DNA of 64,000 bases from a virus: positions 1 through 64,000 of IMG/VR virus record IMGVR_UViG_3300010389_000010; one strand, given 5' to 3'. This document shows, one piece after another, positions 1 through 64,000 of this stretch; within the stretch, counting starts at the first letter, position 1; every line of letters begins with the position of its first letter. The position numbers and the translations under genes are program-made. A model generated the notes under the pieces. That model worked only from the letters and a program-made list of their open reading frames with translations. It did not search any database and was not told where the DNA came from.

Positions 1-622
1 GTGTTATGATATTGTTTTAATTACATAAATTAAATTGATACCGCTTTTCACGTATTTTTGCCCATATAATGGCTTGCAAATTACGTTAAAAACGTGTTTT
101 CTGTTTTTTGCCGATAGGGTTCAATCCCTTACGGTTTAGGATTGACACGCTGGAAGCGCTCTTATTGCCTAAGCTCTTTTACAATATCACGGCATTACGA
201 CTCCCCATGCCTTTTAAGGGATTGCCCAAACGGATTCTTAATCGGGTTCAAGTGGCAAGTTTCATGAAAGGTAAACAAGATTAAAAACAGGGATTTGCGT
301 ATTGCGACTATATGGTGAACCAATCGAGTCGCATCTCAAAGCGGCAAGGGTTTCGGGTGGCGTGTTTCCACTGACTTAATAGAAAAACACTGGACTCCAT
401 GGCTATCATGGCGGGTTCTCAATATGCGCTAGCGTATTGGTTCAATCTGGCAATCGAACATTGCAGCAATCAACTGGTCAAATATAGGCTTGTTTATAGG
501 AAACAATCCCATTGAACAAATTCAAGGCAAGTCGGCTTTATTGTCGGCTTGCTTTGCGTTGGTTCAATGGATCATCCATTGAACCTTAACCGGCAAACAT
601 GCCAAACAATGGAGATTGAAAA
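1..622. other. Non-coding AT-rich region with palindrome and GGTTCAA repeats
   Basis: No convincing gene is visible before position 623. The stretch holds a 25-base inverted repeat at 561-585 (GGTTCAATGGAT, one central C, then the reverse complement). Related GGTTCAA or TTGAACC elements lie near 117, 244, 313 (reverse), 440 and 508. GTCGGCTT is repeated at about 531-550. An ACG-N7-CGT palindrome like the immunity operators lies at 81-97. It may be the control region of the left-arm operon or a replication or packaging region; the sequence does not decide. Confidence 0.5.
74..102 (+). promoter_or_regulatory. Possible CI-type operator and promoter upstream of the left-arm operon
   Basis: TTGCAA at 74-79 resembles a -35 box. 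It is followed by TTACG-N7-CGTGT at 81-97, an imperfect version of the palindrome in the two immunity promoters, and then by a T-rich stretch that could serve as a -10. The layout (-35, operator, -10) copies the promoters at 23123-23152 and 24567-24594, but both boxes are weak matches. Confidence 0.3.
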
Positions 623-1162
623 ATGATTAAGGTTCTCAAAGGAAAAACACTGAAAAACGCTATTGCAGGATACGGAAAAGCCGTTGCGACTTTTTCACAA
701 AAGACGCATCAACTTGCCTATTCGGCAATCGTGCATCTTGAAGAGCATAATTGCACGAGTCACGTTCAAGCATTGTATGACGCGACTCCAATCAATTACC
801 GCTCGACTTTGCGCCGTTGGTTTACCAATTTCGGCAAATGCAATTTTTCAGATGAGTCCGGATTTGCCTATTCAAAAGGCAAAGCAAGCGACTTAGCTAC
901 TGCCTTGCGTGTTTCGCCTGCCGAATACGTCAAGGAATCAAACGGCAAAAAACAGGGATTCGATCCTGAAAAGCGGGCGATTTCGCTTTATGAGGCTTGT
1001 GTCAAGGCCAAGTCTGAAGGCATGGCGATTGACTCGGTATTGTTTCGCAATCTTGAAGCGATTGCCAAACACTTGACCAAAGCCGAGTCCGGCAATGTGG
1101 TTGAAATGAAGTCGAAAGGCTTGCCAAGTGTTACCGGCAAAGCCAAGAAAAAGGCCGCTTAA
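623..1162 (+). CDS. Hypothetical protein, basic, 179 aa
   Basis: First gene of the left arm. It is lysine-rich with a basic C-terminus (KAKKKAA). I recognise no family. The N-terminal half is rich in aromatic and basic residues and could bind nucleic acid, but no motif proves it. The start is preceded by GGAG 11 bases upstream and by a partial copy of the leader repeat (GGCAAACATGCC). A hairpin at 1185-1213 follows the stop. Its position directly behind the control region suggests early expression. Confidence 0.6.
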   Translation: MIKVLKGKTLKNAIAGYGKAVATFSQKTHQLAYSAIVHLEEHNCTSHVQALYDATPINYRSTLRRWFTNFGKCNFSDESGFAYSKGKASDLATALRVSPAEYVKESNGKKQGFDPEKRAISLYEACVKAKSEGMAIDSVLFRNLEAIAKHLTKAESGNVVEMKSKGLPSVTGKAKKKAA

Positions 1163-1184
1163 CCCGTCTGGATTGTTACCGATT

Positions 1185-1213
1185 GCCACGGCTGGACTCT
1201 GTCTGGCCGTGGC
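1185..1213 (+). terminator. Hairpin, possible weak terminator or attenuator
   Basis: GCCACGGC (1185-1192) pairs perfectly with GCCGTGGC (1206-1213) around a 13-base loop, followed by ATTCTTGTT. The U-tract is poor, so it may be an attenuator or a processing site between the first and second genes. Confidence 0.35.
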
Positions 1214-1297
1214 ATTCTTGTTCCCATCTGAGGGCAGAATCTGCCTTGAAATGGCAACAAGCCAAAACCCGCAACCATGCGAAAGAAGGAGTCTGTT

Positions 1298-1465
1298 ATG
1301 CGCTATGGAAAACATCCATACCACGAGTCCGCCATTGAGCGGGAACGTGAAAAGGCCAATGAAGAATTGCAAGCGTATCTGGTCAAGGCGGAATCTGTCC
1401 GCCAGAAACTGGCCGGTTCGCGCATACTTGAGGCCATGCCAGTTGAGCCTGTAACGGTTCACTAA
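1298..1465 (+). CDS. Small hypothetical protein, 55 aa
   Basis: A charged, probably helical small protein (a Glu/Arg-rich middle such as ESAIEREREKANEEL). An in-frame ATG at 1277 belongs to the leader repeat. I chose ATG 1298, which lies 7 bases after AAGGAG as in the sister leaders. No function can be assigned. Confidence 0.55.
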   Translation: MRYGKHPYHESAIEREREKANEELQAYLVKAESVRQKLAGSRILEAMPVEPVTVH

Positions 1466-1499
1466 TCCGTCAACCCGCAACCAAACAAGGTTATCAGAC

Positions 1500-1718
1500 A
1501 TGCACAAATATGTCCTGCTTTTGGCCGGAATCTCACTATCGGTGGCGCTGTCCGGCAAGGTCAACGCCACCGCCTATGACGTTGTTTTTGTCTATACGGA
1601 AAAATGTGACCGTGTGGAGTCTCCAGTCCTGTATCCCGATGGAAGGCTGAGATACCCGTCCATCAGTCTAACTTGTCAGATTGCCGATTACCTAATTTAT
1701 GACACTGACTGGCAATGA
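1500..1718 (+). CDS. Small exported protein with signal peptide, 72 aa
   Basis: The N-terminus (MHKYVLLLAGISLSVAL) is a clear secretion signal with a probable cleavage after VNA near residue 23. The mature part is about 49 residues with two cysteines (CDR and LTC), which could form a disulfide in the periplasm. Its leader repeat is partial and lacks the GGAGTC part. It is probably a small periplasmic phage protein acting on the host envelope; the family is unknown. Confidence 0.55.
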   Translation: MHKYVLLLAGISLSVALSGKVNATAYDVVFVYTEKCDRVESPVLYPDGRLRYPSISLTCQIADYLIYDTDWQ

Positions 1719-1760
1719 CAAGCCAATAAACCCGCAACCATGCAACCAAAGGAGTCCGTC

Positions 1761-1949
1761 ATGACCGTCTGCGACCGCAACGGCAACACTAGGAATCTGT
1801 CCTGCATCATGCTGGCCGCAATGTGGCTGGCCTGGCTTATGGCCGCAGTTATCGTGCTGGCCGGAATCTGCCTGTATGCCGTCACCTGCGTTCTGAGTTT
1901 CATCTGGAACGCAATCCATATCGCTATTTTTGGAGACCGTGGGGAGTAG
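1761..1949 (+). CDS. Small membrane protein, 62 aa
   Basis: A hydrophobic segment from about residue 16 to 52 (MLAAMWLAWLMAAVIVLAG and following) predicts one or two membrane helices with a short polar N-terminus. The in-frame ATG at 1740 lies in the leader repeat; ATG 1761 is placed correctly behind AAAGGAG. Function unknown; superinfection exclusion or lysis modulation would be typical guesses for its size. Confidence 0.55.
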   Translation: MTVCDRNGNTRNLSCIMLAAMWLAWLMAAVIVLAGICLYAVTCVLSFIWNAIHIAIFGDRGE

Positions 1950-1980
1950 TCCCGCAGTCTCGCATGGGAAGGAATCTGCC

Positions 1981-2208
1981 ATGAAATATCTGCTCATCCT
2001 GCTCCACTTTGGGGTCAATCCGACTGCAACCGTGGTGGATGATTATGACCTGCCCGGCCACTGTTTTGAGGCCGCGCTTGAGTACCAGTACGAAGGTCCG
2101 GACGAGTCCTTCTTTGCCACCTGCGTTGGCACCGATGAACCATCAGAAGAGAACATGGGCTATTTCATAGCGGCTGAATATGGCCTTGTTCCCTATCCCG
2201 AACTCTAA
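1981..2208 (+). CDS. Hypothetical acidic protein, 75 aa
   Basis: Acidic, no membrane segment, contains one CFEAALEYQYEG stretch. Start chosen at the ATG behind GGAAGGAATC in a variant leader (CCCGCAGTCTCGCATG). No recognised family. It sits in a run of small genes separated only by leader repeats, so it is probably part of one polycistronic message. Confidence 0.5.
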   Translation: MKYLLILLHFGVNPTATVVDDYDLPGHCFEAALEYQYEGPDESFFATCVGTDEPSEENMGYFIAAEYGLVPYPEL

Positions 2209-2251
2209 CCCCGCCGCCGTCCCGCAACCATGCACAATTAGGAGTCTGTCT

Positions 2252-2371
2252 ATGTATATCTCAATTCAGGACATCATTGCCCTGATCGTCCTTGCCCTGT
2301 TTCTGTTCGCCGTCCATGCCCTTGGTTCTGGCTTTGCAGACGCAATCCTGGAGTCCCGCAATGTCATTTGA
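2252..2371 (+). CDS. Very small single-pass membrane protein, 39 aa
   Basis: The segment IIALIVLALFLFAVHAL predicts one transmembrane helix. A full leader repeat with TTAGGAG precedes ATG 2252. Its 3' end overlaps the start of the next gene in another frame. Function unknown. Confidence 0.5.
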   Translation: MYISIQDIIALIVLALFLFAVHALGSGFADAILESRNVI

Positions 2372-2591
2372 ACCGGTCACCATCCCGCAAGCCAAGCACC
2401 ACTGGAACACGTTCACTCGCAAGGTTATTTCTCGAGATTTGTCAAGCCTGGCATCTGTCAGCACCAAGTGGGAAATGTGTCGCGGTGAACCAGTCCTGAT
2501 CCTTGGCATAATTGCGCCTGTTCGCCTGTATTTCCGGCGCGCACCACATGGGGCAGTCTATTGTTCTGACAGCTCCCAACCCCGCCACTAA
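2361..2591 (+). CDS. Hypothetical protein, 76 aa
   Basis: Starts inside the end of the preceding membrane-protein gene at ATG 2361, behind GGAGTCCCGC. The sequence is basic, with cysteines at WEMCRG and YCSD. The central WNTFTRKVISRDLSSL stretch is unrecognised. Translational coupling with its predecessor is likely. Confidence 0.45.
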   Translation: MSFEPVTIPQAKHHWNTFTRKVISRDLSSLASVSTKWEMCRGEPVLILGIIAPVRLYFRRAPHGAVYCSDSSQPRH

Positions 2592-2623
2592 TCCAACCAG
2601 CAACCATGCAAATGGAGGAGTCT

Positions 2624-2911
2624 ATGCTCACACCATCACAAGCCTATTGTATAGCGTCCCAATGGGGCAGCTATCAATCCGACACGGATCCCGGTCGCGT
2701 GTTCTACACGTTCCGGACCTGCGATGCGCGTCCCATGAATGAGCACCACCGCGAATGGTGCATCGAGTACACGGAGCGCTGCATCACCATCGCCAGCAAT
2801 CGCGCAATCCAACAAGGGGTTAATCCGTCCGACGATCAGGATGTCCTTGATCTGGTCAAGCTGCGCCGTTTCTTCAACAGGACAGAACTGCGTGTCAGAG
2901 TGGCCGCATGA
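2624..2911 (+). CDS. Hypothetical protein, 95 aa
   Basis: A polar protein with a YTFRTCDARPMNEHHREWC region containing two cysteines and two histidines, which could bind metal, although the spacing fits no finger I know. ATG 2624 is chosen over ATG 2606, which belongs to the leader. The 3' end overlaps the next start by ATGA. Confidence 0.5.
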   Translation: MLTPSQAYCIASQWGSYQSDTDPGRVFYTFRTCDARPMNEHHREWCIEYTERCITIASNRAIQQGVNPSDDQDVLDLVKLRRFFNRTELRVRVAA

Positions 2912-3171
2912 TCTGCCTTCTGGAAATGGTCAGGCAAGAGCGTGGCAGCTATCTGTTTGTCCCAAGGGATAGCGAAGCCCTCATCAGGCTTCAGAAGGAT
3001 GTGCCGGAAGACTTCCGCACGGAGGAGTCCGCCTTCATCTTCCTTGGGTTTGAGTTTGATGCCTACACCATCGCCTCGTATTTCGTCCGCGATGGTTACA
3101 GCGTCATGATCAATGACCGCGTTTGGTCTGGGCCTGAAGACGCCAAAGAACTCTTCGACCTGCACGGATAA
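2908..3171 (+). CDS. Hypothetical protein, 87 aa
   Basis: Coupled to the upstream gene by an ATGA overlap and therefore lacking a leader repeat. An alpha/beta-looking small protein with an acidic C-terminal part (WSGPEDAKELFDL). No recognisable motif. Confidence 0.5.
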   Translation: MICLLEMVRQERGSYLFVPRDSEALIRLQKDVPEDFRTEESAFIFLGFEFDAYTIASYFVRDGYSVMINDRVWSGPEDAKELFDLHG

Positions 3172-3202
3172 CACCCGCAATCATGCACAAAGGGAAATCA
3201 GT

Positions 3203-3910
3203 ATGAACTACATCAGCACAATTCCGCCCGAAATCGAGGAATACACCTTCTCCGAACTGTCTCCGGAGGCACAGCAACACGCCATTGAGAAATGGTGTGA
3301 GACTGCCGGCGAACACATGGACTACGAATGGTGGGACTGCACCTATGACAGCTTCAAAGCGGTCGCCACCATGATGGGTTACGACATCAGCAATATGTAT
3401 TTCTCCGGCTTCTGGTGCCAGGGTGATGGCGCCTGCTTTGAAGGTGGGTGGAGTCCGCCTGTTAATCCATATGAGATGCTCTGCAAGGTGCTCGACGAGT
3501 ACCCTAAATGGGAGGAAATCCACGAGATCGCCCTGACACTGGCCGAGTGCGCCGATGCGCTTGAGGATATGTGGGTTTCCTGCACCCTGACACACTCAGG
3601 GAGGTACTGCCACGAGAATACCGTCTCGATCGATGTGTCAATCGATTTCCCAGAGGACTACGATGATTGGGATATCGCCAAGCAATCCGCCCATCGCGCA
3701 ATCTGGATGGCGCGTGGACTCCCGGATCCTGATGATCCGCTTGACACTTGTGGGTGGAGCGATGTTCTTCATGAAACATCCAAATCCCTCATGCGGATCC
3801 TGTATCGCATGTTGGAAGAGGATTACGAGTATCAGACCGGAGAGGAAGAGGCCCGATATCGCTTGAGTGATGGCGATGATCTGTTTGATGCGGAAGGAGA
3901 CATGGTATGA
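3203..3910 (+). CDS. Hypothetical phage protein with WWD / GFWCQGDGACF motifs, 235 aa
   Basis: The N-terminus (FSELSPEAQQHAIEKW) followed by EWWDCTYDSF and FSGFWCQGDGACFEG is a pattern I know from uncharacterised phage and prophage proteins. Aromatic and acidic residues dominate and no catalytic motif is evident. Start ATG 3203 follows a full leader repeat with AAAGGGAA. It overlaps the next gene by four bases (ATGA), suggesting the two are co-translated. Confidence 0.6.
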   Translation: MNYISTIPPEIEEYTFSELSPEAQQHAIEKWCETAGEHMDYEWWDCTYDSFKAVATMMGYDISNMYFSGFWCQGDGACFEGGWSPPVNPYEMLCKVLDEYPKWEEIHEIALTLAECADALEDMWVSCTLTHSGRYCHENTVSIDVSIDFPEDYDDWDIAKQSAHRAIWMARGLPDPDDPLDTCGWSDVLHETSKSLMRILYRMLEEDYEYQTGEEEARYRLSDGDDLFDAEGDMV

Positions 3911-4329
3911 GCAATTTTAGATTCCGCGTAGCTTTAGATGCCAGGGTTTATGGAGAGGTGGAGGCCGAAGCCGATAGCCTTGATGAGGCGCTGGAATTAT
4001 GCACATCCAAGTATATCAGTGACAAATTCGTACCCGATACCGACGAAAATAGCGTCGACCCCAGTGAACAGAATGATGTCTTCATTATCGAAGGCATAGA
4101 CGATGATGATGAAGAGTTTCAATGGACAGACTGTGGTGTGACTCTTGATGATGACATGACCATCTGCTGGTCCACCTTTGTCTTGAAAGAAGAGTGGAAG
4201 GCCCTCACCCCGCTTCTCAACAAGATCGAAGATCCCCCCCCAATTCTTGTCGCACTACGCGACAGGTTTAACCGTCAAATGGCAGCCTATGTGGCCGACC
4301 GGATGACACAACACGACCCTCAATCATGA
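3907..4329 (+). CDS. Satellite protein with C-terminal RM motif, 140 aa
   Basis: Very acidic in the middle (EGIDDDDEEF). The C-terminus (RFNRQMAAYVADRM plus a short tail) matches the ends of seven other small proteins in 5241-10256: a short helix with Ala-x-x-Ala and a final Arg/Lys-Met. It precedes the DUF3150-like gene and is coupled to the upstream gene by ATGA. It is probably a distant paralogue in a family attached to the MoxR/VWA module; the role is unknown. Confidence 0.5.
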   Translation: MSNFRFRVALDARVYGEVEAEADSLDEALELCTSKYISDKFVPDTDENSVDPSEQNDVFIIEGIDDDDEEFQWTDCGVTLDDDMTICWSTFVLKEEWKALTPLLNKIEDPPPILVALRDRFNRQMAAYVADRMTQHDPQS

Positions 4330-4344
4330 GCAAAGGAATGCACC

Positions 4345-5241
4345 ATGAATGCACATACCCAGACTACCACCGGTGGGATATCCGACCGGGCCCTCGTTGT
4401 CAGCCTCACCATCTCTCAATGGTCTGGCCGACGCCTTGATCGCAAGATCACCGATGAAGTGAACCGCGATCACAATGCCGCTGCAGATGCAGGACGCTAC
4501 AACAAGCTCCTGTTGCCCAAGGCAGCGCTTGATCCCATCCAGAAGGTGGTGAGCGAGACACGCAACGACTTCCTTCAGCGCACCCTTCCGTGGCTGAATG
4601 ATGGCTCCCGTATCATGGCATCCATGGCCTTTCTGGACCATAAGCAATGGCTGAGTGGGCAGCGTGGCAAGTTCGACATTGCCGTGAACGATTTCCTTGC
4701 CGACTACGACAAGTATGTCCTTGAGGCACAGGTCCGTCTCAATGGCATGTTTGACCCGACGGACTACCCTGGTAAGGATGAGATTGCTTCCCGCTTCTCA
4801 ATGAATGTCCGTGTCATGCCTGTACCTGAATCGGAAGACTTCCGTGTGGATATGAGCGACGATATGGTGCAGGAGATCAAAGCCGAGATCACCAACAGCG
4901 TGAACTCTGCCGTGAATGAGGCCGTGTCCGATGTTTACCGGCGTGTTGCTGATGTCACCGGCCGCATGGTTGAACGCCTCACCGCGTACAAGCCAGCCGA
5001 AGGCAAAGGCCAGAAGTCCGAAGGTATCTTCCGTGACTCACTGGTCGAGAACGTGCGTGATCTTACCTCAATCATGCCAATGCTCAACATCACCGGAGAT
5101 CCACGGCTTACCCGCATTGCGGATGAACTGGTTGATATCTCCAGGTTCGATGCATCGGTATTGCGTGAGGATCCTGTTGTCCGTGAGAACGTGGCGACTG
5201 AGGCTCAGCGCATCCTCGACTCCATCTCTGACTACCTCTGA
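4345..5241 (+). CDS. DUF3150-like protein, 298 aa
   Basis: LTISQWSGRRLDRKITDEV near residue 25, followed by LLPKAALDPIQKVV and RTLPWLNDGSRIM, matches my memory of the DUF3150 family, which is usually encoded beside a MoxR/CobS-type ATPase and a VWA protein. That is exactly the case here (6112 and 7822). The later part is helical and could form coiled coils (VNSAVNEAVSDVYRRVADV). Function of the family is unknown; a regulatory or scaffold partner of the ATPase is an inference. The leader repeat is present (AAAGGAATG). Confidence 0.6.
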   Translation: MNAHTQTTTGGISDRALVVSLTISQWSGRRLDRKITDEVNRDHNAAADAGRYNKLLLPKAALDPIQKVVSETRNDFLQRTLPWLNDGSRIMASMAFLDHKQWLSGQRGKFDIAVNDFLADYDKYVLEAQVRLNGMFDPTDYPGKDEIASRFSMNVRVMPVPESEDFRVDMSDDMVQEIKAEITNSVNSAVNEAVSDVYRRVADVTGRMVERLTAYKPAEGKGQKSEGIFRDSLVENVRDLTSIMPMLNITGDPRLTRIADELVDISRFDASVLREDPVVRENVATEAQRILDSISDYL

Positions 5242-5534
5242 TGGACCGGCAAGAAATCATCCGGCGTGCCCTTGGTGCGCCGGATATTATCCAAGGTGAT
5301 GACACGATGTGGTGCACATTCGCTTTCCCTTGTGGAGGCGGGAGTGAAAAGTTTGAATACCAGGTTTACTACTGGCAAGACACCAATGAGTTTGAGTTCT
5401 TCAAGCGTCGAATGGACACTTACGACAAGGTCGATCTGCCAGTGAAAATGCACCAACTCATCATGAATTGTTTAACCCCAGAATGCTTGGCACATTGTGC
5501 CGCATTGAGAATGACAGGAGAAGACCATGGGTGA
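5241..5534 (+). CDS. Satellite protein with C-terminal RM motif, 97 aa
   Basis: Start codon overlaps the stop of the DUF3150-like gene (TGATG). The body has a WCTFAFPCGGG stretch with beta-strand character. The C-terminus, LTPECLAHCAALRM plus a six-residue tail, is the clearest example of the shared ending: Leu-Thr/Lys-x, a short Ala-rich helix, Arg-Met. Overlaps the next gene by eight bases. Confidence 0.5.
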   Translation: MDRQEIIRRALGAPDIIQGDDTMWCTFAFPCGGGSEKFEYQVYYWQDTNEFEFFKRRMDTYDKVDLPVKMHQLIMNCLTPECLAHCAALRMTGEDHG

Positions 5535-6069
5535 CAGAGTATGGGCGTCCATCGAGATCGGTGGACATATCAACAGCTTCGAAGCATTGGATGATTTGGT
5601 CAAGGCTATCCTTGATGAAGGAATCACATGCACCGAGACTGATATATACCTGAGCACAAGGCAAAAAGTTCTGAAGGCTTTGCACCACTGCGTTTCAGCC
5701 AACAAGCCAGTCGAGTTCTCTGGAGATGAGGTCAATTACGGCAAGTTCGGAGCAATAGACAGCGTCGTGGAGGAATATGGCTTGTGTTCCTCGACCAAAT
5801 ACCAAGCCGGTGGCGGGTTCCCAGAAGGTATCACAACAATCACCCTTGATGGCCGGGAGTACAACACTGCAACTTGTGAAGATGATCCAGTCATATGTCT
5901 ATATGAGTTGGAGAACGCCGTCGGTGATGAAAGCAAGCCACTGAAAGATGTCCTGCTGGATATCGCTCAACTCATGTCCTACGCAAGATCATGCTCTGGG
6001 AGAGACCTTCCAAAGCTAACCATTGAGCCGCACATCCTTGCCGGATCCCGCATGGTCGCGGCTGAATAA
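5527..6069 (+). CDS. Satellite protein with C-terminal RM motif, 180 aa
   Basis: The longest member of the satellite set. The C-terminus KLTIEPHILAGSRM is followed by four residues. The body contains alternating strands and helices with no known motif. It lies directly before the MoxR-type ATPase and is separated from it by a leader repeat, so it is probably co-transcribed with the ATPase. Confidence 0.5.
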   Translation: MGDRVWASIEIGGHINSFEALDDLVKAILDEGITCTETDIYLSTRQKVLKALHHCVSANKPVEFSGDEVNYGKFGAIDSVVEEYGLCSSTKYQAGGGFPEGITTITLDGREYNTATCEDDPVICLYELENAVGDESKPLKDVLLDIAQLMSYARSCSGRDLPKLTIEPHILAGSRMVAAE

Positions 6070-6111
6070 CAGACTACCAACCCCCAAAAATGGAAACCAA
6101 AGGAGACTACA

Positions 6112-7095
6112 ATGAGCATCAAGAACGCAATCGCAATCCTGTCCGACTATCTGGACAATGACATACCCGCCTTCATGTGGGGCCCGCCAGGTGTCGGCAA
6201 GTCCGACGCTGTCAGACAGGTGGCCGCCGCTAGGAAGGTTGGTATGCTCGACTTCCGTGCAATCCTGCGTGATCCGGTGGATCTTCGCGGTCTGCCTTCC
6301 GTTGCCGATGGCAGCGCAAGGTGGCTTCCACCTTCCGACCTGCCCAATGCAGAGCGTGACGGGAAGGAAGGCATCCTGTTTCTGGATGAACTTAACGCCG
6401 CACCTGCATCCGTGCAGGCTGCATGCTTCGGCCTTGTTCTCGACCGCAAGGTGGGTGAGTACAAGCTCCCAGATGGATGGCGTATCGTTGCAGCTGGTAA
6501 CCGTCAGTCAGACCGTGCCGCTGCCCAACGCATGCCGACGGCTCTTGCCAACAGGTTCGCTCACATTGACGTCAATGCAGACCACGAAGACTTCGTGGAG
6601 TGGGCTGAAGCCAACGGCATTGATCATGGTGTGATCGACTTCATCAAGTTCCGGCCCGGCCTGTTGCACAACATGGAAGGTGCAGATCAGCGTGCGTTCC
6701 CGACTCCACGGTCATGGTCCATGGTTTCGAGACTGAGCAAGCTCCCCATGGAGAGGCAACTCACCGCTGTTGAAGGTGTGGTTGGCAAGGGAGCCGCGGC
6801 CGAGTACATGGGCTTCGTGCGCCTTCGCAACCAGCTTCCTTCACTCAAGGAGATCCTGGCCAATCCAGAAACGACCAGAGTTCCTGAGGAGCCGGGCGCA
6901 AAGTATGCCGTTTCCTCTGGTATCGCTCGTGTGGTGGACAAGGACACTCTGGGTGCTGGTGTGATCTATATGCGCCGTCTGCCGAAAGAGTTCTCTGTCA
7001 TGATGATGACCGATGCGGTGCGTCGTGATAAGTCCCTGCGTGAAACCAAAACCTACATCGATTGGGTCGCGGAGAACCAAGATGTCATCTTTTGA
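6112..7095 (+). CDS. MoxR-type AAA+ ATPase, 327 aa
   Basis: Walker A GPPGVGKS is at residues 24-31, Walker B ILFLDELN at 88-95, and a sensor-1 region AAGNRQSD near 125. The overall plan is that of MoxR/CobS ATPases, which remodel or activate partner proteins, usually together with a VWA-domain protein. Such a protein is encoded 0.7 kb downstream (7822), with a DUF3150-like gene upstream. The leader repeat and AAAGGAG precede the start. The end overlaps the next gene by 14 bases. The client of this pair is unknown. Confidence 0.88.
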   Translation: MSIKNAIAILSDYLDNDIPAFMWGPPGVGKSDAVRQVAAARKVGMLDFRAILRDPVDLRGLPSVADGSARWLPPSDLPNAERDGKEGILFLDELNAAPASVQAACFGLVLDRKVGEYKLPDGWRIVAAGNRQSDRAAAQRMPTALANRFAHIDVNADHEDFVEWAEANGIDHGVIDFIKFRPGLLHNMEGADQRAFPTPRSWSMVSRLSKLPMERQLTAVEGVVGKGAAAEYMGFVRLRNQLPSLKEILANPETTRVPEEPGAKYAVSSGIARVVDKDTLGAGVIYMRRLPKEFSVMMMTDAVRRDKSLRETKTYIDWVAENQDVIF

Positions 7096-7438
7096 TTGGC
7101 CGGATAGATTCCGCGATCCTCTAACGGGCTGGTTTCTGACCGGCCCGTTCATTGTCTCCCAAGTTCCGGATGAGCTTGTCATCTTCACGTTCCATAGTGA
7201 TGATGGAATGCAGTTTATCTCTCTGATCTTTGGAAAGATCAAAGGCGCCGGTCATTGGGGCCTGAGTATGTCAGATCAGGACGGGCAATTTTTCACATTT
7301 ACTGATGGATTCGATATGAAAGCGCCTGGGAATATACGTCCCATGACGGAGGTATATCTGAGGGAAATTGAATTCCTGAAGGGGAGACTGACAACCAAGC
7401 AACACGCCTTGGTAACATCCATCAAGATGAGGGGATAG
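7082..7438 (+). CDS. Satellite protein with C-terminal KM motif, 118 aa
   Basis: Begins inside the end of the ATPase gene (ATG 7082), so it is translationally coupled. It has a strand-rich body (LVIFTFHSDDGMQFISLIFG) and ends LTTKQHALVTSIKM plus two residues, the same ending as its neighbours with Lys in place of Arg. One of the two satellites between the ATPase and VWA genes. Confidence 0.5.
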   Translation: MSSFDWPDRFRDPLTGWFLTGPFIVSQVPDELVIFTFHSDDGMQFISLIFGKIKGAGHWGLSMSDQDGQFFTFTDGFDMKAPGNIRPMTEVYLREIEFLKGRLTTKQHALVTSIKMRG

Positions 7439-7439
7439 C

Positions 7440-7793
7440 ATGTACCATTTCAAGATAATCTATCCCCCCATTGCCGATCCAGAAAACGAAAAACATCTGA
7501 AGGAACGGGTGGCTACCCCAAGTTTCATCACGCTCAGCTACTATTTCAATTGCGTGATGATCGACGGTTCAATCCAGTTCTACAATCTGTCTTGGATCTG
7601 TAAAACATCCAGGTTTAATGTGACCAACCTCACTGGCAAAAAGGAGCAGAACATAGTCAACCCACATATGTTCACCGGTGACCTGTCAAAGCGGCTCACC
7701 ATATCATCTGTTCAGAAAGTGAAAGATGCCTTGGTTCCAAGGCTTAAACCGGAGCACCTTGCCCAGATAACATATGCAAGGATGCTCAACTAA
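7440..7793 (+). CDS. Satellite protein with C-terminal RM motif, 117 aa
   Basis: Starts two bases after the preceding stop. Ends LKPEHLAQITYARM plus two residues, closely matching the neighbour endings, while the bodies have diverged almost completely. That pattern suggests the C-terminal helix is a docking or recognition tag under selection. No catalytic motif. Confidence 0.5.
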   Translation: MYHFKIIYPPIADPENEKHLKERVATPSFITLSYYFNCVMIDGSIQFYNLSWICKTSRFNVTNLTGKKEQNIVNPHMFTGDLSKRLTISSVQKVKDALVPRLKPEHLAQITYARMLN

Positions 7794-7821
7794 CCTGCAA
7801 TCATGCACGAAAGGAAACACC

Positions 7822-8982
7822 ATGAACGCTGAAACCCTACTGGTAGCAGCAAAGACAACGCTGATGTTCGACAACCCATTCTTCGGGATGCTGTGTGTGC
7901 AGCTCCCACTGGTTGAAGATCCGTCATGCGAAACCATGGCGACCGATGGTCAGAAGCTGTACTTCAATTCCAAGTTCGTCCAGTCGCTGACCAAGGCAGA
8001 GCTGGTCTTTGTTGTCGCCCATGAAGTGCTGCACAATGCCTTCGAGCACCATGTCCGGAGACAGCACCGAGATCCACGGCTCTGGAACATAGCCGCTGAC
8101 TACGCAATAAACGGCGAGCTCGTGGAATGCGGTTTCACCATGCCCAAGTGCGGCCTGATCCACAAGGACTTCACCGGACTGAGTGCGGAAGAGATCTACC
8201 GGATCCTCGGAGACGACAGCAAGAGACCTGCCGATCTGCCAGATCCTGGCGCAATCCCTGGCTCAAGTGATCCCGGGGGTTGCGGCCGCATCATGGATGC
8301 AGCTGACGCCCATGACAAGGATGGACTCGAGAGAGCAAGGGCAGAGGCACGGATGATGGTCGCTCAAGCCGCTGCGGTGGCTGCCAAGAAGGCAGGCAAG
8401 CTGTCTGCCAATCTGCAGCGCCTGATCAACACCCTGCTCACACCTGTAGTGGACTGGCGTGCTGTGTTGCGTCGTTTCATCGACGAGTCCAACTCTCGTG
8501 ACTACTCATGGACCAGACCAAACCGTAGATACCTCAGCTCTGGCTTCATCCTGCCGGGCATGGTGACGGATGGCATATCTCACATCACCATAGCCGTGGA
8601 CACATCAGGCTCGATCGACAACGATATCCTGTCCCGCTTCGCTTCCGAGATCAACGGTGCCTTCGGTGATGGGATGATCGACAAGATCACTGTGATCTAT
8701 GCGGATAGCAATGTGTGTGCTGTCGAACGGTTCGAGGCTGGCGATGAGCTGAAGCTCAACCCTGCTGGTGGTGGTGGCACTGCATTCTCCGACACCTTCG
8801 ACTGGATTGCGAAGAACGAACCCGACACCAACGCCATCATCTACTTCACAGATCTCTATGTCTCTGACTTCGGCCAGGATCTGGGGATCCCCACCTTGTG
8901 GGCAGTATATGGTGACAGTCGAGAGTTCGAGAGACTGTCTGCAAAGGTTCCCTTCGGTGAATGTGTCAGCGTGTCAGAATGA
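7822..8982 (+). CDS. VWA-like protein with putative metallopeptidase domain, 386 aa
   Basis: The N-terminal half has the zinc-protease motif HEVLH at residues 67-71 in a context (VVAHEVLHNAFEHHVRR) typical of the putative metallopeptidase domain of DUF2201-type proteins. The C-terminal half has a VWA-like metal-ion site, VDTSGSID with the first Asp near residue 260. Proteins of this design usually pair with MoxR ATPases, as at 6112. The start at 7822 follows a full leader repeat with AAAGGAAA. A protease or chaperone-like complex acting on the host or on phage proteins is plausible but unproven. Confidence 0.8.
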   Translation: MNAETLLVAAKTTLMFDNPFFGMLCVQLPLVEDPSCETMATDGQKLYFNSKFVQSLTKAELVFVVAHEVLHNAFEHHVRRQHRDPRLWNIAADYAINGELVECGFTMPKCGLIHKDFTGLSAEEIYRILGDDSKRPADLPDPGAIPGSSDPGGCGRIMDAADAHDKDGLERARAEARMMVAQAAAVAAKKAGKLSANLQRLINTLLTPVVDWRAVLRRFIDESNSRDYSWTRPNRRYLSSGFILPGMVTDGISHITIAVDTSGSIDNDILSRFASEINGAFGDGMIDKITVIYADSNVCAVERFEAGDELKLNPAGGGGTAFSDTFDWIAKNEPDTNAIIYFTDLYVSDFGQDLGIPTLWAVYGDSREFERLSAKVPFGECVSVSE

Positions 8983-9389
8983 AGAGGACAAAACCAATAA
9001 ACATGCACGGCCAGACAGGCACGTCGTGCAAGTTCGTTAAGATCCTCGGCCCTTTCAAGATGTCATCCACAAAGGACAGTGTGACATGGTATTTTGCAGG
9101 GAAGCTGCATCAGGGTCATGGATACCCAAGCAATGACCGGATATCGAGCGGCTATTGCATGCCAATTCTGATCTTCAATTATCGTTTGGGTAAATGGCGT
9201 GCAACCTGGGCAAGTCTGAAAAATGATGACGTCAATTCTATAACGTCCATGATGGACAGCCTGTTCCCAACATCAAACATGAACACCACTGACTACCCGA
9301 GTGGAAAGCTGACCGATGTTCTCAAGGAGATGCTCACCAGAGAAGACATGGCAAGGGCAGCGTCCGCCCGGATGACCGGAGAACACTAA
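8979..9389 (+). CDS. Satellite protein with C-terminal RM motif, 136 aa
   Basis: Ends LTREDMARAASARM plus four residues. The start is uncertain: ATG 8979 overlaps the upstream stop (ATGA), while ATG 9003 lies behind AGAGGA and a degraded leader (CCAATAAACATGCAC). The body is strand-rich and unrecognised. It directly follows the VWA gene. Confidence 0.5.
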   Translation: MKRTKPINMHGQTGTSCKFVKILGPFKMSSTKDSVTWYFAGKLHQGHGYPSNDRISSGYCMPILIFNYRLGKWRATWASLKNDDVNSITSMMDSLFPTSNMNTTDYPSGKLTDVLKEMLTREDMARAASARMTGEH

Positions 9390-9418
9390 CCCGCAATCAT
9401 GCGAACAAGGAGACTGCA

Positions 9419-9844
9419 ATGAAATACTCAATAAGCCAGCTGGTTGAGGCCACGATCTGCGTCGGAGGTCAAGGCGACAGCATGGACAACAGCTACAAGT
9501 TCCTCGTGAAGAAGAAAGGCGACGCCGAATATCATGCCATTCTTCTCAATGTGAAGACGCAGGATCGGAAGAGAGGCCATCGATTTAGCGACATCGACAA
9601 ACCAAAGATCGAATACAAAACCAGATGGCTTTACGCCGGCCACTATTCGATCGATCTCGAGCAACCCTTCAAGGATCTTGCCCTCTCCGACGTGGTGGAG
9701 TCAGACAAGAAGCTGGTGGACGCACTGTTTGACCGTCTGCCTGCCACACACAAGGCGCAGATCGCTTCAGTTAGAATGCTGGCAGGACAGCGAGGGCGCC
9801 ATGCAAAAAAGGAAATGGAACATGAAAAAAGTGAACGAATTTAA
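9419..9844 (+). CDS. Satellite protein with RM motif and basic tail, 141 aa
   Basis: Contains LPATHKAQIASVRM like its neighbours, but a charged tail of about 20 residues (RGRHAKKEMEHEK) follows. The tail overlaps the start of the next gene and may have arisen by loss of an original stop. A full leader repeat with AAGGAG precedes the start. Confidence 0.5.
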   Translation: MKYSISQLVEATICVGGQGDSMDNSYKFLVKKKGDAEYHAILLNVKTQDRKRGHRFSDIDKPKIEYKTRWLYAGHYSIDLEQPFKDLALSDVVESDKKLVDALFDRLPATHKAQIASVRMLAGQRGRHAKKEMEHEKSERI

Positions 9845-10256
9845 TTACCATGACTACAACGTCGAGCAGTTCAATCTTTCCCACATGGAGTCAGCTTTAG
9901 CCGTCTGGGAATGGATCAATGAGGTCACATTGATCGTCGAAGGACATGACTGGCACATCACTGAGTGGGTGGATCTGCGTGGAAACATCGGATCCATTGA
10001 ATTGCGCATGCAATCTGTACCGATAGGTATCTGGGTGGATGAAGTCATTCAAGGCGTGTTCAAGTTAATCGGCTCTGATTCCTATGAGGACACCTTCCAT
10101 GAGATCGACATGTTGTCCTGGGATTTCGAAGTGTTTCCCCACATCTTGAGTAATTACCTGAAGGACAAAGCAGGCAAGCCTGTTATCTATCAACAGGACT
10201 TCCCCAATCCAGAAGATATCGCAATGGTCTTGGCCGCCCAGATCCGGATGGCCTGA
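9822..10256 (+). CDS. Satellite protein with C-terminal RM ending, 144 aa
   Basis: Starts inside the preceding gene at ATG 9822 behind AAAAAAGGAAATGG, a degraded leader. Ends FPNPEDIAMVLAAQIRM plus one residue, the last member of the satellite set. The body is aromatic and acidic (WEWINEVTLIVEGHDWHITEW). Confidence 0.5.
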   Translation: MKKVNEFNYHDYNVEQFNLSHMESALAVWEWINEVTLIVEGHDWHITEWVDLRGNIGSIELRMQSVPIGIWVDEVIQGVFKLIGSDSYEDTFHEIDMLSWDFEVFPHILSNYLKDKAGKPVIYQQDFPNPEDIAMVLAAQIRMA

Positions 10257-10293
10257 CACCAACCCCCGCAATTATGCACGAAAGGAGACTACA

Positions 10294-10779
10294 ATGAAAC
10301 TCGAACTGAAAAATATCCAAGTCAACACCGGCATGTCAGAGGAAACTCACTGCTACAGCGCGTCCGTATGGATGGACGGCAAGAGAGTCGGTGAAGTTGG
10401 CAACCACGGCCACGGTGGGTGCGATGAACAGCGCATTGATCAGGCTACCCTGGCAAAGATTGATGCCTGGCTCACTGCTCATCCGCCAAAGGGATGGAAT
10501 GAAGACAACGCAGTCCATGGATACAACATCCCATACGATCTGGAAATGTGGTGCGGTGATCAGATCAATGCTCATCTGGTCGAGCGTGATTTCTCAAGGA
10601 TCCTGAAGACCAAGGTTCTCTTCGCTCACGATGGAAAACTCTATGAGATCCCGAGAAAGAAACACCCTCTCCAGGCGATCGTTGACCACATCAAGAAAAA
10701 ATATGGTGGCAATACACAGATCCTCAACACCATGAAGCGGCCTGAAGCTGTTGAGATCTTCAACAAGATGGCTGCCTAA
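10294..10779 (+). CDS. Conserved hypothetical protein, 161 aa
   Basis: MKLELKNIQVNTGMSEET at the start, VSxxGHGGCDEQ in the middle and a C-terminal ILNTM region resemble a family of uncharacterised proteins I know from phages and plasmids. GNHGHGGCD could hold a metal. Full leader repeat with AAAGGAG; the decoy ATG there opens a seven-codon frame whose TGA overlaps this start codon. A G/C hairpin with a TTCG loop follows at 10786-10805. Confidence 0.55.
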   Translation: MKLELKNIQVNTGMSEETHCYSASVWMDGKRVGEVGNHGHGGCDEQRIDQATLAKIDAWLTAHPPKGWNEDNAVHGYNIPYDLEMWCGDQINAHLVERDFSRILKTKVLFAHDGKLYEIPRKKHPLQAIVDHIKKKYGGNTQILNTMKRPEAVEIFNKMAA

Positions 10780-10785
10780 CAACAT

Positions 10786-10805
10786 GGCCGGGGTTCGCCC
10801 CGGTC
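10786..10805 (+). other. Strong hairpin with TTCG loop
   Basis: CCGGGG-TTCG-CCCCGG at 10788-10803 extends by two more pairs. There is no U-tract, so it may be an RNA-stability element or processing barrier between two left-arm genes rather than a terminator. Confidence 0.5.
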
Positions 10806-10839
10806 ACCAACCCTCAATCATGAACAAAGGAGAACTTCC

Positions 10840-11385
10840 ATGGATATATGGATCGTATGCGTCGACAGCAAACACGGTGTCGACTTCAATGCATTCACCG
10901 AAGAGGCCGCAGCACAAGCGTACATCAAAGGCATTGTTGATGAGAGCGTGCAGAAGGCAATTAAGAGCGGCTTCGTCAAAGAAGACGAGATCCCGCCATA
11001 CGGAGCCGATGAAGGATGGCGAGATGCCATGGAGCTTGTCGACTGCGAGACCTACATCTATCTCGAGTCTCGAGAGCTGCCCGTCGTGCCTTCCAGCGTG
11101 TTGCGGGATGGAATTGCAGAGATCCACAATCTTCTGCACCAGATATCCCAAATGCGTGGCATGTTTGGAGATGAAGATGGCACCATTGCCGAGGCTGTGG
11201 ATAGCGCTGAGGAATTCTGCGAACAGCACAAGAACACCGACGCGGCCCAGCCCTTCAGCAAGGCTCTATCTTTGCTGATCGAAAACTTCTCTGCCTGGGA
11301 TGATGAAGAGGCCAGCGTCAAGGAAGAGCACGCCGAACTCATCGAAAGAACCAAAGCGTTTCTCAATCAGGAGGGATGGGCATGA
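10840..11385 (+). CDS. Hypothetical acidic protein, 181 aa
   Basis: Acidic and helical, with a coiled-coil-like C-terminal half (EEASVKEEHAELIERTKAF). The N-terminus MDIWIVCVDSKHGVD begins with a strand, and TEEAAAQAYIKGIVDE looks like a helix following it. No family recognised. Full leader repeat with AAAGGAG; its 3' end overlaps the next start. Confidence 0.55.
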   Translation: MDIWIVCVDSKHGVDFNAFTEEAAAQAYIKGIVDESVQKAIKSGFVKEDEIPPYGADEGWRDAMELVDCETYIYLESRELPVVPSSVLRDGIAEIHNLLHQISQMRGMFGDEDGTIAEAVDSAEEFCEQHKNTDAAQPFSKALSLLIENFSAWDDEEASVKEEHAELIERTKAFLNQEGWA

Positions 11386-11765
11386 CCTATGAACCCTACA
11401 CCAACAAGGACAGGGTGCAGGCTGTTGAGCAGGCAATTCTATCATTCGCCGAAGAGATGGGGCTTGATCCAGATATGGATGCAGATGGTCCTGTCACTGT
11501 CGCTGGAGATATGATCGCCAACATCCTTCATTGGGTACAGCAGCAAGACTCCAGGATCTCCGCGCTCAAGGCGGCTAAGTCTGGCATCGGAAACTACGTT
11601 ACCGAGCAGTACATCGACTACAACGCCGATGAAGTGGATGAGCTTGGTCCTCAATCATCTGTCTGCATCACCGTCCTTTGTAATGATCAGGTGTGGGAGT
11701 CCAACACCTATGATCGAACCAAGATCTTCGATGCCGAAGACAACGAGATCGAAGGGGAGGAATGA
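11382..11765 (+). CDS. Hypothetical acidic protein, 127 aa
   Basis: Start chosen at ATG 11382, 7 bases after AGGAGG and overlapping the preceding TGA; ATG 11376 is too close to that site. Acidic, with no motif I recognise. It directly precedes the clamp gene. Confidence 0.5.
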   Translation: MTYEPYTNKDRVQAVEQAILSFAEEMGLDPDMDADGPVTVAGDMIANILHWVQQQDSRISALKAAKSGIGNYVTEQYIDYNADEVDELGPQSSVCITVLCNDQVWESNTYDRTKIFDAEDNEIEGEE

Positions 11766-11847
11766 TCATCCGCCTTATCCGTCCGGTCAGCCGGGCGGAT
11801 CGGGGGCGATGATGCCCAACTGCAACTATGCAAACAAGGAGACTACC

Positions 11848-13005
11848 ATGACTGCTATTCAGAAAACAAAAGCCGCCGTCAACAAGAGCGCGATCTTCGA
11901 TCTGGCTTCCATCAAGTCAGCCATTGTCCTAGCTGACAAGGTGGTGGAGAAGCGCAACACCATACCTGTTCTGTCCAACTTCCTGATCACACAGTCCGGC
12001 AAGGTGGCCACCATCAAGGCAACCGACCTGGACCTGATGGTGTCGATCGATGTTCCGGTGGAGGAAGGCAAGATCTCACCCTTCACCTGTGTTGCTGACG
12101 ACCTGAAGAAGATCGTCATGAAGGCAGCGCCAGGATCTAACATCCTGATCAGCGAGGACGTAGACCAGACGCTCGTGCAGATAGGCCCGAAGGTGAAGGT
12201 CTGGCTCAACCGTGATGCCGAAGTGAAGGACTTCCCTGAATTTGATATGGGCGAGAAGCCAATGCACTACTTCAGCCTCACGGTTGGTGATCTGTGCGAA
12301 GCCTTCAAGAACGTGCAGCCTGCCATCTCCACCGAAGAGACCAGGTACTACCTCAACGGGATCTACGCCCATGAGTCAGCTGGTCAGATGATCTTCGTTG
12401 CAACGGACGGTCATCGTCTTCTGAAGAAGGAGCTGCCTGCTCCCAAGGGTGCGAAGGATATGTTTGGATCCATCATACCACGGAAGGCAGTGAAGTTCCT
12501 GATCGATTGCATGAAGGGAATGGATGTCAACGAGTACGTCACCATCCGTTCTCAGGATGCGAAGATGGAATTCAGTGGTGGCAACTGGCAGGTGATCACC
12601 AAGCTGATCGATGGCAACTTCCCTGACTACACTCGTGTAATCCCGGCCGCAATCGATACCCCGGCCGTGTTCACCGCTGGTCAGATCTCAAGCTCTCTTG
12701 ATCAGGCGATCGTGCTGGCTTCAGAACGTGGCAGAGCAGTAGCGCTGCGGATTGGAGATGGCGAAGGTGCCACCATCACCTGCAAGAACCCTGAGAAAGG
12801 CGAGACCAAGGTTGAGGTCGAGTGCTTCTACAAAGGTGAGTGGATGGAGATCGGTTTCAATTCTTCATACCTGAAGGAAATCGTGTCTATCCTGGCACCA
12901 GCTGGCGGTGAGGTATCATTGAACGTCACCAACCCAGGCGCTCCAACCCTGATCACCGGTGAGAACGACGGCCTTTGCGCTGTCCTGATGCCGGTTCGCA
13001 TCTAA
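11848..13005 (+). CDS. dnaN: DNA polymerase III beta sliding clamp homologue, 385 aa
   Basis: Domain-spanning signatures are clear: LADKVVEKRNTIPVLSN near the N-terminus, FVATDGHRLLKKEL in the middle, and the ending LMPVRI, like the VLMPMR end of bacterial DnaN. The length is normal for a three-domain clamp. It would encircle DNA and tether polymerases and repair proteins. The phage shows no DNA polymerase here, so the clamp probably works with the host polymerase. ATG 11848 follows a leader repeat with AAGGAG; the reading frame is open further upstream but without a ribosome site. Confidence 0.93.
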   Translation: MTAIQKTKAAVNKSAIFDLASIKSAIVLADKVVEKRNTIPVLSNFLITQSGKVATIKATDLDLMVSIDVPVEEGKISPFTCVADDLKKIVMKAAPGSNILISEDVDQTLVQIGPKVKVWLNRDAEVKDFPEFDMGEKPMHYFSLTVGDLCEAFKNVQPAISTEETRYYLNGIYAHESAGQMIFVATDGHRLLKKELPAPKGAKDMFGSIIPRKAVKFLIDCMKGMDVNEYVTIRSQDAKMEFSGGNWQVITKLIDGNFPDYTRVIPAAIDTPAVFTAGQISSSLDQAIVLASERGRAVALRIGDGEGATITCKNPEKGETKVEVECFYKGEWMEIGFNSSYLKEIVSILAPAGGEVSLNVTNPGAPTLITGENDGLCAVLMPVRI

Positions 13006-13026
13006 CACAACCCTTGACAAGAAATC

Positions 13027-13069
13027 CCATGGCGGTGTTTCTTTCAGACAAAGGAGGATCCCGCCATGG
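13027..13069 (+). promoter_or_regulatory. Hairpin that would hide the start codon of the next gene
   Basis: CCATGGCGG (13027-13035) is perfectly complementary to CCGCCATGG (13061-13069), which contains the ATG at 13066. The Shine-Dalgarno AAGGAGG lies in the loop just before the second arm. Folding of the message would sequester the start codon, so this looks like a translational switch. TTGACA at 13014-13019 could be a -35 box for a local promoter. Confidence 0.5.
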
Positions 13070-13257
13070 ATACTTACACAAGACTATCCCTTGCTCTTTG
13101 GGCTGCCGGCGTACCGGTGGTCTGGTGGCAAGGGCTTTACTCAGGGCTTGGATGGTTCGGAACATCCGTCCTCACCCTGATCATCGGAATGGCTGCCGGC
13201 ATTGTGTCGGCCGCTGTAACAGGGAACATCGCCAGGCTTTTTGGCTGGCGCCCATAA
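13066..13257 (+). CDS. Small membrane protein, 63 aa
   Basis: Two hydrophobic stretches (LSLALWAAGVPVVWW and VLTLIIGMAAGIVSAAV) predict two membrane helices. Very strong Shine-Dalgarno AAGGAGG, but inside a hairpin that covers the ATG. Function unknown; tight translation control would fit a toxic membrane protein. Confidence 0.6.
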   Translation: MDTYTRLSLALWAAGVPVVWWQGLYSGLGWFGTSVLTLIIGMAAGIVSAAVTGNIARLFGWRP

Positions 13258-13296
13258 CTAACCAACCTGCAATCATGCACATAAGGAGACAAGCAC

Positions 13297-14796
13297 ATGA
13301 ACGTGCCACTAAAACGCGCGACCATAGAAGAGATGGTCCAACAACGAGACGAAGTCCTGGCCATGTACGAAGCCGCCCACCTGAAGGTGATCGAAGCGGC
13401 CGAGGCCATGGAAAAAGCCAACGTCAAGATGAACTACATCACCCCGGGTGACAACTCATTCACCTATTCCACCGCCAAAGAGGTCGAGAATTTCCAGAAG
13501 GTGGTGACCCCTATGGATCATGCCAAGTTTCTGGCTGTCTGCCGCCGCCTCGTCGATATCAGGGTGTGGACCTACATCATCGAGCGCACAGACATTGAGC
13601 GCCTGATGGACAAGGAAGCCAAGAACCAGCTCCGGGATCAGATGAAGTACGTTCCAGAGCACACCAATAGATCCGGTGAGATCATCAACCAGGAAGAACT
13701 CGACAAGTGCATGCCACCAGTCACTGTGGACAACGTCTATGCCACGCTCGAGAAATTCATGGCAGACTCCAACATGATATGGCAGCGTGGTGTGGCCAAC
13801 GTGTTCTCGAAGCTGGACCGCCGGTTCAAATCCCACGACGGGTTCAAGATTGGCGACCGGATCATTCTCGATCGAGCCTTCGATGATTGGGGCGGCTGGA
13901 ACTACCATCGCAATATGCAGGACTCGATTCGTGACATTGAACGGGTGTTCCTGATCCTTGATGAGCAGGATCCACGCGCCACCTATGGAAGCATCATCAG
14001 TGTAATTGATCGTGAACGCAGAACCAGGCACAACCCTACTCAATCCGAACATGAGGGTGAATTCTTCCGCATCCGGATATTCAAGAACGGCAACGCCCAT
14101 CTCTGGTTCACCCGTAAGGATCTCCTGCAGAAGGTGAACAAGATCCTGGGCGAGTGGTACGGTGAGGTTGTCGGTGACGGCCGCAAGGGCGAGGAAGATC
14201 CGTTCTCCAATCCAAAGACAGCCCCTGCCAAGTTCTATGGCTTCTACCCGACGCCTGAAGAAGCAGCCCAACGCCTGATTGAGGGCTCTCTGTACGGTGA
14301 GAGGACGCTTCGGATACTGGAACCATCGGCCGGTACCGGGAACCTCTCCAGGTTGGCTGCCACGCCTCAGGAATATAAGTATTGGGTGGATCGTGAACAG
14401 AAGATCAAGATAGTCAACCACAAGGTGGACTGCATCGAGATCCAACCGCAATTGGCAGAGGCTCTGACCAATGAGGGGATCTACAACAGGGTTACCTGCT
14501 CTGACTTCCTTGCGATCACACCATCACCTGATTACGACCTGATCCTGATGAACCCGCCGTTCGATCTGGAGCGGGACATTGATCATGTGGTGCACGCACT
14601 CAAGTTCCTGAAGGAAGGTGGCCGGTTGAAAGCCATCATGTCTGCTGGTACTGAGTTCCGCAACACCAAGAAGTCGATCGCGTTCCGTAAGTTGATGAAT
14701 TCGATGGGAGCAGACTGGAGAGATCTCCCGAGCTGCTCCTTCTCATCGGTAGGAACCAACGTGAACACGATCACAGTCAGCGTCTGGAAGAGGTAG
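13297..14796 (+). CDS. DUF4942-like protein with adenine-type DNA methyltransferase domain, 499 aa
   Basis: The N-terminal roughly 300 residues look like the DUF4942 module. The C-terminal third has an AdoMet-binding FYPTPEEAAQRLIE / ILEPSAGTGNLSRLA region and the catalytic NPPF motif at residues 419-422, as in N6-adenine or N4-cytosine methyltransferases. It probably methylates phage or host DNA, for protection or regulation. No restriction enzyme gene is adjacent. Full leader repeat with TAAGGAG. Confidence 0.8.
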   Translation: MNVPLKRATIEEMVQQRDEVLAMYEAAHLKVIEAAEAMEKANVKMNYITPGDNSFTYSTAKEVENFQKVVTPMDHAKFLAVCRRLVDIRVWTYIIERTDIERLMDKEAKNQLRDQMKYVPEHTNRSGEIINQEELDKCMPPVTVDNVYATLEKFMADSNMIWQRGVANVFSKLDRRFKSHDGFKIGDRIILDRAFDDWGGWNYHRNMQDSIRDIERVFLILDEQDPRATYGSIISVIDRERRTRHNPTQSEHEGEFFRIRIFKNGNAHLWFTRKDLLQKVNKILGEWYGEVVGDGRKGEEDPFSNPKTAPAKFYGFYPTPEEAAQRLIEGSLYGERTLRILEPSAGTGNLSRLAATPQEYKYWVDREQKIKIVNHKVDCIEIQPQLAEALTNEGIYNRVTCSDFLAITPSPDYDLILMNPPFDLERDIDHVVHALKFLKEGGRLKAIMSAGTEFRNTKKSIAFRKLMNSMGADWRDLPSCSFSSVGTNVNTITVSVWKR

Positions 14797-14798
14797 TC

Positions 14799-15248
14799 AT
14801 GCCAAGCAAACCCGCGTCCGTTGCCATCGCAAAGGCACTGCCTACGAGAGATGGGCGCGGGTATCATGCCCAATTTGCCATGCCTGGCACGATCCCCGCG
14901 CTCTACACCAACAAGAATGGATCACCAAAGGTATTCAATACCGAAGCTGAAGCTGAGTCTGCTGCCTGCAGGGCGTTCTTCAAGACGTTCGAGAGTGTCA
15001 CCTACGACACTCGCAAAGCTGGCGGGTATATCAGGATCTCTGCTATACAGCTGTCCAACTTGCTCAACCTTGCTAATGTCACACCTACAGAATTCGCAGA
15101 ACTCTATGGTGTGCCCCAGGCAAGGGTAATGAAATGGCTTCACGGCGAACAGGACATACCACACTCTGCCGCCGTGATAGCAGTGGCACTCCGGATCCCA
15201 AGCTTCCTGAAGGCAGCAAGATCCATGGTGCTTCGACTGAAAGAATAG
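14799..15248 (+). CDS. Putative DNA-binding protein, 149 aa
   Basis: The C-terminal half (NLANVTPTEFAELYGVPQARVMKWLHGEQDIPHSAA) has the pattern of a helix-turn-helix with an Xre-like arrangement. The N-terminal half (GYHAQFAMPGTIP) is probably a small strand-rich domain. It starts two bases after the methyltransferase gene, with GAGG upstream. Confidence 0.5.
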   Translation: MPSKPASVAIAKALPTRDGRGYHAQFAMPGTIPALYTNKNGSPKVFNTEAEAESAACRAFFKTFESVTYDTRKAGGYIRISAIQLSNLLNLANVTPTEFAELYGVPQARVMKWLHGEQDIPHSAAVIAVALRIPSFLKAARSMVLRLKE

Positions 15249-15284
15249 AAACCCAACCTCAATCATGAGAACAAGGAGACTGAC

Positions 15285-15572
15285 ATGGAAAAGAAATCAG
15301 ACTTCGCCACCTGGCGGACGCTAATGGGATACAACGGTCACCAGGTGAAGGCCGCGGCCGAGGCGATCGGCATTACCGGAAGGGACATCCCTACCCTGCT
15401 GCATTCTGGTAAACGTGAGCTCAATCAGACTGAGCGACTGGCTATGGCTGCTGTTCGAGCAGGTCTCACGCCATGGACACCTGAAGCGGATCAAGACATC
15501 CGTGACTTCGCTCAGGTTCGGTACATCATCGACCAGATTGTTGGCCGGGAGAAGACTTCCAACGCTGCTTGA
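15285..15572 (+). CDS. Small HTH-like protein, 95 aa
   Basis: QVKAAAEAIGITGRDIPTLL followed by LNQTERLAMAAVRAGL suggests a compact helical, possibly DNA-binding fold related to the preceding gene. Last left-arm gene, with a full leader repeat. Its 3' end overlaps the convergent gene at 15526 by 47 bases, so transcription from the two arms collides here. Confidence 0.5.
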   Translation: MEKKSDFATWRTLMGYNGHQVKAAAEAIGITGRDIPTLLHSGKRELNQTERLAMAAVRAGLTPWTPEADQDIRDFAQVRYIIDQIVGREKTSNAA

Positions 15573-16107
15573 ATTCCTCAAGCTCCATATACCCGATAGC
15601 GATGGCCGCGTGATCAAGAGCCATATGGATCTTCTTAATGATCACCGGCCGCTTCGTCTTGTGCCGCTTCTTCCACAGCCAGACATCAAACATCACCACC
15701 TGCTCCAGGATGGTGAACAGTTCTGCCGGCATGCTCTTCTTGATGTGGGACACCGTCATCAAGCAATCCATCTGGTAGTCTGACAGCGTGTTACCCACGC
15801 CGCCACCTGATATCGTAGGCTCATAGCTGTTGACCTTGATGGTGGAGATGTTCGCCCCTTCCCAGAATTCACGACACCGCAGCGCAACCGAGAACCGGAT
15901 CCTGCCTACACTGGACTTGTCGTCCCGGGTCTCAAGCCAGCCCTGGTCGACCATGTATTCGAGCGGAGCTGCCTTGGTATTGATTGGGATTGCACGCTTC
16001 ATGGAAATCAGGGAGATGGATCTACCCACTTCACCATACCCCACCTTCCCGGGTGTCTTGCCGATCTTCATCAGGTTAATTCGGTTCTCGATACTGCTCT
16101 TCGACAT
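15526..16107 (-). CDS. DUF6456-like protein, 193 aa
   Basis: ALRCREFWEGANISTIKVN followed by an SGGGVGNTLSDYQ region and a final KIHMALDHAAIAIGYMELEEF matches my memory of DUF6456, a domain found in alphaproteobacterial regulators and phages. No catalytic motif. Last gene of the leftward replication operon; a role in transcription or replication is possible. Confidence 0.45.
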   Translation of the reverse strand: MSKSSIENRINLMKIGKTPGKVGYGEVGRSISLISMKRAIPINTKAAPLEYMVDQGWLETRDDKSSVGRIRFSVALRCREFWEGANISTIKVNSYEPTISGGGVGNTLSDYQMDCLMTVSHIKKSMPAELFTILEQVVMFDVWLWKKRHKTKRPVIIKKIHMALDHAAIAIGYMELEEFKQRWKSSPGQQSGR

Positions 16108-16109
16108 CG

Positions 16110-16412
16110 TTACTTCACCTGCCTCTTCTCAAGTGGCATTGTATCCCAAACAATCTTATCGAGAAGCCCCCCATCCAATGACACCCCCTTGGCATCGAAC
16201 CGAATGGCCCACAGATCCGCGAGATGATCGGTGCGATCGCTTTCTGACATCGCAGCCCTGTTAGCATAGGCGCTGGCATCAACAATGCCTGCCACCTGTG
16301 CCTTGGACAGGCCAACGACACCAGCGATTGCTTTTTGGGTGTAGCCGATCACCCACAGAACGTAGACGATGTAGATGGTCGTCTCGCTGTGCTTCTGGCG
16401 CTTGTCTGGCAT
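16110..16412 (-). CDS. HTH protein, 100 aa
   Basis: YTQKAIAGVVGLSKAQVAGIV is a good helix-turn-helix of the sigma/transposase type. The rest (DLWAIRFDAKGVSLDGGLLDKIVW) is unassigned. Packed between two genes of the replication operon with 2-3 base gaps. Probably a small regulator. Confidence 0.6.
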   Translation of the reverse strand: MPDKRQKHSETTIYIVYVLWVIGYTQKAIAGVVGLSKAQVAGIVDASAYANRAAMSESDRTDHLADLWAIRFDAKGVSLDGGLLDKIVWDTMPLEKRQVK

Positions 16413-16415
16413 GAT

Positions 16416-16766
16416 TTACCTCAGGATGTCTGGCTTCAACAGGGCGTCGAGCCCCTTTATCGGGATGTAGCAGACGATTACCGGCCTGAAGGCTCCCTTC
16501 TTTCGAAAGCCGTGAACACTGGCCCACTTGCCATCGGAGCTGTCATTGATGGTGCTATGCTCGGCACTGAAGATGAATACATCATCCCTCCAGTAGACCT
16601 CATCTCCATCCCGGATCCCGGCACGCTCATAGATGAGGCGGCACCGCTTTTCTTTCAGCCAGGAAAGGTTCTCCCTCTGCCTCATAATGTTCTCGGTGAT
16701 GTAATCGATCTGCTTTGTGATCTCTTGGATCTCATCTGCAGGCTCATGAATTTGGTGCGTCTCCAT
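16416..16766 (-). CDS. Hypothetical protein, 116 aa
   Basis: The N-terminal half is a coiled coil (DEIQEITKQIDYITENIMRQ). The C-terminal half is strand-rich (RDGDEVYWRDDVFIFSAE). The start touches the stop of the helicase gene. Position next to DnaB suggests a replication accessory such as a loader, but nothing in the sequence proves it. Confidence 0.55.
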   Translation of the reverse strand: METHQIHEPADEIQEITKQIDYITENIMRQRENLSWLKEKRCRLIYERAGIRDGDEVYWRDDVFIFSAEHSTINDSSDGKWASVHGFRKKGAFRPVIVCYIPIKGLDALLKPDILR

Positions 16767-18178
16767 CAGAACAATGTCTCCCTACCTTCGAGTTCAATTG
16801 TGTTGCTCACGTCCTTGAACCTTGTGTATGGCGCGTCCCAAACCAGCTCTGATCTGGCGTTCTCGTTACCATAACGGTTCTTCAGTGAAAGAATTCTAGC
16901 TTTGCCGCTGTACTTGATGACTTCCATTTCATAGCGCTCCTTCTGACTGAATTCGCCTTGGCGCTTTGACGTGGAGGCATGCGGGATCTTGGACTTGAAG
17001 ACCTGCTCCGGTCTCCATATAGCTAACAGCAAATCAAGTGGCTCATGCATGCCATCACGGCCATAGATGTCTGACTTTACCGGCTCCGGATTATCACGAT
17101 CCCATGACTCTGTACGGCGCTGCGCAAGCATCATACCAGCGTGGCCTGTATCCTTCAGGCCATCCCGAATGGTGATCATCATCTGACCAATCTGTTCAGA
17201 AAACATGCTTTCTTTGCCAAGGGAAATTGATTTGGCGTGGTCAATGATGGCAAGGCCCCGACCGAATCGCCGTTGAAACTTTCTCATTCGAGTGACAATT
17301 TGCTTGGCGCCCCATCCCCCCGCTTTAACAATGTCAATTGGAAGCCTCATGATGCGATCAAACTCATCCATGATACGCTTCAGTTCGGCTTCAGAAATAT
17401 CGCCAGAACGCATGCGTTTGGATTCAATACCCAATCTTTGGGCAGCCAATTGCATAATGCATTGCTTTTCATCCTGCTCGTAGGAGATATAGAGGACCGG
17501 CTTGCCGAGACTTGCGGTGTGATACATCTGCTGCAGAGCCAGCGATGTCTTACCACCTGCTGAATCCAGCATGATGGCGTGGAAATTGGTGTACTGAAGC
17601 GAACCGTCAGCTGCTGAATGAAGCCCATTGAATGCCCATGGGATTTCCTCTGGAGCGCCGTTCTCTTTGGCGCTGACTATATCTTTGAAGCTTTCGTTCA
17701 CGTAATGAGAGAGATCTTTGGTGTTGCCTTTGCGCTGCAACTCGGAGAGTTCTTCAATCTCATTCTCAATGACATTGGTGACCTTGATCGGAGCATCACC
17801 CTTGCCCAACATTTTCTTGACGGTCTCGCCGATCTCCATAAGCCGACGCCCGGCGAAGGAATTCCGGATCTCATAGACGCAGTCTGATAGATCGAGATCC
17901 TTGCTCTTCATTTTCAGGTGCATGCAAGCACTGAGGTATGAGATCGCATCCTGTTTGTTAGCCAACTCACCGACGCGACCAGAGACCGTGACATAGGTTA
18001 CGCCCACGCCTTCCTCATCAAGATCCTGGATGATCAGGTATATCTTGGCGTGGTCAGGATCCAGAAACATCTCCGATTGGATATCGTCTACCAATTCGGT
18101 GACGTGAACATCTGTCAACAGAGCGCCAAGGATATAGCGCTCCATTTCGACCAGAGATTTATGCTTGTTGCTAGACAT
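16766..18178 (-). CDS. dnaB: DnaB-like replicative helicase, 470 aa
   Basis: The N-terminal EMERYILGALLTD is the helical domain of DnaB. The RecA-like core follows with VLYISYEQDE, a Walker B-like GLAIIDHAKS, and EQIGQMMITIRDGLK. It would unwind phage DNA at the fork as a hexamer. The P-loop is unusual: LDSAGGKTS lacks the usual Gly/Ala at its first position. It overlaps the primase gene by eight bases, an arrangement that fits their cooperation at the fork. Confidence 0.85.
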   Translation of the reverse strand: MSSNKHKSLVEMERYILGALLTDVHVTELVDDIQSEMFLDPDHAKIYLIIQDLDEEGVGVTYVTVSGRVGELANKQDAISYLSACMHLKMKSKDLDLSDCVYEIRNSFAGRRLMEIGETVKKMLGKGDAPIKVTNVIENEIEELSELQRKGNTKDLSHYVNESFKDIVSAKENGAPEEIPWAFNGLHSAADGSLQYTNFHAIMLDSAGGKTSLALQQMYHTASLGKPVLYISYEQDEKQCIMQLAAQRLGIESKRMRSGDISEAELKRIMDEFDRIMRLPIDIVKAGGWGAKQIVTRMRKFQRRFGRGLAIIDHAKSISLGKESMFSEQIGQMMITIRDGLKDTGHAGMMLAQRRTESWDRDNPEPVKSDIYGRDGMHEPLDLLLAIWRPEQVFKSKIPHASTSKRQGEFSQKERYEMEVIKYSGKARILSLKNRYGNENARSELVWDAPYTRFKDVSNTIELEGRETLF

Positions 18179-19223
18179 ACTCGCTCACCTGCTGCCACAC
18201 ATCCAACCAGTCAGATCCCATAGGCGGTACCTCAATGGTGGTGGTGATGTTTCTTTCCCTGCACTTTTCGGCAAGGCTCTTTGCCGCTTTCAGACCTGGT
18301 GGATCCATCAGCTCATCATTCGTGGGATTGAACCGGTTCATATCGCCATCTGCGTAGATCCTGACCTCTCGAACATGGTCAGGGATATCGAGGCCGATCA
18401 TTCCACTGGTGGAGAGCGCGGCCCAGACGCAATACCTGTCCTGGGTCAACGCCTTCACGCCGTAGGCTGTCTCCAGCCCCTCGGTGACTGCTATAATTGG
18501 TGTCTTCTCTGATGATAGACGGACGGCACACCCACCGGCGGGACCAAGGCCTCGCTTGATCTTCCTGCCCTCTGGTGTGAGCAAAGCCTTGCCGTCCTCG
18601 TCCAGATATATTCTCCATATCGCTCGGATCTGCCCGGCGTTGTTGGTAACGGCCGTGACCAGAGCTGGATGCTTACCCTTTGGTTCAATCTCGAGATCCA
18701 GATCAGGGATGAAGCGCAACCTCAATGGAGAGAATGATTGCGGTGGAACCTTACGACCAAGGAGATACTTCTCTGCCAGTGTGCCTTTGATTGACTGCCC
18801 TGACTTGAAAATCTCGGCCGCACGGTTTGCCCTATCATCATCCGTCTGTTCGCGCTCTCGTTCAGCCTGTAAGCGCCTTTGCTCCTGCTCTTTGCGCATT
18901 TCAGCTTCACGCTTGGGGTTCGGCATGACCTCTGGATTGCCGCCGAGTTCCTTGAGAGCATCGGAAAACGAAATCCCATTGAACTCCATCAGAAACTTGA
19001 TCTGGTCACCGCTGACACCGCAACCAAAGCAATGGTACCGGTGTTCTGGATCCACACAGTGGAAGGATGGAGATTTCTCACCATGAAACGGGCAACAGCC
19101 CCACCAGTCTCCCTTTCCAGGGATTGATTTCTTTTTGTCGAACGTCACCACCTTACCGATCAGGGATGAGATCGGGTTCTGCTGTTTGACACGCTCGATT
19201 TCTGATGGAGAGTATGAGCTCAC
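18171..19223 (-). CDS. DnaG-like primase with zinc finger and Toprim, 350 aa
   Basis: The CHC2-type zinc finger is complete: CPFHGEKSPSFHC with Cys44 and His47, then YHCFGCG with Cys65 and Cys68. A charged linker and a Toprim-like region follow (AVTEGLETAYGVKAL, then RIYADGDMN). The length is shorter than bacterial DnaG, and the C-terminal helicase-binding domain seems absent. It would make RNA primers for phage replication together with the downstream helicase. Confidence 0.85.
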   Translation of the reverse strand: MSSYSPSEIERVKQQNPISSLIGKVVTFDKKKSIPGKGDWWGCCPFHGEKSPSFHCVDPEHRYHCFGCGVSGDQIKFLMEFNGISFSDALKELGGNPEVMPNPKREAEMRKEQEQRRLQAEREREQTDDDRANRAAEIFKSGQSIKGTLAEKYLLGRKVPPQSFSPLRLRFIPDLDLEIEPKGKHPALVTAVTNNAGQIRAIWRIYLDEDGKALLTPEGRKIKRGLGPAGGCAVRLSSEKTPIIAVTEGLETAYGVKALTQDRYCVWAALSTSGMIGLDIPDHVREVRIYADGDMNRFNPTNDELMDPPGLKAAKSLAEKCRERNITTTIEVPPMGSDWLDVWQQVSEYV

Positions 19224-19552
19224 TTACTCTTGCCCCCATCTTTCAGAATGCCGCACAAGATACCTATTGGCCCTTGGTGCACACCCTTTTCATCCTTGGA
19301 CAACGCGCTATCAAGCACATCGATCGGGCACCCGTATTGAAGAGCGAGAGACATAGCTATCGCGCTGTCACGCATCAGAACTTCGATGCCTGATCCAACC
19401 TTTCCTGTATTCAGGAAGATTTCGCCTGGTTCCTTGTGGTTTTTATCGTAGAAGCTGACGGTGGCATGGTACTTCAGGGTTCTTTGACCTTCAGTGACAT
19501 TAAAGGTGATGACCTCAGAAGATCTTCTGGCTGGCAGTGGTCGTCTCGTCAT
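19220..19552 (-). CDS. TSCPD-domain-like protein, 110 aa
   Basis: GEIFLNTGKVGSGIEVLMRDSAIAMS, continuing into LALQYGCPIDVL, matches the TSCPD pattern seen at the end of B12-dependent ribonucleotide reductases and as free-standing small proteins. The opening RRPLPARRSSE resembles alphaproteobacterial free-standing members. It overlaps both neighbours by four bases. A link to nucleotide supply during replication is an inference. Confidence 0.5.
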   Translation of the reverse strand: MTRRPLPARRSSEVITFNVTEGQRTLKYHATVSFYDKNHKEPGEIFLNTGKVGSGIEVLMRDSAIAMSLALQYGCPIDVLDSALSKDEKGVHQGPIGILCGILKDGGKSK

Positions 19553-20157
19553 GCTGGCGCTCCAAGATCCAGTTTGATCTGGGCACGTTTATTGTTGATC
19601 TCCCGCTGCTTCCGCTGCCTCTCCTTCTCGAGTCGTTCGTGGCCACCGGCCTTCATCCACCGCAATATACCAATTGCATCGGCCTCGTTGTCGTTTGAAG
19701 GATGGATATTGTAGCTGTTGCAGACCAGTATGACCTGTTCTTTGAGCCAGTTCCTGGACTCACCCTTGCTCAATCCCTTCGGCTTGACCGCTCCCTTGAT
19801 AAAGAATGATCGCCACGAGTTGACCACGACAGCGATGGGTTCAACCAGCTTCCGGCGATAGCACCACAGCTTTACGATCGCGATCCACCCCTCGGACAGG
19901 GCCAGAGATGCAGCGCTTCTGTCAGCGTTCGGTGTTGGTGCTTCAATGACGATGCGAAGGCTGAAGTCCTTATCCAGATTGTGATCAATCAGGACATCCT
20001 CAATGCCGGCAATGAACCGAGCGTAGTATTCACCGTGAATGCCACTGTCTCCAAAGTTCCAGGATCCGAAGGTCACCTTTTTCGTGTCAGGATTCCATAA
20101 AGCCCAAGCACCACGCTTGGATGGATCTATTGCCAGGATTGGAATGTCATCAAACAT
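19549..20157 (-). CDS. ruvC: RuvC-like Holliday junction resolvase, 202 aa
   Basis: The N-terminal ILAIDPSKRGAWALW carries the first catalytic Asp (residue 11); VIEAPTPNAD gives the Glu, and DNEADAIGI the final acidic pair. This is the RNase H-like fold of RuvC resolvases, which cut branched DNA before packaging. ATG 20157 is chosen for its GGAGCGAG site; a longer frame upstream has no good start. Overlaps the methyltransferase gene by eight bases. Confidence 0.82.
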   Translation of the reverse strand: MFDDIPILAIDPSKRGAWALWNPDTKKVTFGSWNFGDSGIHGEYYARFIAGIEDVLIDHNLDKDFSLRIVIEAPTPNADRSAASLALSEGWIAIVKLWCYRRKLVEPIAVVVNSWRSFFIKGAVKPKGLSKGESRNWLKEQVILVCNSYNIHPSNDNEADAIGILRWMKAGGHERLEKERQRKQREINNKRAQIKLDLGAPA

Positions 20158-20740
20158 CGATCTCGCTCCGCATGTAGTCAACAATCGGCAGCCGAGGGCG
20201 CTTGCTCCAGTTGAAGCCAGTCGGCCCCCACACATGCCAGATATAGTTGGTTGTTCCGCCGTTCTTGGTCCCGGGAATCCATATTAACCGGTCCATGATC
20301 TTGATTTGCCCACGGTATGACGGGCACTCGTAGAAGAGGCTCTTCCTGGTGCTGCCCATGTCATAGTCAGACGGCAACAGCAGTGCGATCACCCCATTGA
20401 CCGGGCGCATGGGCAGAAGCCTCTCGATAACCGGTCCAATCAGCACGTTTAGCTTGCCATATGGTGGGTTTGAAATGATGTGGTCAAAATGCGGTGGTTC
20501 TTGCACGTCGAAGAAATCAACCGTCTTGTCGAGTGGGTACCCATAGTTCCTGACGTCATAGGCAATGACCTTGTTGCCTGCTCTGGCCAGTGGGCGACAG
20601 ATGTTGCCACCACCAGCAAACGGCTCCCAGAATGTGCCTCGAATGCCAAGCCGACGGACCAGCAATTCAGCGTGGTTTTCCGGTGTCTGGTATTCGTCCG
20701 CCATCTTCTGCGGTGCTCTGATCTTGCCGTGTTTGCTCAT
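20150..20740 (-). CDS. Adenine-type DNA methyltransferase, 196 aa
   Basis: DEYQTPENHAELLVRRL, FWEPFAGGGNI (AdoMet site) and IISNPPYGKL (catalytic NPPY) define a compact gamma-like N6-adenine methyltransferase with no evident target-recognition domain. The sequence specificity cannot be read from the protein. Start at ATG 20740 behind AGAGAA. It is the first gene after the terminator at 20761-20788. Confidence 0.8.
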   Translation of the reverse strand: MSKHGKIRAPQKMADEYQTPENHAELLVRRLGIRGTFWEPFAGGGNICRPLARAGNKVIAYDVRNYGYPLDKTVDFFDVQEPPHFDHIISNPPYGKLNVLIGPVIERLLPMRPVNGVIALLLPSDYDMGSTRKSLFYECPSYRGQIKIMDRLIWIPGTKNGGTTNYIWHVWGPTGFNWSKRPRLPIVDYMRSEIDV

Positions 20741-20760
20741 GAATTCATTCTCTTGGGAGG

Positions 20761-20788
20761 GAAAAGGCCCGGGCACTGAAGCCCGGGC
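20761..20788 (-). terminator. Rho-independent terminator, leftward
   Basis: On the minus strand GCCCGGGC pairs with a second GCCCGGGC (the sequence is its own complement) around a six-base loop, followed by CTTTTCCC. It lies between the RMF-like gene and the methyltransferase gene, so it would separate early regulators from replication genes unless transcription is antiterminated. Confidence 0.65.
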
Positions 20789-20808
20789 AAGTTACGGCAG
20801 GACAATCA

Positions 20809-21393
20809 TCAGGCTTGATAATCATCCTCACCCGAGGTCGTATCATCCTCGGATGTCTCTTCGTCGCCAGCTTCCGGATCCTTGCCAGCTTCCTCTTCAG
20901 GTGCTTCAGGTTCCTTTTGCTCTTCAGCTTCATTCATTTTGTTGGCCAGTTCCTTGTTGATGAAAGCTGTCCCTTCATTGAAGCCGCGTTGCCATGCCTG
21001 ACCATCTGCTGACCCGAGATCGTATGGGTTCTTGGCACTGGAGCGCATGGCACCAGCGGTAAAGCCCTTGTCGTAGGCGATCTCATCCGACGGAGCGCGG
21101 TCACCACGGAACATATCGAACTGTCGGCCGAGTTCATGGCCGGTCGCGCGCGCCACCCACAATTTCATCTCCAGATCTGCAATGATCTCGGCTGCATCCC
21201 CATTGCGGAGACGTTCCGCGAATGCGAATGCACCATTCGGGATCTGAAATGTTGAAGCGCGTTTGTAGATGTCCTTGATATTGGTGTCCGCCGTGGCACG
21301 GTCGCTCATCTGCCCACGGTATTCGGTTAGCAGTTTGTAGAACTGCTGGTTTCTGAGTTGCTCATCTTCTGTGAGCTGGTTGTGTCCCAACAT
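20809..21393 (-). CDS. Protein with RMF/CrpP-like C-terminal domain and acidic tail, 194 aa
   Basis: The N-terminal half is helical (EQLRNQQFYKLLTEYRGQM). Residues around 115-150 (AYDKGFTAGAMRSSAKNPYDL then GQAWQRGFNEG) follow the pattern of ribosome modulation factor and CrpP-like domains. A strongly acidic tail of about 40 residues ends the protein. ATG 21393 has the site AAAGGA; an upstream open frame runs into the GcrA-like gene and is not used. It could dim host translation or bind nucleic acid. Confidence 0.55.
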   Translation of the reverse strand: MLGHNQLTEDEQLRNQQFYKLLTEYRGQMSDRATADTNIKDIYKRASTFQIPNGAFAFAERLRNGDAAEIIADLEMKLWVARATGHELGRQFDMFRGDRAPSDEIAYDKGFTAGAMRSSAKNPYDLGSADGQAWQRGFNEGTAFINKELANKMNEAEEQKEPEAPEEEAGKDPEAGDEETSEDDTTSGEDDYQA

Positions 21394-21404
21394 AGGTTTT
21401 CCTT

Positions 21405-21977
21405 TCAGGGGGTTGTAGTCCGACGCTTTCTTGCCTCGGGCTTTAGGGTGTTGAACTCGCGGTGATATGCACACAGGGTGCTCTTCGGATGACATGGTGA
21501 TCCGCACACACTCATGTCATCGACCTTGATATTTGGATCATCTCCCCACAGTGGTTGGGAGCAATACTTGCCGCTTTGGTGTTCCATGAAATCAAGATAT
21601 GGCATTGATGTTCTTGGAGCCTCGAGCTCCGTAACAACCTTGCGCCTCTGCAGTCCTGGATCGTGCTCCCTGCTGGCTTTCTTACGGACGATGTTGCCGG
21701 CATGCAGACGTTGCTTCTTCTCTTTGGGCTTTGCTTTTGGCTGCGGACCTGGCTTCGGTGGCACCACCGGATTGCTGGAAAGCATTTTTCTTACAGCTGC
21801 CGACCCACCCATACGGTGCATCCACCCAATGACTGCGTTTCTGGAAGCAACCTTGATTTTGTTGGTGTGCAGCTTGTTGCAAATCACCGACGCCGGATCT
21901 CCCGGGTGGCAGAAATCGACGAGAGCCTGAAGACGCTCTTGATTCCCCATACTCTTCCAGTCACGCCACACAGTCAT
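21405..21977 (-). CDS. gcrA: GcrA-family cell-cycle regulator homologue, 190 aa
   Basis: The N-terminal HTH region (KIKVASRNAVIGWMHRMG) matches the GcrA signature SRNAVIGKVHRLG. The C-terminus has paired zinc-like motifs, YCSQPLW, VCGSPCHPKSTLCAYH, as in GcrA. GcrA is an alphaproteobacterial sigma-70 cofactor that activates promoters carrying CcrM-methylated GANTC. A phage copy could redirect host RNA polymerase in a methylation- and cell-cycle-dependent way. The start overlaps the preceding gene by ATGA. Confidence 0.82.
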   Translation of the reverse strand: MTVWRDWKSMGNQERLQALVDFCHPGDPASVICNKLHTNKIKVASRNAVIGWMHRMGGSAAVRKMLSSNPVVPPKPGPQPKAKPKEKKQRLHAGNIVRKKASREHDPGLQRRKVVTELEAPRTSMPYLDFMEHQSGKYCSQPLWGDDPNIKVDDMSVCGSPCHPKSTLCAYHREFNTLKPEARKRRTTTP

Positions 21978-22351
21978 AGGCCTTGCTCCAGTATCATTGT
22001 TGCTATGGAGCAGGCGGACTCAGAGATGAACCGATCGACGGATTTCCTATCGATCTCGGCCGCAGTCGTTACCTGGGCCCACTCTTCAGCGGTGAAAAGG
22101 TCACGGAATTTGGTTTCATGATTGCGATCTGGAACGCGCTTGAGGATTTCAATCGCCCTTGCCTTGCCTGGTAACTTCCGGATCACCCCACGGTTGGTCA
22201 AAGCCGAAATTATTCTATAAACGCCGCTCTTTGATCTCAAACCCAAAGCTTCGGCGATTTCGTCATACGATGGCGCCACCCCATATGAAGAGGCGACGTA
22301 ATTCTGGATGAATAACGCGCAATCGTATTGTGCTTTTGTGAGCCCCATCAT
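21974..22351 (-). CDS. LexA-like winged-helix protein, 125 aa
   Basis: LTKAQYDCALFIQNYV followed by SYDEIAEALGLRSKSGVYRIISAL reproduces the LexA DNA-binding domain. The peptidase half is missing, so it cannot self-cleave. The C-terminal half (FTAEEWAQVTTAAEID) is separate. It may compete for SOS-type operators or regulate phage genes. The ATG overlaps the stop of the 39-residue gene before it. Confidence 0.7.
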   Translation of the reverse strand: MMGLTKAQYDCALFIQNYVASSYGVAPSYDEIAEALGLRSKSGVYRIISALTNRGVIRKLPGKARAIEILKRVPDRNHETKFRDLFTAEEWAQVTTAAEIDRKSVDRFISESACSIATMILEQGL

Positions 22352-22467
22352 TTTGAAGCTCCGGTACGGTTGGAGATACCCGCTTTGCGGTACGCAATCT
22401 CAATACGCTGGCACGCCAGTTTAATGGCGGACCTGATCAACCGACCGAGTGATTTTATGAGCCGCAT
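22348..22467 (-). CDS. Very small basic protein, 39 aa
   Basis: The frame opens at ATG 22467, six bases after GAGGGG, and ends in a TGA that overlaps the next ATG (ATGA). The product is basic and helical (IRSAIKLACQRIEIAYRKAG). It overlaps the end of the upstream gene in another frame. The good ribosome site and the coupling to the LexA-like gene support it, and it fills an otherwise empty 70-base gap. Confidence 0.55.
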   Translation of the reverse strand: MRLIKSLGRLIRSAIKLACQRIEIAYRKAGISNRTGASK

Positions 22468-22762
22468 CGTGCCCCCTCAGTCGTGCTAGTAATTTATCGT
22501 TGTCGGAAATCCGCTTGACCTGCTCTGCGTTCAAGTCCTCGAGTGCAGTGCATAAGCGGTGGTAAAGATGGAGATGGACAGTGGCTGGCTCTCCGTGGAA
22601 AACCTTCTTCAAGAAACTGCCAAGCTTGTACTTCCTGGAGATCCTATGGATGGCAGTGCCTTTGGTTCTGTGAACAATCTGACCGAGGGCTACAACCTCA
22701 ACCGCTATGTTGTGAGAAGCGGCGTATGCGCCTGCTGTGGTCTTGAGATCTAAGATTTTCAC
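22421..22762 (-). CDS. Hypothetical protein, 113 aa
   Basis: Basic and helical; KILDLKTTAGAYAASHNIAVEVV begins it and a histidine-rich ATVHLHLYHRLCTALEDL lies centrally. No known motif. Second gene after cro; AAAGGGAG lies before the start. Early leftward position suggests a regulator or host-takeover protein. Confidence 0.5.
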   Translation of the reverse strand: MKILDLKTTAGAYAASHNIAVEVVALGQIVHRTKGTAIHRISRKYKLGSFLKKVFHGEPATVHLHLYHRLCTALEDLNAEQVKRISDNDKLLARLRGHDAAHKITRSVDQVRH

Positions 22763-22801
22763 AATCGACTCCCTTTCGTTTCCCTGATTCGGGAAGGAAT
22801 T

Positions 22802-23098
22802 TCACACACCAGCGCTTTCATCCTTGGTACCCTCGCGGCCAAGGTCAGCTATGTTGATCTCGAAGAAGTCTCCATATCCAAGCTCAAACGCTCTGCCGTC
22901 TGGCAGTTTGGATGCTTCCTCAATGATCTTCTTGAACCGGCGCTGCGGGATCAGGTCTCTATCGAGCCACCCCTGGACAACCGAAGGGATAATCCCAAGG
23001 ACACGCGCCATTTCTGCCTGGCCGCCGAATTTGCGAACGATCCTCTTGGTAGGGGTTTCAACAATCGTTTCTGATTGCTCGTGAATAGTATTTTGCAC
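22802..23098 (-). CDS. Cro-like HTH regulator, 98 aa
   Basis: RKFGGQAEMARVLGIIPSVVQGWLDRDLIPQRR is a Cro/Xre-type helix-turn-helix in two parts. GTG 23098 is chosen because AAGGAG lies seven bases upstream; the open frame continues to 23152 but that would begin at the -35 box. It is transcribed away from the CI gene from a promoter that contains an operator, the classic early regulator position. Confidence 0.72.
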   Translation of the reverse strand: MQNTIHEQSETIVETPTKRIVRKFGGQAEMARVLGIIPSVVQGWLDRDLIPQRRFKKIIEEASKLPDGRAFELGYGDFFEINIADLGREGTKDESAGV

Positions 23099-23122
23099 GG
23101 TGTTCTCCTTCGTTGAGGACAA

Positions 23123-23152
23123 GTCATACGCATAAAACGTATTTTGTGTCAA
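23123..23152 (-). promoter_or_regulatory. Leftward early promoter with operator in its spacer
   Basis: On the minus strand TTGACA (23152-23147) and TATGAC (23128-23123) are separated by 18 bases. The perfect palindrome ATACG-N7-CGTAT at 23126-23142 fills most of the spacer. A second, weaker ACG-N7-CGT site lies at 23152-23164 over the CI start. Repressor binding would block polymerase. This drives cro and the replication operon. Confidence 0.75.
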
Positions 23153-23153
23153 C

Positions 23154-23912
23154 GTGGAAAACGTAACAAAAAGAAATGATACTCAAAAAATGGTCGCAGA
23201 AGCAGCATTGATAGCCGATAAATTCCGGGCACTTAGAAAGCGTGCAGGAATGACTCTATCTGGACTTGCGAAAGCCATGGGATACCGAAACGGATCCAGC
23301 ATTCAGAGGTATGAGGATCCTGATTTGTATAAGAAGAAATACTTGAGTTTCGAAATATGCGAAAGACTTGCAGGTGCCATAGTGGGGCTCGGTCATCCTG
23401 CAATAACCAAAGATGAAGTGTTCGAATTGGCGGGTATCACCCACGAGCCAACAGAGAACGCTATAATCATTGGAAGTGTGGGACGCTCTAAAGAGTTGAT
23501 GCCAGTGTTTGGAAAGGCACAAGGTGGACCTGATGGAGCGATAGTATTGGATGGCAATCCAATCGATCAAGTGAGTAGACCAATGAATCTTCTAGGAATT
23601 GTAGATGCGTACGGGGTTCTGGTAAGTGGTGATTCAATGCATCCAAGGTACAGAGATGGCCTTGACATGCTGCACGTTGATCCTCGGATGAGGCCGCGAA
23701 AGGGTGACTTCGTCGTCGTCCAAATTTCACAGGGTGAGAATGAGATGCCCATTGCGATGGTTAAAGAGTATGTCAGGCAAACCGCCGACGGACTCTTGCT
23801 TCGACAGCTCAATCCTGAAGGGGAATTAAAACCTATTCCAAACGACACAATCATTGCGGTACACGTTGTGGTTGGGTCTTCGAATTATGACGGGGCACCC
23901 ACCTTCAGGTGA
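23154..23912 (+). CDS. CI-like repressor with S24 peptidase domain, 252 aa
   Basis: N-terminal Xre-type HTH (LRKRAGMTLSGLAKAMGY) and a C-terminal LexA/CI peptidase-like domain with the nucleophile in VSGDSMHPRY (Ser161) and the base Lys204 in AMVKEYV. The linker has GKAQGG instead of a plain Ala-Gly, so self-cleavage is uncertain. The GTG start has no Shine-Dalgarno and lies just after a possible -10 (TATTTT at 23140), so the message may be leaderless. ATG 23190 is the alternative start. Confidence 0.85.
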   Translation: MENVTKRNDTQKMVAEAALIADKFRALRKRAGMTLSGLAKAMGYRNGSSIQRYEDPDLYKKKYLSFEICERLAGAIVGLGHPAITKDEVFELAGITHEPTENAIIIGSVGRSKELMPVFGKAQGGPDGAIVLDGNPIDQVSRPMNLLGIVDAYGVLVSGDSMHPRYRDGLDMLHVDPRMRPRKGDFVVVQISQGENEMPIAMVKEYVRQTADGLLLRQLNPEGELKPIPNDTIIAVHVVVGSSNYDGAPTFR

Positions 23913-24471
23913 CTTTTCGCCTCGCGGTTTTGCATTTTTACCACCTGATAATAGGTGCAAAACACTAGGCTTGAATGGAATCTGTATGTAATTCCTGAAA
24001 TGTTTTCCAAACAAGGTGAGGGTTCAACAGAACGCAGTAATCCCTACCACCCTGGAGTTACCAGGATGATGGGGTACTGCGATTCCAAACACGGAGCCGG
24101 GCCCTGGAATACGCATCCACGCAGACACCATATGACGGGTCTTTACCTTCGCGCTTCATGCTGTGATTTCTATCGGCTTAGGATCGCCTCAATGAGCCGG
24201 GTTCACAGTCCCGTTTCCGTTGCTCATGTCCCTCTGGTTTTCTTCTGACCAGCCAGCTTGCCAACCCGGATCTCCGGAGTACATCTTGCGATCGATCCAC
24301 CTTGGCACCCTACCAAGCCTGCAATCCAGAACTACCAGATTACCGCCGGGCGATTCGTTTCCGAAGTCGCATTCGCAAGACGTCTGGTATTGATCGCGGA
24401 GGGCATTTGGTGTAGGAAGACAGCGTCGACACTACATCTGGTCCTTCCGCCAAGAAACACCAGATTATTCA

Positions 24472-24510
24472 GGCCTCGCACCACGTCCCGGGTGCGGGGC
24501 CATTTCTTTT
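24472..24510 (+). terminator. Rho-independent terminator, rightward
   Basis: An eleven-base stem (GGCCTCGCACC with GGTGCGGGGCC, one G-T pair) closes an eight-base loop and is followed by ATTTCTTTT. It would stop transcription from the CI side, including any RNA made in the 23913-24470 gap, just before the rightward promoter. Confidence 0.8.
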
Positions 24511-24544
24511 CATACACCCAAAATGTTTTTCACGTCAAACACTT

Positions 24545-24594
24545 ATACGTTTTTTGCGTTTTCTTATTGACAATACGTTTTTTGCGTATAGGTT
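24545..24594 (+). promoter_or_regulatory. Rightward early promoter with two operators
   Basis: TTGACA at 24567-24572 is followed directly by the perfect palindrome ATACG-N7-CGTAT (24573-24589) and by TAGGTT at 24589-24594 as a likely -10. A second copy with one imperfect half (ATACG-N7-CGTTT) lies upstream at 24545-24561, 28 bases centre to centre. The same palindrome is in the cro promoter, so one repressor probably controls both operons. Confidence 0.75.
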
Positions 24595-24699
24595 CCAGCC
24601 ACTGAAGCGATGCGGTTATTCGTTTCGAAACTTAGTGGTGGTGAGCGTAATTTTTGCCTGGTTCCAGGTGTCACCGCCAGATTTGCGAGGACACAAACA

Positions 24700-25194
24700 A
24701 TGGAACAATCACTAGGGACCATCCTTGATCGCGCAACACAAGCGGAAGCCAGGGATGAGATGAGGCAGAGCCTCAACGACGCTCACGAGATGGAAATCTC
24801 TCTTGCCGAACAGGTTATGGCCAATGGGCCACTCGCCACAGTCGAAAGACTACGGGACTTCAATCATAAACTGATCAAGACAGCTGAAAGCAAGCTCCAA
24901 CGAGCTGAAGCTGCCGCCAGGGTCAACTTAGACAACCTTTATGACCAGAAGGAATCATTCCTGGTGATGATGGAAGCTGAGATGTCTCAGATCCGCGAGA
25001 CAGCGGATAAACGGATCGACGAGATCCGCGCAAGCCTCAATTCACACATGCTGGATCTCGATGCCAAGGCAAAGCAGGTCGAAAATGACCTGAAGAACGA
25101 CCGGAAGGCACTGCAGAGGCAGATAGCAGCCAGCCGCTCCTACCTTGAGGCCATCGCTGAAGACGTATCTCTAAAGGAGTCGTCGAATGGCTAA
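24700..25194 (+). CDS. Coiled-coil protein, 164 aa
   Basis: First gene of the rightward operon. Almost entirely helical and charged (ESKLQRAEAAARVNLDNLY, then KQVENDLKNDRKALQRQ), so a long coiled coil is expected. ATG 24700 has GAGGA upstream; an earlier ATG at 24610 has no site. Position before the RecE-like gene suggests a recombination or nucleoid role, but no family is recognised. Confidence 0.6.
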   Translation: MEQSLGTILDRATQAEARDEMRQSLNDAHEMEISLAEQVMANGPLATVERLRDFNHKLIKTAESKLQRAEAAARVNLDNLYDQKESFLVMMEAEMSQIRETADKRIDEIRASLNSHMLDLDAKAKQVENDLKNDRKALQRQIAASRSYLEAIAEDVSLKESSNG

Positions 25195-26353
25195 TGTTGA
25201 GAAAGACCCGACGCTAATTCACGCGCCGGGAATTTACCTTGGCATGGGCGAGGAAGAGTACCATGCCGACATGGCTCTTGGATCCACAGATCTGAAGCTA
25301 TTGGCCAAGCGCCCATGGGTTTGGCAACGCGGCCGCATGAGGCCATCTACACGCAAGGTTACGGAAGACATGAAATGGGGTACCGCCCTGCATGTTCGAG
25401 TCCTTGAGGGCAAAGAGGTCTTTGAGACCAGATACGAAACCAAACCGGTGCCCGAGGATTTCGGCAAGGTTGGTACGGAAGTCCTGGTCACTGTTGATCA
25501 CCTTAAAGACTTCCTGAAAACACGCTCAGCTACAACCAGCAAGATGCGCAAGGGTGAATTGATCGACGCGGTCAAGACATACCTGGATCATCCGATCATC
25601 TTCGATGATGAGATGGAAAAATGGCTGGCCACCCCGAGGGTGAACCCAGACTTTGCCATTGATCCTGATAAAATGTTGGAGATTGAAGACTCAGTCTTCT
25701 TCCTGGAGAGCGACGAGATCCTTTCGGCCATCATGACTGCCGGTTCACTCACCGGTGGAGCGGCAGAGGTCAGTGTTTTCTATGAGGACCGTGGCGTTCG
25801 CCGGAAATTCCGTCTGGACTATGCCATCCCGCCTATTGGCAGCCTCACCTGCGCCACCATCGCTGACTTGAAATCGTTTGCGCAATTCCGTGGGCCCAAC
25901 AGTGAGGAAGCCGCGCTCCATACGCTCGTCATGATGGATTATGACATCCAATGCATCGACTACCTGAATGGCTTTGAGCGTGGGCGCTTGCTCCAGCATG
26001 AGGGCAAGGTGTTCGGCAATGTGGACGGCAAGTGGGTCACCAACAAGGAAGCCCCTATCGAACCGTTCGAAGGATACACCGAGAAGCTGTTCCAGGCCGA
26101 GGAAATCCAGTGGCTTTGGATCATGGTCCACAAGGATGGTGGGTTCCAACCAGTCACGCTCGTATTCCGCAGGGACTACCCTGAGTACGCTTCAGACCAG
26201 CACTTCGGAGAGATTGAACAGCTGTGTTCTGACGGCATCGAGAACTATCTCGAATACATGCAGAAATACGGGCCGGATGTTCTTTGGCCTGCCCCTTCCA
26301 GGGTTCCGTTGCTGGTCACCGGAGCCGTTCTCCCAACTTACAGGAATAGATGA
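25187..26353 (+). CDS. RecE-like PD-(D/E)XK exonuclease, 388 aa
   Basis: YHADMALGSTDLKLLAKRP and WGTALHVRVLEG are typical of the RecE/DUF3799 exonuclease group. The nuclease core shows Asp in RKFRLDYAI and the DLKS motif a few residues on. It would resect double-stranded DNA ends for single-strand annealing. It overlaps the preceding gene by eight bases and is coupled to the next gene, the expected place for an annealing partner. Confidence 0.75.
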   Translation: MANVEKDPTLIHAPGIYLGMGEEEYHADMALGSTDLKLLAKRPWVWQRGRMRPSTRKVTEDMKWGTALHVRVLEGKEVFETRYETKPVPEDFGKVGTEVLVTVDHLKDFLKTRSATTSKMRKGELIDAVKTYLDHPIIFDDEMEKWLATPRVNPDFAIDPDKMLEIEDSVFFLESDEILSAIMTAGSLTGGAAEVSVFYEDRGVRRKFRLDYAIPPIGSLTCATIADLKSFAQFRGPNSEEAALHTLVMMDYDIQCIDYLNGFERGRLLQHEGKVFGNVDGKWVTNKEAPIEPFEGYTEKLFQAEEIQWLWIMVHKDGGFQPVTLVFRRDYPEYASDQHFGEIEQLCSDGIENYLEYMQKYGPDVLWPAPSRVPLLVTGAVLPTYRNR

Positions 26354-27504
26354 TCATGAACGACCAAGACAACGTAGAAATCCTGCCTCGTGAGGAAGCA
26401 TCGTCGAGCAGCCTTGTTTCCAAACTCGAACGTGCCGGCATCGAAACCCAGATCGCCACGGCCAAGCAATACCCACGCTCAATGGTGACTGTGAAGAAAC
26501 GCATCACCGAGTTGGCCACACTGGATGATGAGTCCGCTAAGGATTCCATCTACGCAATCAAGAGAGCAGGCAAGGTTATCAAAGGTCCATCAATCAGGTT
26601 CGCCGAGATCCTGAAACAGGCCTTTGGTAACTGCAGATCCGGTTCCCGGGTTGTCGAGACCAACAAGGAAGAAGGTTATGTCGAGGCCGAAGGCGTCTTT
26701 CATGACCTTGAGACCAACTCTGCCACAACCAAGCGGGTGCGCCGGAACATCCTGACGTCCAAAGGTGAGGTCTACAGTGCTGACATGATCAACACGACAG
26801 GCAATGCGGCATGCTCCATTGCCCTTCGTAATGCGGTGCTGGACTCGGTGCCTAAACCACTCTGGAGAGAGGCTTTCGAGATAGTCGAGGCCATTGTTGC
26901 CGGCAATGTCGAGACCCTTTCAGAGAGGCGCGACGCGATGGTCAAGTCCTTTGCCATCTGGGGCATCGGACCAGAGCAAATCACTGCCTACATGGGCAAA
27001 GAAACCATTGACGACCTGGTTGGTGAGGATCTGGTGATCCTGACTGGTGTTCACTCGTCCATCAAGAACGGTGAAGAGACGGTCGAGTCCGTTTTCTATC
27101 AGGCGAACCGTGTTGCAGCCAAAAACAACCGCTCCAATCCGTTTGCTGGCGCCAAAGAGGAAGCCCCAAAGACAACCGAGAAAGTCAAGGTCGATACCGA
27201 TAAGGCCGAAGAGAAAAAGCCAAAGGAAGAGATCTGGATGGAGACCGTTCAGGACTTCTCTGACCACCTTTGGAAGGCTGCTCGGACGAAGGAAGATCTC
27301 GCAGCTGAGATCGACCAGTTCAAGGCTGATCACATGGCAGGAAAGGTTGCTAACAAGAATGTTGCTGGAGCAATCCATGATGTTGAGCAGATCCACCTGA
27401 CCAGGGTGACCGCTGAAGATCCCGAAGGCGCTGATGAGTTGGCCAGAATTGATCTTGCCAACATCGATCTCGAAAGCCCGGATGCATTCGATGTCGAGGG
27501 ATGA
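26350..27504 (+). CDS. Putative recombination partner (annealing-type) of the RecE-like nuclease, 384 aa
   Basis: The body (SIRFAEILKQAFGNCRSGSRV, then INTTGNAACSIALRNAVLDSVP) recalls phage proteins that follow RecE-type nucleases, and ACSIALRNAVL resembles a conserved helix of annealing proteins. The C-terminal third is acidic and lysine-rich, then helical. The assignment rests mainly on gene order. The start may be ATG 26350 (overlapping the stop) or 26356. Confidence 0.45.
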   Translation: MIMNDQDNVEILPREEASSSSLVSKLERAGIETQIATAKQYPRSMVTVKKRITELATLDDESAKDSIYAIKRAGKVIKGPSIRFAEILKQAFGNCRSGSRVVETNKEEGYVEAEGVFHDLETNSATTKRVRRNILTSKGEVYSADMINTTGNAACSIALRNAVLDSVPKPLWREAFEIVEAIVAGNVETLSERRDAMVKSFAIWGIGPEQITAYMGKETIDDLVGEDLVILTGVHSSIKNGEETVESVFYQANRVAAKNNRSNPFAGAKEEAPKTTEKVKVDTDKAEEKKPKEEIWMETVQDFSDHLWKAARTKEDLAAEIDQFKADHMAGKVANKNVAGAIHDVEQIHLTRVTAEDPEGADELARIDLANIDLESPDAFDVEG

Positions 27505-27841
27505 GGTCAAGCCAGGAAGCATTGTCACACCTAAGAACGGGCGGCGATTTCGCGATGGATTGCCGCAACTGACAGTGCTTCGCATCGCTCGTGAGCACGT
27601 TCATTTCAAGGAAGACGTGCCGTCCATCAGGATGAAATTTCTGATGGAGATAGCGACGGTGGTGGAGCCGCAAGATGCCCCACTACCACCAGCCATAAAG
27701 CGCAGACACGACATCTCCCCGAAGGAATTCCTGGCGATGGCGGCAACGGCAGCCAAGATCTACGGCGTCGGCATTGATTTGCGTGATCAGACAAACGCGG
27801 CCGCAGCAATGCGAGAGGAATTGGAGTGGGGTCATGAGTGA
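27491..27841 (+). CDS. Hypothetical protein, 116 aa
   Basis: Short strand-rich N-terminus (KPGSIVTPKNGRRFRDGLPQ) and an alanine-rich C-terminus (ISPKEFLAMAATAAKIYG). Begins inside the preceding gene. Unrecognised; it lies between two recombination/repair genes and may assist them. Confidence 0.5.
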   Translation: MSRDEVKPGSIVTPKNGRRFRDGLPQLTVLRIAREHVHFKEDVPSIRMKFLMEIATVVEPQDAPLPPAIKRRHDISPKEFLAMAATAAKIYGVGIDLRDQTNAAAAMREELEWGHE

Positions 27842-28532
27842 ATTTAACACCATACGGGTGATTGATCTGGAGACAACCGGATTCCCCAACGAGGACGGTC
27901 GCATCTGTGAGGTTGGCTGGACCAACATCATTCAGAAAGACGGCACTCTGTCCATCGGAGACACCAGTTCAATCATCTGCAATCCCGGTGTTCCCATGCC
28001 CCCACAGGCATCAGCAGTGCACCATCTGCTTGACCAGGATGTGTCAGGCGGCATTGAGCCTATCGAGGCGCTGAAGCAATGCCTGACCGGATGCGACTTG
28101 ATTGTCGCCCATCAGGCTGATTTCGAGAAGGCCTTCATTGAGGTCGATCGCCCATGGATTTGCACCTACAAGGTTGCCCGTCGACTGTGGCCAGACTGCC
28201 CGTCATTTACCAACCAATACTTCAGGTACTTTTTGAACCTGAAGGTGGACCCAGAGGCCGCCATGCCACCACACAGGGCAGGTCCGGACTCCCATATCAC
28301 CGCATACATCTTCACAGAGTGCGCCAAGAAACTTTCATTGCAAGAGATGGTGGACATCTCACTGGTCACCGCCCTGCAGTACCGTTGTCATTTCGGGAAC
28401 AAGCACAGGGGCAAGACTTGGGAAGAGATCGCCTACATCGACAGGGAATATCTTCAGTGGATCGTCGACAAAGTCGAAGACAATGAAGAGGTCCGTTACG
28501 CAGCCAACTACTGGCTCAGGAGGGGCAGATAA
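27834..28532 (+). CDS. DnaQ-like 3'-5' exonuclease (DEDDh), 232 aa
   Basis: VIDLETTGFP gives Asp11 and Glu13 of motif Exo I. IVAHQADFEKAFI supplies Exo II, and HRAGPDSHITAYI the final His and Asp. This is the epsilon-proofreader fold, which removes mismatched 3' nucleotides or trims DNA/RNA. With the phage clamp it may adapt the host polymerase III. Start ATG 27834 overlaps the previous stop. Confidence 0.85.
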   Translation: MSEFNTIRVIDLETTGFPNEDGRICEVGWTNIIQKDGTLSIGDTSSIICNPGVPMPPQASAVHHLLDQDVSGGIEPIEALKQCLTGCDLIVAHQADFEKAFIEVDRPWICTYKVARRLWPDCPSFTNQYFRYFLNLKVDPEAAMPPHRAGPDSHITAYIFTECAKKLSLQEMVDISLVTALQYRCHFGNKHRGKTWEEIAYIDREYLQWIVDKVEDNEEVRYAANYWLRRGR

Positions 28533-28786
28533 TGGACTCCTACACCTTTGCATTCTGGCTCTACATCTTCGGCTTCACCAGACAGGCTGTCGATTGCTTC
28601 AGAAACATCGACATGATCGAGGATCCACTCGAAGACACCCTGATTTTTCTTGGTGTCGGGCCCCGCTTTGGCGATGCGATCATCGGTATGTTGATAGCAT
28701 TCCTCTGTTTCATTTGGCCGGTGATTGCGATCATCGAGTTCGTTGAATTCGTTCAAGATAACGGAGGCGACGATGAGCGTTCCTGA
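28532..28786 (+). CDS. Small membrane protein, 84 aa
   Basis: Hydrophobic stretches FAFWLYIFGF and IIGMLIAFLCFIWPVIAII predict one or two membrane helices, with an acidic C-terminus. Start overlaps the exonuclease stop. Role unknown. Confidence 0.55.
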   Translation: MDSYTFAFWLYIFGFTRQAVDCFRNIDMIEDPLEDTLIFLGVGPRFGDAIIGMLIAFLCFIWPVIAIIEFVEFVQDNGGDDERS

Positions 28787-29351
28787 ATATCCCCTTCACT
28801 GGCCGGACTCCATGGCCAGGACGACGAAGAAAGCCAACTCACAGTTCAAGACAAGCCTGACAAAGGCATTGGGCAACGTGAGGGACTCCCTGCAGCGTTT
28901 TTCAAACGACACAGGAAAGAAATTGGATGAGCTCTCGATCTCTTCGAACGTCACCCTCGGCAACCAGCGTCCAACCGACACCGGTGTAGCTGTCTGGTTC
29001 ATATGGGATGGCATGCAGGTCTGCATCGCAGTCGATCGATACCCAAAGGTCGAAGATAACCTGCAGGCAATCCATCACGTCATTGAAGCACGGCGAACCG
29101 AGATGCGGCACGGCGGCATTGAGATTGTCCGGGCAACATTCAAAGGTTTCCAGGCACTACCGGCGCCAGGCAAACGCCCATGGAGAGCGGTCCTTGGCAT
29201 CGCTCCAGATGTTTCGGTCACCATGGATATGTTGAAGCACTTTTACAGGTCGGCAGCAAAGGTTGCCCACCCGGATTCAGGTGGCAGCGCGTCTGCCATG
29301 CAGGAAGTAAACGCCGCCTACCAGGAAGCAAAGAAAGAAATAGGAGCATAA
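28773..29351 (+). CDS. Protein with C-terminal J domain, 192 aa
   Basis: The C-terminus (MDMLKHFYRSAAKVAHPDSGGS then MQEVNAAYQEAKKEI) is a clear J-domain core with the HPD loop that stimulates DnaK. The N-terminal part (WPDSMARTTKKANSQF) is unrecognised and probably binds the client. Phages use J-domain proteins to bring host DnaK to replication or assembly complexes. Start ATG 28773 follows GGAGGC. Confidence 0.8.
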   Translation: MSVPEYPLHWPDSMARTTKKANSQFKTSLTKALGNVRDSLQRFSNDTGKKLDELSISSNVTLGNQRPTDTGVAVWFIWDGMQVCIAVDRYPKVEDNLQAIHHVIEARRTEMRHGGIEIVRATFKGFQALPAPGKRPWRAVLGIAPDVSVTMDMLKHFYRSAAKVAHPDSGGSASAMQEVNAAYQEAKKEIGA

Positions 29352-29353
29352 CC

Positions 29354-30544
29354 ATGATCATTTTTGAAAACGACGGGCTGATCAACGAACGCGCCATCCG
29401 CACCTTCGGCGTCAACGTGAAAGAGAACGACAGCGCCATTGGTTATTTCGGCACCGGCTTGAAGTACGCGATAGCCATCATCCTGCGTGAGGGTGGATCC
29501 ATCACGATCTATCGCGGCCGTAGAGCTATCAACTTCCAGACCAAGAAATCAGTCATTCGCGGCAAGCAGTTCGGGATCATCACCATGGACGGCCAAGAGC
29601 TTGGGTTTACCACCGATCTCGGCAAGGATTGGGAAACATGGATGGCCTTCAGGGAGTTGTACTGCAATGCCAAGGACGAAGGCGGCAGCACCTACAGCAC
29701 CGGAGAGAAAACGGCCGGTGAAGAAGGTAAGACCCGCATTGTGGTTACTGGCGCTGGCTTTGAGGAACATTGGAACAACCGGCATAAGATCTTCCTGGCC
29801 ACTAAGCCGATGGAAACCGTCCATGGCGTTGAGATCCACAGTGGCAAGTCCGACTTTGCCTACTACCGTGGCATCCGTGCGCTGAAGCTTTCACGCCCAA
29901 GCCTCTACACCTATAACATCGTTGAGAAGATGGAGCTGACAGAAGAGCGGCAGATAAAATATCCGCACTATATGGACACCCACCTTCTCTTTGCTGCTTT
30001 GGATACAAGTTTAGAGCGGTACCTCTGTGACTTCCTGACAGCGAAGGAAGAGTATCTCGAGGCACACGTATCGTTCCACCATTCATCGAGTAAACCATCC
30101 GACCTATTCATGAAAGTGGTCAGCAGGTTTCGCGATGAGAAGATGGCATTCTCTGAAAGTGCGAGGACGCTTTTTGTCAAGTATGCAGAGCGCTATGCCG
30201 GATCCGGCAATGACTTGGTATTCCAGGCAAACTTCATCCAAAAGCAAACGATCTACAACGCAGTTAAAAAAATCAACAAGCTTGGATTCCCCGTCACCGA
30301 AGGCGAGATCCGATGCGTCTCCGATATCCATGGCGACTATGACTATCGCCTCAGCAATGGCGTGATCAATCTCCATCAAAGGTGTCTCAACTACAAGGAT
30401 GCCCACCTTCAGACGGTTATCCTGCGTGCATACTCAGAGATGATGGCTCCGTCAGGTCTGGCATGGCTTGCTGCCATGGTGATCACTGGAGATCTGACCG
30501 AGGCAGAAATCATAGCCAAGGGCCCAGAGGAAGACGCTGCTTAA
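29354..30544 (+). CDS. Putative GHKL-like ATPase, 396 aa
   Basis: AIGYFGTGLKYAI near residue 30 resembles the G2 ATP-lid motif (GxGLK), and MAFRELYCNAKDEGG near 100 resembles the N-box (E-x-x-x-NA-x-DEG) of Hsp90/histidine-kinase-type ATPases. Their order is reversed compared with normal GHKL proteins, suggesting a circularly permuted fold. The remaining 250 residues are unassigned. Strong start site AGGAG. Function unknown. Confidence 0.5.
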   Translation: MIIFENDGLINERAIRTFGVNVKENDSAIGYFGTGLKYAIAIILREGGSITIYRGRRAINFQTKKSVIRGKQFGIITMDGQELGFTTDLGKDWETWMAFRELYCNAKDEGGSTYSTGEKTAGEEGKTRIVVTGAGFEEHWNNRHKIFLATKPMETVHGVEIHSGKSDFAYYRGIRALKLSRPSLYTYNIVEKMELTEERQIKYPHYMDTHLLFAALDTSLERYLCDFLTAKEEYLEAHVSFHHSSSKPSDLFMKVVSRFRDEKMAFSESARTLFVKYAERYAGSGNDLVFQANFIQKQTIYNAVKKINKLGFPVTEGEIRCVSDIHGDYDYRLSNGVINLHQRCLNYKDAHLQTVILRAYSEMMAPSGLAWLAAMVITGDLTEAEIIAKGPEEDAA

Positions 30545-30546
30545 CC

Positions 30547-30975
30547 ATGGCCATCCAATTTACTCAGACTGATGTGAAGAGCGAAGCGTTCTCGGTTGAC
30601 AAGCCGAAACGTAAGACCCGCGGCAGGCCGCAGGAGAAGAACGACAAGCACCGCGTATGGGTCAAGTCTCTTCCATCAATCATTACCGGCCAAAAGGGAG
30701 CGGTGGATCCTGCTCATATCTCCCGGGCGGACCAATCGGCCGGTAAGCCCGGGCGAGGGAAAGGCAAGAAGGTGGATGACATCTACATTGTTCCCCTCGC
30801 CCGTCACCTTCACGAAGAAATCGGACTCATTGGAGAGCCCCGGTTTGAAAAGAAATACGGCTTGGACCTGGTCAAGATGGCACAGGGATTTGCACTCAAC
30901 AGCGGCGACGATGATGCGGCAATGAACATCATCCGCTGGAGTGTAAAGGCTGCTCAAAAAGCGAGGAAGTCATGA
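30547..30975 (+). CDS. HNH-like (DUF968-type) nuclease candidate, 142 aa
   Basis: HRVWVKSLPSI, then VDPAHISRADQSAG, and a VDDIYIVPLARHLHEEI region follow the outline of DUF968-type nucleases (H, then PAHI/HHL, then HxxxLH). The usual zinc cysteines of that family are missing, so activity may be lost. In phages the family often processes recombination intermediates, which fits this operon. Confidence 0.5.
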   Translation: MAIQFTQTDVKSEAFSVDKPKRKTRGRPQEKNDKHRVWVKSLPSIITGQKGAVDPAHISRADQSAGKPGRGKGKKVDDIYIVPLARHLHEEIGLIGEPRFEKKYGLDLVKMAQGFALNSGDDDAAMNIIRWSVKAAQKARKS

Positions 30976-31130
30976 GCGACAAAAGGAAAAAACGCAGCAG
31001 ATCCGGAGCAAACACGACCTGCTTCTATTGCGGCAAGAAATTGCGGGGCCAGAAGGGCCTCAAACATCACACACTCAACGAGCACCCTGGTCAGGAGATC
31101 AAGGAAATGCCGAAGGAACCAACACAATGA
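30972..31130 (+). CDS. Small C2H2-like zinc-finger protein, 52 aa
   Basis: The core CFYCGKKLRGQKGLKHH and a following TLNEH give Cys-x2-Cys, twelve residues, then two possible His ligands five apart, a C2H2-type finger preceded by a basic arm (KRKKRSRS). It overlaps both neighbours by ATGA and has AGGAAG before its start. Bacterial fingers of this type are uncommon. Probably a DNA-binding regulator. Confidence 0.7.
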   Translation: MSDKRKKRSRSGANTTCFYCGKKLRGQKGLKHHTLNEHPGQEIKEMPKEPTQ

Positions 31131-31957
31131 TCAACCGTGCATTTGGAAGAATGGAAATCGTTTGCGATTCCTGTGAGGACGAGACCACAAAGAGCTACAG
31201 CACCGATGATTTTGACATCATGGTTGCCGACGCCAGATCGTCCGGATGGGTGATCCAGCCCGTTGATGGTGGCGCCTATCATCACACCTGCCCTGATTGT
31301 CAGCGACAGTTCCACCGTAAGGCCAAGCCAGACACAAACCGTATGGTTCGGGCTGGATCCTACAAGAACCGCATGAATATGGTTGCGGTTCTGGCCACTG
31401 CCATCAATCTTGCCACGTTCTCACCCGCTCCAGCAGCTGACTATCTGCTTTACAACGGCTTGGGATCTGCATTGCCATTCGTCGGCCGCGGGATGCGGCA
31501 GATCAAGTCCAAGATGATTGATGCAGGCTTTGAGGCCCGGGAATTCGCCTACCTGACACCACTCGAGGCCAACTACATGGCCTGGTACCACGCCCAACAC
31601 TTCTGCGATCTGCACCTGGAAGGAAAATTGACGCCGCCAATGGTTCTCGGTGGTCATTCCTACGGTGGTGAGATCATCGCCAAGATGGCGCGTCAGTTCC
31701 AGAAGTGCGGGATCTCGGTGGACTATATGTTCTTCATCGACACGCCAATCATCTGGCCGATCGGGGATAATGTCGATCACATCGACAACTTCAGGGCAGG
31801 TTTCTCCATCCTCAACGGCCGTGTGAATCTGCAGGACGGTGTTGATGTTCCAATCCATGAGTTCACCTATCCAACCGGTCACGTCACCGTGTCCTGGCTT
31901 GATACCGTGCACCAACGGATCCTTGAAATGGTTGAAGGCTTGGGAGATGCGCAATGA
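31127..31957 (+). CDS. Zinc-ribbon domain joined to an alpha/beta-hydrolase domain, 276 aa
   Basis: Residues 1-70 carry two Cys pairs (CDSC and CPDC) of a zinc ribbon. From residue 83 a signal-peptide-like segment (MVAVLATAINLATFSPAPA) begins, followed by a lipase-like domain with the nucleophile elbow GGHSYGGE and a late His in PTGHVTV. The hydrolase may also be made separately from ATG 31373 and exported. An acyl hydrolase acting on the envelope is possible. Confidence 0.6.
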   Translation: MINRAFGRMEIVCDSCEDETTKSYSTDDFDIMVADARSSGWVIQPVDGGAYHHTCPDCQRQFHRKAKPDTNRMVRAGSYKNRMNMVAVLATAINLATFSPAPAADYLLYNGLGSALPFVGRGMRQIKSKMIDAGFEAREFAYLTPLEANYMAWYHAQHFCDLHLEGKLTPPMVLGGHSYGGEIIAKMARQFQKCGISVDYMFFIDTPIIWPIGDNVDHIDNFRAGFSILNGRVNLQDGVDVPIHEFTYPTGHVTVSWLDTVHQRILEMVEGLGDAQ

Positions 31958-32166
31958 CGGGCAGAATTCGAAGCATCACGACAGGTGTTCCACTCAATCA
32001 GTCCAGTTCGTCAAAGTTCTATCGAGTCGGCGCAAATGGAGTGAGTAAGATCGTCGTTCGTGATGACAGGAACCTAACTTGGTTCGATGTTTATCAGGGG
32101 GATGACCTTTCTTACTCAGCAAACGCCCTCTGGGTGGCTGAAGTTCAATGGGAAGGCGCGTTATGA
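31954..32166 (+). CDS. Hypothetical protein, 70 aa
   Basis: Small strand-rich protein with WFDVYQGDD in the middle and a C-terminus ALWVAEVQW. Overlaps both neighbours by ATGA. No recognised family. Confidence 0.5.
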   Translation: MTGRIRSITTGVPLNQSSSSKFYRVGANGVSKIVVRDDRNLTWFDVYQGDDLSYSANALWVAEVQWEGAL

Positions 32167-32750
32167 CTTGTATCGTGGGAATTAGAACGGAAACCGGTGT
32201 GATGCTTGGGGCTGACAGTCTTTCAGGCAGCTATCATGGCGACAAGCAACTTGTTCACACGGCAAAACTCGTCACCAAGAAAACAAGAACGGTTCATGGC
32301 GTCAGTCATGAAGTTCTTATGGGCTTTACCACCAGCTGGAGAATGGGAAACATCCTTCAGTTCATGGATGATCTGCCACCACTTGATGGTGACGTGGAAA
32401 AATGGTTGGTCAAGGAGTTCGTACCGCTCATCAGAACAACATTCAAGGATGAGGGCTACCTGACGATAAACAACGGCGTTGAGTCCGGTGGAAACTTCCT
32501 CATCGGCGTGAACGGTGTACTGGCTGAGATCCAGGGCGATATGTCGGTACTCATTCCGCGTGACCGGTACAGTTCTGTTGGGGCTGGAACTTACATTGCG
32601 ATCGGCGCCATGCATACGGCCACTGCTCTGAAGCAAGGTGACAAAGAGATCCTGATGGCAGGACTGTCGGCCGCAGAGGCCTACAATCCACTTGTTTCCG
32701 GACCATTTTACTTCATCAAATCGGACTCTGCAAAAGGATCAGGGAAATGA
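32163..32750 (+). CDS. Proteasome-like Ntn hydrolase, 195 aa
   Basis: The start MTCIVGIRTETGVMLGADS is the N-terminal-nucleophile pattern of proteasome beta/HslV-like proteins: after Met removal a Thr or Cys is exposed, followed by the GADS strand. FTTSWRMGNILQF and GGNFLIGVNG continue it. Similar proteins occur in various phages, usually without an ATPase beside them. It would be a self-processing peptidase or amidohydrolase; the substrate is unknown. Confidence 0.75.
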   Translation: MTCIVGIRTETGVMLGADSLSGSYHGDKQLVHTAKLVTKKTRTVHGVSHEVLMGFTTSWRMGNILQFMDDLPPLDGDVEKWLVKEFVPLIRTTFKDEGYLTINNGVESGGNFLIGVNGVLAEIQGDMSVLIPRDRYSSVGAGTYIAIGAMHTATALKQGDKEILMAGLSAAEAYNPLVSGPFYFIKSDSAKGSGK

Positions 32751-33073
32751 CCGACCTTGACAAATTAGCCAGTGAGTATGTTGATCAGGCCACCATCCTG
32801 AGTCGCATGCCCTGGCTGACTGCCAAGCGCATGTCGGCGTTGCGTAGTTCTGGTCTTCGTTTCATTCGCGGAAAGAAGGATACCTTCGTCTACCGGCTCA
32901 GCGATGTTCACGCTGCGTTGGAGGATGAGCTGTGTTCAGAGAAGACAACAGATTGTGGGAATACCTTGGGAGATGGATCGGCCGAGTCGATGGAACAGAA
33001 CGGCTCTATGAGTTCTGGTATGAGCCCGGAAGAAGAATTACTCGCCGCCGAACACTTGGAACAACAGATCTAG
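32747..33073 (+). CDS. AlpA/excisionase-like HTH protein, 108 aa
   Basis: The first 62 residues (ATILSRMPWLTAKRMSALRSSGL then KKDTFVYRLSDV) resemble MerR/AlpA-type excisionases. The last 46 residues are read out of frame over the start of the integrase gene, an overlap of 142 bases. Directly before the integrase, this is the expected place of a recombination directionality factor. A frameshift joining the two is possible. Confidence 0.6.
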   Translation: MTDLDKLASEYVDQATILSRMPWLTAKRMSALRSSGLRFIRGKKDTFVYRLSDVHAALEDELCSEKTTDCGNTLGDGSAESMEQNGSMSSGMSPEEELLAAEHLEQQI

Positions 33074-34056
33074 CGGAAGCCAAACGCCGCTTGGTCGAAC
33101 GAGCGACGAAGAAACCAACACAAGCAGGAACACCGGACTTTGTGACAATGGTAGCAGTACAGGTATCATATTTGGAGAACCATCTGGCCGGCCGCCCGGC
33201 AGAGAAGGACGCGCGACGTGCGTTTCGCAATGTCAATGCGTTCATGAAGGCGAGATCTCCACGCAATGCAGCCTATCGAGTATCCGAGTTCGATCTGATT
33301 GCGCAACGGGAATTCATACGGCAGCAAAACCGATCACCAAAGACAGTCTCAACAGAGCTGATCTATATTTCATCCGCCATCAAGTGGGCCGCCCAGGACC
33401 AGATCGTTGATGATGGTGCAGGTGAGCGGCAGATCCGCATACTCACTCACCCTATCACTGTGACCTGTGGCCCGGTTGACGTGGCAAAGATCATGGATGC
33501 TCCGGACCCGAAGCGGAGAGAATGGATCCCGGAACCATCGCAACTGTTCTCATTCATCCAGTCCATACGGAAGCACGAGATGGCCTTCCGAATGACCGTG
33601 ATACTGCTCAATACATGGTGCAGGAGACAGGTGGCTTTCGATTTCCACGATGGCATGGTCAACCGACAGCTTGGCGTGATCGATTTGAACCCTGAAGGAC
33701 GCCGGCAGACCAAAAAGCGCCGACCGATTATAAGGCTCACCAGGAACCTTTCCGGATACATGGACCAATGGGGTGGAGGGACACCTGTTCGCTCACACAC
33801 GGCTCAGCATTCAGAGATTACAGAGGCATTTCGCGATACCGCTCGATCTTTGCAACTGGATCTCCTGACACCGCATGTTTTGCGACACTATTGCGCGACA
33901 CGCGCCAGATCATTTGGAGCCCCGGCTGACGAGATCTCCGAGTGGCTTGGGCACCGCAGGCAAGGAAACACCGGGATATACCTGCACATGGATCCTGACT
34001 GGCTGGTGAAGACCAGGAATGCGACGGATGAAATAGTAAATGAAGTTGGACTTTGA
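32932..34056 (+). CDS. int: Tyrosine integrase, 374 aa
   Basis: The C-terminal catalytic domain shows TPHVLRHYCATRARSF (His-x-x-Arg box), EISEWLGHRR and the nucleophile in GIYLHMDP. The first catalytic Arg is probably in WCRRQVAFDF. GTG 32932 lies seven bases after GGAGG. About 0.6 kb downstream lies attP (34671-34728) with arm-type repeats, so this enzyme should integrate the phage into a host tRNA-Pro gene. Confidence 0.88.
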   Translation: MFREDNRLWEYLGRWIGRVDGTERLYEFWYEPGRRITRRRTLGTTDLAEAKRRLVERATKKPTQAGTPDFVTMVAVQVSYLENHLAGRPAEKDARRAFRNVNAFMKARSPRNAAYRVSEFDLIAQREFIRQQNRSPKTVSTELIYISSAIKWAAQDQIVDDGAGERQIRILTHPITVTCGPVDVAKIMDAPDPKRREWIPEPSQLFSFIQSIRKHEMAFRMTVILLNTWCRRQVAFDFHDGMVNRQLGVIDLNPEGRRQTKKRRPIIRLTRNLSGYMDQWGGGTPVRSHTAQHSEITEAFRDTARSLQLDLLTPHVLRHYCATRARSFGAPADEISEWLGHRRQGNTGIYLHMDPDWLVKTRNATDEIVNEVGL

Positions 34057-34067
34057 AAGGAAATAAG

Positions 34068-34511
34068 ATGCCAATTAGAACAGCTACCTTCAATTTTAAG
34101 GACAACAATTTTGTTGTTGTAAAATTCGACGATCAGACATGGTGGCGCTTGCGAAATGTCGGAGAGGCCTACACCGAAAGCGGATACTTTGCTGGAGTGT
34201 CAGATGAGCAACTCAAAAAAATAACTGGCATCGAAGATGTTAAGTCACTCACCAAGAACCAGAGTGAATTACACTTATCCAAAACGCCTGGCAAAAAAGA
34301 TAAGTACATTTCTGAAATCGCTCTATGCCAAGTCTTGTTGAAGATATTCAGGAACGGGATGCCTGATCTTTCAGACCTTATAAAAAATGCAGAATTGGCT
34401 CTCGAATCGGACGAAGCCTCAGAGATAGACCCCACTCATAACATATTGCAAAGAATAGAGGCTCTCGAACGAGAGGTCTGGAAGACGCCGCAGGAAATAA
34501 ACAACGGATGA
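34068..34511 (+). CDS. Hypothetical protein, 147 aa, possible moron
   Basis: AT-richer than its neighbours. The first 70 residues (VVVKFDDQTWWRLRNVGEAY then SDEQLKKITGIED) vaguely recall the start of phage antirepressor (BRO-type) domains, but the match is weak. It lies between the integrase and attP, a favoured place for genes expressed in the lysogen. Good start site AAAGGAAA. Confidence 0.5.
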   Translation: MPIRTATFNFKDNNFVVVKFDDQTWWRLRNVGEAYTESGYFAGVSDEQLKKITGIEDVKSLTKNQSELHLSKTPGKKDKYISEIALCQVLLKIFRNGMPDLSDLIKNAELALESDEASEIDPTHNILQRIEALEREVWKTPQEINNG

Positions 34512-34546
34512 TAGAAGGATTCAACTATCTCCACTCAATTAAACTC

Positions 34547-34579
34547 GCGACCAAGAACTTGGTCGCAAATTGGTCGCAG
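34547..34579 (+). repeat. Left arm-type integrase sites
   Basis: GCGACCAAG and CTTGGTCGC (34547-34555 and 34558-34566) form a perfect palindrome, and a third copy TTGGTCGCAG lies at 34570-34579. The same element recurs on the other side of the core at 34777-34799. Confidence 0.65.
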
Positions 34580-34670
34580 TTTATCCTTTGTACGCAGTTG
34601 TTCTCATTCATTCTCAGGAGAGAAACCTTGAAATCATTCAATAAATCTATTCCGCAAGCCATGCCGACAC

Positions 34671-34728
34671 GTAGCGCACTCGCCTGGGGGGCGAGGGGTC
34701 GCAGGTTCAAATCCTGCCGTTCCGACCA
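34671..34728 (+). other. attP core: 3' part of tRNA-Pro(GGG)
   Basis: The sequence from GTAGCGCA to the final CCGACCA is the 3' three-quarters of a tRNA: part of the D arm, a perfect anticodon arm (CTCGC, loop CTGGGGG with anticodon GGG, GCGAG), the T arm (GCAGG-TTCAAAT-CCTGC) and the acceptor strand with CCA. The 5' acceptor strand is missing, so it is not a working tRNA. Integration here would restore the host's tRNA-Pro(GGG) gene. Confidence 0.85.
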
Positions 34729-34776
34729 TCTTTTCAAACACTTATCCAATTACGGGATTATCCCATATTTGCCGAA

Positions 34777-34799
34777 CTTGGTCGCACCTTGGTCGCAGG
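34777..34799 (+). repeat. Right arm-type integrase sites
   Basis: Two direct copies of the element, CTTGGTCGCA (34777-34786) and CTTGGTCGCA (34788-34797), match the left-arm sites at 34547-34579. Confidence 0.65.
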
Positions 34800-34806
34800 T
34801 GAGAAC

Positions 34807-36435
34807 ATGAACGCTCCCCTGAAGACGATCGACATAGATTCATTCGCTGGTGGCGGTGGCGCTGCGCAAGGCATCTTCATGGCGAAGGGTGTGGCACCTG
34901 CCATAGCCATCAACCACAATGAGACTGCTCTTGCCATGCATGCGGCCAACCATCCTGAGTGTATCCACCTGGTGGAAAACATCTGGAAGGTGGAGATCGA
35001 AACCCACACCAACGGCAAGCAGGTTGATATTCTGTGGGCATCTCCGGACTGCCGGCATTTCTCCAAAGCCCGGGGCGGGAAGCCAACCTCAAAGTCTGTT
35101 CGTGGCCTTGCCTGGTCGATCGTCCGGATGGTCCACGATCTCGGCCGCAAACGCCCTATGAAGATCTTCCTGGAGAACGTCGAAGAGTTTCTGACATGGG
35201 AGGACTTTGATGCCTGGTCGAAAGAGCTGCGCCGGTACGGATACAAGATGGAGCACCGGGATCTACGGGCATGTGACTATGGTGCTCCGACAATCCGCAA
35301 GCGCCTATTCATTGTCATGCGCCGAGATGGCAAGCCAATCAAATGGCCAGAGCCAACACATGGTGCACCGGACAATCCTCTCGTTATCTCCGGAGATCTC
35401 CAGCCATGGAGAACTGCGGCCGAGATCATCGACTGGTCAATACCTTGCCCATCTATCTTCGACACCAGCGAAGAGATTATGGCTAAGTATGGAGTCCGCT
35501 CTATCAGGCCACTAGCTGAGAACACACAGAAGCGGATTGCAGCCGGCATCATGCGGTATGTAATCAATGCCCAAGAACCGTTCTTTGTCAGCTATGGGCA
35601 GCAGGGTGGAGCCAACAGATCTGCATTTGATCCCATGCACACTGTGACGGCATCTGCGAAGGACACGAACTGCATCGTGACGCCTACTCTGGTAAATGTA
35701 GCCAACAGCAAAACAACCGGCAGAGGGCCAAATACTTGGTCAGTAAATGAGCCTGTTCGGACAGTTACATCAAACCCCGGATTTGCCGTCATCTCCCCTC
35801 AATTAATCCAGATGGGATATGGAGACAAACCTGGGCAAAAGCCGCGTGTGCTGGATACAGGAAAGCCTCTAGGAACCATCACGGCACAAGGCAACAAGTT
35901 CGCTTTGGTCGCCGCATTCCTGGCTCAACACAATACCCAGAGATCCGGAGTAAACCCTGGCCGCCGTGTCGATGCCCCGATGTCAACCATCACCGGCCGC
36001 GGGACACAGCAACAGGTGGTTGCCGCTCACATGATCAACATGAAGGGCGTCAAGCGGAGTGCCTATTCGATCGAGCAGCCGCTCACCACCATCTGCGCAA
36101 GCACTGTCCATGCCGGCGTGGTGGCAGCGTTCCTGACCAAATACTACGGCACTGACCAGGATCCGGATCTCCGCGCACCACTGCACACCATCACCACCAA
36201 GGATCGCTTCACGCTTGTCGTGGTTCACATCAATGGTGACCCCTATGTCATGACGGACATTGGTATGCGGATGCTGACGCCCCGGGAGCTGTTTCTCGCC
36301 CAGGGCTTTCCACCAAACTACATCATCGATAGCGGTGCCGACGGGCGTGTGATCACCAAGACTGAACAGATCCACAAGTGCGGCAACTCTGTACCGCCGC
36401 AACTGGTGGAAGCAATTGTGAGGGCGAACCCATGA
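34807..36435 (+). CDS. C5-cytosine DNA methyltransferase, 542 aa
   Basis: SFAGGGGAAQGIF (AdoMet site), WASPDCRHFSKARGG with catalytic Cys82 (here PDC instead of the usual PCQ), FLENVEEF near 122 and the final KCGNSVPPQLVEAI are the ordered motifs of the family. Between about 260 and 480 six degenerate units of the type P-x-x-TIT-x fill the target-recognition part. It probably protects phage DNA from restriction. GGTGAG precedes the start. Confidence 0.88.
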   Translation: MNAPLKTIDIDSFAGGGGAAQGIFMAKGVAPAIAINHNETALAMHAANHPECIHLVENIWKVEIETHTNGKQVDILWASPDCRHFSKARGGKPTSKSVRGLAWSIVRMVHDLGRKRPMKIFLENVEEFLTWEDFDAWSKELRRYGYKMEHRDLRACDYGAPTIRKRLFIVMRRDGKPIKWPEPTHGAPDNPLVISGDLQPWRTAAEIIDWSIPCPSIFDTSEEIMAKYGVRSIRPLAENTQKRIAAGIMRYVINAQEPFFVSYGQQGGANRSAFDPMHTVTASAKDTNCIVTPTLVNVANSKTTGRGPNTWSVNEPVRTVTSNPGFAVISPQLIQMGYGDKPGQKPRVLDTGKPLGTITAQGNKFALVAAFLAQHNTQRSGVNPGRRVDAPMSTITGRGTQQQVVAAHMINMKGVKRSAYSIEQPLTTICASTVHAGVVAAFLTKYYGTDQDPDLRAPLHTITTKDRFTLVVVHINGDPYVMTDIGMRMLTPRELFLAQGFPPNYIIDSGADGRVITKTEQIHKCGNSVPPQLVEAIVRANP

Positions 36436-37289
36436 CCTCTATCGACACAAACTGGAAAATCAAAAAAGTCTACTCAGATCCCGCCAGGTACAAAGACTCC
36501 GTTCGGTTCGGTATGGTGACCAGCAAGCGCATTGCCGAAGTCGCCAACAGGGCCCTTGAAGAATCCTGGAAGGAGGATCTCGAACGACACAAGGCCAACA
36601 CCCCTATCCTTGATGGCAACAGGATAAAGCAGAAGAAAATTGTGGATCTCATGGCAGACATCGGCATGCCCAAGAATTACCGGAAGCCAAAGAAATCACG
36701 ATCCATATACACAAAATACGAGACAGTTGAGGCTGGATATATATCGGATATGAAACGTGAGTTTCCGATCAGCGATGGGTTCGAATTGGCAGAGTGTCGA
36801 TACAATGAGCTGAAGAATACCTTTGATGCCTACGCGGCACAGGCTGAAGTGGATGCCGAACAAGATGCGAAGCTTCGAGAACAGGTCCAGAAGAACGAAC
36901 TCGACCGGCAGTTCAAGGAACAGCAGAAGGCGCAGCTCATTGTCCGGTACGGACTCGATGAAACCAGATTGTGGGATTGGGATGACATCCTCAATGAATT
37001 GAGGACCAAAGACCAGCGCCTGGATCTCGCTGTTGCCATGCTCCTGACACGCGGCGACTGGAGCCAAGGTTATTATCGTGTCTCTGACGCCATGAAGCGC
37101 TTCACTATCAGGGATGATACCGACAAGGAAATCATCACCGACATCGTCAGTTGCTTTGATGGTGATGATTGTGACGGCCGGGTCTTCAGAGACACCACCT
37201 GGAATTACGACAGACTATTCTCTGAAGCTGCCGACAAGCAGCTCTCAGAGGATATTCAACTGGCGATTAGCAATGGAGATGGGGAATGA
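36432..37289 (+). CDS. Hypothetical protein, 285 aa
   Basis: Charged, with a coiled coil near the middle (LREQVQKNELDRQFKEQQK) and an acidic C-terminal part. Coupled to the methyltransferase by ATGA. No family recognised; it may be a partner of the enzyme or simply a co-transcribed gene. Confidence 0.55.
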   Translation: MTSIDTNWKIKKVYSDPARYKDSVRFGMVTSKRIAEVANRALEESWKEDLERHKANTPILDGNRIKQKKIVDLMADIGMPKNYRKPKKSRSIYTKYETVEAGYISDMKREFPISDGFELAECRYNELKNTFDAYAAQAEVDAEQDAKLREQVQKNELDRQFKEQQKAQLIVRYGLDETRLWDWDDILNELRTKDQRLDLAVAMLLTRGDWSQGYYRVSDAMKRFTIRDDTDKEIITDIVSCFDGDDCDGRVFRDTTWNYDRLFSEAADKQLSEDIQLAISNGDGE

Positions 37290-37537
37290 CCTACGACTGC
37301 AAATTCAAAATCCACCAACCTGTATGGAAAGCCACAGGCGACTACCAGCTGCCCGGGAAGGTGATCTCATCCGGAAGCACCGGGAATGGAAAGACGATGT
37401 ACTGCGTCGAGCACCCGTTCGGGTTCACACACAACTACCGTGAACCAAACCTGGTCGCACTGACACCCGAGCACACAGAGAACTTCAGGGACCAACTCTG
37501 CAGGATGTTTAACCTTGTGAAAGCAGAAGACGTCTGA
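37286..37537 (+). CDS. Hypothetical protein, 83 aa
   Basis: Small strand-rich protein (KFKIHQPVWKATGDYQLPG). The short GSTGNGKT stretch looks like a P-loop, but the surrounding fold and length do not support an NTPase. Overlaps both neighbours. Confidence 0.5.
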   Translation: MTYDCKFKIHQPVWKATGDYQLPGKVISSGSTGNGKTMYCVEHPFGFTHNYREPNLVALTPEHTENFRDQLCRMFNLVKAEDV

Positions 37538-37743
37538 TGCCTGAAGGAAAATACACCGTCCAGTTCATGAAGTCCTTGAACGCAGCCCTCAAGCTGAAGC
37601 AGCTGATGCTGGAGAAGGGCGTCACCAGTGGCAGGAAGAAGTGCACCCAATGCGATGGCATGACTCATGGGCGCTTGATTGGTCCAAAGAAACATATGCG
37701 GTTCTGGTGTGATGGACCATGCAAAGCCGAATTGATGGAATGA
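37537..37743 (+). CDS. Small zinc-ribbon-like protein, 68 aa
   Basis: Two cysteine pairs (CTQC and, after 20 residues, CDGPC) near the C-terminus suggest a zinc ribbon; the N-terminal half is helical and basic. Start touches the preceding stop. Probably a small nucleic-acid-binding protein. Confidence 0.5.
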   Translation: MPEGKYTVQFMKSLNAALKLKQLMLEKGVTSGRKKCTQCDGMTHGRLIGPKKHMRFWCDGPCKAELME

Positions 37744-37747
37744 TCCC

Positions 37748-38008
37748 ATGTCACCACATGACAACTGGCCAGCATACGTGGCGATCTCGATCCTTGAATG
37801 GGATTATTTCCGCATGTTTGAAGACTACAAATTTCACGTCACCGAGAAAAACACGATGCCGATCGTGATCTCGGACAGCCCACAGATCTTTCTACCTTAT
37901 GATATCTACAATGCTGCCAATGAGGGCAACGAGAAGGCGATCGACATATGCCTGGAGATATGTGCGCTCTTCAATAACATTCACAACGTCAAGAAGAAGC
38001 TGAGCTGA
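37748..38008 (+). CDS. Hypothetical protein, 86 aa
   Basis: Mixed helices and strands, with IYNAANEGNEKAIDICLEI in the C-terminal half. No motif known. Confidence 0.45.
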   Translation: MSPHDNWPAYVAISILEWDYFRMFEDYKFHVTEKNTMPIVISDSPQIFLPYDIYNAANEGNEKAIDICLEICALFNNIHNVKKKLS

Positions 38009-38050
38009 TCGTGGTGAATTTGAAAATTAATTAATAATCCAAAACGTAAC

Positions 38051-38362
38051 GTGGCCGCCGTGACCAAGAACTCAACCAGAGTTGTAAGAATGATCCGCCA
38101 TCTCCGGAACACCAGGGATGACTTCGGGTACATCTTCACACACGGCGGGTGCTATCAGCTCTACCTGATGATCAAGGCGATCTATCCTGAGGCTGAGGCT
38201 TACTACTCTCATTCCGAAGGACACGTCTACACATGGCTTGGCGAGTTCTTTGTGGATATCACCGGCGAGATCCTGCCGCCCAATGATGTGGTCAAGATGG
38301 ATGCAAATCTACACAGACGCGCGCGCGACTGGCGGGTCAATGGTGAAGCAACCAGAATGTAG
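38051..38362 (+). CDS. Hypothetical protein, 103 aa
   Basis: HGGCYQLYLMIKAIYPEAEA with a following YYSHSEGHVYTWLG recalls small phage proteins with a Cys-His core of possible hydrolase type; unproven. The start is GTG 38051 or GTG 38060, and the ribosome site is poor. Last plus-strand gene before the convergent late operon. Confidence 0.45.
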   Translation: MAAVTKNSTRVVRMIRHLRNTRDDFGYIFTHGGCYQLYLMIKAIYPEAEAYYSHSEGHVYTWLGEFFVDITGEILPPNDVVKMDANLHRRARDWRVNGEATRM

Positions 38363-38365
38363 ACA

Positions 38366-38400
38366 CAAAAAAACCGCCCCACCGGTTAAGGCAGGGCGGT
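38366..38400 (-). terminator. Strong terminator at the end of the late operon
   Basis: On the minus strand ACCGCCC and GGGCGGT form a seven-base stem around a loop that itself contains ACCGGT, followed by seven T residues. It lies 21 bases after the last late gene and faces the end of the plus-strand operon. Confidence 0.85.
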
Positions 38401-38421
38401 AAAATCAAATCGACTTAGCGA

Positions 38422-38637
38422 TTACTGAGCGATGGTGAAGTCCAGATAGTATTCCTTCCCAACTTCGAACTGCTTTGCAGCATCTCCGTTGATGGTTCCC
38501 ATAGTGAAATCACCCCATGGAGTGAACTTGAAAAACCGATCGTTCTCTTCGCTCCCGGAAGTGACCGGCTGGAACTTTAGTGAAAATCCACCCTCGTTCT
38601 GGTTCTTCTCGATGCATTTGAATTTCGCTCTGACCAT
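38422..38637 (-). CDS. Conserved small phage protein, 71 aa
   Basis: MVRAKFKCIEK, then GSEENDRFFKFTPWGDFTMGT and GKEYYLDF match a widespread family of small strand-rich phage proteins, perhaps OB-fold-like. Good site AAGGAG. A hairpin at 38666-38685 lies upstream, so it may have its own expression level at the end of the late operon. Confidence 0.6.
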   Translation of the reverse strand: MVRAKFKCIEKNQNEGGFSLKFQPVTSGSEENDRFFKFTPWGDFTMGTINGDAAKQFEVGKEYYLDFTIAQ

Positions 38638-38665
38638 TATTGTTCTCCTTATCAGTCAGGTTTCC

Positions 38666-38685
38666 CTCTGGCGATATTGCCAGAG
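38666..38685 (-). other. Hairpin in the late operon
   Basis: CTCTGGC-GATATT-GCCAGAG is a perfect seven-base stem with no U-tract; probably an mRNA processing or stability element. Confidence 0.45.
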
Positions 38686-38704
38686 ATTTGTGAATTGCTT
38701 CTGT

Positions 38705-39310
38705 CTACTTCAGACCAGGGAATTGCTCCGGTTCGTAATCAGTCCAACATGCGACCTTCGGCCCGGTGAACTTTGGCGGGTAACCATCTGGATAAAGCGT
38801 CCACCTGGTAGTGGCGCATTTCTCACCAGGCGGGAACGGCCAAACCGTGCACTGTGTTGCGGGATCCTTCAGGTTCATCCACCAGCTGACCAGACGAAGT
38901 TTATGAATAGGTGGAAGCTTGGATTGCTTCGAGTACCCGGAGCTGTAGCCGAATGCACTGCAAAGAAACTCATTGTCTGCGGTCTTCACCACGACATCCC
39001 AATCACCAGCGAATGGCTCCGGCCAGTTGATTGATCGATCGATATACATCTGAGGGTCATCGTTCTTCCACCCGCTTAGGATGTGGACCTGTCGAACATC
39101 CATAAAGGCTTCAACAGGAACGTCTGCTCTGCGCTTTTTCTCCTTGATCTCTTCCAGTTGTGCCTGGAGTAACCGGTGTTCCTGAATACTCTTGTAGGTG
39201 TACTCAACTGTAAGAAAGAGGACAAATAAAACCGCCAATACCTTCAGCGGTTTTACCTGATTTCCAGCCGCCTCTTTGGCGGCATATCCCCATCCCCTAG
39301 TCCAGGCCAT
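38705..39310 (-). CDS. Membrane-anchored hypothetical protein, 201 aa
   Basis: One N-terminal membrane helix (VLAVLFVLFLTVEYTY) followed by a coiled segment (QAQLEEIKEKKRRA) and a periplasmic-looking domain with several cysteines (LCSAFGYS, QCTVWPF, KCATTRW). In the lysis region; perhaps an accessory to holin or spanin. ATG 39310 behind GGAG is preferred over an ATG inside the holin gene. Confidence 0.55.
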   Translation of the reverse strand: MAWTRGWGYAAKEAAGNQVKPLKVLAVLFVLFLTVEYTYKSIQEHRLLQAQLEEIKEKKRRADVPVEAFMDVRQVHILSGWKNDDPQMYIDRSINWPEPFAGDWDVVVKTADNEFLCSAFGYSSGYSKQSKLPPIHKLRLVSWWMNLKDPATQCTVWPFPPGEKCATTRWTLYPDGYPPKFTGPKVACWTDYEPEQFPGLK

Positions 39311-39716
39311 CGTTGAGATCTCCTGCGTCTGAAGGTGCTCCATGTGTTGGACTCCTTGCTGGTGGTTGAGGGTTTTCCTTCAGGAACTTGGTACGAGCTC
39401 TGAAGACATGGATGCCATATTCGAGAGCAACCATACCAAAGCAACCTGAAATGAATGCGAACAGGGATTCATCGGGTTCGATGTCGAACGTCGTGAAGCC
39501 GACAAAGAAAAGGAATATCTTGATAACAAGATCGTTGAGGTAGATTGCGCACAGTCCACCTACAATCATTTGCCTTATCAGCTTCAGATATCCTTCCCAT
39601 TCCACCATCGCGATAGCGATCGCGCCAGCTATACCGGCCGCACCGAGAGTGGCGGCTTCACTCTTTACCAGGTACCAAAACCAGGCAAAGAATGAAGTGG
39701 GTGCATTAGGGTCCAT
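39297..39716 (-). CDS. Putative holin, 139 aa
   Basis: Three hydrophobic segments (AATLGAAGIAGAIAIAMV, MIVGGLCAIYLNDLVI, LFAFISGCFGMVALEYG) and a charged C-terminal tail suit a class I holin, which makes holes in the inner membrane and times lysis. It is placed after the spanin genes and near the endolysin. Family identity is not certain. Confidence 0.6.
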   Translation of the reverse strand: MDPNAPTSFFAWFWYLVKSEAATLGAAGIAGAIAIAMVEWEGYLKLIRQMIVGGLCAIYLNDLVIKIFLFFVGFTTFDIEPDESLFAFISGCFGMVALEYGIHVFRARTKFLKENPQPPARSPTHGAPSDAGDLNDGLD

Positions 39717-39717
39717 T

Positions 39718-40086
39718 TCATCTTCCTTCCATAATTGGACGCGGAGTGGGTGTTGGCGCCGTTGAGGGGTTTTTCAAAAGGTTGTCGAGCTCGTAGCATC
39801 GTATGATTTTGCTGTTTGCCCGGCCGAGAGCGGCCGCGGATAACAAAGCCATCCGGGCTTCAGTCATTCCAGACTTGATTCCTGAGAATTCACGTTCGCC
39901 GCACTCAATAGGAAGCAATGGGATTTTCACATCGATTGGGCGGCCGGCTTCAATAGCTTGCCCAACCAGGTCTGCCTTTGCCTTATCAGCTGCAGACTTT
40001 TCAATTGCCTCTTTCGAGCTTACGCATCCGGTAAACGAAATCGTCAGAAGCAACGCGGCTGCCAGGCTCAGCTGAGAGTAATTCAT
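39718..40086 (-). CDS. Rz1-like outer-membrane spanin subunit (lipoprotein), 122 aa
   Basis: The signal sequence ends in a lipobox (ISFTGC), so the mature protein is lipid-anchored. The proline-rich end (PSTAPTPTPRP) is typical of Rz1. It overlaps the Rz-like gene by 86 bases in another frame, the classic spanin arrangement. It would link to Rz and fuse the two membranes in the last step of lysis. Longer than lambda Rz1. Confidence 0.65.
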   Translation of the reverse strand: MNYSQLSLAAALLLTISFTGCVSSKEAIEKSAADKAKADLVGQAIEAGRPIDVKIPLLPIECGEREFSGIKSGMTEARMALLSAAALGRANSKIIRCYELDNLLKNPSTAPTPTPRPIMEGR

Positions 40087-40447
40087 CTATCTCTTCCTTG
40101 AGTGCTTGATTGGTCTGTTTGTCTTCCGAGCTTTTAATCTCAAAGATCCTGATGGAGTCCTGATACCCGGCGATCTTGTTGGCGGCTTCTTCCAACTGCC
40201 GCTTGCGCTCATCGGCAATCTTTTGAAGAGCTTCGCCCTCAGCCTCGAGAGCTGCTATTCGCCCGGCCGCAACCAGATCCACAACTGCCTTTGACACTGC
40301 GTCCCTGATTGCGCTGCCCTGGCTGATGAAATGAAGGGCGACAAGAGCAAGGACCATCCACAGCTGAACGGGAAATCCTATTGTCAGGATGGCCTTCAGT
40401 GGACGCCACAGATAGCGCTTGAACAGGATAGTTGTTACCGGATCCAT
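40001..40447 (-). CDS. Rz-like inner-membrane spanin subunit, 148 aa
   Basis: One N-terminal membrane anchor (LWMVLALVALHFI) followed by a long periplasmic coiled coil (ALEAEGEALQKIADERKRQ and onward). This is the Rz layout. ATG 40447 is chosen because the membrane anchor then lies near the N-terminus. Its end overlaps the lipoprotein gene. Confidence 0.65.
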   Translation of the reverse strand: MDPVTTILFKRYLWRPLKAILTIGFPVQLWMVLALVALHFISQGSAIRDAVSKAVVDLVAAGRIAALEAEGEALQKIADERKRQLEEAANKIAGYQDSIRIFEIKSSEDKQTNQALKEEIDELLSAEPGSRVASDDFVYRMRKLERGN

Positions 40448-40448
40448 A

Positions 40449-40772
40449 TCAGCCCAACGCCCCAGGGACATACAGACAAGGCCGGTATTCCTCATCCATC
40501 TCCCAATACATGCAGCCGTGGAACTTGCCGTCAGGAGATGTCCTGAGACGTTTATCGGTCACCTTGAATAGATCTCCACGCCAGACATAACCATCCTTGA
40601 CAACATGAACTTCCCCATCGTGCAGCTCTTTGCAGTCATCGTCAGAGCAACAGGCTTCCTCGTAATGGAAGCCGGAAGCCATCGTGTGCGGGAATGCGAT
40701 CGAACCTGCATAGAGAAACAGTGCAAAGACACCGACTGCTACCCACGCCACATTCATGATTGTCATACGCAT
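40449..40772 (-). CDS. Exported cysteine-rich protein, 107 aa
   Basis: N-terminal signal or anchor (WVAVGVFALFLYAG) then a domain with CCSDDDCKEL and a second cysteine cluster (GCMYW, PCLYV), likely disulfide-bonded in the periplasm. The family is familiar from alphaproteobacterial phages and genomes but without a function. Between endolysin and spanin. Confidence 0.55.
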   Translation of the reverse strand: MRMTIMNVAWVAVGVFALFLYAGSIAFPHTMASGFHYEEACCSDDDCKELHDGEVHVVKDGYVWRGDLFKVTDKRLRTSPDGKFHGCMYWEMDEEYRPCLYVPGALG

Positions 40773-40773
40773 T

Positions 40774-41574
40774 TCATGCCTCGTTGTTGCTTGATTTACT
40801 GGATCCAGATGAGATCAAAGGCATCTTGGCGTCCTTTCCTGTAGGAACAGGAACGCCTTTCGGCCACCAATAACCAGTGATCCTACCGAGATCGAACGGC
40901 CTTGTATTGACCGCATCGCTCTGATTTCCACCGAACCCCATCAATCGGCCGCGTTCATCAAACCCATCAGCAAAGCAGACATGCCCGTTGCCTGAGTTTA
41001 TGCTCTTGCGCCACATGGTAACCAGGCACCCGGGCACCGGCTTATTGAGCTGGATCAATTCAGGATGGTTCTCGTACCCACGAGCACGAGCGGATCCCTT
41101 GCCCCTGGTCATGACGCCGGCAGTGATCAGACAGTATCCAACGAATGCACCACACCATGGAGTTTCATCGTCATTGAACCACCCGGCTCCGATGACGTCC
41201 CACATGCTGACGATCTTTTCGTTATGTAAGCGACCCTTGATCTCCCTCATCCCATTCATAGACTTTGCGATCTTCATCCATGGGCGATCTGACTTGGGCG
41301 GCTGAGCGTTCTTCTTTGGTGGGCCCTTGAATAAATACTCTCTTGTAACCGGGCCAATTAGAAAGCGTGGATTGAGTCCGTGCTTGCGCTTGAACGCAAT
41401 GACGGCCGCCTGGGTTGCCTTGTCTGCCCAACCGTTGACTGGCCCATCGTAGTAGTTGAGCTCCTTCAACCGCTGCTGGACATCCTTGTCGATCGGTGGG
41501 GTATCAGGATCTGGCGCGAACGCAACCGGTCTCTCAGGCTGCTTCTTGAACAGCCAAGCAAAAAAGTCTTTCAT
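40774..41574 (-). CDS. Endolysin with peptidoglycan-binding domain, 266 aa
   Basis: Residues about 30-80 form a PG-binding domain (QRLKELNYYDGPVNGWADK, then AAVIAFKRKHGL). Residues about 98-240 form a CHAP/TIGR02594-type peptidase with Cys141 in PWCGAFVGYCL and His198 in GNGHVCFADG. It would cut peptidoglycan after the holin opens the membrane; no signal peptide is seen. ATG 41574 has GAGGAC upstream. Confidence 0.82.
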   Translation of the reverse strand: MKDFFAWLFKKQPERPVAFAPDPDTPPIDKDVQQRLKELNYYDGPVNGWADKATQAAVIAFKRKHGLNPRFLIGPVTREYLFKGPPKKNAQPPKSDRPWMKIAKSMNGMREIKGRLHNEKIVSMWDVIGAGWFNDDETPWCGAFVGYCLITAGVMTRGKGSARARGYENHPELIQLNKPVPGCLVTMWRKSINSGNGHVCFADGFDERGRLMGFGGNQSDAVNTRPFDLGRITGYWWPKGVPVPTGKDAKMPLISSGSSKSSNNEA

Positions 41575-41585
41575 AATGTCCTCGC

Positions 41586-41640
41586 TGGTTAGGTGGCAGG
41601 GCTGACCAGAGGCCAGCCCCACCGGATCCGATCGACCCCC
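41586..41640 (-). other. Inverted repeats between tail and lysis genes
   Basis: GGGCTG and CCAGCCC flank an eight-base loop inside a larger GTGG...CCAC pairing, with a GATCGA repeat beside it. It could attenuate transcription between tail and lysis genes; no U-tract. Confidence 0.35.
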
Positions 41641-41659
41641 CTAAGATCGATCGAAACTG

Positions 41660-41902
41660 TCAATCAAAAAGTCTCACGGTCTCAATGAATGGGATGTTCT
41701 GTGGCGGCGGCGGCAACACGATCTCGATCCCAGATGGAAGAACTGGACCTTCACCCACTAGGCGCTCATTAGCCTCATAGAGGATCTGTGTATTGTTGCG
41801 GTGACGGCCGTAATAACGGAACGCAATATCATCCACCATGTCACCTTCAATCGTCGTGTAGATGGTGGATCCATCAGACCGTGTTGTGGTTTTCAGCTTC
41901 AT
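41660..41902 (-). CDS. Tail protein X (LysM-like), 80 aa
   Basis: IEGDMVDDIAFRYYGRH and VLPSGIEIVLPP are typical of the small LysM-like gpX tail protein of P2-like phages, which sits at the tail end. It overlaps the hub gene by four bases. Confidence 0.75.
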   Translation of the reverse strand: MKLKTTTRSDGSTIYTTIEGDMVDDIAFRYYGRHRNNTQILYEANERLVGEGPVLPSGIEIVLPPPPQNIPFIETVRLFD

Positions 41903-42900
41903 GACAACGGCAACTCACATTCGAGGGTTGTGGTGTATGGTGATGACGATGAGAAATTGTGGGTGGCAGTCTTGATAAACCACTCACCATCGACGTTGGC
42001 CCGGACTCCGGAGACGATCGCCTTGCTCTCGGCCGCAGCGTTTGGATCTCCATCGATTTCAAATGATGCTGTGCCCTGGTTGCGGGAAAGCTCGTCGGCC
42101 GATGCCTGAGCGCTTTCCTTTGCTTCGTCCTTGTCCTGGAATGGCTGGCGGATCCGGTAAGGAACGTCACCACCTGGTCGCTTCAGCGGAACCTTTTCGA
42201 TTTCCCACTTCTTCTCCCGGCGATCGTACCATTTACTCTCGACCTCAGTGTGCTTGGGCTTTTCCTTGATGCTCACGCTGTAGCTGAGAAGGTTGCGACC
42301 AGGCGATATGCTTGTACCGCCCATGGATTGTCCGGATGCGGCTGTCGTGGATCCTCGCGGCACCACAACCAGCTGCTTCTCCTTGACAGTGACTGTCGCT
42401 CCGATCTTCTTGCCAAGTCTGGTCAGGAATCCAACAGCATCTTCACGATCACGAGCCTCATATGGGTTCGTCTTGCCACCAATAGTTCCATCCATCTTCA
42501 GGGAGAGGCCTGCCTGACCAGCGATCTCTTCGAAGATCGACTGGTATGTCGGGTACTCTTCCTTGATGAAGCCCTTTGTGTCTCGCTCTTTCTCGCTGGA
42601 CGTAGCATCGCTTGCCTGGGCATTGATGGTGACCTTCTGCGGATAACCGTCATAGGTGACATCATCAACAATGTACTTGCCGAAGTTCCGGATACCCTTT
42701 TCGTCGGTTCCGCCATACACAGAGATCTCTGTGCCGGTGGTGATGCCCCCGATCCGACCACCATTGTCGTCAAGAGTGAGGCTCACAGTGTCGGAGTCGA
42801 GGCCAGCTCCATCCGTCACCGTCATGTCCATTGCAACGCCGGCTATGCGGCTGGAGATGTCAACACCGCCTGCGGACAGACCAAAGATTACCCTTGGCAT
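41899..42900 (-). CDS. Tail hub / late control protein D family, 333 aa
   Basis: SLTLDDNGGRIGGITTGTEIS, then YQSIFEEIAGQAGL and DREDAVGFLTRLGKKIGA define the gpD/gp27-like hub of contractile tails. It would form the base of the tail tube with the spike. Order X, D, U, tape measure is that of P2. Confidence 0.85.
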   Translation of the reverse strand: MPRVIFGLSAGGVDISSRIAGVAMDMTVTDGAGLDSDTVSLTLDDNGGRIGGITTGTEISVYGGTDEKGIRNFGKYIVDDVTYDGYPQKVTINAQASDATSSEKERDTKGFIKEEYPTYQSIFEEIAGQAGLSLKMDGTIGGKTNPYEARDREDAVGFLTRLGKKIGATVTVKEKQLVVVPRGSTTAASGQSMGGTSISPGRNLLSYSVSIKEKPKHTEVESKWYDRREKKWEIEKVPLKRPGGDVPYRIRQPFQDKDEAKESAQASADELSRNQGTASFEIDGDPNAAAESKAIVSGVRANVDGEWFIKTATHNFSSSSPYTTTLECELPLS

Positions 42901-42901
42901 A

Positions 42902-43312
42902 TCAGAACAACCTCAATCCGCCGAACGCAGCGCCTGCACGAACAACCGTCATGCTGAAATCAAGACGCATCGGCGTTCCATCTCTCAACAGGTGCTTATC
43001 TACACTGCTGATATTGCGGATTACCCAACGGCCGAAGATCCTGCCGCCACCAGATGCCATCATCAACGGCGTACCAGCCGCGGCTGCAGCGTACATGCCC
43101 TCAATCTGCATCAACCCCTTACCCGAGATGAAATGTGGATACAGGGTGCCATCAATGGTGATCTCTTCATCCCCGGGCCCGAGATAGTGAATGCTCGGCC
43201 GAGACATGATGACCATCTGCGACTCTGCACGGACATCAAGGTTCCGGCTGAGCTCATTGAACGGTACAGTGTTCATTGAAAAGCGGAATGGACCCAATCC
43301 CATCAGGTTCAT
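42902..43312 (-). CDS. Tail protein U, 136 aa
   Basis: The opening GPFRFSMNTVPFNELSR and GDEEITIDGTLYPHF are signatures of P2 gpU, a tail terminator/completion protein. It overlaps the tape measure gene. Confidence 0.8.
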   Translation of the reverse strand: MNLMGLGPFRFSMNTVPFNELSRNLDVRAESQMVIMSRPSIHYLGPGDEEITIDGTLYPHFISGKGLMQIEGMYAAAAAGTPLMMASGGGRIFGRWVIRNISSVDKHLLRDGTPMRLDFSMTVVRAGAAFGGLRLF

Positions 43313-45756
43313 GTCGTCACCGGCCTTCCTTCAAGCGAGAGCTGGCGTGTTCTGCCAAGAAGATGCTTCAATTTGGTTTCGATCGCGCTTGCAGTTGCCA
43401 TGGGGTTCGTGGCTCCATTGACGTGGATCTGCACGCTACCAATCGTGCCGCCGCCCGGGCTGTTCATCATGGCCGCTGTCTGTTTGGCGTTGTATGCTCT
43501 ACCAGTCGCTCCCATGCCAACCAATTCAGGCCCGGTTTCGCCTACGAGGTAAGAGCGACCTCGGAACATTGAGCCACCAAACCGACGCTTACCATCAATT
43601 CCAGGATGACCACCAATAGAGTTTGGAACGCCGCTCGTCCGCATTGGTATGGTTACACCCTTGCTTGCGGCTGCCTGCATCTGGGCTACAGCAGCATTTA
43701 CGTCCGAAATGAGCTGAGGGACTTGCAATTGAATACCGTCCGCTATGCCCTGTCCTAGAGCTGTGCCACTCACCTGGCCTTTGGCCTTCATCTCAGCTTC
43801 CATAGCCGTGATGTTCTCGACAAGTTGACGTCTCTGCATCTCCAGTGGAGCAGTCAATGTGCCGATCATGTCAGGCATCTTGCTGTTGGCTTTGATGTCA
43901 GCAATCTTGGCGTCGAGTGCGGCGAGATCTGAATTGAGCTGAGCAAGCGCCGTGGAGTCCGTCATGGTGCTTGTGGTGGTTCCAAAATTGTCACCCAATG
44001 CAGTCTGGGCGATTGTCTTGCCGAGGTAAGACTCGAGCATTTCCTTGCCAATGAGAGCGCCGCCAATCCACGGCAACGCCTTGGCGCCCAATTTCATCAG
44101 GCCTTTTGTCTTGCCAGTGGTTTTCTTTCCATCAACTCCATCGATCGCATCGACACCTGTAGCCAGAGCCGAAGCGGCAGACAATGCCATGATGCCGGCA
44201 GCAAGCATCCGGATTGGCATGATCGCCAGACCTATCAGACTGACAAGTCCGCCAAGGGCCAGACCAAACGGTCCAAGAGCAGCAAGGGCAACCGTCGCAT
44301 AGGTGGCAAACTCGAGTAGTTCCGGATTACTTTCAGACATCTTGACCAATGTATCAGTCAAGCCATCGACCATCTCGGTGAATGTTCCCATTACACCGGT
44401 ACCAGAAATCGCAATGAAGAGGTTTTCAAACGCCGCCCGAAGCTCGGCAACATCCTTGACAACGCCCTGCATCATCAATGCAGCCATCTTGTCAGATGCG
44501 TTCTTGTACTTGGATTTGAACTGTTTAACCACTTCCTCGAGATCCGATGACAGGATCGCAGCAAGACGTGAGCCCATACGAACGTCGAAGATCTGTGAGA
44601 TGTCGGTAATCGTCGCTCCTTTTTCCCGGAGGGTGGTAAGCAGTTCAATCAGGTCGACCTTCTGGGCACCGATTAGAACTGCTTCAGCAATCGTATTCGA
44701 GATGGACTCCTTACCGATTATCGATGAGTCGCCGTATGCTTGGGCGATCATGTCGGTGAGAGTGGCTGTCATCCTGGCCGTGGAGGCACGCATTGAAGGA
44801 TCATCGAGCACGCTCTGGAGCTGTCCCTTCATATCCTGAAGGATACCCATATCCAGACCTTCAATGCCCAATGCGCTTATGACGGAATCAGCATCAATGC
44901 GTTCAGAGTATGTAACGAAATCCTTCATGTCGATCTTCAGGCGTTCAAACGCCTTCAGCATCGGCTTGGTTGGTTTCGCCATACGAACGAGTGCAGACCT
45001 GAGGGCAACACCTGCCTCAGATCCTTTGATGCCGTTACGGGCCAGTTCTGCAGCGACCGCTGAAACGGATTCCAGCTCCATACCGGCAACCGCGGCAAGC
45101 GGGGCAACATACCTGAAGGTATCGCCCATCAGTTTGATGTCTGTATTGGAAGATGTTGCGGAGTGGGCAAGGGCGTCATTCACCCGTTGCATGGAAGCTG
45201 CCACCTGCTCCGTCGTCTCCATAGGCAGCTTCATAGCTGTCATGACGTTGGTGGCAATGTCGGCGGCATCCTTGTTGGAGATATCACCGTTACCCACCAG
45301 GGCAAGGTTCAAGGTTCCCTTCAGAGCGCCCATGGTCTGTTCGAAGGAAAGACCAGCACGGTACAATTCCTGAGCAGATGCAATGATCTCTTTGTTGGTG
45401 AATGGGAACTGAGTGTTCAGCTGTTGAGCGTATTGCTCCATCTTACCGCGTTGTTCATCGGTAAGAAGCCCGTATGCCTGCATGGCGTTACCGGCTTTTT
45501 CAAACTGATAGACCGCATCGGCGCCGAACCATGTCAGCATTCCGGCCGGAAGCGACAGACCTTGCGCAACATCGCGTGCCTGATACCTGACACGATGTAG
45601 ATGTTTGGCCATCGCCTGAAGGCCGGTGATCTGACGTGTTCCGCTTACACCAGCAAGGGCGCCTGTCAAACCAACGAGGGAATTGCGGACCAGACGAGCT
45701 GGTCCACTAATCTGGTCAACAAGCCTGAGGATCAGGTCACTTTGGTATCTGGCCAT
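43309..45756 (-). CDS. Tape measure protein, 815 aa
   Basis: Long, alanine-rich, with hydrophobic stretches near residue 480-560 (ALAALGPFGLALGGLVSLIGL) and a TP901-type core (DAADIATNVMTAMKLP, then RNGIKGSEAGVALRSAL). It sets tail length and is ejected with the DNA. At 815 residues it would specify a tail similar to P2's. It follows the chaperone frameshift gene, as usual. Confidence 0.9.
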   Translation of the reverse strand: MARYQSDLILRLVDQISGPARLVRNSLVGLTGALAGVSGTRQITGLQAMAKHLHRVRYQARDVAQGLSLPAGMLTWFGADAVYQFEKAGNAMQAYGLLTDEQRGKMEQYAQQLNTQFPFTNKEIIASAQELYRAGLSFEQTMGALKGTLNLALVGNGDISNKDAADIATNVMTAMKLPMETTEQVAASMQRVNDALAHSATSSNTDIKLMGDTFRYVAPLAAVAGMELESVSAVAAELARNGIKGSEAGVALRSALVRMAKPTKPMLKAFERLKIDMKDFVTYSERIDADSVISALGIEGLDMGILQDMKGQLQSVLDDPSMRASTARMTATLTDMIAQAYGDSSIIGKESISNTIAEAVLIGAQKVDLIELLTTLREKGATITDISQIFDVRMGSRLAAILSSDLEEVVKQFKSKYKNASDKMAALMMQGVVKDVAELRAAFENLFIAISGTGVMGTFTEMVDGLTDTLVKMSESNPELLEFATYATVALAALGPFGLALGGLVSLIGLAIMPIRMLAAGIMALSAASALATGVDAIDGVDGKKTTGKTKGLMKLGAKALPWIGGALIGKEMLESYLGKTIAQTALGDNFGTTTSTMTDSTALAQLNSDLAALDAKIADIKANSKMPDMIGTLTAPLEMQRRQLVENITAMEAEMKAKGQVSGTALGQGIADGIQLQVPQLISDVNAAVAQMQAAASKGVTIPMRTSGVPNSIGGHPGIDGKRRFGGSMFRGRSYLVGETGPELVGMGATGRAYNAKQTAAMMNSPGGGTIGSVQIHVNGATNPMATASAIETKLKHLLGRTRQLSLEGRPVTT

Positions 45757-45765
45757 GATGCTCCC

Positions 45766-46298
45766 TTACTCAGGCTTGATTGCTTCGGCGTACCAGACAG
45801 TGATCAACTCATCGAAAGTCATTTCGAGGAAGTCCTCTCTGGTAAAGTGAAAGGCTCTGGCAACTACTCTTGCGAACCCTGGCCACTGTCTCCAGTCGGC
45901 TCGGTCTCGCCAGAAGTCTTCGGATCCTTTTCGCTGATCTCTGGAACGCTTGAGGATGTGTCGCTTTTTACCTTTTCCATCGCCGCCTCTTGGACCTGCT
46001 CGAGGAACTTTTGGGGCAAAAAATCAGCTGCGGTCTCCGCAAGTTCAATGAAGTCATCAGCGTCCATCATCTCCATGACGGCAAGCGGAACGCCGGCAAT
46101 AGCTGCGTAGAGTTTGAACTGTGTGGATTCTGATTCCTCTTCACGCTTTTCAACTTCGCTTTCCGGGATCTGGTTGATCGCCTGGAGATCTCGCTGAAGT
46201 TTCATGAAGACCTTACCTGTCATCCTGTTGAGGAAAACAGAGTTGTAGATCTTGCCGTCATGCGTGATGGGGTACTTGAGTGTGAATTCTTTCGACAT
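45766..46298 (-). CDS. Tail assembly chaperone, frameshifted long form
   Basis: In the -1 frame the minus strand stays open from inside the 3' end of the short form to a TAA at 45766, just 10 bases before the tape measure ATG. The extension reads EDFWRDRADWRQWPGFARV and then REDFLEMTFDELITVWY, the familiar second half of this chaperone. The slip site is probably in an A-rich run (minus-strand GCGAAAAGG at about 45925-45933, or GTAAAAAGC at about 45962-45970); I cannot decide which. Confidence 0.7.
45864..46298 (-). CDS. Tail assembly chaperone, short form, 144 aa
   Basis: FTLKYPITHDGKIYNSVFL and MTGKVFMKLQRD resemble P2 gpE/Mu gp41-like chaperones. The C-terminus is low-complexity and acidic. 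A second product reaching 45766 seems to be made by a -1 shift near the end of this gene. It would coat the tape measure before tube assembly. Confidence 0.75.
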   Translation of the reverse strand: MSKEFTLKYPITHDGKIYNSVFLNRMTGKVFMKLQRDLQAINQIPESEVEKREEESESTQFKLYAAIAGVPLAVMEMMDADDFIELAETAADFLPQKFLEQVQEAAMEKVKSDTSSSVPEISEKDPKTSGETEPTGDSGQGSQE

Positions 46299-46327
46299 AG
46301 GGAGTGTCCTTTATGAGGGGGTGAAGT

Positions 46328-46349
46328 GGGCAGGAGAAACCCCCTGCCC
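46328..46349 (-). other. Hairpin between tail tube and chaperone genes
   Basis: GGGCAGG and CCTGCCC form a seven-base stem. A weak T-run follows on the minus strand. Such hairpins after the tube gene can lower downstream expression relative to the abundant tube protein. Confidence 0.45.
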
Positions 46350-46376
46350 GTTTGATTGCGCTGTTGGCTGGTTTGA

Positions 46377-46886
46377 TTACCGGCCAAGAGCCTGGTTGAT
46401 GGAAGCGAGATGATCAGTGCCATCAATGATGCGCTTCGGAGGCCATGCCTGGACCTCGTGAACAACCTGGGTGGACACTTCGTACCGGTAATACATGATG
46501 TTCTTGATCGTGTAGTCGGTACCGCTGCGCTCACCCTTGTTCCACGCATCCCGGGCACCTTCAGAGATCTTGCCTTCAATGATGACAACATGCTCTTTGG
46601 TATCTCCGGATATTTCGTCGACGGCCGCACCACGGAAGGTGAATGTCTTCCGCATGCCTGGCGCATGGGCCATCAACTTTTGCATTGTGACGCCCTGGCC
46701 AACCATCTTGACGCTACATTCAAACGGCTCGAGGCCGCCAACTGGAACGTCAACACTGAGGTCCATACCGCCGGAGCGAACCGTGTCCATGATCTCGGAC
46801 AGGTTCGGTAGTTCGAGCTCTTCGATTGAGAGCCCATGATCCACGTTGTCGACGAACATCGTGAACCCGCGAAGGATGTCTTCCAT
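46377..46886 (-). CDS. Major tail tube protein, 169 aa
   Basis: FTMFVDNVDHGLSIEELELPN at the start and a C-terminal YYRYEVSTQVVHEV region are typical of P2 FII-family tube proteins, which stack into the inner tube. Lies directly after the sheath gene, as in P2. Confidence 0.88.
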   Translation of the reverse strand: MEDILRGFTMFVDNVDHGLSIEELELPNLSEIMDTVRSGGMDLSVDVPVGGLEPFECSVKMVGQGVTMQKLMAHAPGMRKTFTFRGAAVDEISGDTKEHVVIIEGKISEGARDAWNKGERSGTDYTIKNIMYYRYEVSTQVVHEVQAWPPKRIIDGTDHLASINQALGR

Positions 46887-46919
46887 TTTTATTCTCCTAC
46901 TGGAATTCAGGTTTCAGGG

Positions 46920-48368
46920 TTAGGCGACACGCGCCAACGCGGCGATGCGTTCGATCTCCCGGGCAGCGGACTCTGCCATGGCAGTGTAGTATCCGGTGTT
47001 CCGGTTGAAGACGAAGACAAGGTGCTCGATCGGAGCTGGAGCCTCAGCGTCGTAATGGACATACAGGATGCCAGACGCCATGGTTTCAGCGGTGTTGTAG
47101 CCTGGATCCAACCAGACCCGGCCGCCGAGAGTTGCACCGAGAACTGACCACCGGCGCAATGCACGGTTCACAGTCTCTGCGATCTCGACCAGGATCTGTT
47201 TAGAGAACGGCTTGTCAACATAGACCTCATGGGCAAGTTCGATCGACTCGATGATCGTGTCATGAGATCTCCGGACGCTCCAGAATTTCTTGAGCGTATC
47301 GGATGAAGCAACCCTGGATCCCCAGAGCTTGTACCCACCCTGAGGACTGCGAACCACAGTCGCAACAGAGTTCTTGTTGAGGTACTGCGATTCAGCTGAA
47401 GGATCATTGAGCGAATGCTCGATCGACCGCGCAGCTCCAAGGATGCCCTGGATCACATGGTTCGATGGTGAGTACCAGAAGCCTTCCTCGTAATCGACAA
47501 CCGCCTGCAGACCGCAGACATATGGCGATACAGGCACGCTCACCACTTCACCGTCAATCGCTGCCTTTACATATGGATCCACGATCAGAAGGCGATCGCT
47601 ATCGAAGTCAAGACGATACTGGACAGCAGCGGTGGAGTTTGTGTTCGGCCCTTCGACAACCACACAGGCACGCAAACGACGGGCCAAGCTGAGAAGCTCA
47701 ATGGCGACAGGGTTCGCAACCTGGCCAAGTGTAGCGGTACCAGCGGCGTCAGCTCCATCACCGTCAAATGTGACAGGTGCAGTGGTGTAACCATCACCAG
47801 GGTTGGTGACCACAATCTCGTCGACCTCCCCGTCTTCGTTGATGGTGCAGATAGCGGTTGCGCCAGTACCGTCACCACCGATCGAAACGGCAGGAGCTTC
47901 AGTGTAACCGGATCCACCATCGGTAACAGCGATCGAAGCAACGCCGTCAGTCGGACGGTTTGATGTGAAGCCTGGAGCGCAAAGCAGCTTTGGCTTCAGG
48001 TTCAATTCAGGTTGCGCACGACGGAAGGCGTGAATGCCGGTCAGTGTAGAATGGTTGCCAAGGATGTTGGCAAGCTGCACTTGCGGGTCAGCATCCTCGT
48101 CAATGCGAACAACCACAACTGTCTGTGACGCTCTGGTCGCCTGATCGAAGATGCCTTTGATCGCGTCAGGCAGCGTACCGGATGAACCGAGACCGCCTGG
48201 GAAGCCATCATACCCATAGATTGGGATAGGCGTGTTGAGCGGCCACAGCTCGTCATCCGCAAGATCTGCGGTGCCGATAAGGCCAATGATACCGGTGTCG
48301 ATAGTCTGCACCGGGCGCGGCGAATCCGATTTTTCAATGGTCTCGACGCCGTGAAGATAGATGTCCAT
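46920..48368 (-). CDS. Tail sheath protein with an inserted repeat domain, 482 aa
   Basis: The N-terminal VQTIDTGIIGLIGTA and the C-terminal KPFSKQILVEIAETVNRALR and PGYNTAE mark a P2 FI-type contractile sheath. Residues about 142-217 form an insertion with two related units (GGSGYTEAPAVS and PGDGYTTAPVTF), each followed by a GDG-rich strand, probably a surface domain. ATG 48368 is behind AGGAG; the hairpin at 48414-48434 precedes it. Confidence 0.88.
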   Translation of the reverse strand: MDIYLHGVETIEKSDSPRPVQTIDTGIIGLIGTADLADDELWPLNTPIPIYGYDGFPGGLGSSGTLPDAIKGIFDQATRASQTVVVVRIDEDADPQVQLANILGNHSTLTGIHAFRRAQPELNLKPKLLCAPGFTSNRPTDGVASIAVTDGGSGYTEAPAVSIGGDGTGATAICTINEDGEVDEIVVTNPGDGYTTAPVTFDGDGADAAGTATLGQVANPVAIELLSLARRLRACVVVEGPNTNSTAAVQYRLDFDSDRLLIVDPYVKAAIDGEVVSVPVSPYVCGLQAVVDYEEGFWYSPSNHVIQGILGAARSIEHSLNDPSAESQYLNKNSVATVVRSPQGGYKLWGSRVASSDTLKKFWSVRRSHDTIIESIELAHEVYVDKPFSKQILVEIAETVNRALRRWSVLGATLGGRVWLDPGYNTAETMASGILYVHYDAEAPAPIEHLVFVFNRNTGYYTAMAESAAREIERIAALARVA

Positions 48369-48413
48369 TTTGGGCTCCTGTTCTTGCCTTGCCCAAGGGC
48401 GTCTTCCGGGCAC

Positions 48414-48434
48414 AAAAAAACCGCCAGTCGGCGG
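48414..48434 (-). terminator. Rho-independent terminator before the sheath gene
   Basis: CCGCC-GACT-GGCGG is followed on the minus strand by seven T residues. It separates the fibre genes from sheath/tube transcription, so the sheath may have its own promoter or depend on antitermination. Confidence 0.75.
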
Positions 48435-48447
48435 CTTCATGTTCTGG

Positions 48448-48795
48448 TTAGTGATATCGGAATAATGCTACCGACAGAAACATGAAGAACCTTCTCCATG
48501 CGGGTGTGTTGTCTGCAGCCAGCGCCCGTTCAAAAGGGCCGGCCGCTTCAACCCGAGACCATCCAGCCTTGAGCATGTGATCATGCATGGCTGATGCTTT
48601 CAGATATCGTTTGTCATGTGGACTGAATATCAGCCAAAGAAACCATGGCACCGAACAGTCAAAGACAATTCCCTTTGGCACCACGTATTGTAGTCCAGAT
48701 CCCTTGAAGCCAAGATCCCAAACGATCGGCTCTGCCAGGACGTACTTGATTCCATCGACGTGAATGAACCCGTCGTGATCAGTATATTTTGACAC
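48448..48795 (-). CDS. DUF1353-family protein, 115 aa
   Basis: YVVPKGIVFDCSVPWFLWLI and SAMHDHMLKAG follow the DUF1353 pattern (VPxGFxxDxxSVP, then HDxL). Short tail-associated phage family of unknown function, often near fibre genes, as here. Confidence 0.65.
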   Translation of the reverse strand: MSKYTDHDGFIHVDGIKYVLAEPIVWDLGFKGSGLQYVVPKGIVFDCSVPWFLWLIFSPHDKRYLKASAMHDHMLKAGWSRVEAAGPFERALAADNTPAWRRFFMFLSVALFRYH

Positions 48796-48797
48796 AG

Positions 48798-49433
48798 TTA
48801 TAGACCGAGAGCGGCCTTGGCAGCTTCTGCCTGAGTCATTGCTGCAGCAAGGATGCTTTCGTATTGGTCAGGCGTAGCGGCGTCGATGGCGGCCTCGGTC
48901 ATGCGACGGAGGCCGGTGATCTGAACGACGACCGCGCGGTATAGGTCTGCTTTGGCGATGATCGCCACGGCTAGGTCGCCCGGGGCCTCGCCGGTAATCC
49001 CGGCCTCGCCCTCGATCATTGCGGTCTGCGAGGCGTCAGCCGACGCGGCCTGATAGGCCCGGGCCGCCGCCTCCTTTTGCGTCCATGAGAGTTTTTCGTC
49101 GGCCGGGATATTTCCGGTCAGCGTTCTTGTGAAGGCGTCGATATAGTCGACCATCGCGGTCTTTGCAGCGTCCGCATCCGGGTACAGTGGGACATCCTCA
49201 ATAGTTGTCGTTATTACAACCCTATCGTCAAACACTTCCTGAACATCAATCGAGCGTGTGCTGGAAGAAGTGCTGTTGTCAATCACAATGCTCTCGACTG
49301 AAACAACCTTGTCGTTGCCATTTTCGTAGCCTTCGACAACCGGAGAAGCCTTCTGACCATCTTCAAGAATAAGCCAACCTTTTTCGGAATTGTATTTCCG
49401 AATGATTTTGCCGTTTCTGATATGTGCTAACAT
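48798..49433 (-). CDS. Tail fibre-associated protein, 211 aa
   Basis: The N-terminal half is strand-rich and relatively AT-rich DNA; the C-terminal half (DAFTRTLTGNIPADEKLSW then RAYQAASADAS) is alanine-rich and GC-rich DNA and resembles DUF4376-like ends of fibre proteins. The mixed composition suggests mosaic origin. Perhaps a fibre assembly or tip protein. Confidence 0.5.
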   Translation of the reverse strand: MLAHIRNGKIIRKYNSEKGWLILEDGQKASPVVEGYENGNDKVVSVESIVIDNSTSSSTRSIDVQEVFDDRVVITTTIEDVPLYPDADAAKTAMVDYIDAFTRTLTGNIPADEKLSWTQKEAAARAYQAASADASQTAMIEGEAGITGEAPGDLAVAIIAKADLYRAVVVQITGLRRMTEAAIDAATPDQYESILAAAMTQAEAAKAALGL

Positions 49434-49444
49434 TTTATTTTCCT

Positions 49445-50122
49445 CTAAAAATCAGGGAATGGGGAAGTCGGTGGGCTAAAATCCGCCGAATACCTTGCGA
49501 CACCTTTTGTAATTCGAAAATCATCCAACCACCCATCAAAATCGGTGTTATAGTAGGCTTCTCCAATACCCCAACCCGAAAAGTTGTAGGATTTTGTATT
49601 GGTTACGCTATCCTCCTCTATCCCATCGATGAATAGTTTCATTGTTGACCCAGACCGTTGGACACTAATCAGGTGCCACGTTGCTGAAGCAAGAGAAGAG
49701 GTGCTTACCAGTATTAGACCGGCTCCATCCTTCCACCACCCCACTGTCTGGTCTGTTCTTACATGTATCCCTTCCGCGAATTTCCCTTGAGGGGTGAATA
49801 TGTTTCTTTGTGATCCTGTCGCGTTTATGCGTATCCATACATCAATAGTAAAATCGCCAGTGCCGATATTTAGGGGAGTGGAACTCGCAGGCAGCGTTAT
49901 CTCACAATTGCTTCCGTCAAAACCTGCTGACGATACCCCAAACTTGGCTTGTGCAGTATCTATTGCAGCACCCCCAAAACTTGACAGGCTGTATGCGTTG
50001 TCACTACTGTCGTCGAACGTGGTAGACCCATTGGTTCCGTCCATATGGAGCAACAGAGACACACTACTCCAGTAAGGGTCCGAAGGGTCGTAATAGGGCG
50101 AAACCATAGGTATCAGGCTCAT
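49445..50122 (-). CDS. LamG/concanavalin-like receptor-binding protein, 225 aa
   Basis: SVSLLLHMDGTNGSTTFDDSS, then GTGDFTIDVWIRI and WLDDFRITKGVARY are the classic outline of a LamG/laminin-G-like carbohydrate-binding domain. It probably binds host surface sugar from the tail fibre tip. Overlaps the fibre gene by four bases. Confidence 0.75.
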   Translation of the reverse strand: MSLIPMVSPYYDPSDPYWSSVSLLLHMDGTNGSTTFDDSSDNAYSLSSFGGAAIDTAQAKFGVSSAGFDGSNCEITLPASSTPLNIGTGDFTIDVWIRINATGSQRNIFTPQGKFAEGIHVRTDQTVGWWKDGAGLILVSTSSLASATWHLISVQRSGSTMKLFIDGIEEDSVTNTKSYNFSGWGIGEAYYNTDFDGWLDDFRITKGVARYSADFSPPTSPFPDF

Positions 50123-50976
50123 GGCTTAACCTTCACAAGCATATAACTAAAGGCAGGGGTTTTTGTGATGTAAAAATGGAACACATCACCGTTGACTGTT
50201 GTTAAACTATCTCCATCAACAAGATCAATTGCACTCGTTGTTAACGCTCCGGCGCTTCCGTTATTGGTGTACTCAACAATAACGGTACAATTGTTACTCG
50301 GTGGTGCAATAGCGTGAGCGCCCCCGTTAACCGCTTTTTGAAAATTGCCATTGGCTTCATCTATCGTTAGTGTGCCAGAACTCTGCACCCCATTATCGTA
50401 AACCGCCCCAGCAAAGCCCGCTGTCAACACTTTGGCTGTGTCAGCGCGGAGTATGTCGGCATCGACAGGCTCGTAAACGCCGGAGTGGTTATGCGATGCC
50501 GCCGCCTTTCCCGCTAGGTCGGCGACGAGGTTTGTAATCTCCGACTGCGGGTGTGAGTGCGACGCCGCGGCCTTACCGGCAAGCGCCGCAGTCATTGTCG
50601 CCGCAAAGTTCGGATCGTCGCCGAGCGCCGCCGCCAACTCGTTCAGGGTATCGAGCGTCCCGGGGGAGGCGTCGACAAGAGCCGAGACCGCGGCATTAGC
50701 CGCCGCCGCGCCCGCGGTTTCCGCGATCAGTTTTGCAAAGGCCGTCGTCGCGATCTGGGTGCTATCGGTCCCGGGAGTTGCCGTCGGGGCGGTAGGTGTT
50801 CCGGTAAAGGCCGGGCTATCAGCGGTCACGAATCCTACGATCGTTGCCAAAGCAGTAGCCATATCTGCATCAATGGCGTTTAATGCAGAAATGATACGTG
50901 GCCAATCATCCTCAAGGAAGTTGGCTATGTCTGGCAGCTGGTACGAACGGTTCGGCGTGACGTTTTCAACGGGCAT
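50119..50976 (-). CDS. Tail fibre protein, 285 aa
   Basis: The N-terminus SYQLPDIANFLEDDWPR likely docks to the baseplate. The middle is alanine-rich with repeats (APTATPGTDSTQIATTAFA, then two AGKAAASH-type units) typical of trimeric fibre shafts. Central GC content is visibly higher than in neighbouring genes, consistent with horizontal exchange. Confidence 0.75.
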   Translation of the reverse strand: MPVENVTPNRSYQLPDIANFLEDDWPRIISALNAIDADMATALATIVGFVTADSPAFTGTPTAPTATPGTDSTQIATTAFAKLIAETAGAAAANAAVSALVDASPGTLDTLNELAAALGDDPNFAATMTAALAGKAAASHSHPQSEITNLVADLAGKAAASHNHSGVYEPVDADILRADTAKVLTAGFAGAVYDNGVQSSGTLTIDEANGNFQKAVNGGAHAIAPPSNNCTVIVEYTNNGSAGALTTSAIDLVDGDSLTTVNGDVFHFYITKTPAFSYMLVKVKP

Positions 50977-50987
50977 CTATCAGCTCC

Positions 50988-53900
50988 TTAAATCGAGTAG
51001 GCGCGAAGATCGGAAACAGCAGGCCTGGCTGCCGGCGTTCCGGTGAGTGTGATCTTGACACGCCCACCTAAGGCAGCTGTCCAAGGATCTTCGGTGTATC
51101 TTCTGTCGATATCCCCGTTGGTAAGGATCTCGCTCTCAGCCAATGCCACAGAAACCCATGTGTCATCATGCTTGTCGATCTCAACGGTAAGTGTTGCGCC
51201 GTTCGGGATATTCGTTTTCAGCCTAATGTCCTGACGGATTGCTGTGCCCATATCGAAGCCTTCGCTGATATAGGTTCCGGATGTACGCATCGCTCCTGGA
51301 ATGGCCAGGATGTTACGACCGAGGATCGGAGAGACCTTTGCGGCTCCATCAAGAATGGCTTCAATCAGAACATTGCCTGTGAAATAGGAAGACCGTTCAA
51401 AGTTCTGCCCAGGTTCAATCAGGATGGATGGCTCACCATCCGGTGTTATCCTGAAGCGAATCCTGGTCTGATCGGTCGGCAAGGTCACATTGGAAGTCAC
51501 GATGATGTCAGACATATTGGTGACAGCGATCGTTCCGCAATCCACTACCTTCTGGACCGGATCAAAGACAGCGCCATACACGCGCATGGTAAGATCCTCA
51601 TCCTGGTGTGGAGTCCATGTTCTTGCGTTTGATGAAGAGAGAAGGACGCCGACTGTGTACGGCTGAGCGCCGACCCATTTTTCAGCGGCTGCATCATAGC
51701 TACCGCGCCTTGCAATATGCACTGAATGATCTGCGTCGTTCGTTTTGATCACAAAGGCATATTCAACGCCGGCAGGAATAAATACAGGGACAGGGAACGA
51801 GAATTTCTGCCAGTTACCAACGATAACTGTTGCCATATCGATCTCAGCCTGGGCGATTCTGTTGACTGTCGGGATCCCGTTTTCAACGGTAACTATCTCA
51901 CAAACCACCGGATTTGATGTGTCGCCGACTACACAGAACTTTACATCCAATGAAGTGATGTGCCGGTTCTCATTCAGCATGAATGTTTGAGCGAGAGGAT
52001 CATCACCACCGCCACCGATTGGACGTGGCTGCGGCTGGTTCCAACGCCTGATCTCTGTGATGCTTTGGCGATCGATGTCAGTGATCAGCCCACGACCTTC
52101 GAACCTGGCATTGGCATTCCCACCACTGGCACCCTCGACATAAACATCCTTGATGCCCGTCGTTACATTCGCTGGAATATTGAAGTTTCCAGACGCGATA
52201 CCTGAAGCATTGCCGACAAGGCCGCCCGGATCTACATCAATGCCTTCGAATGTCAGGATATCGACCGTCTCGCCTTCGCCAAGGTTCCCTACCTCAAAGG
52301 CAATTGGGATCTGGCGAAGGAACACTGCCTCTCTTGTCTGTATGTTTTCCAAGACGGTCTGGCTCGTAACCCTGGACTGGCTTCCTTGACCGAATACTCT
52401 GGTGATTGGCGACAACCAGGTGGCGTTGGTTTCTTCCCAGAAATCTTCCGACGGTGTCAGAACCAAGCTGAGTGGCAGTGTATCAAATACCTGATACGGA
52501 TTGATCTTGTTGCAGTTCGTCGACAGATCCTGGCGGATGATCACTTCCTCAGTGAAATCCAGGAACGTAACCGTTGCCCGGTTCAATGGCTTGAAATCAG
52601 GATCAATGGCGATCTGGCAGGTCTCATCAAACACGGCCGCGTCCTGGGCCTCACCTGCATCTCTGTATCTGTCATCACGGAATGGATCCACAAAGACTCG
52701 GTGCTTTGCATTCGGCTCTCTTGATGAGATGTCGTGCGTCAAACGCTGAAGTGCAATGAGATCCACGGCGTCAACCAGACGGTTATACATGCGCCAGATC
52801 TGCCAGTACGGCATGTTGCGCGTACCATTGTTGATGATCGTCGGGGTTCCAAACCAATCATTGTGGACTTCACAGAGAGACAGAAGGAACTTTGGAGTCA
52901 TCGGTGGCTGTGGCTGCTCTCTGGTAGAGATACCTTTCAGGTAAGCGATGTTGCCATCCTGGTCCAAGCAAATGCGGTCAACACGAGGCAGCTTGAAGGA
53001 GTAGTTCACAATTACCTGACCACCATCAATGCCACCCGAAACCGTGATTGCGGTATCGGTAATACTGTCAGGCGTCACCGCCACCAGGTAGTTGTAGGTC
53101 ACATCGTATGACGATGCACCGGAAGGCTCAATGCCGCCAGGAGACCAGTCAACGCTATCACCTGACAAGATGTAGTCCGTTGTCTCAGTGTAGGTTGTTT
53201 CGCCCTGCTCAACCAATACGATCGAAGTGACACCAGTTTTGGAAAGAAGGTCATCGGTATTGGCGACCCCCCCGCGAACGATCGTCTCGGTATGCTCTTT
53301 CTCAATGATGATTGAGTTCAAGCCATTGAGTGGTGGGTGATTGAGCGTGATTACCGCACTGCCGCCGTCATCAACATAGGTATGAGGCTCAGCCGCAATC
53401 GTTTCGATGTCAGGGCTTTCAGTCTCTGCGTACCTGGTTGCAGAATATCTCTCACGTTTGAAGCCGAGAATGTTGGCGATGCCTTCACCAATCGAGAATA
53501 TCTGATCGGTTCCTGTCTTGCCGATAGCCGCGACAACACACCCTTCGTCGATGTAGTTCTCGTGGGCGCCATAGTCATACTTGGCAATCTGCTGGTTGAT
53601 ACCAGTTAGGGACGGTGGCGGTGACTGGTCGGTGACATAACCGTCACGCAGAGAGTAAACAGCATACAGCGCGCCTTCCTCTCCATCTCCAGACCAACCC
53701 CATTCAAGATTGTACTTCAGGCGGACAGCGCCACCCTCACCCTCAGCAAGGGTTCCAGGATGAAGACCTAGAAGATCCGGATCATCTTCATGGTCAATGA
53801 CCTCTTCGACGATCCTGACGCCAATATAGACATCTCCGACCACAGAAACGCCGGTAAGAGAAGCGCCTTCGACATCGCGAACGTCACCCCTTAGATATAC

Positions 53901-54155
53901 CTGCCCGGACGAGAGAGTGTAATCGCCAGCTACGATATCATCGGTGATGATTTCACAACCGCGGACTCTGTCTCCATCTTGCGCAACGAGATTACCAACC
54001 CGGGTGCGCTTCTGATCTTGGCGGGTGATCAGCTCGTTGATCTCGGCGCCTTGTGACATGACGCTTTCACGAACATAGATCCGCTCATACTCAGGCTTAT
54101 CCGGGCCACGATCATAGATATCATCACGTCCTGGCAATGGCTTGAAATCTGGCAT
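50988..54155 (-). CDS. DUF4815-containing baseplate/tail protein, 1055 aa
   Basis: The N-terminal YERIYVRESVMSQGAEIN and GDYTLSSGQVYLRGDVRDV are characteristic of DUF4815 proteins in contractile-tailed phages. It is the largest protein here, strand-rich, with an HDDTWVSVALAE C-terminal domain. It probably connects baseplate and fibres, as it lies between gpI and the fibre. Confidence 0.75.
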   Translation of the reverse strand: MPDFKPLPGRDDIYDRGPDKPEYERIYVRESVMSQGAEINELITRQDQKRTRVGNLVAQDGDRVRGCEIITDDIVAGDYTLSSGQVYLRGDVRDVEGASLTGVSVVGDVYIGVRIVEEVIDHEDDPDLLGLHPGTLAEGEGGAVRLKYNLEWGWSGDGEEGALYAVYSLRDGYVTDQSPPPSLTGINQQIAKYDYGAHENYIDEGCVVAAIGKTGTDQIFSIGEGIANILGFKRERYSATRYAETESPDIETIAAEPHTYVDDGGSAVITLNHPPLNGLNSIIIEKEHTETIVRGGVANTDDLLSKTGVTSIVLVEQGETTYTETTDYILSGDSVDWSPGGIEPSGASSYDVTYNYLVAVTPDSITDTAITVSGGIDGGQVIVNYSFKLPRVDRICLDQDGNIAYLKGISTREQPQPPMTPKFLLSLCEVHNDWFGTPTIINNGTRNMPYWQIWRMYNRLVDAVDLIALQRLTHDISSREPNAKHRVFVDPFRDDRYRDAGEAQDAAVFDETCQIAIDPDFKPLNRATVTFLDFTEEVIIRQDLSTNCNKINPYQVFDTLPLSLVLTPSEDFWEETNATWLSPITRVFGQGSQSRVTSQTVLENIQTREAVFLRQIPIAFEVGNLGEGETVDILTFEGIDVDPGGLVGNASGIASGNFNIPANVTTGIKDVYVEGASGGNANARFEGRGLITDIDRQSITEIRRWNQPQPRPIGGGGDDPLAQTFMLNENRHITSLDVKFCVVGDTSNPVVCEIVTVENGIPTVNRIAQAEIDMATVIVGNWQKFSFPVPVFIPAGVEYAFVIKTNDADHSVHIARRGSYDAAAEKWVGAQPYTVGVLLSSSNARTWTPHQDEDLTMRVYGAVFDPVQKVVDCGTIAVTNMSDIIVTSNVTLPTDQTRIRFRITPDGEPSILIEPGQNFERSSYFTGNVLIEAILDGAAKVSPILGRNILAIPGAMRTSGTYISEGFDMGTAIRQDIRLKTNIPNGATLTVEIDKHDDTWVSVALAESEILTNGDIDRRYTEDPWTAALGGRVKITLTGTPAARPAVSDLRAYSI

Positions 54156-54156
54156 A

Positions 54157-55254
54157 TCAAACTTCCACGGTTAGGGTCACATGCTCACGAACGGTTCGAC
54201 GGAACTCGATCGGCATTGCAATAAAATCAGTCTTCAGGTTCTCGGATGTCAGGTCCGGATTGAAGGCAATCTCTCCAGGCTCAAGCCAAAGCTTTCCGGG
54301 CTTCTCAAGATCTGAAGGGAATGAGTGAAACAGGATTGCGACTTTCGCCGCGGTGGCTTCGAAACCATCTCCGAAATCAGTACGGCACCGGATCTCGAAG
54401 TATGCTGTGTTGGCGATAGGTGGGAAATCGCCAGTGACGTCCCTCACACCGAACGCCCTACGGTAACCGATCGGTTGATCGGCAGCATCGTAGAACCCGA
54501 TGTAAGCAGGGATGCGTGACATCAGGAAAACCTTCAGAGCCGCAGCATCAGTCACACCTTGCCATGTGATTCCAGGAGTGTTGGCAGGGATTGGATCCCA
54601 ACCGATCGGATCTCCATTCTCATAATCAACTGATAGCTCTTGGCGCTGTGTCTCTGTCAGAGAAACCGAACCACTGTAGTCCTGACCGTGCGACCATTTG
54701 GTTTTGCCACCCGGAACACGGACGCCGCTGTCATTACCCCAAAGGGACTCACCCCATTTTTTCCAGCCATATTCGAGCGGCCGTACATCGTAGAGCTCAA
54801 AGCCACGATAGAATGGAGACCTTGCAGGAGCGCTGACCGTGCCGAGATATTCGGCATCGAGCAGTCTTTCCAGTTCCTCTTCCTGCGTGGGAACCTCTCC
54901 CATTTCAATTTGAAAGCGGTTCCATAGGCGTCGTCTGAGAACGACATCGTGGATGGTGATTGTGTCGTAATCAATCCATCCGAGTGCAGCGATGATAGCT
55001 GCCGGCGTTCCCTTCAGCCTTTGCCAAGGGATACCGGTATCAATAAGATCGTTTTGATCTGCGAAGAACCTGGAGATCTCGCCAAGTCCGTATTCGATCG
55101 ACAGCCACGGCAAGAAATTGTCCGGCCGATCAATCAGCTTCTGCGTGCGAAGGCTTTCAATGGTAGGAGCCAGGATATCTTCTCGATCGAAGCCGAGCGC
55201 CATACCCTTTTCAAAGGTGGTGGACGTGCCCGGGAGCAAATGTCTCCGGGTCAT
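54157..55254 (-). CDS. Baseplate protein I-like, 365 aa
   Basis: The opening LRTQKLIDRPDNFLPWLSIEY and WQRLKGTPAAIIAALGWI are typical of P2 gpI. It is about twice gpI's length with an added C-terminal part. Placed after gpJ in the order W, J, I. Confidence 0.78.
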   Translation of the reverse strand: MTRRHLLPGTSTTFEKGMALGFDREDILAPTIESLRTQKLIDRPDNFLPWLSIEYGLGEISRFFADQNDLIDTGIPWQRLKGTPAAIIAALGWIDYDTITIHDVVLRRRLWNRFQIEMGEVPTQEEELERLLDAEYLGTVSAPARSPFYRGFELYDVRPLEYGWKKWGESLWGNDSGVRVPGGKTKWSHGQDYSGSVSLTETQRQELSVDYENGDPIGWDPIPANTPGITWQGVTDAAALKVFLMSRIPAYIGFYDAADQPIGYRRAFGVRDVTGDFPPIANTAYFEIRCRTDFGDGFEATAAKVAILFHSFPSDLEKPGKLWLEPGEIAFNPDLTSENLKTDFIAMPIEFRRTVREHVTLTVEV

Positions 55255-56120
55255 CAGGTTCTATAACCCTCGAACGTCAAGGTGATAGTTCCAAGCGCGA
55301 TCGCTTCATCACTGTCCACAGTCACGTCGGCGACCGGTGCGGTGAGATCCACATTCTGGACACCAGCTTGATGGAGAGCGTGCACCAGCCAAGATCTGGT
55401 CATATCCAGTCCCAACCTTTGCCTGTCGTTCCACAACGTCTGGAGAGTTGCTTCAAGGCTATTGAACACCGTAATGCCAACACCCTCGAGCAGGTAAATC
55501 TTTGCGGTGACATCAACCTCTTGCTGTACTGCAGCACGAACCGTCACGTTGTCGCTGATAACACGAACTGCATCCGCATCGATCGCAGCTTGAACCGTGT
55601 CAATCAGATCCTGGGATGCAACACCGCCTTCCTCTGTACTGAGGATATTGAGATAGACATTGTGTGTATTGTGCAGGCCAGAAGCCAGTGCTTCCCTTAC
55701 CCGTACATCTGCAGTCAATGCCTGGAATTCATACCAGTGACGGGGCCCGGCAGTTGAACGACCTTTGATGGCCAGGACAACCCGATGCCGCAGCGCCTTG
55801 TCGGTTTCATCCTCGAGTCTTGTGACACCATAGAACGATGCCAGCATATCGAGATCCGCCTGAGACGAAAACGGCACCATGTAGGCACGCATTGCCTCAT
55901 TGATCCTCTGGCGCAATCGCTGTTCGCGTCCAGCATAAACCTCTGCCTGAATAACGACAGGGTCTGTTTCGAGAGCGCCAACATCATAGGTCAGGCCAAT
56001 GGTTGCGAACTCAGCTTCCACTTCAGCGATGATCTGGTCACGAAGAACAGTGTAGTCCAGCTCTTCAATGACATCTGGAAGCGGGAGATTGAGGTATTCT
56101 TCTGGAAGCTCAGACATCAC
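55254..56120 (-). CDS. Baseplate assembly protein J, 288 aa
   Basis: Length and content fit P2 gpJ (LRQRINEAMRAYMVPFSSQADLDMLA, split by FYGVTRLEDETD). It forms the wedge of the baseplate with W and I. Overlaps both neighbours. Confidence 0.85.
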   Translation of the reverse strand: MMSELPEEYLNLPLPDVIEELDYTVLRDQIIAEVEAEFATIGLTYDVGALETDPVVIQAEVYAGREQRLRQRINEAMRAYMVPFSSQADLDMLASFYGVTRLEDETDKALRHRVVLAIKGRSTAGPRHWYEFQALTADVRVREALASGLHNTHNVYLNILSTEEGGVASQDLIDTVQAAIDADAVRVISDNVTVRAAVQQEVDVTAKIYLLEGVGITVFNSLEATLQTLWNDRQRLGLDMTRSWLVHALHQAGVQNVDLTAPVADVTVDSDEAIALGTITLTFEGYRT

Positions 56121-56503
56121 AACCTAACCAATCCGAATTGATCTTCAAAAACGGTGAAGTCTCCCTTGTGCCCATAAGGGAAATAGATCCCACCTATGTT
56201 CAATGTCACGATGGCAGGCGTACCAAGATCCAGAATTGTCATGTTCGGTTGAAAGTTCGGTTCACCAAGGAACCTGTTTCCGAATGGACGTGGTTCGAGC
56301 GCTTCAGCCACCGCGATCGCAAAGTCGACGATGATCTCTTCGGTCTGTGGTTTATCAATCAGACCTTCAAGATTTGCCCCAAAGTCCCGGCGTTCGAATC
56401 TACTACCAATCTCAGTCGACACGATCGTCTGGATCGATTGTGAAACATGAGGCCAACCGGTGAGGATTTCACCGGTCGACCTGTCAACGCCGGTACGGCT
56501 CAT
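56117..56503 (-). CDS. Baseplate wedge protein W (gp25-like), 128 aa
   Basis: SIQTIVSTEIGSRFERRDFG is the lysozyme-fold gp25/gpW signature. Part of the V-PAAR-W-J-I baseplate set. Confidence 0.85.
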   Translation of the reverse strand: MSRTGVDRSTGEILTGWPHVSQSIQTIVSTEIGSRFERRDFGANLEGLIDKPQTEEIIVDFAIAVAEALEPRPFGNRFLGEPNFQPNMTILDLGTPAIVTLNIGGIYFPYGHKGDFTVFEDQFGLVRL

Positions 56504-56763
56504 TTGTCGGAGCTGTCATCCGCATCGGACTTGTCATCCGATGGCTCAGGCTTTGCAGCGACTGGCTCAGGCTTTTTCGGCTCAGGAGCCTTTGGAGCTG
56601 CTGGCTTCGTCTTCCTGGGTGCGCCTTTCTTGCGAACCTTGTGGCCTTCATACTTGACCTCGGCATCGCTCATCGCAACCTCATCGCCGACCTGGCGGTA
56701 CTGTCCCATGAGCCAACCTTCAAGCTCAACGATGTAGATCGTCTTGTTCGGTTTATCAGGCAT
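56500..56763 (-). CDS. Small proline/lysine-rich protein, 87 aa
   Basis: The first 45 residues are folded-looking; the rest is an Ala/Pro/Lys linker ending in acidic repeats (SDADDSSDK). Start ATG 56763 has GGAG upstream. Lies among baseplate genes; role unknown. Confidence 0.55.
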   Translation of the reverse strand: MPDKPNKTIYIVELEGWLMGQYRQVGDEVAMSDAEVKYEGHKVRKKGAPRKTKPAAPKAPEPKKPEPVAAKPEPSDDKSDADDSSDK

Positions 56764-56806
56764 TTCATTCTCCAATCAGTTTCAGAGTGTTGATTGACCT
56801 AAGCCG

Positions 56807-57091
56807 CTAACCAGCAAAGGTGTTTGGTGAGCCGGCCGCCGTGTCAGGAGCGCAATGTGGCGGCAATGGGCAAAACGCGTCAGGCTCTGCCGTATCTGGA
56901 GCATGAACAATTACTCGTTTCCCACTGATCCTGACGTGAGATATGGAAGCAATCAATGCGCCACCGCCATGGTTATTGGGATCACCTTCAACGGCCCATA
57001 ATTTACCATTGACCCGGACAAATCCCTGACCGGTTACGACTGTCGCCGCACCACAAATTCTCGCATCACCTTCCCTGTGTGCCGCTGGCAT
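56807..57091 (-). CDS. PAAR-like spike tip protein, 94 aa
   Basis: The opening HREGDARICGAATVVTGQG, then VEGDPNNHGGGALIAS and the late VIVHAPDTAEPD are typical of PAAR proteins, whose conical fold with one metal ion tips the spike. It overlaps the spike gene upstream by one base. Confidence 0.8.
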   Translation of the reverse strand: MPAAHREGDARICGAATVVTGQGFVRVNGKLWAVEGDPNNHGGGALIASISHVRISGKRVIVHAPDTAEPDAFCPLPPHCAPDTAAGSPNTFAG

Positions 57092-57555
57092 TACGCTTCC
57101 TCGTGGTCGATGCTGGCAGATTTCAACGTGATGTTGCCATCTGTAATCTTGATGCTTGATGCGCCAACCTCGATCAAAATCTCTCCGTCTTTGACGTGGA
57201 CTTTGGACTCACCGATCGTAAGCATATCCTCATCATCCAGATTGTGGTTCTCATCGAACTCGTTGGAATACCCACCAGGGTAAACAACGCCATTGCCAGG
57301 CTCACCCGTTGGCGAGAAGAGCATGATCCGTTCACCTACACGCGGTGGGCTCCAGTGCTTGATCTCACCTGCTCTCGTGGCCCATGGAACCTTTTTGGAT
57401 TTCATGCCGTCGGTCATTACCCGAACCATCCCCTCATCTGGGAATGTTTCAATGACCTCGCCTTCGCGCATTGAGTTATTGATGCGACGGTCATGGTCCA
57501 TCACAGCCGCTTCGATCTGTCTGATCCTACTGATCAGATCATCAATGCCGCTCAA
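57091..57555 (-). CDS. Baseplate spike protein V, 154 aa
   Basis: DHDRRINNSMREGEVIETFP and GERIMLFSPTGEPGNGVV are signatures of P2 gpV/gp45-type spikes, which pierce the cell envelope. C-terminal strands would form the trimeric needle that carries the PAAR tip. Confidence 0.83.
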   Translation of the reverse strand: MSGIDDLISRIRQIEAAVMDHDRRINNSMREGEVIETFPDEGMVRVMTDGMKSKKVPWATRAGEIKHWSPPRVGERIMLFSPTGEPGNGVVYPGGYSNEFDENHNLDDEDMLTIGESKVHVKDGEILIEVGASSIKITDGNITLKSASIDHEEA

Positions 57556-58316
57556 AGCGGATCTCCATTGATATCAAGCCAAGTGATCTCGGGAACCATC
57601 ACAGTGGGGGTGGCGAATTCCATATTCAGCTTGTCGGCAGTGTCATCTGAATACATCTGGTGACGCGCAGAGAGCAACCCAGGCGCTCCAGTAATGCCGG
57701 TTGAATACATTTCCTCAAGCGTCTCAGCCAAAAGCTTATACTCGCCACGCCCTTTCAGCTCTTCAATAAATGCTGCAGCGTATTCTGGCAGTACGCCTGA
57801 CATAGGATCCTTCAGGACATGAACTTCCCATGTAACCTGCCGGGCTCCAAGTTTGTTGCCGCTTTCAACTGTCGCACCTCTACGAGAGATCTGAGACTCG
57901 ACGGAAACGACAACAGACCGGAAAAAATCAGCGGCCAGATTACTTGCCTGCATAGCTCTCCATACTTGAGCCTCGAGCATATCCAAGGAAAATTCAATCT
58001 CCGAGTCCGTTGTCGGATAATTGAGGCTGTAGGATCCACTCTCAGGATCCACGTCGGAAATGATGGCAATCAGCAGTTCGAGCGTGATTGTCATTGTCCT
58101 GGTAGTTTTTGCTGTGGTGGCGTGGATAATCGCATCCTTGTCGTAGTCGGTATAGACCACGATCATCGGAAGGATCTCTTTATCCTTCACGTTCTCGACA
58201 GCTTCAATCTTGGAATCGAATATCCTCTTGCCGGCCAATGTCGGCAAAGGATCATCCGTGTAGTTCGATAGCGCCGATACGATCGACCAGCGCAATAGTG
58301 AACGGTTCAGGCTCAT
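57552..58316 (-). CDS. Hypothetical structural protein, 254 aa
   Basis: WSIVSALSNYTDDPLPTLAG starts it, and LEAQVWRAMQASNLAADFF gives a helical middle. Situated between neck and baseplate genes, it is probably a tail-completion or neck protein, but I do not recognise the family. Confidence 0.6.
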   Translation of the reverse strand: MSLNRSLLRWSIVSALSNYTDDPLPTLAGKRIFDSKIEAVENVKDKEILPMIVVYTDYDKDAIIHATTAKTTRTMTITLELLIAIISDVDPESGSYSLNYPTTDSEIEFSLDMLEAQVWRAMQASNLAADFFRSVVVSVESQISRRGATVESGNKLGARQVTWEVHVLKDPMSGVLPEYAAAFIEELKGRGEYKLLAETLEEMYSTGITGAPGLLSARHQMYSDDTADKLNMEFATPTVMVPEITWLDINGDPL

Positions 58317-58738
58317 ACTTGGCTACCAATCATGTTCAACCGGCAAACCATCCTAGACAGACCATCTCGTTGTGTGTCCATGATCTGGAACCTTGGAAGC
58401 TCAGGTTTGTCTGGGAATGAGATGATGTCGCCCTGAAAAATCTCGTCTTCATCGTCTTCCAAATATATCCTATCGATCGAAACAACTGGCTCTCTTCCCA
58501 TAAGCAGAGCGCGAAGGTCGTTCGCTTCTCGGTAGGTTTTGCGGACGCCCATCTCGACTCCAACTTCTTTGGAGATGAATTCGAAAACACACTTGCCTTC
58601 TATCGGATCCCTATCTGTATCGGCAAGGCGGCGTGCGTTTACGGATTCACGTACCATCGGGGTAATGATAAACCGGATTGCATTCACACGATCAACTCGG
58701 CGAGAAGCAATCCGGTCTAGTCTTTCAAAAGGACTCAT
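58313..58738 (-). CDS. Probable neck (head-tail joining) protein, 141 aa
   Basis: FERLDRIASRRVDRVNAIRF at the N-terminus and FQGDIISFPDKPELPRF in the middle fit small head-tail joining proteins such as those following capsid genes. No exact family is certain. Confidence 0.55.
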   Translation of the reverse strand: MSPFERLDRIASRRVDRVNAIRFIITPMVRESVNARRLADTDRDPIEGKCVFEFISKEVGVEMGVRKTYREANDLRALLMGREPVVSIDRIYLEDDEDEIFQGDIISFPDKPELPRFQIMDTQRDGLSRMVCRLNMIGSQV

Positions 58739-58746
58739 TCAGAAGA

Positions 58747-59091
58747 TCACTTCTTTTTCGAGTTCTTTGGTTTTTCGGATTCAGATCCTTCGATCTCGGC
58801 CGTAACATCAGGGGCATCAGGATCTTCATCGCCGCCTTCCTGAGTTTCTTCACCAGTTTGATCTGGATCATTGTCACCGCCTTCAGGTGATTTGCCTGGA
58901 TCTTCGCCAGCACCTTCAGACTTTTCGATTTTGTGTTCGACCTCTTCACCGTTTTCATCGACGGCAACAAGAAGACCAACCCTGACAAGCATGTCAGCTG
59001 CTTCAGGTTCCATTCTGTGAACGGATCCAGCTGATACTTGCTTTCCGAATAGCACCGTCCGCAACGGAGCTTTGTAGAGACGTTCAGTCAT
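58747..59091 (-). CDS. Small protein with acidic tail, 114 aa
   Basis: The first 55 residues are ordered (LRTVLFGKQVSAGSVHRM). The rest is a run of Glu/Asp/Gly/Pro repeats (EGAGEDPGKSPEGGDNDP), a flexible tail. ATG 59091 is chosen over a start in the hairpin upstream. Capsid-region position; maybe a decoration or head-assembly protein. Confidence 0.55.
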   Translation of the reverse strand: MTERLYKAPLRTVLFGKQVSAGSVHRMEPEAADMLVRVGLLVAVDENGEEVEHKIEKSEGAGEDPGKSPEGGDNDPDQTGEETQEGGDEDPDAPDVTAEIEGSESEKPKNSKKK

Positions 59092-59113
59092 GTGTGTTCC
59101 TTCCAGGGGGTTA

Positions 59114-59136
59114 GGGGCAGCCATTACAGCTGCCCC
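59114..59136 (-). other. Hairpin in the head gene cluster
   Basis: GGGGCAGC-CATTACA-GCTGCCCC is a perfect eight-base stem with a seven-base loop; no U-tract on the minus strand. Likely an attenuator or RNase barrier after the decoration protein gene. Confidence 0.5.
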
Positions 59137-59150
59137 GGTTCAATCGGATC

Positions 59151-59483
59151 TTAGAAGCTGCTGTTGAGGCGAACTTCACCTGAGCCGCTTGGGTTGGCAG
59201 CAGCAGTGATCGCAACGCCGACTTTGGTATTGTCGGTTGCAACCTTTGTGATGATGCCAGGATCAGCGTCCCAATAGATTGGATCGCCAACAACCCATGC
59301 TTCAGCCGACACTTTTGCCAACTCGTAGCAACCGCCGGTCTGCAGTTCGAATTCATCCCCTTCGTCTGCAGATGTTGCAGCAACGCCGAAGATTGAACCG
59401 ATCATGACAAACGTACCGGAAACGACACCGCCAGAAGGCGCTACGCAAGTCAGTACATTGCCAGGTTTGATGAAGGTTTTCAT
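59151..59483 (-). CDS. DUF2190-family capsid decoration protein, 110 aa
   Basis: The opening KTFIKPGNVLTCVAPSGGV, then DEGDEFELQTGG and GDPIYWD are typical of DUF2190. Members lie beside major capsid genes and probably sit on the capsid surface. Strand-rich, no signal. Confidence 0.8.
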   Translation of the reverse strand: MKTFIKPGNVLTCVAPSGGVVSGTFVMIGSIFGVAATSADEGDEFELQTGGCYELAKVSAEAWVVGDPIYWDADPGIITKVATDNTKVGVAITAAANPSGSGEVRLNSSF

Positions 59484-59508
59484 TTTGCTTGTTCCTTGTA
59501 AGTGGAAT

Positions 59509-59530
59509 GGAAAGGGGCCCGAAGGCCCCT
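59509..59530 (-). terminator. Partial terminator after the capsid gene
   Basis: AGGGGCC-TTCG-GGCCCCT on the minus strand is a seven-base stem with a stable tetraloop, followed by TTCC. It lies 27 bases after the capsid stop, where partial termination would keep capsid message in excess. Confidence 0.6.
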
Positions 59531-59556
59531 CAGTTCATCCGGCTTTAACCGTTAGG

Positions 59557-61785
59557 TTAAGCGCCTGGCTGTTTGTAGAAGCCGCGGAAGTCGATCGGAG
59601 CTGCGCCGAAGTCGTGGCGAACTTTGATCTCCATGCCGTCCACATCGAACCCAACGCGGGTTTCAGTGTACGGAGCTTCGTTGCCTTCGAGGTACGCATA
59701 CTCGATCGTGTCGATCAGCGAAGGTGCTGCGACAAGATAGAATGCGGTAGCGCTCTCAGCTGAAAGCTTGGACTCCTCGATCGGTGTCAGGGACTGCACC
59801 CAACTTGGGCGAACATCCGCTTCCTTGGTTGCCTGGATTTGTCCAAAGATCTGGGCAACTTCCATGGAAAGCTCCGGAGGATACAGCAGGAATGATGGTG
59901 AGACGTCGATCAGATCGCGCTCATCAAGATCCTTCTGTTTGCCCATGATCACCCGGCCGGCGTTGATTGACGCCGTGCTCAGTGCAGCAATAGCAGCACC
60001 TGCAGCCAAGTTGTTGTGAGCGGCGGAGAACAGAGCGTTACCGTCACCCATAACGACGTTGGAGGTAATCAGATCCCAGACTGTCTTGGACTCGAGCCGG
60101 GCAACAGATGCACCGAATTTCTGTCCAAGACTGCCGATCACGCCGAGATCATCGTTGATCAGAAGCTGGCGGGTAACACCGATGATGCGACCGTAGGTGG
60201 CGATCCGGTATTTCTCTTTGCCTTCGCTCAGAGTGGTACGGGTGTACTCACCATGCTCGTTGACCTTTTTGAGATCGCCAACTTCACCAACCTGCACTCG
60301 GTGCATGTCGCGGAAATCCGATGCCGAGGATTGACGGCAGAAAGGCTGGAAAGTCTGCGGCAGTGCCTGATAACCCTGCAAGAGAACGCGGTTGGTGACC
60401 TGTTCCATGATAATCGGGAAATCAGAGGTTGAGTGGAAAGCACGGCTGGCAAGATCTGTACGACTCATGCCGCGAGTGCTGTTGCCGTTGCGGCGTTCAC
60501 ATTCCCGGACAATCTCCAGGAGAGGCAAGCCACGCCATTCACGAGCACCTTCTTCAAGTGTGACGGTGCGAGGGTCAAGGCGGTGGCTGAGCGCGTTCAC
60601 GATCATTGAGCGACGGGTATCAACCTCGTCACGAACGATCTCGAAAGGAGCGTGCTCGAAAGTCTCGGAATGAGACTGGCGCTCTGCGACTGCTTCGAGA
60701 GCAAGGTCGCGGAATGCTTCGACGCTGGTACCGTCAAGCTCATGCTTGCGGATCAGGTCTTCCTTCATACCAAGGCGGTTGCCCAGGCTGCGGATCTCAC
60801 TGGTCCGTTTGCGCTCAGCTGTACGAGCTTCGCTTGCTGCCTCATTGGCGATTTCACGAGCGCGGGTTTCATCCACGCCAGTTGATCGCTGTTGGCCATC
60901 GGAGCGGTTGTTCTTGGCGGCGTCGTCGTCAGCGCGTTTCTTCGCTGCGTCGTCGTCAGCCTTCCGGGAAGCTTCAGCAGCTGCAGTAGCGGCAGCCTCA
61001 TCTTCCTTGCGCTTGTCGTCTGCAGATTTGGTTTCTGCCTCGATGGTGGATGTCAGGCGTTTGCGAAGATCTTCATCGCTTTCACCGTCTTTCCGGACCA
61101 GGTCGTAAAACCTGGCCATGCCTTCGAGCTTTTCGCCAGCCGCTTCTTTAACGGCTTTCAATTTGTCGGTCATGGTTCTGACTTCCTTGTTTGTTGCCGA
61201 TGGGACGGCTGGTTGGTCATCGTGCCGGACCACGATGCAATCAAACATTTCGCTTTGATCAGATGACCTGATCTTTGCGGCCGGGTCGGCTGGTATTGCT
61301 ACCGCCGATATTTCCAAGGGTTCCCAATCGGTCGCCCTGAGAATTGGTATCTGGTCACCTTCACCCTCTTCCTTCTCGTACTTGTGAATGCGGTAACCGA
61401 CGGAAATGCTGGAGATGATGCCGTCTCTGATGTCTTGGACAACGCCCTTGACTTCATCGCGGCCAGAAAGGCGGATGGAGCAAACGCCACTGCCTTTGAC
61501 GATCTTTGCCGTTCCAGGAACTACCGTTCCAATGACACGGCTGAGATCCCAGGAGTCGTGACTGTCCAACACAGGAGCGCCACTGTTCATGCGATCGAGC
61601 CTGATATCGGCAGGCTTCATGGAAAGTTCTTCCATGTACTCGCCATGCTCATATGAGCGGCGGCGAACGCCAGCTCCGGTAGACCAGATCACTTCAACGG
61701 TGTTGTCTTCCTCATTGAAGCTTTCGGCACGGATGAGCGCCGGGTTATAACCGCGCCCCACCTTGATTTGCTCAGTTCGGCTCAT
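59557..61785 (-). CDS. Prohead protease - scaffold - major capsid fusion, 742 aa
   Basis: Residues about 1-200 form an HK97-type protease (APVLDSHDSWDLSRVIGTV with His76, and SSISVGYRI with Ser126/128). Residues about 200-345 are a charged coiled coil (DKRKEDEAAATAAAEASR), probably the scaffold. The rest is an HK97-fold capsid (TEETRVGFDVDG-type end: TETRVGFDVDGMEIKV). One polyprotein would thus cut itself free during head maturation. ATG 61785 follows GGAG and overlaps the portal gene end. Confidence 0.88.
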   Translation of the reverse strand: MSRTEQIKVGRGYNPALIRAESFNEEDNTVEVIWSTGAGVRRRSYEHGEYMEELSMKPADIRLDRMNSGAPVLDSHDSWDLSRVIGTVVPGTAKIVKGSGVCSIRLSGRDEVKGVVQDIRDGIISSISVGYRIHKYEKEEGEGDQIPILRATDWEPLEISAVAIPADPAAKIRSSDQSEMFDCIVVRHDDQPAVPSATNKEVRTMTDKLKAVKEAAGEKLEGMARFYDLVRKDGESDEDLRKRLTSTIEAETKSADDKRKEDEAAATAAAEASRKADDDAAKKRADDDAAKNNRSDGQQRSTGVDETRAREIANEAASEARTAERKRTSEIRSLGNRLGMKEDLIRKHELDGTSVEAFRDLALEAVAERQSHSETFEHAPFEIVRDEVDTRRSMIVNALSHRLDPRTVTLEEGAREWRGLPLLEIVRECERRNGNSTRGMSRTDLASRAFHSTSDFPIIMEQVTNRVLLQGYQALPQTFQPFCRQSSASDFRDMHRVQVGEVGDLKKVNEHGEYTRTTLSEGKEKYRIATYGRIIGVTRQLLINDDLGVIGSLGQKFGASVARLESKTVWDLITSNVVMGDGNALFSAAHNNLAAGAAIAALSTASINAGRVIMGKQKDLDERDLIDVSPSFLLYPPELSMEVAQIFGQIQATKEADVRPSWVQSLTPIEESKLSAESATAFYLVAAPSLIDTIEYAYLEGNEAPYTETRVGFDVDGMEIKVRHDFGAAPIDFRGFYKQPGA

Positions 61786-63316
61786 TGCCATCTCCATTTG
61801 CGTTAGGATCCTGGCCCCATTGGATTTGCCCGTTGACGGCCACACGACGAGGATCTGAATCGAGAACAACTTCGTTGTCATCCAAGATCTTGTTCATCTC
61901 GATGATCTCTTTCATCACCTGGTCTGGATTACGTCCGGACTTGGCGATGACACTCTTCAGGGATTTCTTGCCCATACGAATGTTCAAGAGATCCGCCCGG
62001 GCATCATCGATCGGTTGGATGTCTTCGAACTCTGGGGGCTGCCACTCACAAGGATAATCACCTTCAGGCAAAGCACCTACGGCGATCGCCATATCGATAA
62101 ACCAATCCCATGTTGGCTGGCAGAATGAGTGGATAATGACGTTGTGCTGGATCGATGTGACCAGCCTGCGGAAATTCAACATGCCGATGCGGCCGGTGGC
62201 AAAGTTTGCCTGGCTCCAGTCTCCGGTCAGCAATTCGTATGGCATGCGCGAACCGTTGGCGATGCGACGGTACTGCGTGCGCAAGTACATCTCCATGCCA
62301 ACAGAGATGGCAGGGTTGTTGAACTTTACGTCCTTGCCGTTCTCCAGATATGCAAACATACCTGGTTCGAAGCGCTCGATCGGAAAACCGTTTGCATCGG
62401 TGACACCGTTGGACTTGTTGCTGTCTCCATCAACTGTCTCTTCAAGGCCAAGATCCGGAACCTCGTTGTCGCCAGGTATGACAACACCGACGACACAAGC
62501 TTCGATCTTCTTCCTGACAGCTTCTGACTGGTTGTACTCATCAACATCCCTCAGGGGAATGATGCATGAAGCCAACCATGGAGCACCGCGTACCTGTGTG
62601 CGGTTCTTCTCGTAAACGTGGCAGATCTCGGAACTCGGAACGAATTTCGATTGATTGCTGAATACAGACATATCTCCAGATCCTGGATGGTTCTGGTGCA
62701 TCCAGTATCCACGGCGACGGCCGATCACATCGAACTCGATTCCGTTCACAACCGATCGGCTACGTTTTGGATCTGACTGTCTGGTCTCGTCAATGAATTC
62801 AGGCTCGAGCACCTGAAGCTGCAATGGGATCCTCAGATTGTCCTGTGGTCTGCGAACACGCCGACGGACAAGAACCTCACCACTTTCAACCATGGTACGG
62901 GCGACCAGGTTCTGGATCCCGTAAAAGTCCATCGTGCCATCGCTGTAGCAATTCTTTGCCCAAGCAGCGAACAGATCATCGACAAGCCGGTTGCGATCTG
63001 CATCTGGTCCGGATGACCTTGGCTTGATACCTGTTCCAACAAGATAGTTGGCCCATGTGCTGACAATGCCGGTTGCGGTCGGATTGTTCCGAACAAGATC
63101 CCTGGAGCGATCTCTCAGTGTGCGACTGGCTGCGGATATCTCGACATCGGCAGATGATGACGTTGTCCGCCAGTTCTGCGTGCGACGACCCCTTGATGCC
63201 CCGTCATACTTGCGAAAATTCGCACCTTCGAGGATTTCCATGCGCTTACGTGCAGAGACACGCTTGAGACCAGCCGACGGGCTGACATATGAGACAAGTC
63301 TGTCGAAGATGTTCAT
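61772..63316 (-). CDS. Portal protein (lambda-family), 514 aa
   Basis: NWRTTSSSADVEISAASRTL, then RDRSRDLVRNNPTATGIV and YQSEIC-like HVYEKNRTQVRGAPWL identify the lambda-type portal. It forms the DNA gate of the head. ATG 63316 is chosen; upstream extension to 63334 uses a weak TTG and has no purpose. Overlaps gpW. Confidence 0.88.
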   Translation of the reverse strand: MNIFDRLVSYVSPSAGLKRVSARKRMEILEGANFRKYDGASRGRRTQNWRTTSSSADVEISAASRTLRDRSRDLVRNNPTATGIVSTWANYLVGTGIKPRSSGPDADRNRLVDDLFAAWAKNCYSDGTMDFYGIQNLVARTMVESGEVLVRRRVRRPQDNLRIPLQLQVLEPEFIDETRQSDPKRSRSVVNGIEFDVIGRRRGYWMHQNHPGSGDMSVFSNQSKFVPSSEICHVYEKNRTQVRGAPWLASCIIPLRDVDEYNQSEAVRKKIEACVVGVVIPGDNEVPDLGLEETVDGDSNKSNGVTDANGFPIERFEPGMFAYLENGKDVKFNNPAISVGMEMYLRTQYRRIANGSRMPYELLTGDWSQANFATGRIGMLNFRRLVTSIQHNVIIHSFCQPTWDWFIDMAIAVGALPEGDYPCEWQPPEFEDIQPIDDARADLLNIRMGKKSLKSVIAKSGRNPDQVMKEIIEMNKILDDNEVVLDSDPRRVAVNGQIQWGQDPNANGDGNEPN

Positions 63317-63546
63317 TCTAGGCCACTGCCCCAACTTGCGAGGCCGACCCGTTTGCGCTTGCGCCCGGTTTCAGCATTACAAATTTCATCCTCGAGATCC
63401 TTTGCGATTTGACGCATCTCGGCCAATGACCGGTAGGTCACGTCGCGTTCGTTGAATTTTACTCTGAGGGCGCCGGTGTAGATGGCCTCTCTCAATTCCT
63501 TGAGAAGTTCCTTCTTTTCCTCAACTGTCATTCCATCAGCTGCCAT
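63313..63546 (-). CDS. gpW-like head-tail joining protein, 77 aa
   Basis: MTVEEKKELLKELREAIY, then VKFNERDVTYRSLAEMRQ is the gpW pattern of a small helical joining protein. Overlaps terminase (11 bases) and portal (4 bases), standard in head operons. AAGGAAG upstream. Confidence 0.8.
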   Translation of the reverse strand: MAADGMTVEEKKELLKELREAIYTGALRVKFNERDVTYRSLAEMRQIAKDLEDEICNAETGRKRKRVGLASWGSGLE

Positions 63547-64000
63547 CCCAATAGCTTCCTTCTTGATCGAGCCAGCCTGGACGCTTCTGAGGTTTGCTCT
63601 TGCGTTCTTGGCTCTCAGCCTCGGTGTCTGGTTTAGTGCCCTGGGCGGCTACCGCCTTACTCGAGATCCGGGCCGGTGGACCATCGGGCAGGTTGAAAAG
63701 GTTCAACATCATTGCGCCGGCCGCTTGCATGGACTCACAGTCAAGGAAGTGGTTTTCCTTTGATCGTTGAACCCATCGAACTTTACCGGACGGTGTCTTC
63801 AGCCTTGCTTCAGAAACAATCTGCCGGCAGTAGTCATCGGTGACATCGATCGGCAAATTCCATGCGCCGATCTCACTCTCCCAACGAATTCGCTCGTGAA
63901 CCCATGATTTGAAGAAATCAGTGTCCAGGGTTGAAAGCGTCAGGCCTTTCTTGAAATCCTTGCCCTTCAGCGTGATGTCGATCTTGTTTGTCAGGATCGG
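63536..64000 (-). CDS. Terminase large subunit (GpA-type), C-terminal part only
   Basis: The frame runs off the window edge. The readable 154 residues include WVQRSKENHFLDCES, the typical HFLDCE end region of GpA-type terminases, then a proline/lysine-rich tail. The ATPase and most of the nuclease domain lie beyond position 64000. It packages DNA into the prohead through the portal encoded next. Confidence 0.8.
   Translation of the reverse strand, partial: PILTNKIDITLKGKDFKKGLTLSTLDTDFFKSWVHERIRWESEIGAWNLPIDVTDDYCRQIVSEARLKTPSGKVRWVQRSKENHFLDCESMQAAGAMMLNLFNLPDGPPARISSKAVAAQGTKPDTEAESQERKSKPQKRPGWLDQEGSYWDGS

Follow-up and report, generated by a model that had tools for sequence, protein, structure and literature searches.

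A putative attP with a tRNA-Pro(GGG) core in an uncultivated temperate phage, and a paired arm motif that recurs near other integrases

Why would a virus genome carry the 3′ end of a tRNA gene, framed by short repeats and a little downstream from an integrase gene? We considered this question for the 64-kb window (the whole stretch of DNA analyzed here) of a 67,165-bp virus record from IMG/VR. Positions 34547-34798 are very probably the attP through which a temperate phage, using its lambda-type tyrosine integrase (32932-34056), would insert its genome into a host tRNA-Pro(GGG) gene. The attP itself is ordinary and well founded. What is unexpected is that one arm motif is common to very different integrases.

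The core (34671-34728, plus strand) extends from the 3′ half of the D arm to CCA and reads GTAGCGCACTCGC-CTGGGGG-GCGAG-GGGTC-GCAGG-TTCAAAT-CCTGC-CGTTCCGA-CCA. Its anticodon stem and its T stem are both fully paired (5/5 each), the anticodon is GGG, and annotated phage tRNA-Pro genes match the window from 34670-34672 onward in BLAST alignments. Together with an Rfam match (RF00005 at 34665-34725, 37.5 bits, above the gathering score), these results bear out the original prediction of a 58-base 3′ part of tRNA-Pro(GGG) with a perfect anticodon and T arm. That prediction also named a complete tRNA, recovered by covariance search, as a finding that would count against it. Such a search does return a match above threshold, but the match covers the full model only by skipping the D loop. 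A D arm is missing, and pairing of the 5′ acceptor (5/7) is at chance level only, being reached by 8.5% of random 7-mers and by 20% of those ending in G. In addition, ARAGORN detected no tRNA gene around the core, and folding of the core strand as RNA was no better than that of shuffled sequences (z -0.24). Thus, measured against a complete tRNA (four arms, with a paired acceptor stem and a D arm), the core is a tRNA-Pro(GGG) 3′ piece and not a tRNA gene. A reading as a D-armless tRNA was dropped, given the shuffle-level folding and chance-level acceptor pairing. The core itself holds GGTCGCAGG at 34697-34707, near the arm motif described below; this is probably a coincidence, because it is missing from other tRNA cores flanked by the same arms.

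Arm-type repeats lie on both sides of the core, as in a lambda-type attP. The left (P-side) pair, CTTGGTCGCAAATTGGTCGCAG (34558-34579, plus strand), and the right (P′-side) pair, CTTGGTCGCACCTTGGTCGCAG (34777-34798, plus strand), both have an 11-bp period, and the right pair starts ∼50 bp after the CCA. An inverted copy, CTTGGTCGC (34547-34555, minus strand), and the copy after it together make up a 20-bp palindrome. Three repeats on the left and two on the right had been described. Four exact copies of CTTGGTCGC (34547-34555 on the minus strand, 34558-34566, 34777-34785, and 34788-34796) and the left palindrome are indeed present, and CTTGGTCGC occurs nowhere else in the 67-kb record, but the third left copy (34569-34577, ATTGGTCGC) differs from it at the first base. 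The shorter TTGGTCGCA is exact there, and all four exact copies of TTGGTCGCA in the window fall within 34559-34797. Viewed more broadly, each flank carries a 25-nt block (34555-34579 and 34774-34798; 92% identical, 219 bp apart) that holds TTGGTCGCA twice, 11 bp apart, with one inverted copy added on the left. Inverted third copies also occur in three other loci (L041, L043, and L048) and in phage P4.

The integrase gene (32932-34056, plus strand; PF00589, PHROG 1 integrase) has an intact catalytic set, with R231, R318, and Y350 invariant across 24 aligned integrases; in the same alignment, G43 and A50 of the N-terminal domain are nearly invariant. In the structural model (mean pLDDT 79.8), three strands and a helix at residues 14-59 make up a beta-beta-beta-alpha N-terminal domain, the predicted arm-binding fold, which is followed by a helical core-binding domain and then the catalytic domain. 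Pfam, the alignment, and the predicted model thus agree on the arm-binding, core-binding, and catalytic domains of a lambda-type integrase. The top structural matches are Xer, Tn1549, and lambda integrases, with modest to low TM-scores, and PF13356 (Arm-DNA-bind_3) gave no match up to E 0.1. We found no close relatives in viral contigs and one relative, disrupted, among 385 genomes; the nearest relatives found (27-29% identity) lack this arm motif. Overlapping the start of the gene is a small ORF (32747-33073, plus strand), a candidate excisionase by position and look only, with no Pfam or PHROG match. Just upstream, the ORF at 32148-32750 matches PHROG 1040 (HslV-family peptidase). The repeats had been described as lying beside the integrase. 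This is right in sense: the gene ends about 490-500 bp before the left arm, and a 152-codon ORF (34053-34511, plus strand) with a weak anti-repressor PHROG match (E 0.009) lies between.

The same layout, computed in the same orientation as in the window (pair, tRNA 3′ end, pair), recurs in L066, L106, L133, L134, and L139, which are loci of other viral contigs with different tRNA 3′ ends next to integrases. An integrated form at tRNA-Pro(GGG) is visible in contig G759:C42, from a genome of the class of Paucibacter (G411; Gammaproteobacteria in GTDB). Here a pair comes after an intact tRNA-Pro(GGG) gene, and at a distance of 22.5 kb a second pair and an integrase accompany a tRNA-Pro piece that starts CTGGGGG; from CTGGGGG through CCA, the two tRNA-Pro copies are identical. 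Both junctions can therefore be seen, with one pair each. The island (6227-28760; L168/L170) encodes the integrase, a 2035-aa ORF, and large ORFs resembling an efflux system, and one 11-bp arm unit has been lost at its outer junction. Because the identity in this tRNA-Pro island and the repeat of a Bacteroidales integrative and conjugative element (ICE; see below) both start at these bases, strand exchange in the window likely occurs from 34684 onward, with the anticodon loop CTGGGGG (34684-34690, plus strand) as the presumed 5′ edge of the exchange region.

Spacing on the right side is also regular. The distances from CCA to the right pair cluster at 38, 48-51, 59-61, 70-71, and 79 bp (51 in the window), a period of 10.65, or about one helical turn; none of 2000 random sets was as regular, in a set in which some loci share a tRNA and so are not independent. 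Left-side distances showed no significant helical periodicity.

The motif also occurs outside this phage. A search for TTGGTCGCANNTTGGTCGCA gave 16 viral stretches, and one for the shorter pair TGGTCGCANNNTGGTCGCA, with 11-bp spacing, gave 100 IMG/VR loci. Enrichment by raw count (100 loci versus 19 for the reversed pattern) was rejected, as spacings of 12 and 10 bp give 97 and 54; therefore we relied solely on the link to integrases and tRNA ends. By this measure, TGGTCGCA-N3-TGGTCGCA lies near a tyrosine integrase or a tRNA 3′ end in 40/100 loci (some of which are close relatives), against 2/54 and 5/95 for the 10- and 12-bp controls and 1/19 for the reversed one. Taken separately, an integrase is found within 1.5 kb of the pair in 35/100 loci versus 1/54 (10 bp) and 4/95 (12 bp), with an integrase profile that was trained on the 11-bp loci. 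For a tRNA 3′ end within 300 bp, a measure not so trained, the numbers are 21/100 versus 1/54 and 2/95. Among 369 genomes of another class the pair was no commoner than its reversed control (2 versus 3 genomes). Searching the literature outside subscription journals by sequence turned up no paper that names the motif.

The integrases near the motif form about a dozen groups at a 50% identity cut and share 13-22% identity with that of the window; the PF13356 domain is present in those of L089, L043, L088, L126, and L136, and other integrases lack it. We put at about even the chances that TGGTCGCA-N3-TGGTCGCA is one arm-site “address” common to these groups, which insert into different tRNA genes. 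If so, arm specificity would be conserved, or repeatedly reacquired, while core specificity diverges, and such elements might cross-react in excision or integration. In one locus (L057:2528-2548), where the integrase is 27% identical to that of the window, TTGCGTTACA occurs twice with an 11-bp period at the integrase 3′ end, ∼60 bp from a tRNA-Met 3′ end, so that the geometry is kept with a different arm sequence. Because spacing can hold while sequence changes, the sharing of TGGTCGCA among far more distant integrases deserves attention.

Some other loci are arranged differently. In L044, L051, L053, L054, L111, and L127, the 3′ end of the integrase gene contains the arm pair, which means that the presumed binding sites of the integrase code for its own C terminus (L044: ..CDQTATKH). 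Arrays of three or four 11-bp units with TTGGTCGCA, joined head to tail, occur in L046 (8246), L056 (822), L055 (3564), L047 (884), and L049 (12001), unrelated viral contigs that mostly have no integrase nearby. Also, in L064 (genome G093), an intact tRNA-Arg(CCG) is followed after 49 bp by a TGGTCGCA pair that points the other way; no integrase turned up in the 7 kb read there, and the locus is likely a remnant junction.

We infer that the N-terminal domain of the integrase grips the paired TGGTCGCA sites on both sides of the core. As adjacent sites are one helical turn apart, two protomers would sit side by side. The DNA would then fold, and strand exchange by the core-binding and catalytic domains would take place within the tRNA piece, with the anticodon loop at 34684 as its most likely starting point; the phage-borne tRNA 3′ end would afterward complete the host gene.

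Other explanations must be weighed against this one. The locus might encode a tRNA-like gene, or a decayed tRNA that lost its D arm between repeats (GTAGCGCA), with the TGGTCGC repeats serving as operators of the methyltransferase gene. The full-model RF00005 match fits this idea, as does the position of the right pair, which stops ∼10 bp short of the methyltransferase start codon (ATG, 34809). However, the ARAGORN, acceptor, and folding results given above oppose it, no sigma-70-type promoter-like site was found, and the same repeats flank other tRNA ends beside different genes, so we judge it quite improbable. Slightly less probable again is binding of the paired repeats by an excisionase (recombination directionality factor, RDF) in place of the integrase. 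A candidate gene does lie upstream of the integrase, and RDF sites, too, are direct repeats spaced by about one helical turn, as has been described for 186 Apl (PMC7498355). Yet the arrangement here, with identical pairs flanking the core and one more copy inverted, corresponds to the integrase-type arm repeats annotated in P4, and arm sites made of two direct repeats per side have been described for P2-like integrases (PMC3931495). Chance tRNA similarity combined with chance repeats is scarcely credible: four exact 9-mers all fall within 240 bp of 64 kb, the 58-base tRNA piece has intact stems and matches tRNA-Pro genes, and the layout recurs elsewhere. The attP reading is instead supported by that recurrence, the integrated form at tRNA-Pro(GGG), the anatomy of P4, and the modeled arm-binding fold.

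In a lambda-type system the core should equal the host attB, and a search of bacterial genomes for tRNA-Pro(GGG) genes matching 34671-34728 had been proposed. It came back empty: the exact 58-base core is absent from 84,980 species genomes and from viral contigs (as is a 36-base core from the latter), and the anticodon/T-arm part, with up to one mismatch, occurs in 0/385 sampled genomes of the class to which G020, a Hyphomonadaceae genome, belongs. A degenerate 55-mer matched 33 genomes, none with the anticodon stem of the phage, and the nearest tRNA-Pro genes (Hyphomonadaceae, Kaistia, rhizobia, and some Burkholderiales) differ at four paired anticodon-stem positions, as expected if the true host, with a CTCGC/GCGAG stem, is unsampled. 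The closest similarity of the portal protein and methyltransferase is to Rhodobacter phage proteins (43%-45%), and this, with the tRNA matches, suggests an alphaproteobacterial host. Our searches turned up no integrated copy of this phage, which counts against the attP reading, as do the missing genome match, the anticodon-stem differences, and the lack of the motif in the nearest relatives of the integrase. An intact attP within the record would fit a free phage genome and not a prophage cut from a host contig.

For a temperate phage that has not been cultivated, the analysis pins down the integration module and predicts the host gene. It also provides a short signature to search for, two TGGTCGCA spaced 11 bp apart close to the CCA end of a tRNA, by which attP, attL, and attR sites of many tRNA-inserting elements can be recognized. 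Sharing of arm sites between unrelated integrases becomes a directly testable question, and this generalization is the part worth following.

Among known systems, the attP of P4 (NC_001609), whose integrase has an arm-type DNA-binding domain, is likewise annotated with one pair of arm repeats to either side of a tRNA 3′-end core and with one inverted copy. Its repeat, TTGGGGGCA, matches TTGGTCGCA at 7/9 positions in the same orientation relative to the tRNA, but the period is 12 bp rather than 11, the CCA-side pair is ∼112 bp away rather than ∼50, the tRNA is another one, and the P4-type PF13356 domain has no match in the window integrase. In HP1 (Peduoviridae), by our own reading of the sequence, a tRNA-like core has CGCCA repeats on either side at 11-bp spacing, with a different arm sequence and tRNA. 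ICEMlSym(R7A) of Mesorhizobium has five arm-type sites in a 283-bp attP beside intS (PMC11963761), although the motif is TGKTGGTATC and the element is conjugative, not a phage. Finally, the Bacteroidales GA2 ICE (IntGA2ch) is a conjugative element from another phylum, yet it too inserts at tRNA-Pro (PMC8102008), flanked by CTGGGGGGCGTGTGGTCGC, a repeat that starts CTGGGGGGCG, the same bases as at the island junction.
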